Shown here piece by piece: positions 1 through 40,080 of a DNA stretch of 40,080 bases. Each line of letters starts with the position of its first letter. The first letter of the stretch is position 1. The stretch is from Vulcanimicrobiia bacterium. Its GTDB lineage: Bacteria > Vulcanimicrobiota > Vulcanimicrobiia > Vulcanimicrobiales > Vulcanimicrobiaceae. Location: the NCBI GenBank assembly GCA_024281075.1, contig JAMXLK010000046.1:1-40080 (forward strand), read 5' to 3'. The notes beneath the pieces are model-generated. The model made no database searches, was not told where the DNA came from, and worked only from the letters and a program-made list of their open reading frames with translations. A program made the position numbers and the translations under genes.

Positions 1-2010
1 CGGAAGCGCATCGACGCTGATGACGCCTAAATAGGCGTTGCCGTCGTGATCGTACGCTTTGCTCAAACGCGGATCGACGCATCCAACGAGACCCGCCTCA
101 ACGCCGTCGATTGAGACGATGGCGGTCTTGCCTGGATGGAAATCGGATCGCGTACCGGCAGCGAAGTCCGCGCTTCGGCCCGTGATGTCGCGAACCAGCG
201 CTTCGCAGTCACCTTTCAAGCGCAAGAAGCACGAGTCGTGCCAGGCCGGCTCGTCCGATCGTTTTGCAGAGAACCCAAACGCCAGGGCGGTTCGTTCGAC
301 GATCTTTTCGTCCACGCGCGCAAAAATCTGCCCCAGTTCGAAGATGTGCGCCGGAACAGCAATGCCGGACAGATACTCGAGCAATCCGGGCACGAGACTC
401 GACCGCAGAAAACGTTGTTCCTCCGAGAGCGGGTTGCGAACTTCGACTGCCGTATCATTCCCTTTTGCTCGCAGCGAGTGTGTGATGACTTCGCGATAGC
501 CAAGTGCGGCGAGCGCGTGCGCAACCTTATTCTCCGTAGCGTACTTCGCGCTCGAGATCTCGTGCGCCGGCACCGACGGAACGACCGCGGCAATGCGTTC
601 GTAGCCTTCGACGCGCGCAACCTCTTCGACCAGATCGGTCGACAAAGTGAGATCGCGTCGCCACGGCGGCGGAACGACGGCAAGCGTTGCGTCACCTTGC
701 GACGTGACGCTGCATCCCAATGCCGTCAGGTGTGCGGAGATCCGGTTTGCCGGGAGCGTCAAGCCGAGCAATCGTTCGACTTCGGCGACGTCAAGCGGAA
801 TCGGCGACGCGGGCAGCAGCGGCGTTCCGAATTCTTGCGGCCGGTAGGCGGTTGCGCCGAAGTCGGACAAGAGCGCAGCGGCGCGCGCGGCTCCCATATC
901 GGTGAGCGCCGGCGCGAGTGATTTTTCGTGACGCGACGAGGCTTCCGTGCGCAAGCCGAGTGCCGCGCTCATCCGTCGAACGCGCGCGCCGGTGAAGTTA
1001 GCCGATTCGAGCACGATCGAGGCGGTCTGCGGTGTGACTTCGCTCGACGCCCCGCCCATGAGACCGGCGAGCCCAAGCGCATGGTCGCGGTCGGCGATGA
1101 CGAGCGCTTGCGGCCCGAGCCTGCGTTCCACGCCGTCGAGCGTAAGGAGCGTTTCACCGGCGCGCGCATCGCGGACGATCAGCGTCGTTCCCGCGACCTT
1201 CTCGGCATCGTAAAAATGAAGCGGCTGACCCGTCTCGAGCATGACGTAGTTCGAAACGTCGACGAGATTGTTGATCGGACGCTGTCCCGCCAGTGCGAGA
1301 CGGACGCGCATCCATGCCGGCGCGGCTTGCACGCGGATGCCGTCGAACCGTTGCGCGACGAAGCGCCGGCAGTCCGGCGACTCGATCGAAACCTGCGGCC
1401 GTTCGTCTGCCGCTTCGTCGCGCTGCGCGGGATTAGAAAACGACGGAAGCGTAAGCGGCACATCGTACGACGCGGCCAGCTCGCGCGCCAAACCGAGGAT
1501 CGACATGGCGTCGGGCCGGTTTGCGGTGATTTCGACGTCGAGCACCGCGGTATCGAGACCGAAAAGCTCCACGACGTCCAATCCGGGTTCGATGGCTGCT
1601 TCAAACTGCATGATCCCGTCTTCGAACCATTCCGGCGGCAACGCGAGCTCCTCGGCCGAAATCATCATTCCTTGCGACGCGACCCCACGCATCGTACGCG
1701 CCTCGATCTTCAGTTGCGGAAGCTGCGCGCCGACGGTGGCGACCGCAATGTGCTGCCCGTTTGCAACGTTGGTCGCGGCAGTCGCAATCGTCAACGCTTC
1801 GCCGCCCGCGTCGACGCGCGCCACGAGCAGCCGATCGGCATTGGGGTGCTTTTCGACGCGTTCGATGCGCGCGGTTACGACACCGGAGATCTTTGGGCGC
1901 CGCTCGATCGCATCGACGGGAAATCCCAGCATCGCGAGCCGCTCGGCGATCGCTTCGGCGTCGGTGGGAAGCGCGACGAAATCGCGCAGCCAGCTTATCG
2001 GAACGCGCAC
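1..2010 (-). CDS. pheT: Phenylalanyl-tRNA synthetase beta subunit (partial, C-terminus outside window)
   Basis: Beta chain of the (alpha-beta)2 synthetase that charges tRNA-Phe in the cytoplasm. The reading frame is open for 670 codons, from a GTG at 2010 to the window edge. It begins MRVPISWLRDFV, the usual PheT opening. An EMAP-like tRNA-binding domain follows (motif KHPNADRL near residue 50), then the B3/B4 editing region and the B5 domain. Family members are about 800 residues long, so roughly the last 130, including the anticodon-binding FDX-ACB domain, lie outside the window. The start is 10 bases after the pheS stop, so the two are co-transcribed. The GTG is preferred because it gives the family N-terminus exactly. 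The long open frames on the opposite strand here are shadows. Confidence 0.95.
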   Translation of the reverse strand, partial: MRVPISWLRDFVALPTDAEAIAERLAMLGFPVDAIERRPKISGVVTARIERVEKHPNADRLLVARVDAGGEALTIATAATNVANGQHIAVATVGAQLPQLKIEARTMRGVASQGMMISAEELALPPEWFEDGIMQFEAAIEPGLDVVELFGLDTAVLDVEITANRPDAMSILGLARELAASYDVPLTLPSFSNPAQRDEAADERPQVSIESPDCRRFVAQRFDGIRVQAAPAWMRVRLALAGQRPINNLVDVSNYVMLETGQPLHFYDAEKVAGTTLIVRDARAGETLLTLDGVERRLGPQALVIADRDHALGLAGLMGGASSEVTPQTASIVLESANFTGARVRRMSAALGLRTEASSRHEKSLAPALTDMGAARAAALLSDFGATAYRPQEFGTPLLPASPIPLDVAEVERLLGLTLPANRISAHLTALGCSVTSQGDATLAVVPPPWRRDLTLSTDLVEEVARVEGYERIAAVVPSVPAHEISSAKYATENKVAHALAALGYREVITHSLRAKGNDTAVEVRNPLSEEQRFLRSSLVPGLLEYLSGIAVPAHIFELGQIFARVDEKIVERTALAFGFSAKRSDEPAWHDSCFLRLKGDCEALVRDITGRSADFAAGTRSDFHPGKTAIVSIDGVEAGLVGCVDPRLSKAYDHDGNAYLGVISVDALP

Positions 2011-2020
2011 GATGCTGCCG

Positions 2021-3052
2021 TCAAGCGAGTTGCGTCAGAAAGTCCGGATCGCTGTTGACGAAGCGGCGAATGTCGTCGACTTCGTACCGGGACAACGCTA
2101 ACCGCTCGACACCGAAACCGAAGGCCCACCCCGAGTAACGCTCCGGGTCGTATCCGACTTCACGCAAGACGTTCGGATGAACCATCCCCGATCCGCCCAG
2201 CTCGATCCAACCCGATCCGCCGCACATGTTGCACGGCGAGTTGCTGCCCTTGCATTTGGGGCAGGTTGTGTCCACTTCGGCGCTCGGCTCGGTAAAGGGA
2301 AAGTACGACGGGCGAAAACGCACGCGCTGATCGCTCCCGAAGAGCTCCCGGCAGAGTCCCGTGAGCATTCCCTTCAGATGTCCGAAATGAATGCCTTCGG
2401 CGACGAGCAGTCCCTCGACTTGGTGGAACTGAAAGAGGTGGCGCGCGTCGACGGCATCGCGCCGAAAGCACTTTCCAGGCGCGACGATCGCGATCGGGGG
2501 ACGGTGCTCCTGCATGGTTCGAATTTGCATGGGTGACGTATGCGGGCGCAGCAGCATTGTGTCGTTGAGCCAAAATGAATCGAAGCTCTCGCGCGCGGGA
2601 TGATCGCTCGGAATATTGAGCGCGTCAAAGTTGTAGTAATCCGGCTCCGCTTCGGGACCGACGACGACGGCAAAGCCGTGGGCGCCAAAGTACGCGCAGC
2701 TTTGCTCGATGACGCGACGGACCGGATGAATCGAACCGAGGTTCGGCGGGATTCCCGGAAAGCTCACGTCGATCGAGGCGGCAAGCTCCGATTCGAATGC
2801 GCGCGCTTGGAGCGTCGTGTGTGCTTCGTCGAGCCGGCCCTCCATCGCGGCCACGGCATCGTTGATCGTTTTGCCGGCATCGCGGCGTTGCGACGCGGGA
2901 AGCGTACCGATCGAGCGGCGGACTTTCGTGACGTCGCCGTTACGTCCCAGAAAGGCGATGCGGACGCTCTCGAGCGCTTGTTCGTCATTCGCACCGGCGA
3001 CGGCCGCGTCGAAACGCCGTCGCAGCTCGTCAAGGTTTTCCGCTAGATTCAA
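2021..3052 (-). CDS. pheS: Phenylalanyl-tRNA synthetase alpha subunit
   Basis: Catalytic alpha chain of PheRS. It has the N-terminal coiled-coil arm, the class II motif 2 region (CFRRDAVDARHLFQFHQVEG) and the motif 3 region (GFGVERLALSRYEVDDIRRF). A cysteine cluster (CPKCKGSNSPCNMCGG) sits between motifs 2 and 3. Start choice: family alignment places the N-terminus at LNLAENLDEL, encoded from a TTG at 3052 (343 residues). An in-frame TTG at 3094 would add 14 residues unlike the family and has no Shine-Dalgarno sequence. A GGAGG at 3088-3092 is separated from the 3052 start by a perfect hairpin (see the separate entry). pheT follows after 10 bases. Confidence 0.93.
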   Translation of the reverse strand: MNLAENLDELRRRFDAAVAGANDEQALESVRIAFLGRNGDVTKVRRSIGTLPASQRRDAGKTINDAVAAMEGRLDEAHTTLQARAFESELAASIDVSFPGIPPNLGSIHPVRRVIEQSCAYFGAHGFAVVVGPEAEPDYYNFDALNIPSDHPARESFDSFWLNDTMLLRPHTSPMQIRTMQEHRPPIAIVAPGKCFRRDAVDARHLFQFHQVEGLLVAEGIHFGHLKGMLTGLCRELFGSDQRVRFRPSYFPFTEPSAEVDTTCPKCKGSNSPCNMCGGSGWIELGGSGMVHPNVLREVGYDPERYSGWAFGFGVERLALSRYEVDDIRRFVNSDPDFLTQLA

Positions 3053-3092
3053 AGCAAAGCGCCCGGTTCGTTCTGCGTTACCGGGCGCCTCC
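3053..3092 (-). promoter_or_regulatory. Hairpin-bridged ribosome binding site of pheS
   Basis: On the minus strand GGAGG (3092-3088) is followed at once by CGCCCGGT (3087-3080), a 12-base loop, and the perfect complement ACCGGGCG (3067-3060). Then come 7 bases and the TTG at 3052. Unfolded, GGAGG is 35 bases from the start and useless. With the 8-bp stem formed, the effective spacing is 7. Structure-bridged Shine-Dalgarno sites are known elsewhere (for example phage T4 gene 38). That this one works the same way is inference. The hairpin has no real U-run after it, so a terminator is less likely. Confidence 0.5.
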
Positions 3093-3133
3093 AAAAAGGC
3101 TGTTAACTAGTGCGGTCGCGGCTGGCTTGTTCG

Positions 3134-3235
3134 TTACGTCGGCGAGGGAGCCGCGTGCAGTCTTCGATAGGCGAGATAGGCGTCAATCGAACCCGTTTGG
3201 GCGAAAAGCCTCCAGAAGAGATTGGACGTTGCCAT
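3134..3235 (-). CDS. YqzL-like 33-residue protein
   Basis: A tiny gene of 33 codons starting with ATG at 3235 and ending in TAA at 3134-3136. An AAGGAG lies at 3247-3252, 11 bases upstream. The peptide begins MATSNLFWRLFAQTG and continues SIDAYLAYRR. This matches the pattern of the small YqzL-like family as I recall it: an aromatic/Trp stretch, then (K/Q)TG(N/S)IDAYL. The family's function is not known to me. It lies between the SpoU methyltransferase and pheS on the same strand, so it is probably in the pheST transcript. Assignment rests on the short motif only. Confidence 0.6.
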   Translation of the reverse strand: MATSNLFWRLFAQTGSIDAYLAYRRLHAAPSPT

Positions 3236-3279
3236 GCGTTTGCAGTCTCCTTCTGAGCCGTCGGCTCCGGGGCGGCCCA

Positions 3280-4128
3280 TTAACGTCGCCTGATTGTACC
3301 ATGCGACTTTTTAGCGCGGTAGTCTTGACTTTTTGGGGCCAAAACACTGTCTTGACAAGTTTGCGCGAGGGCCGCCTCGTACAGGGCGATTGAGCCTGCG
3401 ACCGCTGCGCTGAGGCTCTCGGCGTGACCCTGCATCGGGATGGCGAGCACTCGCTTGCAATGCGGTTCCCAAGCGCCGAGACCGCGGCGCTCGTGCCCAA
3501 CGACGAGGGCAATCGGCGGCGTGACGTGCTCCCGGGCGAACGGCGTTCCGGCAGCCGCCAGCCCGACGATGCTGACGCCGGCGGCTGCCGCCGCCTCAGC
3601 CGTCTCGTCAGGACCGGCGACCGCGAGCGCTAGCCGAAAAACCGCGCCCATCGAGCCGCGCACGACCTTGGGGTGAAACGGATCCACCCCTAGGCGTCCG
3701 AAGAGGACGCCGCGCGCGCCGAAGGCATCGGCCGAACGAAGCAACGTACCCGCATTCGCCGGGTCGTTGAGATCGGCCAAGACGAGGCTGCGATTCCCGT
3801 CGAAGAGCGCCGATGGCGTGCGAAGGCGGACCGGCGCGACCGCAACGATGCCGCTCGGCGTCGCGACGTCCGAAATGGCGCCGATCGCGCTTTCCGGCAC
3901 GATGAAGACGGGCGTTCCGCTCGCCTCCACCTCGTGAACCAGCTGCGTGACGTTGTACGCCGTCTGCGTTACGTACAGCTCGGCGATCGGGAACGGCGCG
4001 GCGGCGGCTTCTTCGAGCAGCGTTGGTCCTTCGAATGCGAAGCGCTGCTGCTCGCGGCGTCCTTTCACCGAACGCAGCGCCCGCACCGCACTCAGTCGGG
4101 CGGCGTGTGCCCCTAACCGCGTCGCCAT
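3280..4128 (-). CDS. TrmH/SpoU-family RNA 2'-O-ribose methyltransferase
   Basis: A 282-residue SPOUT-class enzyme expected to transfer methyl from AdoMet to a ribose 2'-OH in 23S rRNA or tRNA. An N-terminal substrate-binding domain (about 1-100) includes FAFEGPTLLEEA. The knotted catalytic domain follows with motif 1 (NDPANAGTLLRSADAFGA, 121-138), motif 2 (GHERRGLG, 211-218) and motif 3 (IPMQGHAESLSAAVA, 230-244). Asn of the canonical ESLN is Ser here. The ATG at 4128 gives a normal N-terminus; the open frame upstream of it is not part of the gene. A gene of this family precedes pheS in Bacillus (ysgA), supporting the context. The exact target base cannot be read from the sequence. Confidence 0.88.
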   Translation of the reverse strand: MATRLGAHAARLSAVRALRSVKGRREQQRFAFEGPTLLEEAAAAPFPIAELYVTQTAYNVTQLVHEVEASGTPVFIVPESAIGAISDVATPSGIVAVAPVRLRTPSALFDGNRSLVLADLNDPANAGTLLRSADAFGARGVLFGRLGVDPFHPKVVRGSMGAVFRLALAVAGPDETAEAAAAAGVSIVGLAAAGTPFAREHVTPPIALVVGHERRGLGAWEPHCKRVLAIPMQGHAESLSAAVAGSIALYEAALAQTCQDSVLAPKSQDYRAKKSHGTIRRR

Positions 4129-4328
4129 CGGGCGGTCACCCAAGCGCGCGTGCCGATCATCACCAGGCCCGCGAAGATTGCAGCCAGCATCACGGCGACT
4201 TTGTCGTTGAAGTGATGCGGAACGAGCATTCGAAGCAGTGCGTAAACGGCGGCGATGAACACGGCCAAAAAGTATGCGAGCCAGCCGAACTCGGAGGAAA
4301 CGGACGATGACGGTTTTCGCACCTGCAC
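4113..4328 (-). CDS. Small two-helix membrane protein, unknown
   Basis: About 71 residues if it starts at GTG 4328 (69 if at GTG 4322; neither has a good Shine-Dalgarno). Two hydrophobic segments are visible: WLAYFLAVFIAAVYALL and VAVMLAAIFAGLVMIG, separated by a short charged loop and followed by an Arg-rich tail (RAWVTARWRRG). Its last 16 bases overlap the start of the methyltransferase gene, suggesting translational coupling. I do not recognise the family. The upstream part of the same open frame lies opposite the Nudix gene and is not protein-like. It could be a chance frame, but the hydrophobic pattern argues otherwise. Confidence 0.5.
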   Translation of the reverse strand: MQVRKPSSSVSSEFGWLAYFLAVFIAAVYALLRMLVPHHFNDKVAVMLAAIFAGLVMIGTRAWVTARWRRG

Positions 4329-4370
4329 TGGTACGAGGGCGAACCAGACCGTTCCGCCAAGCCGCTGGCG

Positions 4371-4925
4371 ATGGAAGCACTGCCGCAGGTCGCCGATTCG
4401 CAACGCGTCTTTCAAGGGCGGGTTTTCCGCGTTCGAGTCGACCGCATTCGCTACCCCGACGGCGCTGAACACCGGGTCGACGTCGTCGAGCACGGCGCTT
4501 CGCTTGCGATCGTTGCGACGCCGTCGCGCGACGAGCTCGTGCTGGTGCGGCAGTATCGCCACCCCGCGCGTTCGATGCTCTGGGAGATACCTGCCGGCAC
4601 TGCCGAGCCGGGCGAAACGGTGGTCGATGGCGCCCGGCGTGAGCTGCGGGAAGAGACCGGCTTTTCGGCCGCACGAATCGCGCCGATCGGATCGTTTTGG
4701 ATGACGCCCGGCTTCTGTTCGGAGCTCATGCACTTCTTCCACGCGGACGAGTTGTCGGCGGGCGAGCCGTCGTTCGATGACGACGAGCGCATCGAGCTCG
4801 GCGTCTTCACCATTCGCGCGGCATGGCGGTTGGTCGCTGACGGAGTTGCCGACGCAAAAACCGTCCTAGCTCTGCTTTGGCTGCAGGGCGGGGAAGATAA
4901 AATTGGAAGTGACTTTGGTCGATAG
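4371..4925 (+). CDS. Nudix hydrolase, ADP-ribose pyrophosphatase type
   Basis: A 184-residue cytosolic hydrolase of nucleoside-diphosphate-linked compounds, most like the ADP-ribose pyrophosphatase (NudF) group. The Nudix box is complete: G-TAEPG-E, then the REL-REE-TGF core (about residues 76-98). It is preceded by the typical LVRQYRHPARSMLWEIPAG segment, which positions the adenine side in this group. The SFWMTPGFCSE loop after the box is also typical. The ATG at 4371 is 42 bases from the divergent membrane-protein start at 4328. The following gene begins 103 bases later on the same strand. Confidence 0.88.
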   Translation: MEALPQVADSQRVFQGRVFRVRVDRIRYPDGAEHRVDVVEHGASLAIVATPSRDELVLVRQYRHPARSMLWEIPAGTAEPGETVVDGARRELREETGFSAARIAPIGSFWMTPGFCSELMHFFHADELSAGEPSFDDDERIELGVFTIRAAWRLVADGVADAKTVLALLWLQGGEDKIGSDFGR

Positions 4926-5028
4926 TTACTGGTAGGTACCGCAGCCTTTTCGAAGGTGGCTATCGAAGGTAACGCTTGCGCCGTCGTTGTTGCTACCGAC
5001 GCGGTGCTTTCGGTCTTGGAGGTACGTG

Positions 5029-5301
5029 GTGGACATACCTAGCGACATTGATGCCGTTCTCAAACGACTGCTGGAGCGCAATCGTGATGGCGAGCACTCA
5101 GTGCTGGCGCCTGAAGACGAGAGTTACTTGAACTCGCTGATTGTATCGGTTCGCGGAGGACGCCGCGCGGTGTTAATCGTCGAGGATGCCGACGAGCATC
5201 TCCGTTATATGTTCAGCAACGCCACGCGGGCGGAAGCCGTCACGATGTTGGGTAAAGTCGTCGAAGCGACTGGTCGAAGACTCGCCGACGGAGACGATTA
5301 G
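5029..5301 (+). CDS. Small soluble protein, unknown
   Basis: 90 residues, starting MDIPSDIDAVLKRLLERN. The GTG at 5029 is chosen because GGAGG (5018-5022) lies 6 bases upstream; an adjacent GTG at 5026 is the alternative. The protein is acidic with a predicted helix at each end and a beta-rich centre (LIVSVRGGRRAVLIVEDADEHL). It has no signal peptide, membrane segment or cysteine. I do not recognise it. It ends 6 bases before the stop of the convergent serine-hydrolase-like gene, with no room for a terminator between them. Confidence 0.7.
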   Translation: MDIPSDIDAVLKRLLERNRDGEHSVLAPEDESYLNSLIVSVRGGRRAVLIVEDADEHLRYMFSNATRAEAVTMLGKVVEATGRRLADGDD

Positions 5302-5307
5302 CCCATT

Positions 5308-6717
5308 TTAGGAAACTAACGTAAGACCGTCGATCTTCCCGTTCGGCGCGACTTCGAACCTGTAACGGTATTGTGCGCGCGGGAAGCGCACTAAAAACTC
5401 GTAGACGGTATCGCCGTTGGGCTCGACCGTACTCGAGATCGGCACCATCGCTTGCAGCCGTCCAAGGGCGGCGATGTTTTCGTGCGCCACGAGATCGTCG
5501 GTCAGGTACGCGCTGAACCCGGGCGTCAGCTCCGAGCGGTCGAGCCGGCGTGATGCCAAGCGCGCAAGCCACTCTTTCGCTCTTGCGACAACGGGGTTGT
5601 CGAGCTCGGCGGACTTCCGCGGAACGAGGACGTCCAGAATGCGAGCGCCCACCGCTTCGGGAACGGTTACGCCGCGCGCCGCGTCGGCATTGGAAAGTAC
5701 GATGACGCCGACATGCTGATTTGGTAAGAGCGCATTGAACGCGCGATAACCCGGAAGCGTGCCGTTGCTCCACACGAACTCTTGACCGCCGCGCCGGTCA
5801 ACCACCCATCCCATGCCGTAGCGCGTCTGACCTTGGATCGTGGGCGGCGTGAACATCGTACGCATCGCATCGACGCGCAGCAGAACCGGCATCTCGATAT
5901 CCCATTTGGCAAGATCGTCGATCGTCGAGACCAATCCCGAATCGCCGCCCAGCCACGCGGGATCCCAGACCGGCGCGGGCTCGAATCCCGCAGCGGTCTT
6001 AACGTACCCGATCGCGTGCGCCGGGGAGATTCCGCTGTCGCCGGCGAGGAACGAATTGCCCATAACCAGCGGGATGAAGATGTGCTGCTCCAGGTAGTCC
6101 GAGAGCGTCACGCCGCTCGTGCGTTGTACGATCAGTCCCGCCAACAGATAGTTGAGCGGATTCTTGTCATAGACATTGCCCGGCGCGGCTCTGGGCTTCA
6201 TGGTGTCTACCGCGGCCAGAAGCGTCGCGAACTTGATCGTTTGCGTAAAGTCGTTCGGAATGCCCGGCGCACCAACGTAGTTGGGAAGCCCCGAGGTTTG
6301 CGTGAGCAGCTGCGCGATCGTTACGCCCGTACCGAGGCGGAACTCGGGTACGTACTTCGAGACGCTGTCGTCGAGCTTCAGTTTGCCGTCCTGCGCCAGC
6401 AGCAAAATCGCCGCCGCTGTAAATTGGGCAGTTAGGCCGCCGCAGAAAAACTCCGTCGTGGGGGTCATTGCGGCGTGCGGCGAGATCGTCGCAAAGCCGA
6501 AACCGCGGTCGTAGACTAATTTTCCGTCCTGGACGACCCCAACGGCAATCCCCGGTGTGCGGCCCGCGTGAATCTCGTCAATGGCAATGCGATCGATCCG
6601 GTCCGCGGTCGTCTTGGTGAACGCAACGGCGGTCTCGGCGCGAGCCGTTCCTGGTGCGACCTGAGCGGAAATACCGACGATTAAAGCCGTCGCAAAGAAC
6701 GCGGCAGAACGGGCCAT
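5308..6717 (-). CDS. Secreted beta-lactamase-fold (serine hydrolase family) protein with degenerate active site
   Basis: 469 residues: an N-terminal signal peptide (about 1-27, ending TARA), a beta-lactamase/PBP-like domain to about residue 350, and a C-terminal beta-rich extension. Family landmarks are clear: TPGIAVGVVQDGKLVYDRGFG, FTAAAILLLAQDGKL, IAQLLTQTSGLPNY, and NYLLAGLIVQRTSG. All three catalytic motifs are altered. SxxK is G94-L-T-A97, YxN aligns with K185-N-P187, and HxG is S317-N-G319. The fold looks intact, without frameshift, so it is probably a binding or regulatory protein rather than a hydrolase. A TATAAT lies 7 bases before the ATG (see promoter entry). Confidence 0.85.
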   Translation of the reverse strand: MARSAAFFATALIVGISAQVAPGTARAETAVAFTKTTADRIDRIAIDEIHAGRTPGIAVGVVQDGKLVYDRGFGFATISPHAAMTPTTEFFCGGLTAQFTAAAILLLAQDGKLKLDDSVSKYVPEFRLGTGVTIAQLLTQTSGLPNYVGAPGIPNDFTQTIKFATLLAAVDTMKPRAAPGNVYDKNPLNYLLAGLIVQRTSGVTLSDYLEQHIFIPLVMGNSFLAGDSGISPAHAIGYVKTAAGFEPAPVWDPAWLGGDSGLVSTIDDLAKWDIEMPVLLRVDAMRTMFTPPTIQGQTRYGMGWVVDRRGGQEFVWSNGTLPGYRAFNALLPNQHVGVIVLSNADAARGVTVPEAVGARILDVLVPRKSAELDNPVVARAKEWLARLASRRLDRSELTPGFSAYLTDDLVAHENIAALGRLQAMVPISSTVEPNGDTVYEFLVRFPRAQYRYRFEVAPNGKIDGLTLVS

Positions 6718-6724
6718 TATTCAG

Positions 6725-6730
6725 ATTATA
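6725..6730 (-). promoter_or_regulatory. -10 box for a probable leaderless transcript
   Basis: A perfect TATAAT on the minus strand ends 7 bases before the ATG at 6717, so transcription would start at or next to the A of the ATG. No Shine-Dalgarno lies in front of that ATG and no good -35 hexamer is seen 16-18 bases upstream. This is the layout of leaderless genes in Deinococcus and actinobacteria. It is inferred from sequence only. Confidence 0.5.
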
Positions 6731-6828
6731 TACCGCGAAGCTGAGCGACCGCTAGGCAGACAGGGTCAAAAGTTCTTCAAGCCGCGGTTTTTCGAGCGAA
6801 TGCCGCCGATCCGCCGAACGTCTGGACG

Positions 6829-6871
6829 AAAAAGCGCGGCCCCAACCGGCTTTTCTTCGGCGGGCCGCGCT
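6829..6871 (-). terminator. Rho-independent terminator after rplT
   Basis: On the minus strand AGCGCGGCCC (6871-6862) pairs perfectly with GGGCCGCGCT (6842-6833) across a 19-base loop, followed by TTTTT (6833-6829). It lies 26 bases after the rplT stop and would end the infC-rpmI-rplT transcript. Confidence 0.88.
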
Positions 6872-6897
6872 AAACTAAGGAGCGGCAGTGCGCGCGG

Positions 6898-7257
6898 CTA
6901 CTTTTGCATCGCTTGCTTCGCCATATTCAAGAGCGCGCCAAAAGCCTGCTCATTCGAAACGGCGAGGTCGGCCAGCGCCTTGCGGTTCAGCGTGACGCCA
7001 GACTTCTTTAACCCGTGCATAAATACCGAGTACGACAGTCCCTCGCGGCGTACCGCGGCATTGATCCGGCTTATCCAAAGCGACCGAAAATCGCGCTTGC
7101 GAACGCGTCGATCGCGGAATGCGTACGCCAAGGATTTCAGGAGCGCTTCGTTGGCGACCCGATAGTTGCGGCGGCGAGCGGCGCGAAAACCCTTGACGAG
7201 TTTCATCACCTTGCGGCTTGATTTCCGACCGCCGACTCCGCGTTTGATGCGAGCCAT
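6898..7257 (-). CDS. rplT: 50S ribosomal protein L20
   Basis: 119 residues, full family length. It has the basic N-terminal extension (MARIKRGVGGRKSSRKVMKL) and the globular domain (RRVRKRDFRSLWISRINAA, GLSYSVFMHGLKKSGVTLNRKALADLA). L20 binds 23S rRNA early in 50S assembly and in several bacteria represses its own operon by binding the mRNA. GGGAGG lies 9 bases before the ATG. It is the last gene of infC-rpmI-rplT, 14 bases after rpmI. Confidence 0.98.
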   Translation of the reverse strand: MARIKRGVGGRKSSRKVMKLVKGFRAARRRNYRVANEALLKSLAYAFRDRRVRKRDFRSLWISRINAAVRREGLSYSVFMHGLKKSGVTLNRKALADLAVSNEQAFGALLNMAKQAMQK

Positions 7258-7271
7258 GCTGCAGAACCTCC

Positions 7272-7478
7272 CTAAACCAGATACGGAATCGTAGGAGCCA
7301 ACCGCTTCAGGTCGCCCTTGAAGGTCGGTTGATCTTTACGGAACTTGCGTTTGCGTTTGCGCGACTTCTTGCTGAGGATATGGCCGCAGCCGTCAAACTG
7401 ATGACGGTGCAGGACTTTGCCCGTCGCGCTCACCTTCACGCGTTTCGCGGTTCCCCGGTGGGTTCGTATCTTTGGCAC
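7272..7478 (-). CDS. rpmI: 50S ribosomal protein L35
   Basis: 68 residues, highly basic, with the family opening PKIRTHRGTAKRVKVSATGK and the HILSKKSRKRKR core. The start is GTG at 7478, with AAGGAG 7 bases upstream. Its first 86 bases overlap the end of infC in another frame, so its ribosome binding site lies inside infC. rplT follows. Confidence 0.97.
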   Translation of the reverse strand: MPKIRTHRGTAKRVKVSATGKVLHRHQFDGCGHILSKKSRKRKRKFRKDQPTFKGDLKRLAPTIPYLV

Positions 7479-8034
7479 TGGTTCGCTCCTTCGTCTGAAC
7501 TGAGAATTTCGGCGGTCCCGTCGGCACCGCGCGCGGTGCCAGGATCATGAACATATTTCTGCCTTCGAGGCGTGCCTCGCGTTCCACCGTGGCGAGCGGA
7601 GCCATGTCCTCCGCCATGCGGTCGAGCAGCCTGCGTCCGAACGACGTATACGTTATCTCGCGTCCGCGGAACATGATCGTCACTTTGATCTTGCTCCCGT
7701 CGATCAATAGGCGTTCGGCCATGCGCGCCTTGGTTTCATAGTCGTGCGTCTCGATCTTCGGCCTCAGCTTCACTTCTTTCAGTTCGAAGTGCCGCTGTTT
7801 TTTCCGAGCATCTTTGTCTTTCTTCGACTGCTCGTACTTGAGGCGCCCGTAATCGGCGATCTTGCAGACAGGCGGCTGCGCGTTTGGTGAAACCTCGATC
7901 AGATCGAGGCCCGCGGCCCGCGCACGCGCTTGAGCATCTTCGGTTTGAAGTATGCCGAGTTGATGTCCGTTTTCGTCGATCACCCGAACCGACCGTATCC
8001 GAATCTGATCGTTGACGCGCAGAACTTTTGCTAT
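7393..8034 (-). CDS. infC: Translation initiation factor IF-3 with C-terminal extension and probable AUA start
   Basis: IF-3 binds the 30S subunit and checks start codons. The N-domain (RVNDQIRIRSVRVIDENGHQ, then LGIL) and C-domain (KEVKLRPKIETHDYETKA, MFRGREITY) are complete. The family N-terminus requires codons upstream of the GTG at 7983. The only suitably placed start is ATA at 8034, with GGAG (8043-8046) 8 bases before it, giving 213 residues. IF-3 genes often use AUU/AUC/AUA starts for self-regulation, so this fits known biology. After the usual end (MFMILAP) comes a hydrophilic tail of about 46 residues, encoded by the stretch that runs into and overlaps rpmI by 86 bases. Confidence 0.92.
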   Translation of the reverse strand: MAKVLRVNDQIRIRSVRVIDENGHQLGILQTEDAQARARAAGLDLIEVSPNAQPPVCKIADYGRLKYEQSKKDKDARKKQRHFELKEVKLRPKIETHDYETKARMAERLLIDGSKIKVTIMFRGREITYTSFGRRLLDRMAEDMAPLATVEREARLEGRNMFMILAPRAVPTGPPKFSVQTKERTSAKDTNPPGNRETREGERDGQSPAPSSV

Positions 8035-8046
8035 GTGTTCATCTCC

Positions 8047-8079
8047 AAAAAAAGAAAAAGGCGTTGCCGGAGCAACCCC
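8047..8079 (-). terminator. Attenuator-type terminator in the infC leader
   Basis: Minus strand GTTGC (8076-8072), loop TCCG, GCAAC (8067-8063), extended by two G-C pairs beyond a mismatch. It is followed by a long T-rich run (8059-8047, T5-C-T7). The run ends directly at the infC Shine-Dalgarno (8046-8043). Since it lies between the infC promoter and the gene, it should work as a conditional terminator. Confidence 0.75.
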
Positions 8080-8084
8080 ACCGT

Positions 8085-8137
8085 GGACTCAGCCGAGAGT
8101 CCCTGAGTGAAGACCGGATCGCCCGCGGGCATCCGGT
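8085..8137 (-). promoter_or_regulatory. Structured leader of the infC-rpmI-rplT operon
   Basis: Two stable hairpins precede the attenuator. The first is ACCGGAT (8137-8131) with ATCCGGT (8119-8113), enclosing GCCCGCGGGC. The second is GGACTC (8102-8097) with GAGTCC (8090-8085). In Bacillus and Escherichia the matching leader binds L20 to repress the operon. Whether this leader mimics the L20 rRNA site was not determined. Confidence 0.55.
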
Positions 8138-8169
8138 GAGCGGCTCGGCCGCTGCTTCGGCCCGCCAAG

Positions 8170-8198
8170 AATATCACGCCCGGGCGGGGGAGTGTCAA
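8170..8198 (-). promoter_or_regulatory. Housekeeping-sigma promoter of infC operon
   Basis: A perfect -35 TTGACA (8198-8193), a 17-base spacer, and -10 GATATT (8175-8170; 4 of 6). Transcription would start near 8163, giving a leader of about 130 bases. The -35 box contains the TGA stop codon of the upstream aminotransferase gene. Confidence 0.8.
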
Positions 8199-9415
8199 GG
8201 ACGAGTTTCGGCGGCCTTCAGGGCGTCGGTGAAGCGGTCGAGCAGGTAAGCGATCGCGTCATCGTCGATCACGAGCGGCGGCGCGATACGCAAAACGTCG
8301 TCGCGGGTCTCCTTGGCGGCAATTCCGCGTTCGAGCAGCGCTTCGGAGAGGCGATGCGCCGGAAAATTCGTGACGACCCCGATCAGTAGTCCGCGGCCGC
8401 GCACCTGCAGGATCGAAGGCGAGCCGATCGCCCGCAATCCCCGCACGAGCGTGCTGCCGGCACGACGCGCGCGAGCGGGGAGATCTTCCGAAACGATGAC
8501 GTCGAGCGCGACCTCGGCAATGGCCGACGCAAGTGGGTTTCCACCAAAGGTGCTGCCATGATCGCCCGGAGCGAAGAGCTGCATCACATCGTCGTTGGCG
8601 AGCGCGGCCGAAACCGGATAATAGCCGCCGCCGAGCGCCTTACCGACGACGAGGATATCCGGCTTGACGCTCTCGTAGTCGCAGCCGAACATATCGCCGG
8701 TGCGGCCGAATCCCGTTTGAACTTCGTCGGCGATGAAGAGCACGTTACGCTCGCTGCAAAGGTCGCGCGCGCGGCGAAGATATCCGTCGGGCGGAACGTT
8801 TACACCGCCCTCGCCTTGAATTGGTTCGATGAGAATCGCGCAGGTGTTCGGGGTGATCGCGTTTGCGAGCGCGTCGAAGTCACCGAACGGAACAGCGACG
8901 AAGCCGGGAAGAAATGGACCGAAACGGGCGCGGTACTCCGCGGTCGTACTCGCGCTCACCGCAGTCATCGTGCGCCCGTGGAAGTTGTTTTCAAAGACGA
9001 CGATCTCCGCACGGTCAGTTGGAATGCCTTTGACGGCGTAGCCCCAGCGCCGCGCGAGTTTGACGGCGGTTTCGACGGCCTCGACGCCGGTGTTCATCGG
9101 CACGGCCTTGTCGTAGCCGCAGATGCGTGTCAGCTTTTCGAGAAAACCAGGCATCCGGTCGTTGCGCAGCGCGCGGGACGTCAGCGTGACGCGGCGCGCC
9201 TGCTCGACGAGTGCGGCGTAGATTCTTGGATGGCAATGCCCCGCGTTGACGGCGGAGTACGCGCTGACGCAGTCGAGGTAACGCTTCCCCTCCACGTCCC
9301 AGAGCCAGACGCCCTCGGCACGCTCGACGACCAAATCGAGCGGCGCGTAATTGGCCGCGCCGTACCGCTGTTCGTCGGCGATGAGCTCCTGCGCTCGGTT
9401 CGAAAGGAGATACAC
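8195..9415 (-). CDS. rocD: Ornithine--oxo-acid aminotransferase
   Basis: 406-residue class III PLP aminotransferase, converting ornithine plus 2-oxoglutarate to glutamate semialdehyde. Diagnostic segments are YGAANYAPLDLVVERAEGVW, LDCVSAYSAVNAGHCHPRI (the ornithine-aminotransferase form), NTGVEAVETAVKLARRWGY, ADEVQTGFGRTG, and the PLP lysine in VVGKALGGGYYP. The GTG at 9415 gives the expected N-terminus; there is no Shine-Dalgarno. The start codon lies 3 bases from that of the divergent hydrolase, so each gene's expression signals sit inside the other. Acetylornithine aminotransferase is the closest alternative but fits less well. Confidence 0.88.
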   Translation of the reverse strand: MYLLSNRAQELIADEQRYGAANYAPLDLVVERAEGVWLWDVEGKRYLDCVSAYSAVNAGHCHPRIYAALVEQARRVTLTSRALRNDRMPGFLEKLTRICGYDKAVPMNTGVEAVETAVKLARRWGYAVKGIPTDRAEIVVFENNFHGRTMTAVSASTTAEYRARFGPFLPGFVAVPFGDFDALANAITPNTCAILIEPIQGEGGVNVPPDGYLRRARDLCSERNVLFIADEVQTGFGRTGDMFGCDYESVKPDILVVGKALGGGYYPVSAALANDDVMQLFAPGDHGSTFGGNPLASAIAEVALDVIVSEDLPARARRAGSTLVRGLRAIGSPSILQVRGRGLLIGVVTNFPAHRLSEALLERGIAAKETRDDVLRIAPPLVIDDDAIAYLLDRFTDALKAAETRP

Positions 9416-9418
9416 GCC

Positions 9419-10309
9419 ATGGCTGTTAAGGAATTTTCCTTGACTACCTCTTTCGCGCGTCTCGAGCGCCTTATCGCTCGCGACCACCCCGGCGTCGCTC
9501 CGCGCGGGCGCACGCTCGCGTACGTGCACGGCGCGCGCCGCGAGCGTTCGGTCGTTCTGCTTCACGGTATGAGCGCGAGCCCGACGCAGTTCGAACGCGT
9601 CGGCGCCGAGCTCTATGCACGAGGCTATAACGTCGTCGTGCCGCGCTTGCCGCATCACGGTCACGCCGATCCGCTTTCGCCGGCGCTCGAACGATTGAGC
9701 GCGGCCGATCTGTGCGACGCCGTGACCGAGTACGTCGCGATTGCGCGCGAGCTTGGCGACCGCGTTACCATCGCCGGTTTTTCGCTCGGCGGTCTTCTCA
9801 CGGCCTTTGCGGCGCAGCGTTTCGAACTCGAGCGCGCGGTGCCCATCGCGCCGTTCTTCGGAATATCGTGGATTCCCAACCGTCTGATGGGGCCGGTTGC
9901 CGAGCGATTGCTCAGCGTCCCGAATCGTTTCCATTGGTGGAACCCGATTCTCCGCGAGCGTCAGTTTCTTGCGACGAACGGATATCCGCGCTATGCGACG
10001 CACGCGATCGCGCACTCGTACCTCATCGCGCGTTCCTTGCTCGAAGAGGCGCGTACCAATGCCCCGAGCGCACGGTACGTGACGATCGTGACCAATGCGA
10101 TGGAGGTCGCGGTCAACAATTACGCGATCCGCCGTCTGTACGACAGCTGGCGCCGGTTACGTCCCGAGAACGTCGAGCTTTCCGTGCTGACCGGATTGCC
10201 GCTTTCGCACGACATCGTCTCGCCGATGCGCCGTTGGCGTCTCGCGGATCGCGTTCATCCGCACCTGCTGCGCGCGATCGACCCGCAGTCAACCGCCATC
10301 ACCGCGTAG
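9419..10309 (+). CDS. Alpha/beta hydrolase, esterase/lipase-like
   Basis: 296 residues. Oxyanion segment VVLLHGMSASPTQF, nucleophile elbow IAGFSLGGLL (G-x-S-x-G), and probable catalytic His in LPLSHDIV. The acidic member is likely the Glu of TNAMEVAVNN. No signal peptide, so probably cytosolic; the substrate cannot be told. The ATG at 9419 is supported by GGAG (9406-9409) 9 bases upstream; open codons before it lie inside the divergent rocD gene. Its stop is 1 base from the stop of the convergent GT39 gene. Confidence 0.85.
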   Translation: MAVKEFSLTTSFARLERLIARDHPGVAPRGRTLAYVHGARRERSVVLLHGMSASPTQFERVGAELYARGYNVVVPRLPHHGHADPLSPALERLSAADLCDAVTEYVAIARELGDRVTIAGFSLGGLLTAFAAQRFELERAVPIAPFFGISWIPNRLMGPVAERLLSVPNRFHWWNPILRERQFLATNGYPRYATHAIAHSYLIARSLLEEARTNAPSARYVTIVTNAMEVAVNNYAIRRLYDSWRRLRPENVELSVLTGLPLSHDIVSPMRRWRLADRVHPHLLRAIDPQSTAITA

Positions 10310-10310
10310 A

Positions 10311-11864
10311 TCAGTTGTAACGCCGTAGCTTCGGCCAGACCGTTGCCAACGGCGTCGCGATTCCCTCGCAGACCGAGATCGGAAAGCCGTTTTCGAAGGG
10401 CCGGCCCCACGGGTTTGTAAATCGCGCGACAATCCGATGGACGCGGAAGCGATCGGCATTTCGGCGGCAGTCGCCGTGTACGTCGATAACGACGTTTCCG
10501 CTGTAGCCGTGCGTTCCCCACTCCCAATATTGGTTGTCGCCGGAAAGAACGGGCGGTAGACCGTAATCGCCGCCATAAAAATCGATCGCGGCTGCCTCGC
10601 CGTAGTTGCTGGCAAGAATTGCGGCCTGCGAACGCTGCGACGGCGGTAATGAATAGTAGATGCTCGCGACCAGCTCGGTAAGGTCGCGCCAGCCGTGCAT
10701 GTCGGCCCAGTCGGGCGGCAACCTTCCGATCTGCGTGTGCTCCATTTTCGCCAGCGCAACTTCGCGCGCGAGCATGGTTTGCGCGAGCCTATCGTACGCC
10801 GACATCGTGCGCTCGGGTAATATGGGCATGAGCAGCGGTACGAGCAGCACGCCGGCAGCCAGGGTGTAGATCGCAAGCGCCGGACGCCAGAGAGTAGAGG
10901 CTTGAGTCCACGCTTCAATCCTCACGGCGCCCGCAGCGATCAGGATCGGGTAGACCGCTCCCGGATAGTAATCCTTACCGTGAAGCGCCATCATCTGAAC
11001 GATGAGCAGCACATACGCGACGCCCAGAAAACGGCTTTGCGGACGTTGCAAGAGGGTCACCAATCCGACAATCCAAACGGGCGCGAGGAGCGGATGCGTT
11101 ACGAGCACTTGCGTCGCCGCATACTGCAGGGGCGAAAGCTGCACGTTCTTGTACTCGCCGGCGTCGCGTAGGAGCGTCCACATCGGATAGCCGTGCGAGG
11201 CTTGCCAGACGAAGTTCGGCAGCGCGATCGCGGCGGCCAGAGCGGCGCCCGCGAAGAACCACGGCGTTTTCAGCACGCGCCTTTGCGGCAGCAGCACGAG
11301 CGCAGCAACGAGTGCGGCGGCAAAAAACGCCATGCTGTACTTGCTCTCCAGCCCGATTCCGACGATCGCGCCGACGGCGAGCCACCAGCGCGGATCGGCT
11401 CCTTTGACGATTCGCAAGACGTAGAGAGCGGCGAGCGGCCAGAGCAGCAGCCCGACGATGTCCGTTGACGTGGTCGTTCCGAAATGCATGAGGACCGGCG
11501 TGACGACCGCAACCAGAGCCGCAAAGAATTCGGCGAAGACGCCGCCGCCGAGCTCGATCGCGATCAGGCAGGTCGTGTAGACCGACGCCGCGGCAAAGAT
11601 CGCGGGAACGGCTCGCAGCAGAAAGAGCGAATGCCCGAAGAGCTGCGAGGCGGCTGCCAGCAGCGGAACGACCGGCGGCTGGTCGACGTACCCCCAGGCC
11701 GGTCGCAGCCCGCAGATGACAAAATAGAGTTCGTCGCGGAAGAAGCCGTAGTGAGGATTAGCGATGAGATGGAGGATCAGCGTCGCGAGCGCGGCGACGG
11801 CCGGCACGCTGCGGACTCGCAGCGTTGCACGTGGGCGAGCACGCCGGCCCTGATCGCCTACCAT
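10311..11864 (-). CDS. GT39-type integral membrane glycosyltransferase, copy 1
   Basis: 517 residues with about 10-11 hydrophobic helices over the first 375, then a soluble C-terminal domain. It resembles the PMT/ArnT group that uses polyprenyl-phosphate sugars on the outer face of the membrane. The acidic pair in the first outer loop (FFRDELYF) and the GYVDQPPVVPLL segment are typical. The C-domain carries SNYGEAAAIDFYGGDYGLPP. The ATG at 11864 overlaps the divergent tag gene by 96 bases; a GTG about 55 bases further in would reduce this. It is a close paralogue of the gene at 12380-13900. Acceptor and sugar are unknown. Confidence 0.85.
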   Translation of the reverse strand: MVGDQGRRARPRATLRVRSVPAVAALATLILHLIANPHYGFFRDELYFVICGLRPAWGYVDQPPVVPLLAAASQLFGHSLFLLRAVPAIFAAASVYTTCLIAIELGGGVFAEFFAALVAVVTPVLMHFGTTTSTDIVGLLLWPLAALYVLRIVKGADPRWWLAVGAIVGIGLESKYSMAFFAAALVAALVLLPQRRVLKTPWFFAGAALAAAIALPNFVWQASHGYPMWTLLRDAGEYKNVQLSPLQYAATQVLVTHPLLAPVWIVGLVTLLQRPQSRFLGVAYVLLIVQMMALHGKDYYPGAVYPILIAAGAVRIEAWTQASTLWRPALAIYTLAAGVLLVPLLMPILPERTMSAYDRLAQTMLAREVALAKMEHTQIGRLPPDWADMHGWRDLTELVASIYYSLPPSQRSQAAILASNYGEAAAIDFYGGDYGLPPVLSGDNQYWEWGTHGYSGNVVIDVHGDCRRNADRFRVHRIVARFTNPWGRPFENGFPISVCEGIATPLATVWPKLRRYN

Positions 11865-12383
11865 GATGCGGAGTGGGGTGTGCCGCTCCACGACGATACT
11901 TCCCTCTTCGAGCTCTTAGTGCTCGAGGGAGCGCAGGCCGGCCTCAGCTGGGAAACTGTGCTGCGTAAACGTGAGCGATATCGCGCGCTCTTTAAGGCCT
12001 TCGATCCCGTCGCGGTCGCCCGCATGACGGCCGCGCGCATCCAGCGGCTGCTCCAAGATCCGGGCATCATTCGTAACCGCGCGAAGATCGAGTCGGCAGT
12101 TGAGAACGCGCGAGCTCTGTTGCGCGTGCGCGACGAGTTCGGCAGTTTCGACGCGTACGTGTGGCGATTTGTCGGCGGTAAACCGATCGAGAACCGCCGT
12201 CGCACGTTACGGCAGATACCGGCGTCGACGAAAGAGTCGGAAGCGCTAAGCCGCGATCTGCGCAGCCGCGGCTTCCGATTCGTCGGTCCGACGATCTGTT
12301 ACGCATTCATGCAGGCGGCCGGACTCGTCAACGACCATTTGATACGCTGCGCATGGCACGACCGCGTGAGCCGCCTGCGCTAG
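11769..12383 (+). CDS. tag: DNA-3-methyladenine glycosylase I
   Basis: 204 residues; removes 3-methyladenine from alkylated DNA in base-excision repair. Family segments are AYHDAEWGVPLHDD, LEGAQAGLSWETVLRKRERY, and FVGPTICYAFMQAAGLVNDH. The zinc-snap ligands are present as C20, H32, H190 and C194. The ATG at 11769 is the only usual start that includes C20, so the 5' end must overlap the divergent GT39 gene by 96 bases. Its stop overlaps the stop of the convergent second GT39 gene in the tetranucleotide CTAG (12380-12383). Confidence 0.92.
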   Translation: MEDQRRERGDGRHAADSQRCTWASTPALIAYHDAEWGVPLHDDTSLFELLVLEGAQAGLSWETVLRKRERYRALFKAFDPVAVARMTAARIQRLLQDPGIIRNRAKIESAVENARALLRVRDEFGSFDAYVWRFVGGKPIENRRRTLRQIPASTKESEALSRDLRSRGFRFVGPTICYAFMQAAGLVNDHLIRCAWHDRVSRLR

Positions 12384-13900
12384 ATGTAGTTCCGGAGGTG
12401 CGGCCAAAGCGACGAGAGCGGTTGCGTGATGCCGGTGCATACCGAGATTGGAATGTTTTGCTCGTACGAGATGACCCAAGGTGCGTCGAAATGCGTCGCG
12501 AGCCGCGCCGCATGAAAGAGTCCCGGCATATCGTGCCGCCCGCAATCGCCGTTGATATCGATGACGACGTCGCCGCTGTAGCCGTGCGTTCCCCAGAGCC
12601 AATAATTGTTATGACCCGAGATTACCGGCGGCAAGCCGTACTGCGTGCCGAAAAAATCGATTGCGGCCGCCTCGCCGTAGTTGCTTGCGACGATTGCCGC
12701 GCGGTCGCGCTGACGCGCCGGCAGCGCGTAGTAGATAGCGGCAACGGTCGAAGCGAGTTGTGGCCATCCGTGCATGTCGGCGAAATCTTCGGGCAGCGCT
12801 GCCGTGCGTCCATGCTCGGTTGCGAGCGCCGACCGCGGAACGTGCAACACCTTTCCGACGAACGCCGTGTACTGCACGGTCGCCGTCTCGGAGAAGACCG
12901 GAAGAACGAGCGGTGCAAAGAAAAGCGCGGCGGCGACGGTTGCCGCGACGATCGCGGTGCGCAGCAAAAACATGCGGCGCGTCCACCCTTCGATCGCGAC
13001 CGAACCCGCCGCCATCATGATCGGATAGATGTCAGCCGGATAATAATGCTTAGCATGCAGCGCGATCATGACGGCGATGAGGATAAGGTACGCGTAACCC
13101 AAGAAGCGCGCGGCGGGATTGCGCAACAACCAAATGAGGCCGATGATCCAAATCGCTGCAACGAAGATATCGGTCAACAGCAGCTGCTGAAATAGAAAGA
13201 GCGCGGGGCTAGGCACGAGGTTCTTCCCGCTCGCACCGTTACGAAGTAACTCCCACATTGGGAACGCTTGCACGGCTTGCCAAACGAAGTTCGGCAGCGC
13301 GATGACGAGCGCCAAAAGCGCTCCTGCGAAAAACCAGCGCGAGAGGAGCACCGCGCGCCCGCGGGGCTGCAGCGCCAATCCGATAACGACGGCGGCGGCA
13401 AAGAATATCGCGCTGTATTTGCTCTCGAGCGCGATGCCGGCCGCTGCGCCGGCCGCGAGCCACCAACGCGGATCGGCGCCGTTGACGATGCGCAGCACGT
13501 AGAGCGCGGCGAGCGGCCACAACCAAAGACCAACCATGTCCGGCCCGACTTTCGCACCGAAGCTCTCCAGCACGGGCGCCGCGAGATAGGCAAGCGTTGC
13601 GAGCGCGGCGGCGAAAACGCCGCCGCCGAGCTCGAAGACGATGAGAACGGTAACGTAGGCGCCGGCCGCCGCGAAGATCGCCGGAAGCGCGCGCAACGCA
13701 AAGAGAGAATGCCCGAAGAGCTGGGATCCGGCGGAGAGCAATGGGACGACCGGCGGCTGATCCACGTAGCCCCATGCCGGATGAAAGCCGCACATAATAA
13801 AGTAAAGCTCGTCGCGGAAGAATCCGTAATGCGGATTCGCCGCTACGTGAATTACCAGCGTCACGAGAAACGCCGTAGCGGGAACGGCGCGAGATCTCAC
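12380..13900 (-). CDS. GT39-type integral membrane glycosyltransferase, copy 2
   Basis: 506 residues, same architecture as the first copy: outer-loop RDEL, GYVDQPPVVPLLSAGSQLFGHS, multiple helices, and a soluble C-domain with SNYGEAAAIDFFGTQYGLPP. Both end in similar PISVCxGI...PLxxxWPxLRxY tails, so they arose by duplication. The start is GTG at 13900, overlapping the aceB stop as GTGA, so translation is coupled to the glyoxylate operon. The stop shares CTAG with tag. Confidence 0.85.
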   Translation of the reverse strand: MRSRAVPATAFLVTLVIHVAANPHYGFFRDELYFIMCGFHPAWGYVDQPPVVPLLSAGSQLFGHSLFALRALPAIFAAAGAYVTVLIVFELGGGVFAAALATLAYLAAPVLESFGAKVGPDMVGLWLWPLAALYVLRIVNGADPRWWLAAGAAAGIALESKYSAIFFAAAVVIGLALQPRGRAVLLSRWFFAGALLALVIALPNFVWQAVQAFPMWELLRNGASGKNLVPSPALFLFQQLLLTDIFVAAIWIIGLIWLLRNPAARFLGYAYLILIAVMIALHAKHYYPADIYPIMMAAGSVAIEGWTRRMFLLRTAIVAATVAAALFFAPLVLPVFSETATVQYTAFVGKVLHVPRSALATEHGRTAALPEDFADMHGWPQLASTVAAIYYALPARQRDRAAIVASNYGEAAAIDFFGTQYGLPPVISGHNNYWLWGTHGYSGDVVIDINGDCGRHDMPGLFHAARLATHFDAPWVISYEQNIPISVCTGITQPLSSLWPHLRNYI

Positions 13901-15402
13901 GTTGGGTCGAAGGTGCCGCTGCTAATCATGTGCTCTGAGATCTCTCTGGCGCGACGGTAGCGATCGCGGGATGCAGCCCCGGCATCATCCGGGAGCTCCG
14001 CGACGATGCGGTCCAACTCTTGGTCGAACGTCGTCGCGAGTGACTCCGGGCTGTAATTGCCCGGATAACGAAGGCGCTGCGCAATCATCAGCCGGTAAAT
14101 ACGATCGGTTGCCAGGTCTTCCATGTAGCCATCTAGCAGGCTCGCGCCGCGCCCTTCCAGCACGCCGTTGCGATATCGAATCACCGTGCGGACTGCGGCG
14201 CGAGTCCCATCGATCGTCGTCGAACCGACGCCTCGCGGTGCCGGGCGCAAATCCGGTCGATTCGTTTCGAGCTGCGGCCGCTTCTTGAGCTGATTCGGAA
14301 AGGGAAACTGGGCTACGGCGATCGCGTTCTGATCGGGATGGCCCGTCCAAGCACCGTCCATAAGACATGCTGCCTCATTGGCTTTGTCGCGCTCGAGCAC
14401 CGCGAGCGCACGAGCATTGAGTTCGGCATCTTCGCGGCTCGGATAGAGCGCCGTCATCCCGCCGATTGCAAGCGCGCCATGTTTGTGCGCCAGCTCGGGC
14501 ATCACCGTGCGGACGCGCTGAAAGAACGGCACATCGAACGGAATCGTGTTGCGATCCGGCAAGACCCAATCCGGATCGGCGATGTTGAAATGGATCAAAC
14601 TCGCCATGTAATCCCACCGCCCGAGGTTCAATCCGACGATATACTCGCGCAGATTATAGAGAAACTCTTCCATTTGGTACGCAATCGGATGCGATTCGAT
14701 CAGGGCCATCGCCTTGAGCGAGCCGCGCTCCCAGCCTTTGGCCTCGAGTAACGCGTCGAAGACTTCTTTCCACCAGATCGCTTCCTCGGCCGATTCGGAC
14801 TTCGGAATGTAAATGCAGAGGGGATGGCGCAGGCGTTCGTAGTCGAGGGAAAAGACGAGCAATGCGAGATCGAACAGTGAGGCGCTCGTGAGCGTTTGCG
14901 TGATGACCCCCGCCTGCGAAAGATGTAGCCCACGCACGCGATTCCACACGACCGTCGCGCTCGGTTCGATTGCGACCGTTCGCCCGCGCTTGGAATCTTC
15001 GTAGGCGAGCTCGCCATAGAGCGCCGACACGATGTTGCGATGACCGAGCATCAAGTGCGCCCACGTATTTGCCATTGAATCTTCGAGATCGAGCATGACG
15101 CCGGGTGCGCCCGAGTTGAGCATCTTGACGCAGAGCTCGGCGTCGTCGGCGGGACCGGTCATCTGATTTCGCTGATCGGCGCACCATCGCGGCAGCTCGA
15201 CGTGCCACGCGGTCGTCGTCGCTTCGGACGGCGGCAGGTAGTCGGGAAGCTCGCCGGCGTGGGCGCGCGCGAGCTGATCTTTCCGCGTTTTGATCAGCGC
15301 TTGCTGCACCGGCGTAAAGCGCCGGTGCAATGGCAGATAGAATTGCGCGAAGCCGGCCGGGAGATCGCGCTCGATCGCAAACCCGGCCGGCGCGACGTTC
15401 AT
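13897..15402 (-). CDS. aceB: Malate synthase (A-type)
   Basis: 501 residues; condenses glyoxylate and acetyl-CoA to malate, the second step of the glyoxylate shunt. Family segments are [21 protein letters not shown] (substrate-binding Arg), [26 protein letters not shown], and DGAWTGHPD. The catalytic Asp lies in the [11 protein letters not shown] segment near the C-terminus. Length fits form A (about 530) rather than form G (about 720). The ATG at 15402 overlaps the aceA stop as ATGA. Confidence 0.93.
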
Positions 15403-16703
15403 GCTATGCCGACGACGGTCTTGGCCTCGTAAAACTGTTCGGCTTCAGTCGATCCGTGCAGCGCCGTGGTTGAAACTTTCCCTTCGCCGACCACGCGCGC
15501 GACTTCGTCGAAATATCCGGTGCCGACCTCGCGCTGGTGGCGCGTCGCGGTGTAGCCGAGGGGTTCGCTGTCGAATTCCCGCGATTGAAATTCGGCATAA
15601 GCGGCCATCCCGCGGTGCTTGAAGTCGTGCGCGAGCGCGAAGAAGCCGTAGTTGAGCGTGTGAAATCCCGCCAGCGTAATGAATTGAAACTTATAGCCCA
15701 TGGCGTTCAAGCGCGTTTGAAATGCGGCGATCGTTGCGGCATCGAGCTTTTTCTTCCAGTTGAAGGACGGCGAGCAGTTGTATGCGAGCATCTTTGCGGG
15801 ATGGACCGCGTGAATGGCGTCGGCGAAATGCTGCGCTTCGTCGAGATTCGGTTCGGAGGTTTCCATCCAGATCAGATCGGCGTGAGGTGCGTACGCTAAA
15901 CCGCGCGCAATGCAAGCTTCGATTCCGGGCTTGGTGACGAAGAAGCCCTCGGGCGTGCGTTCGCCGGTAAGAAATTGCCGGTCGTTCGGATCCACGTCGC
16001 TCGTTACCAGTTTGGCGGCATTCGCGTCGGTGCGCGCGATCAGCAGCGCGGGGACGTCCAGCACGTCGGCGGCGAGCCGCGCGGCAATCAAATGTCGCAC
16101 CGCCTGCTGCGTCGGAATCAACACCTTACCGCCGAGATGGCCGCATTTTTTCTCGGAACTGAGCTGATCTTCGAAGTGGACTCCCGCCGCGCCGGCTTTG
16201 ATCAAGCTCTTCATCAGCTCGAACACGTTCAGTGCGCCGCCGAAGCCGGCTTCGGCGTCGGCAACGATCGGCAGATACCAATGCGTGCCGCCGCGGCCTT
16301 CGAGTGATTCGATCTGATCCAGCCGCGCGAGCGCGTTATTGAGCCGCTCGACGAGCGCCGGAACGCTGTTGACCGGATACAAGCTTTGGTCGGGATACAT
16401 TTCGCCTGCGAGGTTTGCGTCGGCCGCAACTTGCCAGCCGCTGCAATAGAGCGCGCGAAGGCCCGCGCGTGCGGCTTGCACGGCCTGATTTCCGCTCAGC
16501 GTGCCGAGTGCGGTCACCGGAGCATCGCCCTGCAAATCGTCCCAGAGGCGTCGTGCGCCCATACGCGCGACGCTCTGCTCGGGCACAAAGCTTCCGCGCA
16601 GCCGGTACACGGCTTCGGCGCCATAGCGCCGTTCGATGCCGTTCCACCGCGGCTCGCTCTTCCAACGTCGCTCGAGGCTTCCGGGCTGCCCGTTTCCGTT
16701 CAC
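15399..16703 (-). CDS. aceA: Isocitrate lyase
   Basis: 434 residues, the same length as the E. coli enzyme; splits isocitrate to glyoxylate and succinate. The active-site signature KKCGH is at 185-189 (catalytic C187). Other family segments are [38 protein letters not shown] and [16 protein letters not shown]. The GTG at 16703 is preferred because GGAGGG lies 6 bases upstream (16710-16715); earlier in-frame TTG 16757 lies in the operator-like region. First gene of aceA-aceB-GT39. Confidence 0.96.
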
Positions 16704-16728
16704 GCTCTTCCCTCCGATGCCGGTACTA

Positions 16729-16788
16729 TTGGACTGGTTTGGATGATTGCTTGGCAAATATTGGACTGCTAAATTTACAACCTTGGAC
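16729..16788 (-). promoter_or_regulatory. Phased TTGG-repeat array upstream of aceA (candidate operator)
   Basis: On the plus strand TTGG occurs at 16729, 16739, 16751, 16761 and 16783, i.e. spacings of 10, 12, 10 and 22 bases, close to whole helical turns. Three copies read TTGGAC (16729, 16761, 16783), one TTGGAT and one TTGGCA; two are TTGGACTG. The array lies between the predicted aceA promoter and its start codon. Glyoxylate-shunt genes are usually tightly regulated, so an operator for a cooperative regulator is plausible. Confidence 0.5.
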
Positions 16789-16805
16789 CGCTTAGTTATT
16801 TACCC

Positions 16806-16835
16806 GGTATACAAGAGAGCGAACCATGAAGTCAA
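16806..16835 (-). promoter_or_regulatory. Probable aceA promoter
   Basis: -35 TTGACT (16835-16830, 5 of 6), 18-base spacer, -10 TATACC (16811-16806, 4 of 6). The start would be near 16799, leaving a 5' leader of about 95 bases that contains the TTGG array. Confidence 0.55.
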
Positions 16836-16842
16836 GCCTAAG

Positions 16843-16895
16843 CGCCGTGTCGCCCTTCGCCCTGAGCGAAGTCGAAGGGTCAGGGTGACACGGCG
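16843..16895. repeat. Palindromic CCTTCG...CGAAGG repeat (REP-like)
   Basis: Outer arms CGCCGTGTC (16843-16851) and GACACGGCG (16887-16895) are perfect complements. Inside are CCCTTCG (16853-16859) with CGAAGGG (16873-16879), and CCCTGA (16860-16865) with TCAGGG (16880-16885), so alternative foldings exist. The core CTTCGACTTCGCTCAGG (minus strand) is a dispersed repeat seen in many high-GC genomes. It covers the stop codon of the DUF2723 gene and may end its transcript before the aceA promoter. Confidence 0.7.
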
Positions 16896-18340
16896 TAGAG
16901 CTCATGATACGGATCCAACGTCGCATAGTCGACCGCGCCGGGAAGCGCCCCCACGTCGTGCGGATTAACCAGCACGAAGACGCGTTGCCGGCGCGCCCAC
17001 ACGCGGTACAGCGGAAGGTTGAGATGGTCGTCGGAGACGATCGTTCGGCCGGGAAGCGATCCGTCGACATAAGCGCCGTATGCCAGCGAGGTTGCATCGA
17101 GCCAGCCCGTGACGACGACGCTTCCGGGCGGCACGTATGGCCGGGCGGCGAGGATTACCCAGCGGCCGCCGAGAGCGGCGCGATGCGAGAAGAACGGTTG
17201 CGCAAAGAGCGCCGTCACCGCGCCCGCGAGAAGAATCAGCAAGAGCGCGCCGTGCAGCACTATCGCCGGCGTGGTGCGCGAGCGCGGCGTCAGCGCGCCG
17301 AAGAGCGGCACCGCGAGCCACGATACGAGCATCCGATACCGTCCAACGTCGCTTTCGTTCGGGTAGACGACCGAGAAGAGGAGCGCCGCCGTGCAGGCGA
17401 CGCACACAACGAGCGCCGCCCGCCAGTCCCGTCGCAATGCCGCGACGAGGCCGGCGAAAACGAGCAGCGACGCCGGTATGCCGTACTGCTGCGCCATCGT
17501 CTCGACGAACGTTCGAAAGGCCGACGCCACGTGCAGCGGGTTGAACGATGCGAGAAAGTAGCCGGGCGTCTGCGTTTCGCTGCCGGTTAGCTCGAGCGCG
17601 AGGCCGCGCAAGGTCGACGGATCGTTGTAGTTCCAAAAGATTCCGCCGTTAACGCCGGTCAACGCCGCTGCCGGATCGAGATGATGCTGCACGACGTACG
17701 TGGACCGAAGCGGCAAATACGCATAGAGCGCCAGGCCGGCGATGAGAAGTACCGCCGCACCCGCGGCCAGTCCGAAACGCGGGCGGCGTGGCGCGATCGC
17801 GACTCCGAGCGCCATTGCGGGAAGTATCCATAGCGCGTTAGGGTGTGCCGCCATACCGAGTCCGCACAACGCAAATGCGGCAAGAAACCACGCGGGCTTA
17901 GCCCCGTGCATCCAGCGCACGAACGCGTAGATCGCGACGGCCGCGCACGCGACGGCGAGGTCTTGCGCTTCGGCGCGAATTGCGTGAGCCCAGACTTCTT
18001 CTGTGAACGCAAACCACAGCGTCGCGAAGAACGCTACCGGCACGCTTGCGCCGAACTCGAGGGCAGCGCCGTACGCGGCCGTGCCTGCGACGGCCATCGC
18101 GACGCCGCTCATCGCGTTCATCCGCCACGCAACCGATCCCAGCGCAAGAGCATGCGACCACACGTAACCGGCAAGGACGTAAAACGGAAATCCGGTGGGA
18201 TGCGTGATCCCCAATATGTAGGGAACGCCTTGCAGTTCGGCGCTGTCCCACGACGCCGGCTCGATCGGCGCGCACGCAATATAAACCGCGGCCGGTACGG
18301 CGAATGCCGCGAGCGCGCCGAGGAGCCGGCCGCTCCTCAC
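16880..18340 (-). CDS. DUF2723 multi-pass membrane protein (putative glycosyltransferase)
   Basis: 486 residues with about 10 membrane helices. Signature segments of DUF2723 are WDSAELQGVPYILGITHPTG and FPFYVLAGYVW; the acidic residues of DSAEL sit where PMT-like enzymes have their catalytic acid. The soluble C-terminal part (about 400-486) resembles other members (DDHLNLPLYRVWARRQRVF). Probably moves a lipid-linked sugar, but this is inferred from fold similarity. The start is GTG at 18340, overlapping the tricorn stop as GTGA. Confidence 0.8.
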   Translation of the reverse strand: MRSGRLLGALAAFAVPAAVYIACAPIEPASWDSAELQGVPYILGITHPTGFPFYVLAGYVWSHALALGSVAWRMNAMSGVAMAVAGTAAYGAALEFGASVPVAFFATLWFAFTEEVWAHAIRAEAQDLAVACAAVAIYAFVRWMHGAKPAWFLAAFALCGLGMAAHPNALWILPAMALGVAIAPRRPRFGLAAGAAVLLIAGLALYAYLPLRSTYVVQHHLDPAAALTGVNGGIFWNYNDPSTLRGLALELTGSETQTPGYFLASFNPLHVASAFRTFVETMAQQYGIPASLLVFAGLVAALRRDWRAALVVCVACTAALLFSVVYPNESDVGRYRMLVSWLAVPLFGALTPRSRTTPAIVLHGALLLILLAGAVTALFAQPFFSHRAALGGRWVILAARPYVPPGSVVVTGWLDATSLAYGAYVDGSLPGRTIVSDDHLNLPLYRVWARRQRVFVLVNPHDVGALPGAVDYATLDPYHELYAVSP

Positions 18341-21300
18341 GCCAGCGTTGGCAGCGGTAGAGACGGACGCGTCGAGAGGTCGGGGTGCAGTTCGGTGTAG
18401 CCCTGAAGCGCCCGATCCATCAATTGCAGCGCCAGCTCGAGCTGAGGATCCTTTCCGTCACGATAGTCGTGCGGTGCGATGTCGACGTCGTAATCGGGAT
18501 CGGTACCGTAGTTTTCCACGCCCCAGCCGACGTCGACGAACCAGAACGAGAACTCCGGTTGCGTCGTCAGCGTTCCGTCGACGAGGTGATGGTACGGCTC
18601 GATTCCGATGACGCCGCCCCACGTTCGCTTTCCGACGAGCGGACCGAGTTTATACAGTTTAAACGAATGGCTGAAGATGTCGCCGTCGGAGCCGGCAAAC
18701 TGATTGGTGAGTGCGACGATCGGGCCGCCGACCGACTCCGGCGGATACGGAACCGGCGCGCCGTAACGCGGCGCGTCATAGCCAATGCGTTTGCGCGCGA
18801 GCTTCTCGAGCAAGAGCGGCGAGACGTGGCCGCCCCGGTTGTAGCGGACGTCTACGATCAAGCCTTTGCGATCGAACTCGCTGAGATACCCGCGATGGAA
18901 TTCGGAGAAACCCCACGGCCCCATATCGGGAATGTGAAGGTAGCCAACGCGCTCGCCGGTGCGTTCGTGCACGATGCGGCGATTCTCTTCCACCCACGCC
19001 CGATAGCGCAGCGCCGCTTCATTCGCGAGCGCTTTGACGAGCACGGTACGTTCGTCACCCTTCTTCCCGCGAAGCGTTACCGAGACGTTCTTTCCGGAGG
19101 CGTTCACAAGCAGCTGGTCGGGAGTGACCGCGCGCGATAAACGCTTTCCGCCGATCGCGACGATGCAGTCGCCCTCGCGCACGGCCAGACCGGGCTCCGC
19201 GAGCGGCGAATCGTGCTCGCGGTTCCAAGAATCGCCCCGATAGATTCGCTCGATGCAGTAACCGCCGCGCTCGTCCCAGCGCAGGTCGGCCCCGAGAAAG
19301 CCGCGCTGGTATTGCGGCGGTTCCCGGTAATCGCCGCCCCATTCGTACGCGTGCGACGTGCCGAGCTCTCCCTGCATTTCCCAGATGAGGTCGGAGAGTT
19401 CGCCGCGCGTGCGTACGCGCGGCAAGAGCGAGGCGTAGCGATCGTAAACGCGATCCCAATCGATGTCGCTCATGTTTTCGACCCAAAAATGCTCGGCTTG
19501 CAAGCGCCACGCTTCCCGATACATCTGGGTCCACTCGTCGCGCGGGACGATTTCCACGCTCGCGCGATCGAGGTCGATCCAGCCGCTCTTGCGTCCCGGC
19601 TCGCTGGGAGGCTTCGCTTCGTCGCCGTCTTCGGGAAGCTCGTTGAGCGCGTCGATCGCGCGCAGGCGCTCCTTCGAGCGATAGATCAGCGTGCGCCCGT
19701 CACGGCCGAGCTCAATTTCGTCGCACTCCGTCGCGATCGTTGCGACGCGCTGCTGGTCGAAGTCGTATGCCAAGAGCGTGCCGCGATCGTCGTCATCGAG
19801 GTCCTCGCGCCGCGTTGGTTTTATTCCTTTCACCGGGAAGCGGGTGAAGAGCACGCGTTCGTGGACGGCGACGATTTGGCCGTATTCGCCTTCGTCGATC
19901 GGAAAACCCAAGACGCGCCCGGTAATGCCGTCAAAATCGATCTCGACGTCGACCGGCTTGTGCGGCTTGTTGTTCGTGCGCTCGTGCTCGTGATGATTAT
20001 GGTGAATGGGTTTCGGCTTCGGCACGAACGGCGACGCAACGTCGGCACGCAACGTAACGACGAACGGACGGCTGGCCTGCGGAAAACTCAAATCAAACTG
20101 CAGTGCGTCGTAGACGGGATTGAAGTCGCGGGTCGAAATGAAGTAGAGATACTTGCCGTCCGGATCCCAGGCCGGCGACTTATCCATGCGGACCGGCGTC
20201 GTCACGTCGTGAACTTTGCCGGAGCGCACTTTGACGATGCGAATGATCGACGTGCCGTGCGCCGGCCACCAAACGTACGCGACGTAGCGACCGTCCGGGG
20301 AAAAGGCCAGATCTTCGATACGGTGCGACGGACAAGTATCGACGACGCGAACGTCGCCGGAATCGACGTCGACCACGCAGAGATCGTGGCGGTGATTTGC
20401 AAACGCGACGACGTCGTTCACCGGCGAGCAAACCATGTCGGTCACGCGCCCGATGTCGCCCTTGGTCACCAAGCGCGCCTCCTGCGAAGCGTCGGCCGGG
20501 CGAACCGCGATCTGCTCGTAACCGTTGACGTCGGTAACCGAGACCATATGCTTACCGTCGTGCAGCCATTGGGTCAAGCGCGTCCGCGCGCGGCTGCCGC
20601 CGCCGTGCCGGACCGCAGCGCCTTCAAAGAGCGGCATGGTGAACTCTTGACCCCGCGAATCGAAGGCGATCTCGGTTCCGTCGGGGTGCGGAACGAAGTG
20701 CTCGAGCGATTCCGAGGCTTTCTCAAAGCGCCGCACCGTTTGCGGCATCGGCGAATGGGTGGCAATCACGATCCGTCGCGCGACGTCGCTTTCGACGTCC
20801 AAAGCAGCAATTTCGGCACCCGCCGTGTAGACGATGCGTTTTCCATCGGTTGACGGGAATCGGACGTAATAGTCGCTTTCGTTGGTATGCCGAAGCAAGG
20901 CGCCGCCGTCGAGCGCGCACGAATAGATGTTTCCGATGCCTTCGTGATCGGCGAGAAAGTAAATGCGATCGCCGATCCACATGGGCCAGCATGGATTTCC
21001 GTTCGGCAGCGGCAGTTTCGAGAACGTACCGTTACCGTCGCGGTCGATCCAGATTTCTCCGGACGTTCCGCCTCGGTAGCGTTTCCAACGCGCGGGGTCG
21101 GCAGCGTTGCGTCCGATTGCGATGCGTCCATTCGGACCAAACGAGAGTGCCCGGGCATGACCGAGATTGAGCTCGCGCGGCGTTCCACCGTCGCGTGCGA
21201 TGACGAACGGGCGCGTCTCGCCTTCGTACCACGTGGTGGGATTCGCGACGAAATAAATCTCGCTGCCGTCGTCGCTCCATCCCGTCGGCCACGCAAGCGT

Positions 21301-21558
21301 CGCGCCGAGAAACGTCAACCGTTTTGGCTCGCCGCCGCGCGCCGGCATCACGTAGAGTTCCGGATTGCCTTCGTCGGTCGAGATGAATGCAACTAACTCT
21401 CCATCGGGTGAAAGACGCGGGTACGAGCACGTTCCGAAGCTGACCGTAAGGCGCGTTGCGTCGCCGCCGCTTCCCGGAGCGCTCCAAAGATCGTCTTCGC
21501 AAACGTAAAGAATGCGGTCGCCTGCTATCGTCGGATAGCGATAATATCCAAAATCCAT
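18337..21558 (-). CDS. Tricorn protease homologue
   Basis: 1073-residue serine peptidase that degrades short peptides. Beta-propeller repeats fill about 1-660 (PRLSPDGELVAFISTDEGN, DLAFSPDGRYVAYVWW). The C1 domain has S735-H736, a PDZ domain lies at about 770-860, and C2 has S957-D958 in NQFAGSDGD and E1015 in VENYG. These match the Thermoplasma tetrad S745, H746, S965, E1023, so it should be active. No signal peptide is seen, so it is probably cytosolic. Odd: a His-rich insert (HHNHHEHE) near residue 515 between propellers. It follows GH125 by 54 bases and is coupled to DUF2723. Confidence 0.92.
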   Translation of the reverse strand: MDFGYYRYPTIAGDRILYVCEDDLWSAPGSGGDATRLTVSFGTCSYPRLSPDGELVAFISTDEGNPELYVMPARGGEPKRLTFLGATLAWPTGWSDDGSEIYFVANPTTWYEGETRPFVIARDGGTPRELNLGHARALSFGPNGRIAIGRNAADPARWKRYRGGTSGEIWIDRDGNGTFSKLPLPNGNPCWPMWIGDRIYFLADHEGIGNIYSCALDGGALLRHTNESDYYVRFPSTDGKRIVYTAGAEIAALDVESDVARRIVIATHSPMPQTVRRFEKASESLEHFVPHPDGTEIAFDSRGQEFTMPLFEGAAVRHGGGSRARTRLTQWLHDGKHMVSVTDVNGYEQIAVRPADASQEARLVTKGDIGRVTDMVCSPVNDVVAFANHRHDLCVVDVDSGDVRVVDTCPSHRIEDLAFSPDGRYVAYVWWPAHGTSIIRIVKVRSGKVHDVTTPVRMDKSPAWDPDGKYLYFISTRDFNPVYDALQFDLSFPQASRPFVVTLRADVASPFVPKPKPIHHNHHEHERTNNKPHKPVDVEIDFDGITGRVLGFPIDEGEYGQIVAVHERVLFTRFPVKGIKPTRREDLDDDDRGTLLAYDFDQQRVATIATECDEIELGRDGRTLIYRSKERLRAIDALNELPEDGDEAKPPSEPGRKSGWIDLDRASVEIVPRDEWTQMYREAWRLQAEHFWVENMSDIDWDRVYDRYASLLPRVRTRGELSDLIWEMQGELGTSHAYEWGGDYREPPQYQRGFLGADLRWDERGGYCIERIYRGDSWNREHDSPLAEPGLAVREGDCIVAIGGKRLSRAVTPDQLLVNASGKNVSVTLRGKKGDERTVLVKALANEAALRYRAWVEENRRIVHERTGERVGYLHIPDMGPWGFSEFHRGYLSEFDRKGLIVDVRYNRGGHVSPLLLEKLARKRIGYDAPRYGAPVPYPPESVGGPIVALTNQFAGSDGDIFSHSFKLYKLGPLVGKRTWGGVIGIEPYHHLVDGTLTTQPEFSFWFVDVGWGVENYGTDPDYDVDIAPHDYRDGKDPQLELALQLMDRALQGYTELHPDLSTRPSLPLPTLA

Positions 21559-21612
21559 GACCGGCGACTCTTGGCGAAGGGCCGCAGACGCTCCCTCATG
21601 CTCGAGCCGCGC

Positions 21613-23019
21613 TTACTGCCGGGGCATCGCGCCCCCCGTGGAATGCAGCAGCCGGCCGAGCGTCCCGACGATCTCGGCCGCATTTTCCACCTGCGTGAAG
21701 AACGGCACGAGCGTCGGCGTCCGCGAGCGCCGTTCGTACGGCAAAAGCGGCCCATCCCACGCAAGCTGGGTCTGTTCTTCGCCGGCGAGGCTGCGAAACA
21801 AAAGCTCGGCTCCGAGCGCATTGGCCCATCCGAACTCCGGGCGCGTGAAACGCCAATATCCGCCGGGATAGAAGCTCTCGTGTATGAGGCCGCTTTCGTC
21901 GTCGGTCTCTGCCAGGGTGGTAATCGCCGTCGCGACCTCCAGTGAGGAGGTCGAGGTGAGCGCCCGTCCGATGATTCCGAGCGGCCAGACGTAGCCGTAC
22001 GGCGTGTGCGGACTGCCCAATCCTTCGGCATATTGTCCCGAAAAGAAGAACGGGTTATCCATGCTGAGTGCGAAGGCGCGCGTCGCGAGATAGACTTGGT
22101 CGAACGCCGAGCACCAATCGATATACGGAAGCGTCGTGAGATTGGGAATGTTGGCGTCGTCCATGACGTTGTACCGGCCGAAGCCGTCCGTTTCGTATGC
22201 GTACATCCACACGCGGCGTTCCGAATTGTAGAAGCGGCCATACCGCAAGATCCCGTCCTGCACGCGTTGGCCTAAGGTTATGGCGCGATCGGCGAGCCCG
22301 CGATCGCCGTAACCATCGCGCGCCAGCTGCACGATATTGCGAAGCGCCACAACCGCACTCGCATTCTGAGGAATATTGAAACGGTACTGGACGGCATCGT
22401 CCGAGGGCCGGAACGCTCCCCAGATCATTCCGGTACCTGCGTTGTAAGCATCGTTGGTGTAAACGTGTTGCTGATAGGTGTATCGGCTGCAGTGCCGATG
22501 GCGCGCTTCGCACTCGTAGATAGCGACCACGGACGTCAGCGCGCGGTGCAAGTCGCGCGTGAAGATCGTGCGGTCGTGCGTCTCTCGCCAATACACCGAT
22601 GCGAGGATCACCGGCCAGGCCAGCGAGTCGACCTCCCACTTGCGTTCCCAAATACGGTAATCGGAGGTGAGCGCGTTGGCGTAGGGATCGACCAGAATGT
22701 TTCGCGCGTTTCGCTCGATCACGCCGGCAAAACGTGCGCGCAGAACCGGATACGACGTTTGAAAGCGGATATAGGGAATGGTCTGCGCGGACGAGTCGCG
22801 CAGCCACATCGCCGGAATGTCGCCGGACTGCACGTACGTCGTGGCGTCGTCTTCGAGGAAGAAATCGTGGAAGAGCGTGTGAAAAAGCGTTGCGGTTTGT
22901 ATGTCGCGCACGCGTTTGCCGGTGAGTGGGACGACCAGCGTCTCGGCCGGCGCGGGCGTGGCGAACGACATGGCAAGAAGGGCGACGAGCGCCACGCTCG
23001 TGCAACGCACAAACCGCAC
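21613..23019 (-). CDS. GH125 family exo-alpha-1,6-mannosidase, exported
   Basis: 468 residues: signal peptide (about 1-28, ending PAPAE), then a GH125 (alpha/alpha)6 barrel. Signature segments are SGDIPAMWLRDSSAQTIPYI, YTNDAYNAGTGMIWGAFRPS followed by DDAVQYRFNIPQN (catalytic acid in SDDA), and GLIHESFYPGGYWRFTRPEF (catalytic base in HESF). Removes terminal alpha-1,6-mannose from glycans outside the cytosol. The GTG at 23019 gives a normal signal peptide though no Shine-Dalgarno is seen; GTG 23010 is an alternative. It diverges from meaB across 69 bases and heads a probable operon with tricorn and DUF2723. Confidence 0.88.
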   Translation of the reverse strand: MRFVRCTSVALVALLAMSFATPAPAETLVVPLTGKRVRDIQTATLFHTLFHDFFLEDDATTYVQSGDIPAMWLRDSSAQTIPYIRFQTSYPVLRARFAGVIERNARNILVDPYANALTSDYRIWERKWEVDSLAWPVILASVYWRETHDRTIFTRDLHRALTSVVAIYECEARHRHCSRYTYQQHVYTNDAYNAGTGMIWGAFRPSDDAVQYRFNIPQNASAVVALRNIVQLARDGYGDRGLADRAITLGQRVQDGILRYGRFYNSERRVWMYAYETDGFGRYNVMDDANIPNLTTLPYIDWCSAFDQVYLATRAFALSMDNPFFFSGQYAEGLGSPHTPYGYVWPLGIIGRALTSTSSLEVATAITTLAETDDESGLIHESFYPGGYWRFTRPEFGWANALGAELLFRSLAGEEQTQLAWDGPLLPYERRSRTPTLVPFFTQVENAAEIVGTLGRLLHSTGGAMPRQ

Positions 23020-23088
23020 TATGGAATTACGGCGTTGGACGTGCGGAAGGTCCGCTCTTGCCGTGGGCCGCAAAGTAGGCTCCAAGCA

Positions 23089-23994
23089 ATGGACGTACTG
23101 CGCGAGTTCGAGCAGCACAACCCCCGAGCGCTAGCGCGTGCGATCTCGCGCGCGGAAGCGGGACGCGGCGGCGAGCTGGTTCGCGCGCTCTATGCGAAAG
23201 CAGGGCGCGCAACGACGGTTGGATTGACGGGCCCGCCCGGCGTCGGAAAATCGACGCTCGCCTCGGCGCTGGTACGCGACGCGCGCGCACGCGGAAAGCG
23301 TGTCGGCGTCGTTTCGGTCGATCCAAGCTCGCCGTTTTCGCACGGCGCCTTGTTGGGAGATCGCATTCGTCTCGCGGAGCACTTCACCGACGATGCCGTC
23401 TTCATTCGGTCGATGGCGAGCCGCGGGCATCTCGGCGGTCTCGCGGGCGCGACGGCGGACGCGGTGCTGCTGATGGACGCATTCGGTTTCGATCTGGTGT
23501 TGATCGAAACCGTCGGCGTCGGACAGAGCGAAGTCGCCATCGCCGAGTTGGCCCAGACCACCATCGTCGCGCTGCAGCCGGGGAGCGGCGACTCGATTCA
23601 GGTGCTCAAGGCCGGTATCATGGAGATCGCCGACATCTTCGTGGTCAACAAGGCCGACCACCCGATGGCCGACCAGCTTCGACGCGAAATTCGCTCGATG
23701 ATGGAGATGCAGCACTGGTCGGGATGGGTACCCGAACTCGTCGCGACACAAGCGCTGGAAGGCAAAGGCATTGACGAACTCGTCGCGGCGATCGAGCGGC
23801 ATGCCCTCTACCTGAACGAGACCGGCGAACTCGAACGCCGGCGGCGCGATGCGTTTACGCACCAAGTGCGTCAGCTTGCGCTCGGACGCATGGAGCGACG
23901 GTTGGATCGCGCACTCGAAGCGCAGCCGCGCAATGGACTCGATCCATACGAGGCGGCCGATCGTATCGTTACGGAGCTCGGCCTCGACGGCTGA
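23089..23994 (+). CDS. meaB: Methylmalonyl-CoA mutase chaperone GTPase MeaB
   Basis: 301-residue G3E-type GTPase that gates cobalamin loading and protects the B12 mutase. Walker [10 protein letters not shown] (48-56), the [20 protein letters not shown] segment, switch region ETVGVGQSE, and NKAD for guanine recognition are all intact. The ATG at 23089 yields the family N-terminus; open codons before it lie opposite GH125. It stands 43 bases before the mutase large subunit, its usual neighbour. Confidence 0.93.
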
Positions 23995-24037
23995 GTTTGG
24001 GGAAAGTCGGGCGCTCCCGTCGAAAGCCTGCGCCCCT

Positions 24038-25693
24038 ATGGCACTCCGCGAACCCCGTGACAGGCCCAAGATAATCGACCGGCCTGCCGGGCGTTGGGCC
24101 CGCAAAGGACCCGGCGCCGGCGCGCTGGATCGCACGATTTCGGACGTTCCGTTAAAGACCGTCTACGGGCCGGCCGACGTCGCAGGCCTTAATCTGCCCG
24201 AGCCCGGCGAGTATCCGTATACTCGCGGCATCCATCGCAACGGTTATCGCGACCGATTGTGGACGATGCGGCAGTTCGCCGGCTTCGGCACCGCAGCGCA
24301 GACCAACGAGCGCTATCACTTTTTGCTGGAACACGGGCAGCATGGGCTCTCGGTCGCCTTCGATATGCCGACGCTCATGGGTTACGATTCCGATGCACTG
24401 CAGGCGCGGGGTGAAGTCGGCAAATGCGGCGTCGCGATCGACTCGCTCGCCGACATGGAAATTCTTTTCGACGGCATCGACATGGGCGATATCACGACGT
24501 CGATGACGATCAACGGGCCGGCCTGCATCGCGCTGGCGCAATACGTTGCCGCTGCCGAAAAGAAGGGCATTTCGCGCGCAAAACTCGGCGGAACGATTCA
24601 GGCCGATATCCTCAAGGAGTACATCGCTCAAAAAGAGTGGATCTTCCCGCCGCGTCCGCACATGCGCATCATCGTCGACATGATTGCCTTCTGCACGCGC
24701 GAGATGCCGAAATGGAATACGATCTCCATCTCCGGCTATCACATTCGCGAGGCGGGCTCGACCGCGGCGCAGGAGCTGGCGTTTACGCTCGCCGACGGTT
24801 TTGCGTACGTCGAGGCCTGTATGGCGGCCGGAATGGACGTCGACGAGTTCGCACCGCGCCTCTCGTTCTTTTTCAACTCCCACATCGACTTCTTCGAGGA
24901 GATCGCAAAGTTCCGGGCGGCCCGGCGCATTTGGGGCAAACACCTGCGCGAAAAGTACGGCGCGCGCAATCCGCGTTCGTGGCAGCTTCGCTTCCACACG
25001 CAGACTGCGGGCTGCAGCGCGACCGCACAGCAGCCGGAGAACAACATCGTCCGCGTCGCCTACGAAGCGATGGCCGCCGTGCTTGGCGGAACGCAGTCGC
25101 TGCACACGAACTCGATGGACGAAGTTTTGGCGCTCCCCACCGAAAAATCGGTCGAAATCGCGCTGCGCACCCAGCAAGTACTTGCCTACGAGACGAACGT
25201 CACCAACGTCGTCGATCCGCTCGGCGGTTCGTATTTCGTCGAGGCGCTAACCGACGAGATGGAACGGCAAGCCGAAGCGTACTTCGCGCAAATCGCCGAC
25301 TACGGCGGCGTGATCGAAGCAATCGAGGCCGGCTTCTTCCAGCGTGAGATCGCCGAGGCGAGCTACCGGTATCAGCGTTCCATCGAAACGCACGACCGGA
25401 TCATCGTGGGCGTCAATGCCTTCGCGCACGAAGAAGCCGAGCCGATCGACTTGCTGAAGATTACCGAAGAGACGGAACGCGCGCAGGCGCGTGCCGTGCA
25501 GGACGTCCGCGCAAATCGCGACGCCGATGCGGCGGCGCGCTCGTTGGAGCGTCTGCAGGCGGCGTGCCGCGATCCGAAAGACAACTTGATGCCCCACCTG
25601 ATCGATTGCGTCAACGCGTATTGCACCGAAGGCGAGATCGTGGAAGCGATGGCTGCGGTGTACGGACGCTACACGGAACGCGCCGTATTGTGA
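24038..25693 (+). CDS. B12-dependent acyl-CoA mutase large subunit (methylmalonyl-CoA mutase type)
   Basis: 551-residue TIM-barrel subunit without the B12-binding domain, which is a separate gene here. Signatures are [46 protein letters not shown] and [13 protein letters not shown]70 aligns with the active-site Tyr89 of methylmalonyl-CoA mutase; isobutyryl- and 2-hydroxyisobutyryl-CoA mutases have Phe or Ile there, so the methylmalonyl substrate is favoured. The ATG at 24038 lacks a clear Shine-Dalgarno. Its stop overlaps the next ATG as TGATG. Confidence 0.9.
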
Positions 25694-25866
25694 TGCGCCA
25701 CAAACACGGCATACGCTGCCGAAGCGATATCGAGATGTACCGCATGCGCCGCACGCTGCGTCGAGTCGTGCGCAAGCTCGAGGAAGCCTTGCACTTAAGC
25801 CGTCGCCGCGACGGTATACATGGGATCGAACATGGCCGACCGACCGCTGCGCATCGTCATCGCTAA
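25693..25866 (+). CDS. Possible small basic protein between mutase subunits
   Basis: 57 codons from an ATG that overlaps the large-subunit stop (TGATG). The peptide is very basic, with an amphipathic helix-like stretch (RRTLRRVVRKLEEALHLSRR) and a His/Arg tail. Its end overlaps the start of the small-subunit gene by about 35 bases. It could be a coupling leader or a chance frame; I do not recognise it. Confidence 0.25.
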   Translation: MRHKHGIRCRSDIEMYRMRRTLRRVVRKLEEALHLSRRRDGIHGIEHGRPTAAHRHR

Positions 25867-26248
25867 AGCCGGGCTCGACGGACACGATCGCGGCGCGAAG
25901 GTCATCGCGCGCGCGCTGCGCGATGCCGGCATGGAAGTGATCTATACCGGGCTCTTTCAGACGCCCGAGCAGATCGTGCAGACCGCGATTCAAGAAGACG
26001 CCGACGGCATCGGACTCTCGATTCTTTCCGGCGCGCACATGACGCTCTTCCCGCTCGTCGTCGAGCAATTGCGAAGCCAGGACGCGAGCGACATCGTCTT
26101 TTTCGGAGGGGGAACGATTCCGGCTGAGGATGCGAGGCGCCTCAAAGAGCTTGGCGTGCGCGAGATTTTCACGCCCGGCGCACCGCTGCAGGAGATCATC
26201 GACTTCGTCGAACGCGAATGCGGTAAACGGCGGGCGTTAGCAAGCTAA
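25832..26248 (+). CDS. B12-dependent acyl-CoA mutase small (cobalamin-binding) subunit
   Basis: 138 residues with the Rossmann-like B12 domain: DxHxxG as D16-G-H18-D-R-G21, whose His binds cobalt from below, then LSILSGAH and FFGGGTIP. It pairs with the large subunit upstream. The ATG at 25832 has a GGGA 6 bases before it; an in-frame ATG at 25820 would add 4 residues. gltX begins 3 bases after its stop. Confidence 0.93.
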   Translation: MADRPLRIVIAKAGLDGHDRGAKVIARALRDAGMEVIYTGLFQTPEQIVQTAIQEDADGIGLSILSGAHMTLFPLVVEQLRSQDASDIVFFGGGTIPAEDARRLKELGVREIFTPGAPLQEIIDFVERECGKRRALAS

Positions 26249-26250
26249 GC

Positions 26251-27702
26251 ATGGGGAACGTTCGAACGCGCGTCGCGCCGTCGCCGACCGGCGATCCGCA
26301 CGTGGGGACGGCGTATGTCGCGCTGGTCAACTATTGCTTTGCGCGCCAATGCGGCGGCGAGTTCATTCTGCGCATCGAGGATACCGATCAGGCGCGCAGC
26401 ACCGCCGAGAGCGAGCGCATCATCCTGCAGACGCTGCGTTGGTGCGGGCTGGATTGGGATGAAGGCCCCGACGTCGGCGGACCGCACGGCCCGTATCGTC
26501 AAAGCGAACGCTCGGAGATCTACCGCGAATACGCCGCGAAGCTGCTCGCGAGCGGAGACGCGTTCAAGTGTTTTTGCACGCCGGCGCGGCTCGACGAAAT
26601 GCGGGTGGCGCAGCGCGCGGCCGGCCAACCCTCGCGCTACGATGGGCTTTGCCGCACCTACTCCGCACAAGAGGTGGCCCGCCGGGAAGCCGCCGGCGAA
26701 TCGTACGTGATCCGAATGGTCGTTCCGGACGAAGGCACCTGTGTCGTGGAAGACTTGCGGCGCGGACCGATCGAGTTCGATTACAAAAGCGTCGACATGC
26801 AGGTGCTCGTCAAGTCCGACGGCATGCCGACCTATCATCTCGCCAACGTGGTCGACGATCATCTGATGAAGATCACGCACGTTTTTCGCGGCGAAGAATG
26901 GGTCTCGAGCGCGCCGAAGCACCTGCTGCTCTACCGCTACTTCGGATGGGAGCCGCCGAAGTTGATGCACTTGCCGCTGTTGCGCAATCCCGACAAGAGC
27001 AAGCTCAGCAAACGCAAGAATCCGACGGGCATCCTCTTCTATCGCGCGATGGGCTATCTGCCGGAGGCGCTCGTAAACTTCTTGGCGCTGCTGGCCAATG
27101 CAGCGCATGAAGGCGAAGACGAACTAATGGACCTCGCGGCAATCGTTCGTCGTTTTCGCGTCGAGCACGTTCCGATCGGCGGACCGGTATTCGACGTGCC
27201 GAAACTCGACTGGCTCAACGCACGCTACATTCGCGAGCGCCTCGACCCCGAGACGTTCGTGGAACGCGTGAGGGAGTGGGGCGCTTCGCCCGACCGGCTT
27301 GCGCGCATCGCGACGCTGGCGGCGCCGCGCATCGAGCGTCTCAGCGATCTCGGCTCGCTGCTGGCCTTCCTGTTCGCCGGCCGCATCGCGCTGCGCGCTG
27401 CCGATTTCGCCGGCAAGAAGATGAATGAGGAGCAAGCACGCCAGGCGTTGACGCTCGCACTTACCGAGCTCGACGCGCTGCCCGTCTGGAACGCTTTCGG
27501 CATCCAAAGCGCGATCGAGCGCGTGGCATCGTCGCTCGATAGAAAGGTGCGCGACGTCGCACGTCCGCTCTACGTTGCGATTACCGGAAGTCCGACGTCC
27601 ATTCCGCTCTACGATTCGATGGAGCTGTTAGGGCGCGACCTTTGCCGAGAGCGACTGCGCAACGCCCTGGACGTGCTTTCGAACCAGCCGGTGCCGGCGT
27701 GA
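26251..27702 (+). CDS. gltX: Glutamyl-tRNA synthetase
   Basis: 483-residue class I synthetase. The HIGH-type motif is PSPTGDPHVGTA and the KMSKS-type motif is DKSKLSKRK. ILRIEDTDQARS and THVFRGEEWVSSAPKH are standard active-site segments, and the helical anticodon-binding domain fills about 330-483. Whether it charges only tRNA-Glu or also tRNA-Gln cannot be read here. The stop overlaps the glmU GTG as GTGA. Confidence 0.96.
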   Translation: MGNVRTRVAPSPTGDPHVGTAYVALVNYCFARQCGGEFILRIEDTDQARSTAESERIILQTLRWCGLDWDEGPDVGGPHGPYRQSERSEIYREYAAKLLASGDAFKCFCTPARLDEMRVAQRAAGQPSRYDGLCRTYSAQEVARREAAGESYVIRMVVPDEGTCVVEDLRRGPIEFDYKSVDMQVLVKSDGMPTYHLANVVDDHLMKITHVFRGEEWVSSAPKHLLLYRYFGWEPPKLMHLPLLRNPDKSKLSKRKNPTGILFYRAMGYLPEALVNFLALLANAAHEGEDELMDLAAIVRRFRVEHVPIGGPVFDVPKLDWLNARYIRERLDPETFVERVREWGASPDRLARIATLAAPRIERLSDLGSLLAFLFAGRIALRAADFAGKKMNEEQARQALTLALTELDALPVWNAFGIQSAIERVASSLDRKVRDVARPLYVAITGSPTSIPLYDSMELLGRDLCRERLRNALDVLSNQPVPA

Positions 27703-29042
27703 TCCGGGCTATCGTGCTCGCTGCCGGCAAAGGCACGCGCATGAAAAGCGCGCGCTCCAAGGTACTGCATGAAGTATGCGGCCGGCCGATGCTATGGTAC
27801 GTCCTCGAAGCGCTTCGCCGTTCGGGGATTACGCAGGTTCTGGTCGTCGCCAATGAGGAGCTCCAAGCTGAGATCGCACGATTCGGCGTCGAGAGCGTTC
27901 TGCAAAGCGAGCAGCTCGGGACAGGCCATGCGGTACGCGTCGCCCTCGATCGGCTCGAACCGCGCTCGGGCGGCCGTATCGTCGTTGCGTGCGGCGACAT
28001 GCCGCTGGTGACCGAAGAAATTTTCCGCGGCATAGTCGGGTCGCTCGAGTCGCAGGATGGCGACGAGGCGGTCATGTCGTTGGTCACCGTCAAAATGCCG
28101 CTACCGTCGTACTTCGGACGCATCGTGCGCCGCGGCAGCGCGGTCGAGCGGATCGTCGAGGTGAGCGACGCGACGCCCGAAGAACTCGCGATCGACGAGA
28201 TGAACGCCGGCATCTACGCGTTCGACGAAACGGCCCTGCGCGACGCCGTGACCCGCCTGCGCAACGATAATGCGCAGTCGGAATACTATTTGACCGACAC
28301 CGTTTCGTATTTTGTGGATGCGGGCAAACGCGTGCGGCCCGTTCTCGCGGGCGATCATTTGCAAGTGCTCGGCATCAACGATCGCGTCGAGCTCGCGCGG
28401 GCACGCAAGGAGATGAACGCACGGCTCTGTGCGCACCACATGCGCGACGGCGTTACGATCGTGGATCCGGACACGACGTACCTGGAACCGGAACTCGAGA
28501 TCGGCGTCGACACCGTCATTTATCCCAACACGACGATCGCGCGGCTCTCGAAGGCCGGCGAGGCTTGCGTCGTCGGCCCGAACAGCCGGCTCTCACATGC
28601 GGTGCTCGGGGACCGCGTCGCCGTTCGGGAAAGCGTCGTGATCGATTCGACGATCGGCAGCGACGTCTCGGTCGGGCCGTTCGCGCATTTGCGCAACGAG
28701 ACCAATATTGCCGATAGCGCTCATATCGGCAATTTCGTCGAGATCAAAAAATCAAAGCTCGCGCGGCGCGTGAAGGTAAGCCACCTCTCGTACGTCGGCG
28801 ATGCGACGATCGGCGAAGGAACGAACGTTGGCGCCGGAACGATCACCTGTAACTTCGACGGCGAGAAAAAGAATCAAACGATCGTCGGTCGCGACGTGTC
28901 CATCGGGTCGAATACGTCGCTGGTCGCGCCGGTGGAAGTTGGCGACGGCGCGCTGACCGGCGCGGGATCGGTGGTAATCAAAGACGTTCCCGCCGGCGAG
29001 CGCGTCGCCGGAAACCCCGCCCGCCCCTTGCCGAAGAAATGA
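27699..29042 (+). CDS. glmU: Bifunctional UDP-GlcNAc pyrophosphorylase / GlcN-1-P acetyltransferase
   Basis: 447 residues; makes UDP-GlcNAc for peptidoglycan. The N-terminal uridyltransferase domain starts VLAAGKGTRMKSARSKVLHE and has the GTGHAVRVAL and NAGIYAF segments. From about residue 250 a left-handed beta-helix of hexapeptide repeats carries IGNFVEIKKSKL, HLSYVGDATIG and NVGAGTITCNFDG, the acetyltransferase site. The start is GTG at 27699, overlapping gltX. It overlaps the next gene as ATGA. In Bacillus glmU is followed by prs, ctc and pth; here those genes converge from the other side. Confidence 0.96.
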   Translation: MIRAIVLAAGKGTRMKSARSKVLHEVCGRPMLWYVLEALRRSGITQVLVVANEELQAEIARFGVESVLQSEQLGTGHAVRVALDRLEPRSGGRIVVACGDMPLVTEEIFRGIVGSLESQDGDEAVMSLVTVKMPLPSYFGRIVRRGSAVERIVEVSDATPEELAIDEMNAGIYAFDETALRDAVTRLRNDNAQSEYYLTDTVSYFVDAGKRVRPVLAGDHLQVLGINDRVELARARKEMNARLCAHHMRDGVTIVDPDTTYLEPELEIGVDTVIYPNTTIARLSKAGEACVVGPNSRLSHAVLGDRVAVRESVVIDSTIGSDVSVGPFAHLRNETNIADSAHIGNFVEIKKSKLARRVKVSHLSYVGDATIGEGTNVGAGTITCNFDGEKKNQTIVGRDVSIGSNTSLVAPVEVGDGALTGAGSVVIKDVPAGERVAGNPARPLPKK

Positions 29043-30106
29043 GACTTGCGGCCGCGGTCGCACTCCTGTTGTTGCTCGGCGCATTCGCAATGCGCGGTGT
29101 TGCCACGGCGGCGGGGCGGCCGAGCACGCTCGACGTGCGCATCGATGCGATCAGCGCCCACACGCTGCTCAGCGAACCCGCCGTTCTGTTAGCCGATCCA
29201 GCGCGGCAAGCGGCGGCAACGCGCCGCGCACACTGGACGGTGTTCGGATTCGTGCTGACGCAGATCTTCCAAGCCCTGGCGCTCTTCTATTTGTGGAGCT
29301 CGGGTGGTGCCGCGGCGTTGCGCGACCGGCTGCGCCGGCGGTTGCGCAGCGAATGGGCCGTGCGCTTTTCGTTCGGCGCCGCGCTCGCGCTCGTCGCGCG
29401 GCTTGCGGCGTTCTTTCCGGCTTTTTATCTCTACCGCGTCGATCACGTGCTCAATCTGACGACCCAGCTGACGCGATATTGGGTGCTGTTCTGGCTCTTC
29501 CACACGTTCGTCGCAATGGCCATCGCGGGCTTCATCGCGGCGGTCGTGCTTTGGCTGGCTTCGCGCACGCACCAATGGTATGTGTACGCAATCGGCGGCA
29601 TCCTCGCGGCAAGCGTCGTCTGGTCGTACTTGAGTCCGTCGCGTCTGCGGACGTTTGCCGGCAGCACGCCGGCTGAGCTGCGATTCGTCACGGCCTTCGC
29701 GCAAGGCGTGCAGCACGATCAACTTTCAATCGCACTCATCCAAGGCGGAATCATTATCGTCTTCGCCGCGCTCGCCGTCGTTATCGCCGACCGCGTCCGG
29801 TTTCGCCGCGACGACGACCCGCTCTCGCGCCTCACGCTCGTTGCGGCGCTGCTGGCAGTCGTCTACCTCGCTGCAGTGCCGGTGCGCAATAGCGTACAGC
29901 GCTCCTACGATCTCGCCGACGACGCCTATGCCATCGCGTTCACCGACGATCCGGCGAGCGCGGTCCGCGCGCTCATTCGCGAGGGCGACCAGCACATGGT
30001 CGAAGTCTGTCCCGGGACGGCCGCGATGCTCTTCCTCTATGCGGAGCCGGGTCTGGGGGTACGGGTCGCGGCGATCAATCACGTCCCAAGCAGCTGTCCG
30101 CGCTGA
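29039..30106 (+). CDS. M48 (Ste24/CAAX-type) protease-like membrane protein with degenerate zinc site
   Basis: 355 residues with about 6-7 hydrophobic segments. The N-terminal half matches the Ste24 N-domain pattern (FYLYRVDHVLNLTTQLTRYW, then SRTHQWYVYAIGGIL). The C-terminal half matches the end of M48 (NSVQRSYDLADDAYAIAFTD, HMVEVCPG). Between them PAELRFVTAFAQGVQHDQL aligns with the active-site helix, but HExxH reads F220-A-Q-G-V224. The third ligand Glu is D291, and roughly 80 residues usually before the helix are missing. No frameshift is seen, so it is likely a retained non-enzyme. Start overlaps glmU as ATGA. Family call is by pattern, not search. Confidence 0.65.
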   Translation: MRLAAAVALLLLLGAFAMRGVATAAGRPSTLDVRIDAISAHTLLSEPAVLLADPARQAAATRRAHWTVFGFVLTQIFQALALFYLWSSGGAAALRDRLRRRLRSEWAVRFSFGAALALVARLAAFFPAFYLYRVDHVLNLTTQLTRYWVLFWLFHTFVAMAIAGFIAAVVLWLASRTHQWYVYAIGGILAASVVWSYLSPSRLRTFAGSTPAELRFVTAFAQGVQHDQLSIALIQGGIIIVFAALAVVIADRVRFRRDDDPLSRLTLVAALLAVVYLAAVPVRNSVQRSYDLADDAYAIAFTDDPASAVRALIREGDQHMVEVCPGTAAMLFLYAEPGLGVRVAAINHVPSSCPR

Positions 30107-30116
30107 ACAGTTTTTC

Positions 30117-30686
30117 TTAGGGCTCGCGTGCCGCCGGTTCCCACGTATTGACGAACTGCATCGCCGCCTCGATACCGTCGTCGAGCCATCGTTCCACTCC
30201 ATCCGCGGCTGCGGCGACGACTGCGGGCAGCGCCCGACGCTCTTCGTCGCGGAACTCGCTCAAGACATGATCGGCACCGTCGAACTCGGGACGCCCCAGA
30301 CCGATCCGCAAGCGCGGAAAGCCTTCGCCGATCGTCGCGATGACCGACCGCAGCCCGTTGTGACCGCCGTGGCCGCCGAACGGCCGCATTCGAAGTTTTC
30401 CAAAGGGAAGATCCATGTCGTCGCTGACGACGAGCACGCCGTCGGGCGGCGTGCGATACCAACTTGCGATCAAACGCACCGGCGTCCCGGAGAGGTTCAT
30501 AAACTGAACCGGCTTTACGAAGATCACGTTATGCGGCGCGTCCACGGATTGTTGCGCACCGTCTTTCTTCTTCCAGCTCGCGATTCCGTAACGCCGCGCC
30601 ACCTCGTCGACGATCATGAAGCCGACGTTGTGCCGCGTCGCGGCGTATTCTACACCCGGGTTGCCTAGGCCGACAACGAGGCGGAC
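30117..30686 (-). CDS. pth: Peptidyl-tRNA hydrolase with non-standard start codon
   Basis: 189 residues; frees tRNA from peptidyl-tRNA. Catalytic and binding residues are all present: Asn in VGLGNPG, His in TRHNVGF, MNLSG, DDMDLPFGKLR, and GGHGGHNGLRS. The conserved N-terminus (RLVVGLGNPG) is encoded directly after the rplY TAA in the same frame. No ATG, GTG or TTG exists before the internal ATG at 30617, which would remove the catalytic Asn and His. The codon at the expected start is GTC (30686-30684), with GAGGAG 6 bases upstream. Either initiation occurs at GUC, or a GTG was mutated or misread. Confidence 0.87.
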   Translation of the reverse strand, partial: VRLVVGLGNPGVEYAATRHNVGFMIVDEVARRYGIASWKKKDGAQQSVDAPHNVIFVKPVQFMNLSGTPVRLIASWYRTPPDGVLVVSDDMDLPFGKLRMRPFGGHGGHNGLRSVIATIGEGFPRLRIGLGRPEFDGADHVLSEFRDEERRALPAVVAAAADGVERWLDDGIEAAMQFVNTWEPAAREP

Positions 30687-31349
30687 TTACTGCTCCTCGG
30701 GGGCGGCCGCTTCGGGTTGGGCGCCGATGACTTCCGGCTCGGCAACTTCTTCTGCAGGCGCTGCCGCCTCTTCCAGATCGCGCGCCGTCTTCGACGGTTC
30801 GATCGAGACGACGATCGTCTCCGGTGCGGTGAGCAGACGGAATCCGTCCGGCAGCGGAACTTCTCCCGCAGTGATATGTTGGTGGATGTCGAGCGGCGTT
30901 ACGTCGATTTCCAGATGCTCCGGTATTTGGTTTGCCGGTCCGGCGATCTCGAGCTCGTGCGTAATGACGTCCATCACGGCGCCCGCGTTACGAACGCCTT
31001 CCGCAACGCCGATGGTGACGACCGCAAGCCGTGCATCGATCGTCTCGTCGGCCGTGACGCGCTGCAGGTCGGCATGCACGACGCGCCGCGACACGGGATG
31101 CCGCGCGATCTCGCGTACGAGCGCGGTCTGGCGTTTGCGCGGCCCATCCGTCAGCGTGATGATCGCGTTGCGCCCGGCGTGATGCAGCAGGTCTTCAAAC
31201 GCACGCGCATCGAGCGCCAAGTGCTCGGGGGAAACGCCGTGTCCGTAGAGGACCGCGGGTACCTTCCCGACGGCGCGAAGGCTCTGTGCGCCGGTCGTGC
31301 CGAGGCGGGTGCGCTGCTCGACGGCAAGTTTAAAGTCTTTGGTAGCCAT
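30687..31349 (-). CDS. rplY: 50S ribosomal protein L25/Ctc family
   Basis: 220 residues; the long L25 form, which binds 5S rRNA. N-terminal L25 domain (RTRLGTTGAQSLRAVGKVPA, VLYGHG), then the TL5 C-terminal beta domain (HLEIDVTPLDIHQHITAGEV), then an acidic Ala/Glu tail. ATG at 31349 with AAGGA just upstream. It sits between prs and pth, as ctc does in Bacillus. The pth ribosome binding site lies in its last codons. Confidence 0.95.
   Translation of the reverse strand: MATKDFKLAVEQRTRLGTTGAQSLRAVGKVPAVLYGHGVSPEHLALDARAFEDLLHHAGRNAIITLTDGPRKRQTALVREIARHPVSRRVVHADLQRVTADETIDARLAVVTIGVAEGVRNAGAVMDVITHELEIAGPANQIPEHLEIDVTPLDIHQHITAGEVPLPDGFRLLTAPETIVVSIEPSKTARDLEEAAAPAEEVAEPEVIGAQPEAAAPEEQ
30693..30698 (-). 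promoter_or_regulatory. Ribosome binding site deciding the pth start
   Basis: GAGGAG on the minus strand (30698-30693), followed by CAGTAA and then GTC. The 6-base spacing is ideal for a start at 30686 and points to this codon despite it not being a standard start. Confidence 0.6.
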
Positions 31350-31373
31350 GGTTTCCTTTTATAAACGAACCGC

Positions 31374-32390
31374 CTAGACGGGCGCAAGTGCCTCCGGCGG
31401 AGCGCCGACGAGCGCATCGGCCAGGGCTTCGCCCTCGAAGAGCTCGGAGACCGACCGATTGGTCGTAATGCGGAGGATCGCATCGGCGAAAATTTGCGCG
31501 ATCGATAATTGGACGAACTTGGGATGTTGGGTCCCGTTTCGGAACGGGATCGTGTTGGTGAAGAGCACGCGCTCGATCTCGGACTTCTCCAGCACTTCGA
31601 CTGCGTCGGCAGCGAAGATGCCGTGCGTCGCGACGGTGTACACTCGCGTGGCGCCGCGCCCTTTGATCGCTTCGGCCGCTTTCGCGAGCGTGCCGCCGGT
31701 CGAAATCATGTCGTCGACGACCACCGCGACGCGGCCTTTCACGTCGCCGACGATGTCCGTCACCTCGGCAACGTCGGGTACCGGCCGTCGCTTGAAAACG
31801 ATGGCGAGCGAACTGTTGAGACGTTTCGCAAAAAGCTCGGCGCGGTGCACGCCGCCCGCGTCGGGCGAGACGACGACGATTTTATCGTCGCAAAGCCCTT
31901 CCTTTTTGAGGTAGTTGCAGAGCACCGGCATCGCGACCAAGTTGTCGACCGGAATGTCGAAGAAGCCTTGAATCTGAGCGGCGTGCAAATCCATCGTTAC
32001 GATGCGCCGCGCGCCGGCAACTTTTAAGATGTTGGCGATGACCTTGGCGGAGATCGGCTCGCGCCCTTTGGTCTTCTTATCTTGCTTTGCGTATCCGTAG
32101 TAGGGAATGACCGCGGTAATGCGTGCAGCCGACGCGCGGCGAAGCGCATCGATCATCAAGAGCAGCTCCATCACCGCATCGTTGACGCCCTTACCGTTGG
32201 GGGCGCGGCAGATCGACTGGATGACGAAGACTTCGGAGCCGCGAACGTTCTCGCCGATCTCGACCCGCGTCTCTTCGTTTTTGAACTCAGAAACCTCGGC
32301 CTTGCCGACGTGCAGGTGCAGGCGCTTGGCGATCTCTTCAGCTAATTCCGGATTGGAGTTGCCGCAGAAGAGCAGCGGATTCTGGGCCAT
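31374..32390 (-). CDS. prs: Ribose-phosphate pyrophosphokinase (PRPP synthase)
   Basis: 338 residues; makes PRPP from ribose-5-phosphate and ATP. Family segments: QSICRAPNGKGVNDAVMELL, PYYGYAKQDKK, the metal-binding DLHAAQIQGFFDIPVDNL, the KRRPVPDVAEV flexible-loop region, and the PRPP loop VVVDDMISTGGT. The ATG at 32390 begins MAQNPLLFCG, the family N-terminus; the open frame upstream is not used. It leads prs-rplY-pth and diverges from uvrB across 54 bases. Confidence 0.96.
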   Translation of the reverse strand: MAQNPLLFCGNSNPELAEEIAKRLHLHVGKAEVSEFKNEETRVEIGENVRGSEVFVIQSICRAPNGKGVNDAVMELLLMIDALRRASAARITAVIPYYGYAKQDKKTKGREPISAKVIANILKVAGARRIVTMDLHAAQIQGFFDIPVDNLVAMPVLCNYLKKEGLCDDKIVVVSPDAGGVHRAELFAKRLNSSLAIVFKRRPVPDVAEVTDIVGDVKGRVAVVVDDMISTGGTLAKAAEAIKGRGATRVYTVATHGIFAADAVEVLEKSEIERVLFTNTIPFRNGTQHPKFVQLSIAQIFADAILRITTNRSVSELFEGEALADALVGAPPEALAPV

Positions 32391-32444
32391 GCCCGCTCGT
32401 TCGCTGACTGAATCGTTCGGACCTAGGACCCTGTTACAAGGAAG

Positions 32445-34502
32445 GTGGCTCAACAGTTCACCCTCGTTTCACCCTTTGCGCTCGCCGGCGACCAGCCGAA
32501 AGCGACGCGGCAGCTTGCCGACGGCGTTCTCCGCGGCGACCGCGCCCAGACGTTACTGGGCGTTACGGGAAGCGGCAAGACGATGGCAATGGCGCGAACG
32601 ATCGAGCTGGTACGTAAACCGACGCTCGTACTCTGTCACAACAAGACGCTCGCTGCCCAGCTCTGCGCCGAATTCCGCGAATTCTTTCCGCGCGACGCCG
32701 TCGAATATTTTGTCTCCTACTTCGATTACTATCAGCCCGAAGCGTACGTACCGTCGACCGACACCTATATCGAGAAAGACAGCTCGATCAACGACGAAAT
32801 CGAACGTCTGCGACACTCGGCCACTCAGTCGCTCTTGACTCGGCCCGACACGCTGATCGTCGCGTCGGTCTCGTGCATTTTCGGCTTAGGCTCTCCCTCC
32901 GATTATATGGAAATGTCGGCGCGCATCCACATTGGGGATACGATCGATCGCGACGTGCTGCTGCGCAAGCTCGTGGACATGCAGTACCGGCGCAACGATT
33001 TGAATCTCGTGCGCGGTACCTTCCGGGTGCGCGGCGATACCCTGGAATTCGTCGGTGTCGATGAAGAGCTCGTGCATCGCATCGAATTTTTCGGCGATGA
33101 AATCGAAAAGATCAACGTCGTCAACATGCTCACCGGCGAATATGTGGAAGAGAAGCGCGAGCTTTTGATCTTTCCCGCCAAGCATTTCATCACGCCGGAA
33201 GAAAAACTTCGGCGTGCGATCGTGTCGATCGAGGCGGAGCTCGAGGAGCGGCTCGGCTATTTTCGACGTAACGGTAAACTGCTGGAAGCGCAGCGTCTGG
33301 AAATGCGAACCCGCTACGATCTCGATATGTTGCGGGAGGTCGGCTACTGCAACGGCATCGAGAATTATTCGCGCCATCTCACCGGCCGCGAGCCCGGCTC
33401 GACGCCGTGGTGCCTCATCGACTTCTTTCCAAAGGATTGGCTGCTCTTCGTCGACGAGTCGCACGTCACGTTGCCGCAGGTCCATGGGATGTATGCCGGC
33501 GACCGCTCGCGCAAAGAGATCCTAGTCGAGCACGGCTTCCGGCTTCCGAGCGCCCTCGATAACCGGCCTCTCACCTACGATGAATTCGACGAACATATCA
33601 ATCAAGTCATCTACGTCTCGGCGACGCCGGGCGCGTACGAAACCAAACGCAGCACGCAGGTCGCCGAGATGATCATTCGTCCGACGGGTTTGGTCGATCC
33701 GGAAGTCGACGTGCGCCCCACGCGCAATCAAGTCGACGATCTGATGGAGGAGATCGCACAACGCGCGGCCCGCAAAGAGCGCGTCTTGGTCACCACGCTG
33801 ACCAAAAAGATGGCCGAAGATCTTACCGACTTTCTGCTCGAAAACGGATTCAAAGTGCGATATCTCCATAGCGAAATCGATACGCTGGAGCGGGTTGCCA
33901 TTCTGCGGGATCTTCGTGCCGGGGTCTTCGACGTGCTCGTGGGCATCAATTTGCTGCGCGAAGGCCTGGATCTGCCGGAGGTATCGCTCGTCGGCATTCT
34001 AGACGCCGACAAGGAGGGATATCTGCGCAGCGGCACGTCGCTGATCCAGACCATCGGGCGGGCTTCGCGCAACGTGGACGGCAAAGTCATCATGTATGCC
34101 GACGTCGTTACCGAGTCGATGGCGCGTGCGATCGGCGAGACCCGCCGCCGCCGCGAGATGCAGCTGCAGTTCAACCGCGAGCACGGAATCGAACCGAAAT
34201 CCGTGCGCAAAGAAATCCACGATATTCTAAGCATGGTGGGCGCAACGGAAGAGAATACGGCGAAGCTGCGTCTGGAGCGTTTGCCGCGCGACGTCGCGAC
34301 GAAAATGGCGCGCGACCTCGAGCGCAAGATGCGCGACGCGGCAGCCGGTTTGGAGTTCGAGAAAGCCGCCGCCTTACGCGACGAGCTGATCGAGCTTCGC
34401 AAACAGATCGGGGGCAACGAGTCGATACTCTTTGGAGGAAAGGCGCCGAAGATTTTTGACAAGGCGCTCGCGGAGCTGCTCGAGCCGACGACGACGCCGT
34501 AA
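32445..34502 (+). CDS. uvrB: Excinuclease ABC subunit B
   Basis: 685 residues; damage-verifying helicase-like subunit of nucleotide excision repair. Walker A GVTGSGKT (39-46), the beta-hairpin [12 protein letters not shown], helicase segments [11 protein letters not shown] and [23 protein letters not shown], and the C-terminal UVR motif ([20 protein letters not shown]) that contacts UvrC. The GTG at 32445 gives the family start; AAGGA is only about 2 bases away, so initiation context is weak. First gene of a plus-strand run ending in uvrA-ligA. Confidence 0.97.
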
Positions 34503-34538
34503 GCAGAGATATCGCCGGGGATTGCCTAAGTCGTCCCC

Positions 34539-35354
34539 GTGGGCATACTGGCGCCGATTGAAAATCTGACGCATACGATCGTCAGCGTTCCCGATCTGAT
34601 CGAGGAATCGTTGGTGGTCCTCGGCGTCGTCGCGGTGTTCGTCGTTCTGCACGCAGTACTGCAGCGGCGGCTGCGAAGCGAGGTGCTTCGCCGGCACAAC
34701 GACGTGGCGGGGTATCTTTTTTCGGCCGTCGGCGTGCTGTACGCGGTCGTGTTGGGATTCGTCGTCGTCGTCGTTTGGCAAAAGTACGATGCTGCCGTCG
34801 CAAACGTCGAAGCCGAGGTCGACGCCGTCGGCAATCTCTACCACAACGTCGACGCCTACCCGGAACCGCTCCGGAGCCGGATTCGAGCCAATCTGCGCTC
34901 GTATGCCGATATCGTTGCCGAGATCGAATGGCCCGCGATGAACCGAGGAGTACGCATGCCTGCCGCCGGGTCGGTGAAACTCGAAGCGGTTGCGTATACC
35001 GTCGATACCTTCAGCCCTGCGAATTTCAAAGAGTTCGCCGCCCAGCAAGCGGCGATTGCGACGGCAGAGCGACTCTTCGACGCGCGGCGCTCGCGCTTGA
35101 TCATGGCGGTGCCGGCCGTCCCTTCGGTGCTATGGTTTGCGCTGATTGCAGGTGCGTTGGCCATGGTCGCCTTCTGCTATATCTTCGGTGTCGAAAACCG
35201 CCCGGCGCAGCTGCTGATGACGGCAATTTTGGTCGGCCTCATCGGAATTTTATTTATCGTGATTCTCGAGTTTTCTACGCCGTTTTCGGGTTCCGTCCGC
35301 ATCTCCAACGACGGTTGGGTATATTTACAGCAGCGTCTGCCCGACATTCAGTAG
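34539..35354 (+). CDS. DUF4239 membrane protein
   Basis: 271 residues with four hydrophobic segments, two near each end, around a soluble middle (about 85-190). NDVAGYLFSAVGVLYAVVLG followed by FVVVVVWQKYDAA is the DUF4239 (bestrophin-like) signature. The role is unknown, possibly an ion channel. Start GTG 34539 without a clear Shine-Dalgarno. It follows uvrB by 36 bases. Confidence 0.8.
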   Translation: MGILAPIENLTHTIVSVPDLIEESLVVLGVVAVFVVLHAVLQRRLRSEVLRRHNDVAGYLFSAVGVLYAVVLGFVVVVVWQKYDAAVANVEAEVDAVGNLYHNVDAYPEPLRSRIRANLRSYADIVAEIEWPAMNRGVRMPAAGSVKLEAVAYTVDTFSPANFKEFAAQQAAIATAERLFDARRSRLIMAVPAVPSVLWFALIAGALAMVAFCYIFGVENRPAQLLMTAILVGLIGILFIVILEFSTPFSGSVRISNDGWVYLQQRLPDIQ

Positions 35355-35381
35355 AAGTATAGAGATTGGAAGAGGTTTTTT

Positions 35382-35825
35382 ATGACTCGAATTCTCATCG
35401 GCTCGTTTGCTCTCACGCTCGCGCTAACCGGCGCGGCGCTCCCGGGTGCCGCGCAGGAGTATCCCCCGCCGGGGGCGCTTCCGCCGCCCTCCGCCGCAAC
35501 GGCGACCGCGAAGCCGGACCCGGCGATGCTGGGCCGCGCACGGCATTTCTTCGACGAGCTCCAAGCAGGCAGCGTGAATCGCGACGAGCTTGCGCCGGGA
35601 GGTGCTAGCGCGGGCCTCAACAGCGCGACCATCTCCAACGCGCAACGCATGATCGGCAGTCTGGGAACACCGGTCAGCTTCGTGCAGCAGCAGGCGGGCT
35701 CGCAGGGCGGCGTCTCGTGGGCGATCTACCTCGTGAAGTTCAAAAACGGCCAGAGCCTCGACTTTCTCTACGGCGTCAACGGCGACGGCAAGGTCACGAC
35801 GCTGGGTTTAGGCACTCCCCGCTAA
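35382..35825 (+). CDS. Exported protein, unknown
   Basis: 147 residues: signal peptide (about 1-24, cleaved after GAAQ or nearby), a Pro/Ala-rich linker, then a small domain of about 90 residues (ARHFFDELQAGSVNRDEL, SFVQQQAGSQGGVSWAIYLV, GVNGDGKVTTLGLG). The pattern suggests a small alpha/beta fold of periplasmic type, but I do not recognise the family. ATG at 35382 with GGAAGAGG upstream. Confidence 0.8.
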   Translation: MTRILIGSFALTLALTGAALPGAAQEYPPPGALPPPSAATATAKPDPAMLGRARHFFDELQAGSVNRDELAPGGASAGLNSATISNAQRMIGSLGTPVSFVQQQAGSQGGVSWAIYLVKFKNGQSLDFLYGVNGDGKVTTLGLGTPR

Positions 35826-35839
35826 TTTTTCGATTTCCG

Positions 35840-36568
35840 TTGCGAGAGCTCAACGTCGTGTTGTTTGATTTGGACGACACGCTGCACGACGATACGTACG
35901 CATATCACAACGCGGCCGAAGAAGTCGCACGCGAAGTGGCGGCGGAACACGGAATCGACGCGCTGGCGCTCAAGGCGGCGTACATCGCCGAAGCGGAAGG
36001 CTTTTGGCACCGGCTCTCGGCTGACGATTTGAAGGTAAAGCTCGCGAGTATCCGGGCCGGCATGTGGCAGACGGCGCTCGAAAGCGTCGGCGTGGACGAC
36101 TGGTCGGTCGCGCGGCGCAGTGCCGAACGTTACAATGCGTACCGCGCGAAGTACTTCACGCTCTTTCCGGGCGCGATCGACGTTTTGCGATCGCTGCGCG
36201 AGCGAGGCATGAAGCTCGGCATCGTGACCAACGGCCTTTCGGAAACGCACCGCGAGAAGATCGCGCTGCTGCAAATCAGCGAGTACTTCGACGCAATCTT
36301 TCTCTCCGACGAAGTCGGCATGGTCAAGCCCGATCCGCTGCTCTTCGCGCATGCCTGCAGAACGCTCGGCGGGGCGCCGGCGCACGCGGCGATGGTCGGC
36401 GATCGCTACGACCGCGACATCCGCGGGGCGATGGAGGCCGGGCTCTTTGCGATCTGGCTCAACGTGCGCGACGAAGAGCTGCCGCCCGGCGCGGTGCCGC
36501 CCGATGCGACCTGCAGCTCGATTGCCGAAGCAGGGCGCATACTTCTCGAGCCGGCGGGGGTTTCTTAG
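35840..36568 (+). CDS. HAD-family hydrolase
   Basis: 242 residues from TTG 35840 (236 from GTG 35858, which has GAGAG 9 bases before it). HAD motifs: [12 protein letters not shown] (D10, D12), II IVTNG, III VKPDP (Lys), [10 protein letters not shown]. The helical cap between motifs I and II is of subclass I. Similar to YjjG-type nucleotidase/phosphatases; substrate unknown. Ends 10 bases before uvrA. Confidence 0.87.
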
Positions 36569-36578
36569 CTGGGCTGAT

Positions 36579-39527
36579 ATGTCCCTCGACTCGATCGTCA
36601 TCAAGGGCGCGCGCGAACACAATCTCAAGAACGTCGATCTCGTTCTGCCGCGCAATCAATTGATCGTCGTAACCGGACTCTCGGGCTCCGGCAAATCGTC
36701 GCTTGCGTTCGACACGATCTATGCCGAAGGGCAACGCCGCTACGTCGAGTCGCTCTCTTCGTATGCGCGCCAATTCCTAGGACAAATGGAAAAGCCCGAC
36801 GTCGACTACATCGAGGGGCTCTCGCCCGCAATCTCGATCGATCAAAAATCGACGTCGCGCAATCCGCGCTCGACCGTCGGCACGGTTACGGAAATCTACG
36901 ATTATCTGCGCCTGCTCTTCGCGCGAGTCGGTACGCCGCATTGTTACAAGTGCGGCCGCGAGATCAGCACGCAGTCGAGCGAGCAAATCGTCGACGCCAT
37001 CGCCGAGCTGCCCGAAGGCACGCGCATCGTGCTGCTCGCCCCATTGGTGCGCGGGCGCAAAGGAGAGTACGCGAAGCTTTTTGAGGAGATCGCCAAGGAG
37101 GGCTTCACGCGCGTGCGCGTCGACGGCGAAACGAAAGAGCTCCGGGAGAAGATCGTCCTCGACAAAAAGCGCAAACATACGATCGAAGTGATCGTCGACC
37201 GGTTGGTGATCAAGCCGGAGATCCGAAGCCGGCTCGCCGATTCGGTGGAGACGACGTTGCGGCTCTCCAACGGCATCGCGACGGTGCTCGTTGACGAGCG
37301 TGAACTGACGTTCAGCGAGGCGTTTGCCTGCGTCTATTGCGGGCTCTCGTTCGAAGAGCTGGCGCCGCGGCTGTTTTCGTTCAACTCGCCCTACGGCGCG
37401 TGTCCCGCGTGCAGCGGCCTCGGCGAGAAGATCGAGATCGACCCGTGGAAAGTGATTCCGGATCGCAGCAAATCCATCGCGGACGGCGCGGTCGTTCCGT
37501 GGAGCCGCAATCTCGGCAGCGGGCGATATCCGTCGATGAATCCGTACTACATGCAGCAGCTCGAACGCGTGCTGCGCCGGTATCGCGCCAAGACCACGAC
37601 GCCGGTCGAGCAGCTCTCCGACGAGGTGCTCGATATCGTGCTCTACGGAACCGATCGCGAGCAGACGTTCGAATATACTTCGCGCGGCGGCAAGACCTGG
37701 GAGTATCGCGCTTCGTTCGAAGGCGTCGTGAACAATCTGCAGCGGCGGTACGGTGAGACTTCGAGCGAGTACGTCAAAGAAGAGATCGAGAAGTTCATGT
37801 CGGCCTCGACGTGCCCGTCGTGCGGCGGTGCCCGTCTGAAGCCCGAAGCGCTGGCCGTGACCGTGGGCGATCGCAACATCGACGATTTGACGCGCATGTC
37901 CATCGAAAAACTCGAACTTTTCTTTCGCGAGCTGACGCTGCGGCCGCGGCAGGAACAGATCGCGCATCAGATCGTCAAAGAGATCCGCGCGCGACTCGGT
38001 TTCTTGACCAACGTCGGTTTGAACTATTTGACGTTGTCTCGCTCGGCCACGACGCTCGCAGGCGGCGAGTCGCAGCGAATTCGACTCGCCACGCAGATCG
38101 GCAGCGCGCTCGTCGGCGTGCTTTACATCTTGGACGAGCCGTCGATCGGGCTGCATCAGCGCGATAACGATCGGCTCTTGGCAACGCTCAAGACGCTGCG
38201 CGACCTCGGCAACACGCTCATCGTGATCGAGCACGATGAGGACACCATGCGTACGGCGGACGTCGTGGTCGATATCGGTCCCGGTGCCGGTGCCGAGGGC
38301 GGCGAGATCCTGACCTGCGGAACGCTCGACGACGTGATCGCGAATCCGGCGTCCGAGACCGGCGCGTATTTGTCCGGACGCAAGTTCATCCCGATTCCAC
38401 GGCGGCGCCGGCAGCCGCGCGGCTGGATCGAAATTCGTAATGCCACGGCAAACAATTTGCACGGCGTGGACGTTCGCATCCCGATCGGCGCATTCACCGC
38501 GGTAACGGGCGTGAGCGGCAGCGGAAAGTCGACACTCGTGAACGAAGTGCTCGTGCGGGCCCTCAACCAACATCTGCACAAACAGCCGCCGGGCGGGACG
38601 TACGGCACCGTCAAAGGAGCCGGGCAGCTCGACAAACTGGTCGTGATCGATCAGTCTCCGATCGGACGTACGCCGCGCAGCAATCCCGCAACCTACACGG
38701 GCACGTTCGATCATATCCGCGAGCTCTTCTCGCTCGTCCCCGAAGCGCGAATGCGCGGCTATACGCCCGGGCGCTTCTCCTTCAACGTCAAAGGCGGACG
38801 CTGCGAAGCGTGTCAGGGCGACGGCATCATCAAGATCGAGATGCACTTCCTTCCGGACGTCTACGTACCGTGCGAGGTCTGCAAAGGTAAGCGTTATAAC
38901 GCGCAGACGCTCGAAGTAAAATACAAAGGAAAAACGATTGCCGACGTGCTCGAGATGCGAGTGGACGAGGCGTCCGAATTCTTCAGTGCGATCCCGCGGA
39001 TCCGCGGCAAGCTGCAGACGATCTGCGACGTGGGCTTGGGTTACATCAAGATGGGCCAGCCGGCGACGACGCTCTCGGGCGGTGAGGCGCAGCGCGTGAA
39101 GCTCGCGACGGAACTCTCACGCCGCTCGACCGGGCGAACCTTTTACGTTTTGGACGAGCCGACGACGGGACTGCATTTTGCCGACATCCATAAGCTGCTC
39201 GAAGTACTGGAGCGCCTCGTGAAGCTCGGAAACACGGTGCTGGTCATCGAGCATAATCTCGACGTCATCAAGACCGCCGACCATCTCGTGGATCTCGGCC
39301 CGGAAGGCGGCGATCGCGGCGGCACCGTTATCGCGACCGGTACCCCTGAAGAAGTCGCGCGTAACGAGCGGTCCTACACCGGCGCCTATCTCGTGCCGGT
39401 GCTTCGGGACGAACGCGCGGTCGGTCATCACCGCCCCGACGATGCCGAGTTGGACCGGCTGGAACGCGAGAATCTGTTTGCGCTGCGCGATCTAGGTGAG
39501 AGTGGCAGGGTCCCTGTAGAAGCCTAG
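36579..39527 (+). CDS. uvrA: Excinuclease ABC subunit A
   Basis: 982 residues; damage-recognising ABC ATPase of nucleotide excision repair. Two ATPase halves: Walker A GLSGSGKS (33-40) and GVSGSGKST in the second half; ABC signatures [14 protein letters not shown] and [14 protein letters not shown]. Zinc modules: CVYCGLSF...[15 protein letters not shown], and CEACQGDG...CEVCKGK. The ATG at 36579 begins [18 protein letters not shown], the family N-terminus. A very long open frame on the other strand (36777-38846) is a shadow. ligA follows after 7 bases. Confidence 0.97.
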
Positions 39528-39534
39528 ACCCACG

Positions 39535-40080
39535 ATGAGCCTGGCTTCCCGAGCCGAATCGCTTCGCGAGCAGATCGAAGAGGCGAACTATCGCTACTAC
39601 GTGCTCGACGATCCGCAGATCACCGATGCGGAGTTCGACGCGCTCCTGCGCGAACTGATCGAGCTCGAAGATGCGCATCCCGAACTGCGCACACCCGATT
39701 CGCCGACGCAGCGCGTCGGCGCGGTTGCCTCGGAGCGTTTCGCTCCGTTCGAGCACGCGCGTCCGATGCTGAGCTTAGCGAACGCCGTCACGCCGGACGA
39801 GCTGCGCGCCTTCGACGAGCGCGCGCGTAAAGTCGCCGGCACCGGCGTCGTCGCATACGTTTGCGAGCTCAAGATCGACGGACTGGCGATCGCGCTCGAT
39901 TATCGCGACGGTTCTCTCACGCGCGGCGGCACGCGGGGCGACGGCCGCATCGGCGAGGACGTCACGGCAAATCTGCGCACGGTCAAGACGATCCCTTTGC
40001 GACTACGCGCCGCTGGGCGCGCGCCGGCGTTCATTGAAGCGCGCGGCGAGGTGTATCTGCGTAAGAGCGATTTCGAACGT
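39535..40080 (+). CDS. ligA: NAD-dependent DNA ligase (partial, C-terminus outside window)
   Basis: First 182 codons of LigA, which seals nicks using NAD+. Domain Ia binds NMN (REQIEEANYRYYVLDDPQIT), then adenylation-domain segments SLANAVTPDELRAF and CELKIDGLAIALDY, with K113 the lysine that is adenylylated. ITRGG-type region GSLTRGGTRGDGRIGEDVT is intact. ATG at 39535; co-directional with uvrA. Confidence 0.96.
   Translation, partial: MSLASRAESLREQIEEANYRYYVLDDPQITDAEFDALLRELIELEDAHPELRTPDSPTQRVGAVASERFAPFEHARPMLSLANAVTPDELRAFDERARKVAGTGVVAYVCELKIDGLAIALDYRDGSLTRGGTRGDGRIGEDVTANLRTVKTIPLRLRAAGRAPAFIEARGEVYLRKSDFER

Follow-up and report, generated by a model that had tools for sequence, protein, structure and literature searches.

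A probably exported peptidase S12 homologue with replaced catalytic motifs and a likely history of repeated loss at one locus of Candidatus Eremiobacterota

The locus and its S12 gene

The window (the whole stretch of DNA analysed here, 40,080 nucleotides) is one contig of a 2.47-Mb genome, itself a Candidatus Eremiobacterota MAG, and the named orthologues likewise belong to Candidatus Eremiobacterota MAGs. The minus strand carries, in this order, infC, rpmI (visible as a short frame), rplT (L20; 6898–7257), an S12 gene (5308–6717), trmH, pheS and pheT. Between the S12 gene and trmH, the plus strand carries a NUDIX hydrolase gene (4371–4925), which like rplT served as a syntenic marker in the synteny comparison, and a conserved 90-aa ORF (orf90, also called o104; 5029–5301) that is convergent with the S12 gene. 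The S12 frame is open from an ATG at 6717 to a stop at 5308–5310 and comprises 469 codons for a protein of 469 aa. Pfam assigned a single family to this protein, PF00144 (E 1.6e-55, 189 bits), well above the curated cut-off of 27, which places it among peptidase S12 homologues, and its score of 65.6 against NCBIfam NF033085 (class C beta-lactamase) lay below the curated cut-off of 415. Among solved structures, the FmtA-like protein 4gdn, the Pyrococcus PBP homologue 2qmi and the alkaline D-peptidase 4y7p come closest to it in sequence. Residues 1–28 (6634–6717, minus strand) form a hydrophobic stretch ending in A-R-A that reads as a likely Sec signal peptide, and the aligned N-termini of orthologues are similar; the protein is thus probably exported.

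Thirty-seven S12 orthologues were found in 99 family genomes, at one locus with the order pheT-pheS-trmH-nudix-orf90-[S12]-rplT-infC, and the score drop from orthologues (E 1e-115 or better) to paralogues (1e-67) was sharp; an additional contig-edge fragment in genome G106 comes on top of the 37. orf90 was detected in 65 of the 99 genomes at E 0.001 and adjoins the S12 gene in 35/37 orthologues (33 of the 34 loci L071–L104, the window and G004), the remaining two ending at a contig edge. A profile search with orf90 returned nothing above threshold, Imm1 being a sub-threshold match only (E 0.066). None of the six non-orthologous S12 loci that were checked (L105–L110) had these neighbours. A common operon of the S12 gene with rplT was considered and is unsupported, the spacing between them varying up to several kb among genera.

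Replaced motifs on a predicted S12 fold

The register of the catalytic motifs was read from a phmmer alignment to 4gdn and from a MAFFT alignment of 55 rows. Both place GLTA at the SxxK position (residues 94–97; 6427–6438), KNP at the YxN position (residues 185–187; 6157–6165) and SNG at the HxG position (residues 317–319; 5761–5769), all on the minus strand. The catalytic Ser and Lys are replaced by G94 and A97, Tyr and Asn by K185 and P187, and His by S317, so that none of the three motifs of an active S12 hydrolase is complete despite the retained G319; G260, invariant in 22 active rows, is also gone and is Ser in the window protein. The sequence-only reading had proposed that three motifs are replaced in an intact frame, and GLTA, KNP and SNG are indeed found where it put them, although its claim for HxG stands for the His and not for the Gly, which makes this replacement partial. 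It had also named a shifted alignment as the finding that would overturn it; no intact set emerged, and the register is fixed because neighbouring columns are invariant (F99, S142-G143, N189, W316 and G323, each in 30/30 disarmed copies). The sole other S-x-x-K string found in the protein, S118-VSK (residues 118–121), was rejected as a displaced active site: it lies at a variable position, with Ser at 118 in one of the 30 disarmed and none of the 22 active rows, and the active rows have their SxxK at 94–97.

Structure prediction, which the same reading had suggested as a check, gave an S12 fold in which the catalytic residues are replaced. The AlphaFold2 model (15 rows) has a mean pLDDT of 73, and S12 structures matched it over residues 31–368; the class C-type fold is seen in the match to 2qmi (Z 34.1, rmsd 2.7, 315 residues), followed by 4gdn (Z 31.6), LACTB (7v21, Z 31.4), the R61 DD-peptidase (1ikg, Z 31.2) and DltE (8aji, Z 30.1). 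Some loops near the motifs fall below pLDDT 50 because only 15 sequences were used for the model. A chain of the mycobacteriophage Bxb1 tail tip (9d93) was also among the fold matches, and a literature search on it yielded nothing of use. The window protein therefore resembles active S12 proteins (2qmi, R61, 4gdn, LACTB) in sequence and predicted fold but differs from them in its replaced SxxK, YxN and His of HxG and in its small NTF2-like C-terminal domain. DltE of Lactiplantibacillus plantarum, an S12-type fold, has divergent motifs 2 and 3. Unlike the window protein, it keeps its SxxK (SIQK), according to the excerpt of its description (PMC10241514).

The C-terminal domain (residues 366–469; 5311–5622, minus strand), modelled alone, reached pLDDT 80 with an alpha plus four-strand fold. 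It appears to be NTF2-like, its best fold match being a weak one to the DUF3887 protein 4hyz (E 0.012, TM 0.62); no match in the fold search reached E 0.001, and the Pfam search of this domain had no hit. A stand-alone 141-aa protein with a signal-like N-terminus is encoded elsewhere in the same genome (L008:1474–1899, minus strand); it resembles only the C-terminal domain of the window protein (34% over residues 373–465) and has a DUF3887 hit below threshold.

Active-site states and the history of loss

The 37 orthologues fall into three states with respect to the catalytic Ser, Lys, Tyr and His (codes such as g1 for genera and f2 for families are working labels). Four are intact (SKYH; genera g36, g45 and g48), three lack the Ser but keep Tyr and His (AKYH in g2, GKYH and GQYH in g49), and 30 lack Ser, Tyr and His, among which only one (L076) still has Lys at 97. 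The substitutes in the disarmed rows are diverse: G, N, D, E, Q, H or A for Ser, A, M, R, K (the retained Lys), E, V or Q for Lys, K, N, D, E, S, P or A for Tyr, and S, Y, A, T, Q or D for His. Positions 94, 97, 185 and 317, with 7, 7, 7 and 6 different residues, lie in the 80th–89th percentile of variability. An orthologue search had been proposed in order to find relatives with the same substitutions; disarmed sites were found in 30/37, with differing replacement residues. Eighteen paralogues and f2 relatives, picked by similarity, were all intact (18/18), and a control that covered every one of the 27 reported PF00144 places of three genomes from the genus found six Ser-less ones, three of them from the window-type group and three from a second S12 group.

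The history of these states was examined with a maximum-likelihood gene tree (55 rows, motif columns removed) and a tree of seven neighbour genes (35 loci). In both trees the two intact g36 copies nest together with g49, which lost the Ser, and g51, which lost all; in a further neighbour-gene tree that included S12-free loci and a distant root, g48 and g45, both intact, branch near the base, followed by g2; the placement of g7 differs between the gene tree and the neighbour-gene tree. For groups that were picked after the first tree was known, AU tests rejected a single Ser-less clade with the neighbour genes (31 vs 4 rows, p 1.5e-5) and with the S12 gene (33 vs 22 rows, p 0.0012), as well as a single Tyr-less clade (neighbour genes, 26 vs 7 rows, p 3.5e-5; S12 gene, 30 vs 25 rows, p 0.0029). 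The disarmed members thus do not form one clade, as in a repeatedly arising, Ssd1-like pseudoenzyme, which without regain means at least four full decommissionings. When losses are taken as irreversible, these fall in g19, g7, g51 and the g1/g10/g13/g14 group, and in g2 and g49 the Ser would have gone while Tyr and His stayed. The loss had been called concerted in the sequence-only reading; same-locus relatives that are intact, Ser-lost or fully lost in several lineages point instead to a stepwise and repeated process.

It is distinctly improbable that the Ser was lost once, early, and later regained in g36. With free regain, parsimony requires at least two changes for each of Ser, Tyr and His, and four for Lys, and the two-change solution for Ser would fit such a history, as would the GCG codon (Ala) of g2 and g7, one step away from TCG. 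However, such a history would also require that Tyr, His, Asn and Lys persisted or came back on that backbone, and the Tyr-less rows, too, do not form a single clade; a simultaneous regain of catalytic residues seems implausible, although the Ser alone may have been regained. The g36 Ser codon, TCG, is the same as in g48 and the f2 outgroup.

Retention after the loss and the role that may remain

Purifying selection acts on the disarmed genes. For the 12 of all row pairs that passed the filters (dS <2, dN <0.6), pairwise dN/dS was 0.036–0.189 in nine disarmed pairs and 0.056–0.231 in three active pairs, these pairs being few and non-independent, with six of the nine disarmed pairs from a single clade. 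Among 22 columns invariant in the 22 active rows, S94, K97, Y185, N187, H317 and G260 are kept in 0–7% of the 30 disarmed rows and the remaining 16 in 77–100%, and the chance that all five catalytic columns would be among the lowest six is 2.3e-4. Additionally, 65 group-signature columns (invariant in the 7 Tyr-keeping orthologues and present in less than half of the paralogues) persist, on average, in 81% of the disarmed rows, with columns 265, 275 and 314 mostly lost. Relative to the neighbour genes, divergence was 1.34 in disarmed copies, 1.15 in those that keep the Tyr and 1.09 in the fully intact ones, a mild relaxation of the disarmed copies. Catalytic/C-terminal domain identity was 0.64/0.54 in Tyr-keeping orthologues and 0.57/0.39 and 0.48/0.41 in active paralogue sets, and in disarmed copies 0.54/0.56 across genera and 0.70/0.69 within g1; the f2 active set (0.69/0.66) and one close active pair (0.92/0.92) show no clear excess of catalytic-domain conservation. 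The window protein is thus an enzyme fold without catalytic residues that has been retained by selection, and the description of a retained secreted protein agrees with a gene that is kept, with probable export and with purifying selection after the active-site loss. A recent pseudogene is rejected by the dN/dS values and the open frames.

A decay in which a functionless former enzyme drifts towards deletion is quite unlikely. It would accord with the freely varying active site, with the mild acceleration of the disarmed copies and with the repeated absence of the gene: rplT lies within ~100 bases of orf90 in seven of nine S12-free loci examined beside orf90, two of these seven compact sites being from the window's own genus (L141 6461–6508 and L142 3833–3845, with o104–rplT gaps of 46 and 11 bases), so the gene is dispensable in some species. 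On the other hand, the listed orthologue matches contain no internal stop, dN/dS is well below 1, and across genera the 16 invariant columns of the scaffold are kept along with most of the signature ones. The other two S12-free loci (g41 and g3) have 2.5–3.1 kb between orf90 and rplT without an S12 match, and in a tenth (G062) the gene order is rearranged. This intervening content (L148 6551–9674 and L146 3153–5680) differs in these other genera, and the gap may be a spot where genes come and go.

Another possibility is that the protein is still an enzyme whose catalytic residues are new or have migrated. The excerpt of a review (PMC10211241) describes some pseudoenzymes with migrated residues, and K271, D283, D307, R309 and D362 are polar positions invariant in the disarmed copies; nevertheless these residues are common to the intact orthologues and so are not new, and the motif positions hold no conserved replacement nucleophile or base, which leaves this explanation highly improbable. 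Reuse of the old cleft as a pocket that binds a ligand (cell-wall peptide or D-amino acid) without catalysis, as in a sensor or lectin-like protein, is unlikely. The fold is kept and matches that of the Streptomyces R61 DD-peptidase with a peptidoglycan fragment, and some positions near the motifs are constrained, with Tyr at 183 in 28/30 and Pro at 187 in 22/30 disarmed rows. However, if the floor of the cleft still held a conserved ligand, its contacts would be expected to be conserved as well, and the positions that were once catalytic vary more than most in the protein, so ligand binding there becomes less likely and surfaces elsewhere are favoured; the binding job proposed from the sequence is thus unsupported as far as the old cleft is concerned.

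The preferred reading, to which we give a probability of about 60%, is that catalysis was lost repeatedly in an S12 enzyme that already had an older non-catalytic role, and that the protein acts outside its old catalytic centre. The window protein would then be secreted, would have the S12 (class C beta-lactamase/DD-peptidase) fold but no catalytic activity, and would act through surfaces outside this centre, most likely as a scaffold or partner-binding protein in the periplasm or at the cell surface. An active ancestor at this locus may already have had the non-catalytic role; when that role sufficed, hydrolysis would have been lost in separate lineages and the whole gene deleted in some. We infer the lack of activity and the export, and likewise the age and the nature (scaffold or partner binding) of this second role. 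Its age is suggested by the signature columns, which are common to intact members and mostly kept in disarmed ones, so that the retained role most likely predates the loss and the 'new' job proposed from the sequence is probably an old one. Catalysis specifically removed with the rest persisting, repeatedly across lineages, is the pattern that a bifunctional ancestor predicts. The odds appear slightly better than even that a secreted Eremiobacterota S12 hydrolase gained this role while active and that the role outlives catalysis, the latter dismantled at one locus in at least four lineages, some of them nucleophile-first, with intact, half-disarmed and fully disarmed orthologues coexisting.

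By analogy, the group is best read as a bacterial counterpart of the fungal Ssd1/Dis3L2 pseudonucleases, in which, according to the excerpt of that study, the active-site signature was lost at least four times, other parts are conserved and an older non-catalytic function was proposed (PMC8097288). Both are single orthologous groups with repeated loss of a signature and conservation of the rest, although Ssd1/Dis3L2 is an RNase of fungi with a non-catalytic role that has been tested in cells, whereas the window protein is a bacterial, probably exported S12 fold known from sequence. A structural role independent of catalysis is described for PBP 2B of Bacillus subtilis in the excerpt of its report, which makes such a role possible in a penicillin-binding protein; PBP 2B is of another PBP class, and its natural form is catalytic, only an engineered mutant being inactive (PMC5656894). 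The excerpt of a study on LACTB evolution, which classed proteins by the presence of the three motifs, holds no precedent (PMC2266909). Searches of the open-access PMC literature turned up no report of a serine-less S12 family in Eremiobacterota, and one may exist elsewhere.

Pseudoenzymes are usually met as end points, and here one bacterial locus preserves intact, nucleophile-lost and all-lost stages in separate lineages, so that the question of whether a non-catalytic job precedes the loss of catalysis can be tested by comparing orthologues. Caution is also advised with 'beta-lactamase' annotations in environmental genomes, which may cover proteins incapable of serine-mechanism attack on beta-lactams. 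A second nucleophile-less S12 group is found in the window's own genome (G000:C101; L173:1378–2541, minus strand), with Ser replaced by Ala and Lys by Phe; its gene is present in 15 of 18 genomes of the genus. It differs from the window protein in that its Tyr is retained and its degenerate site is fixed, NGA[LM]AF occurring in 14/14 orthologues that cover the site.
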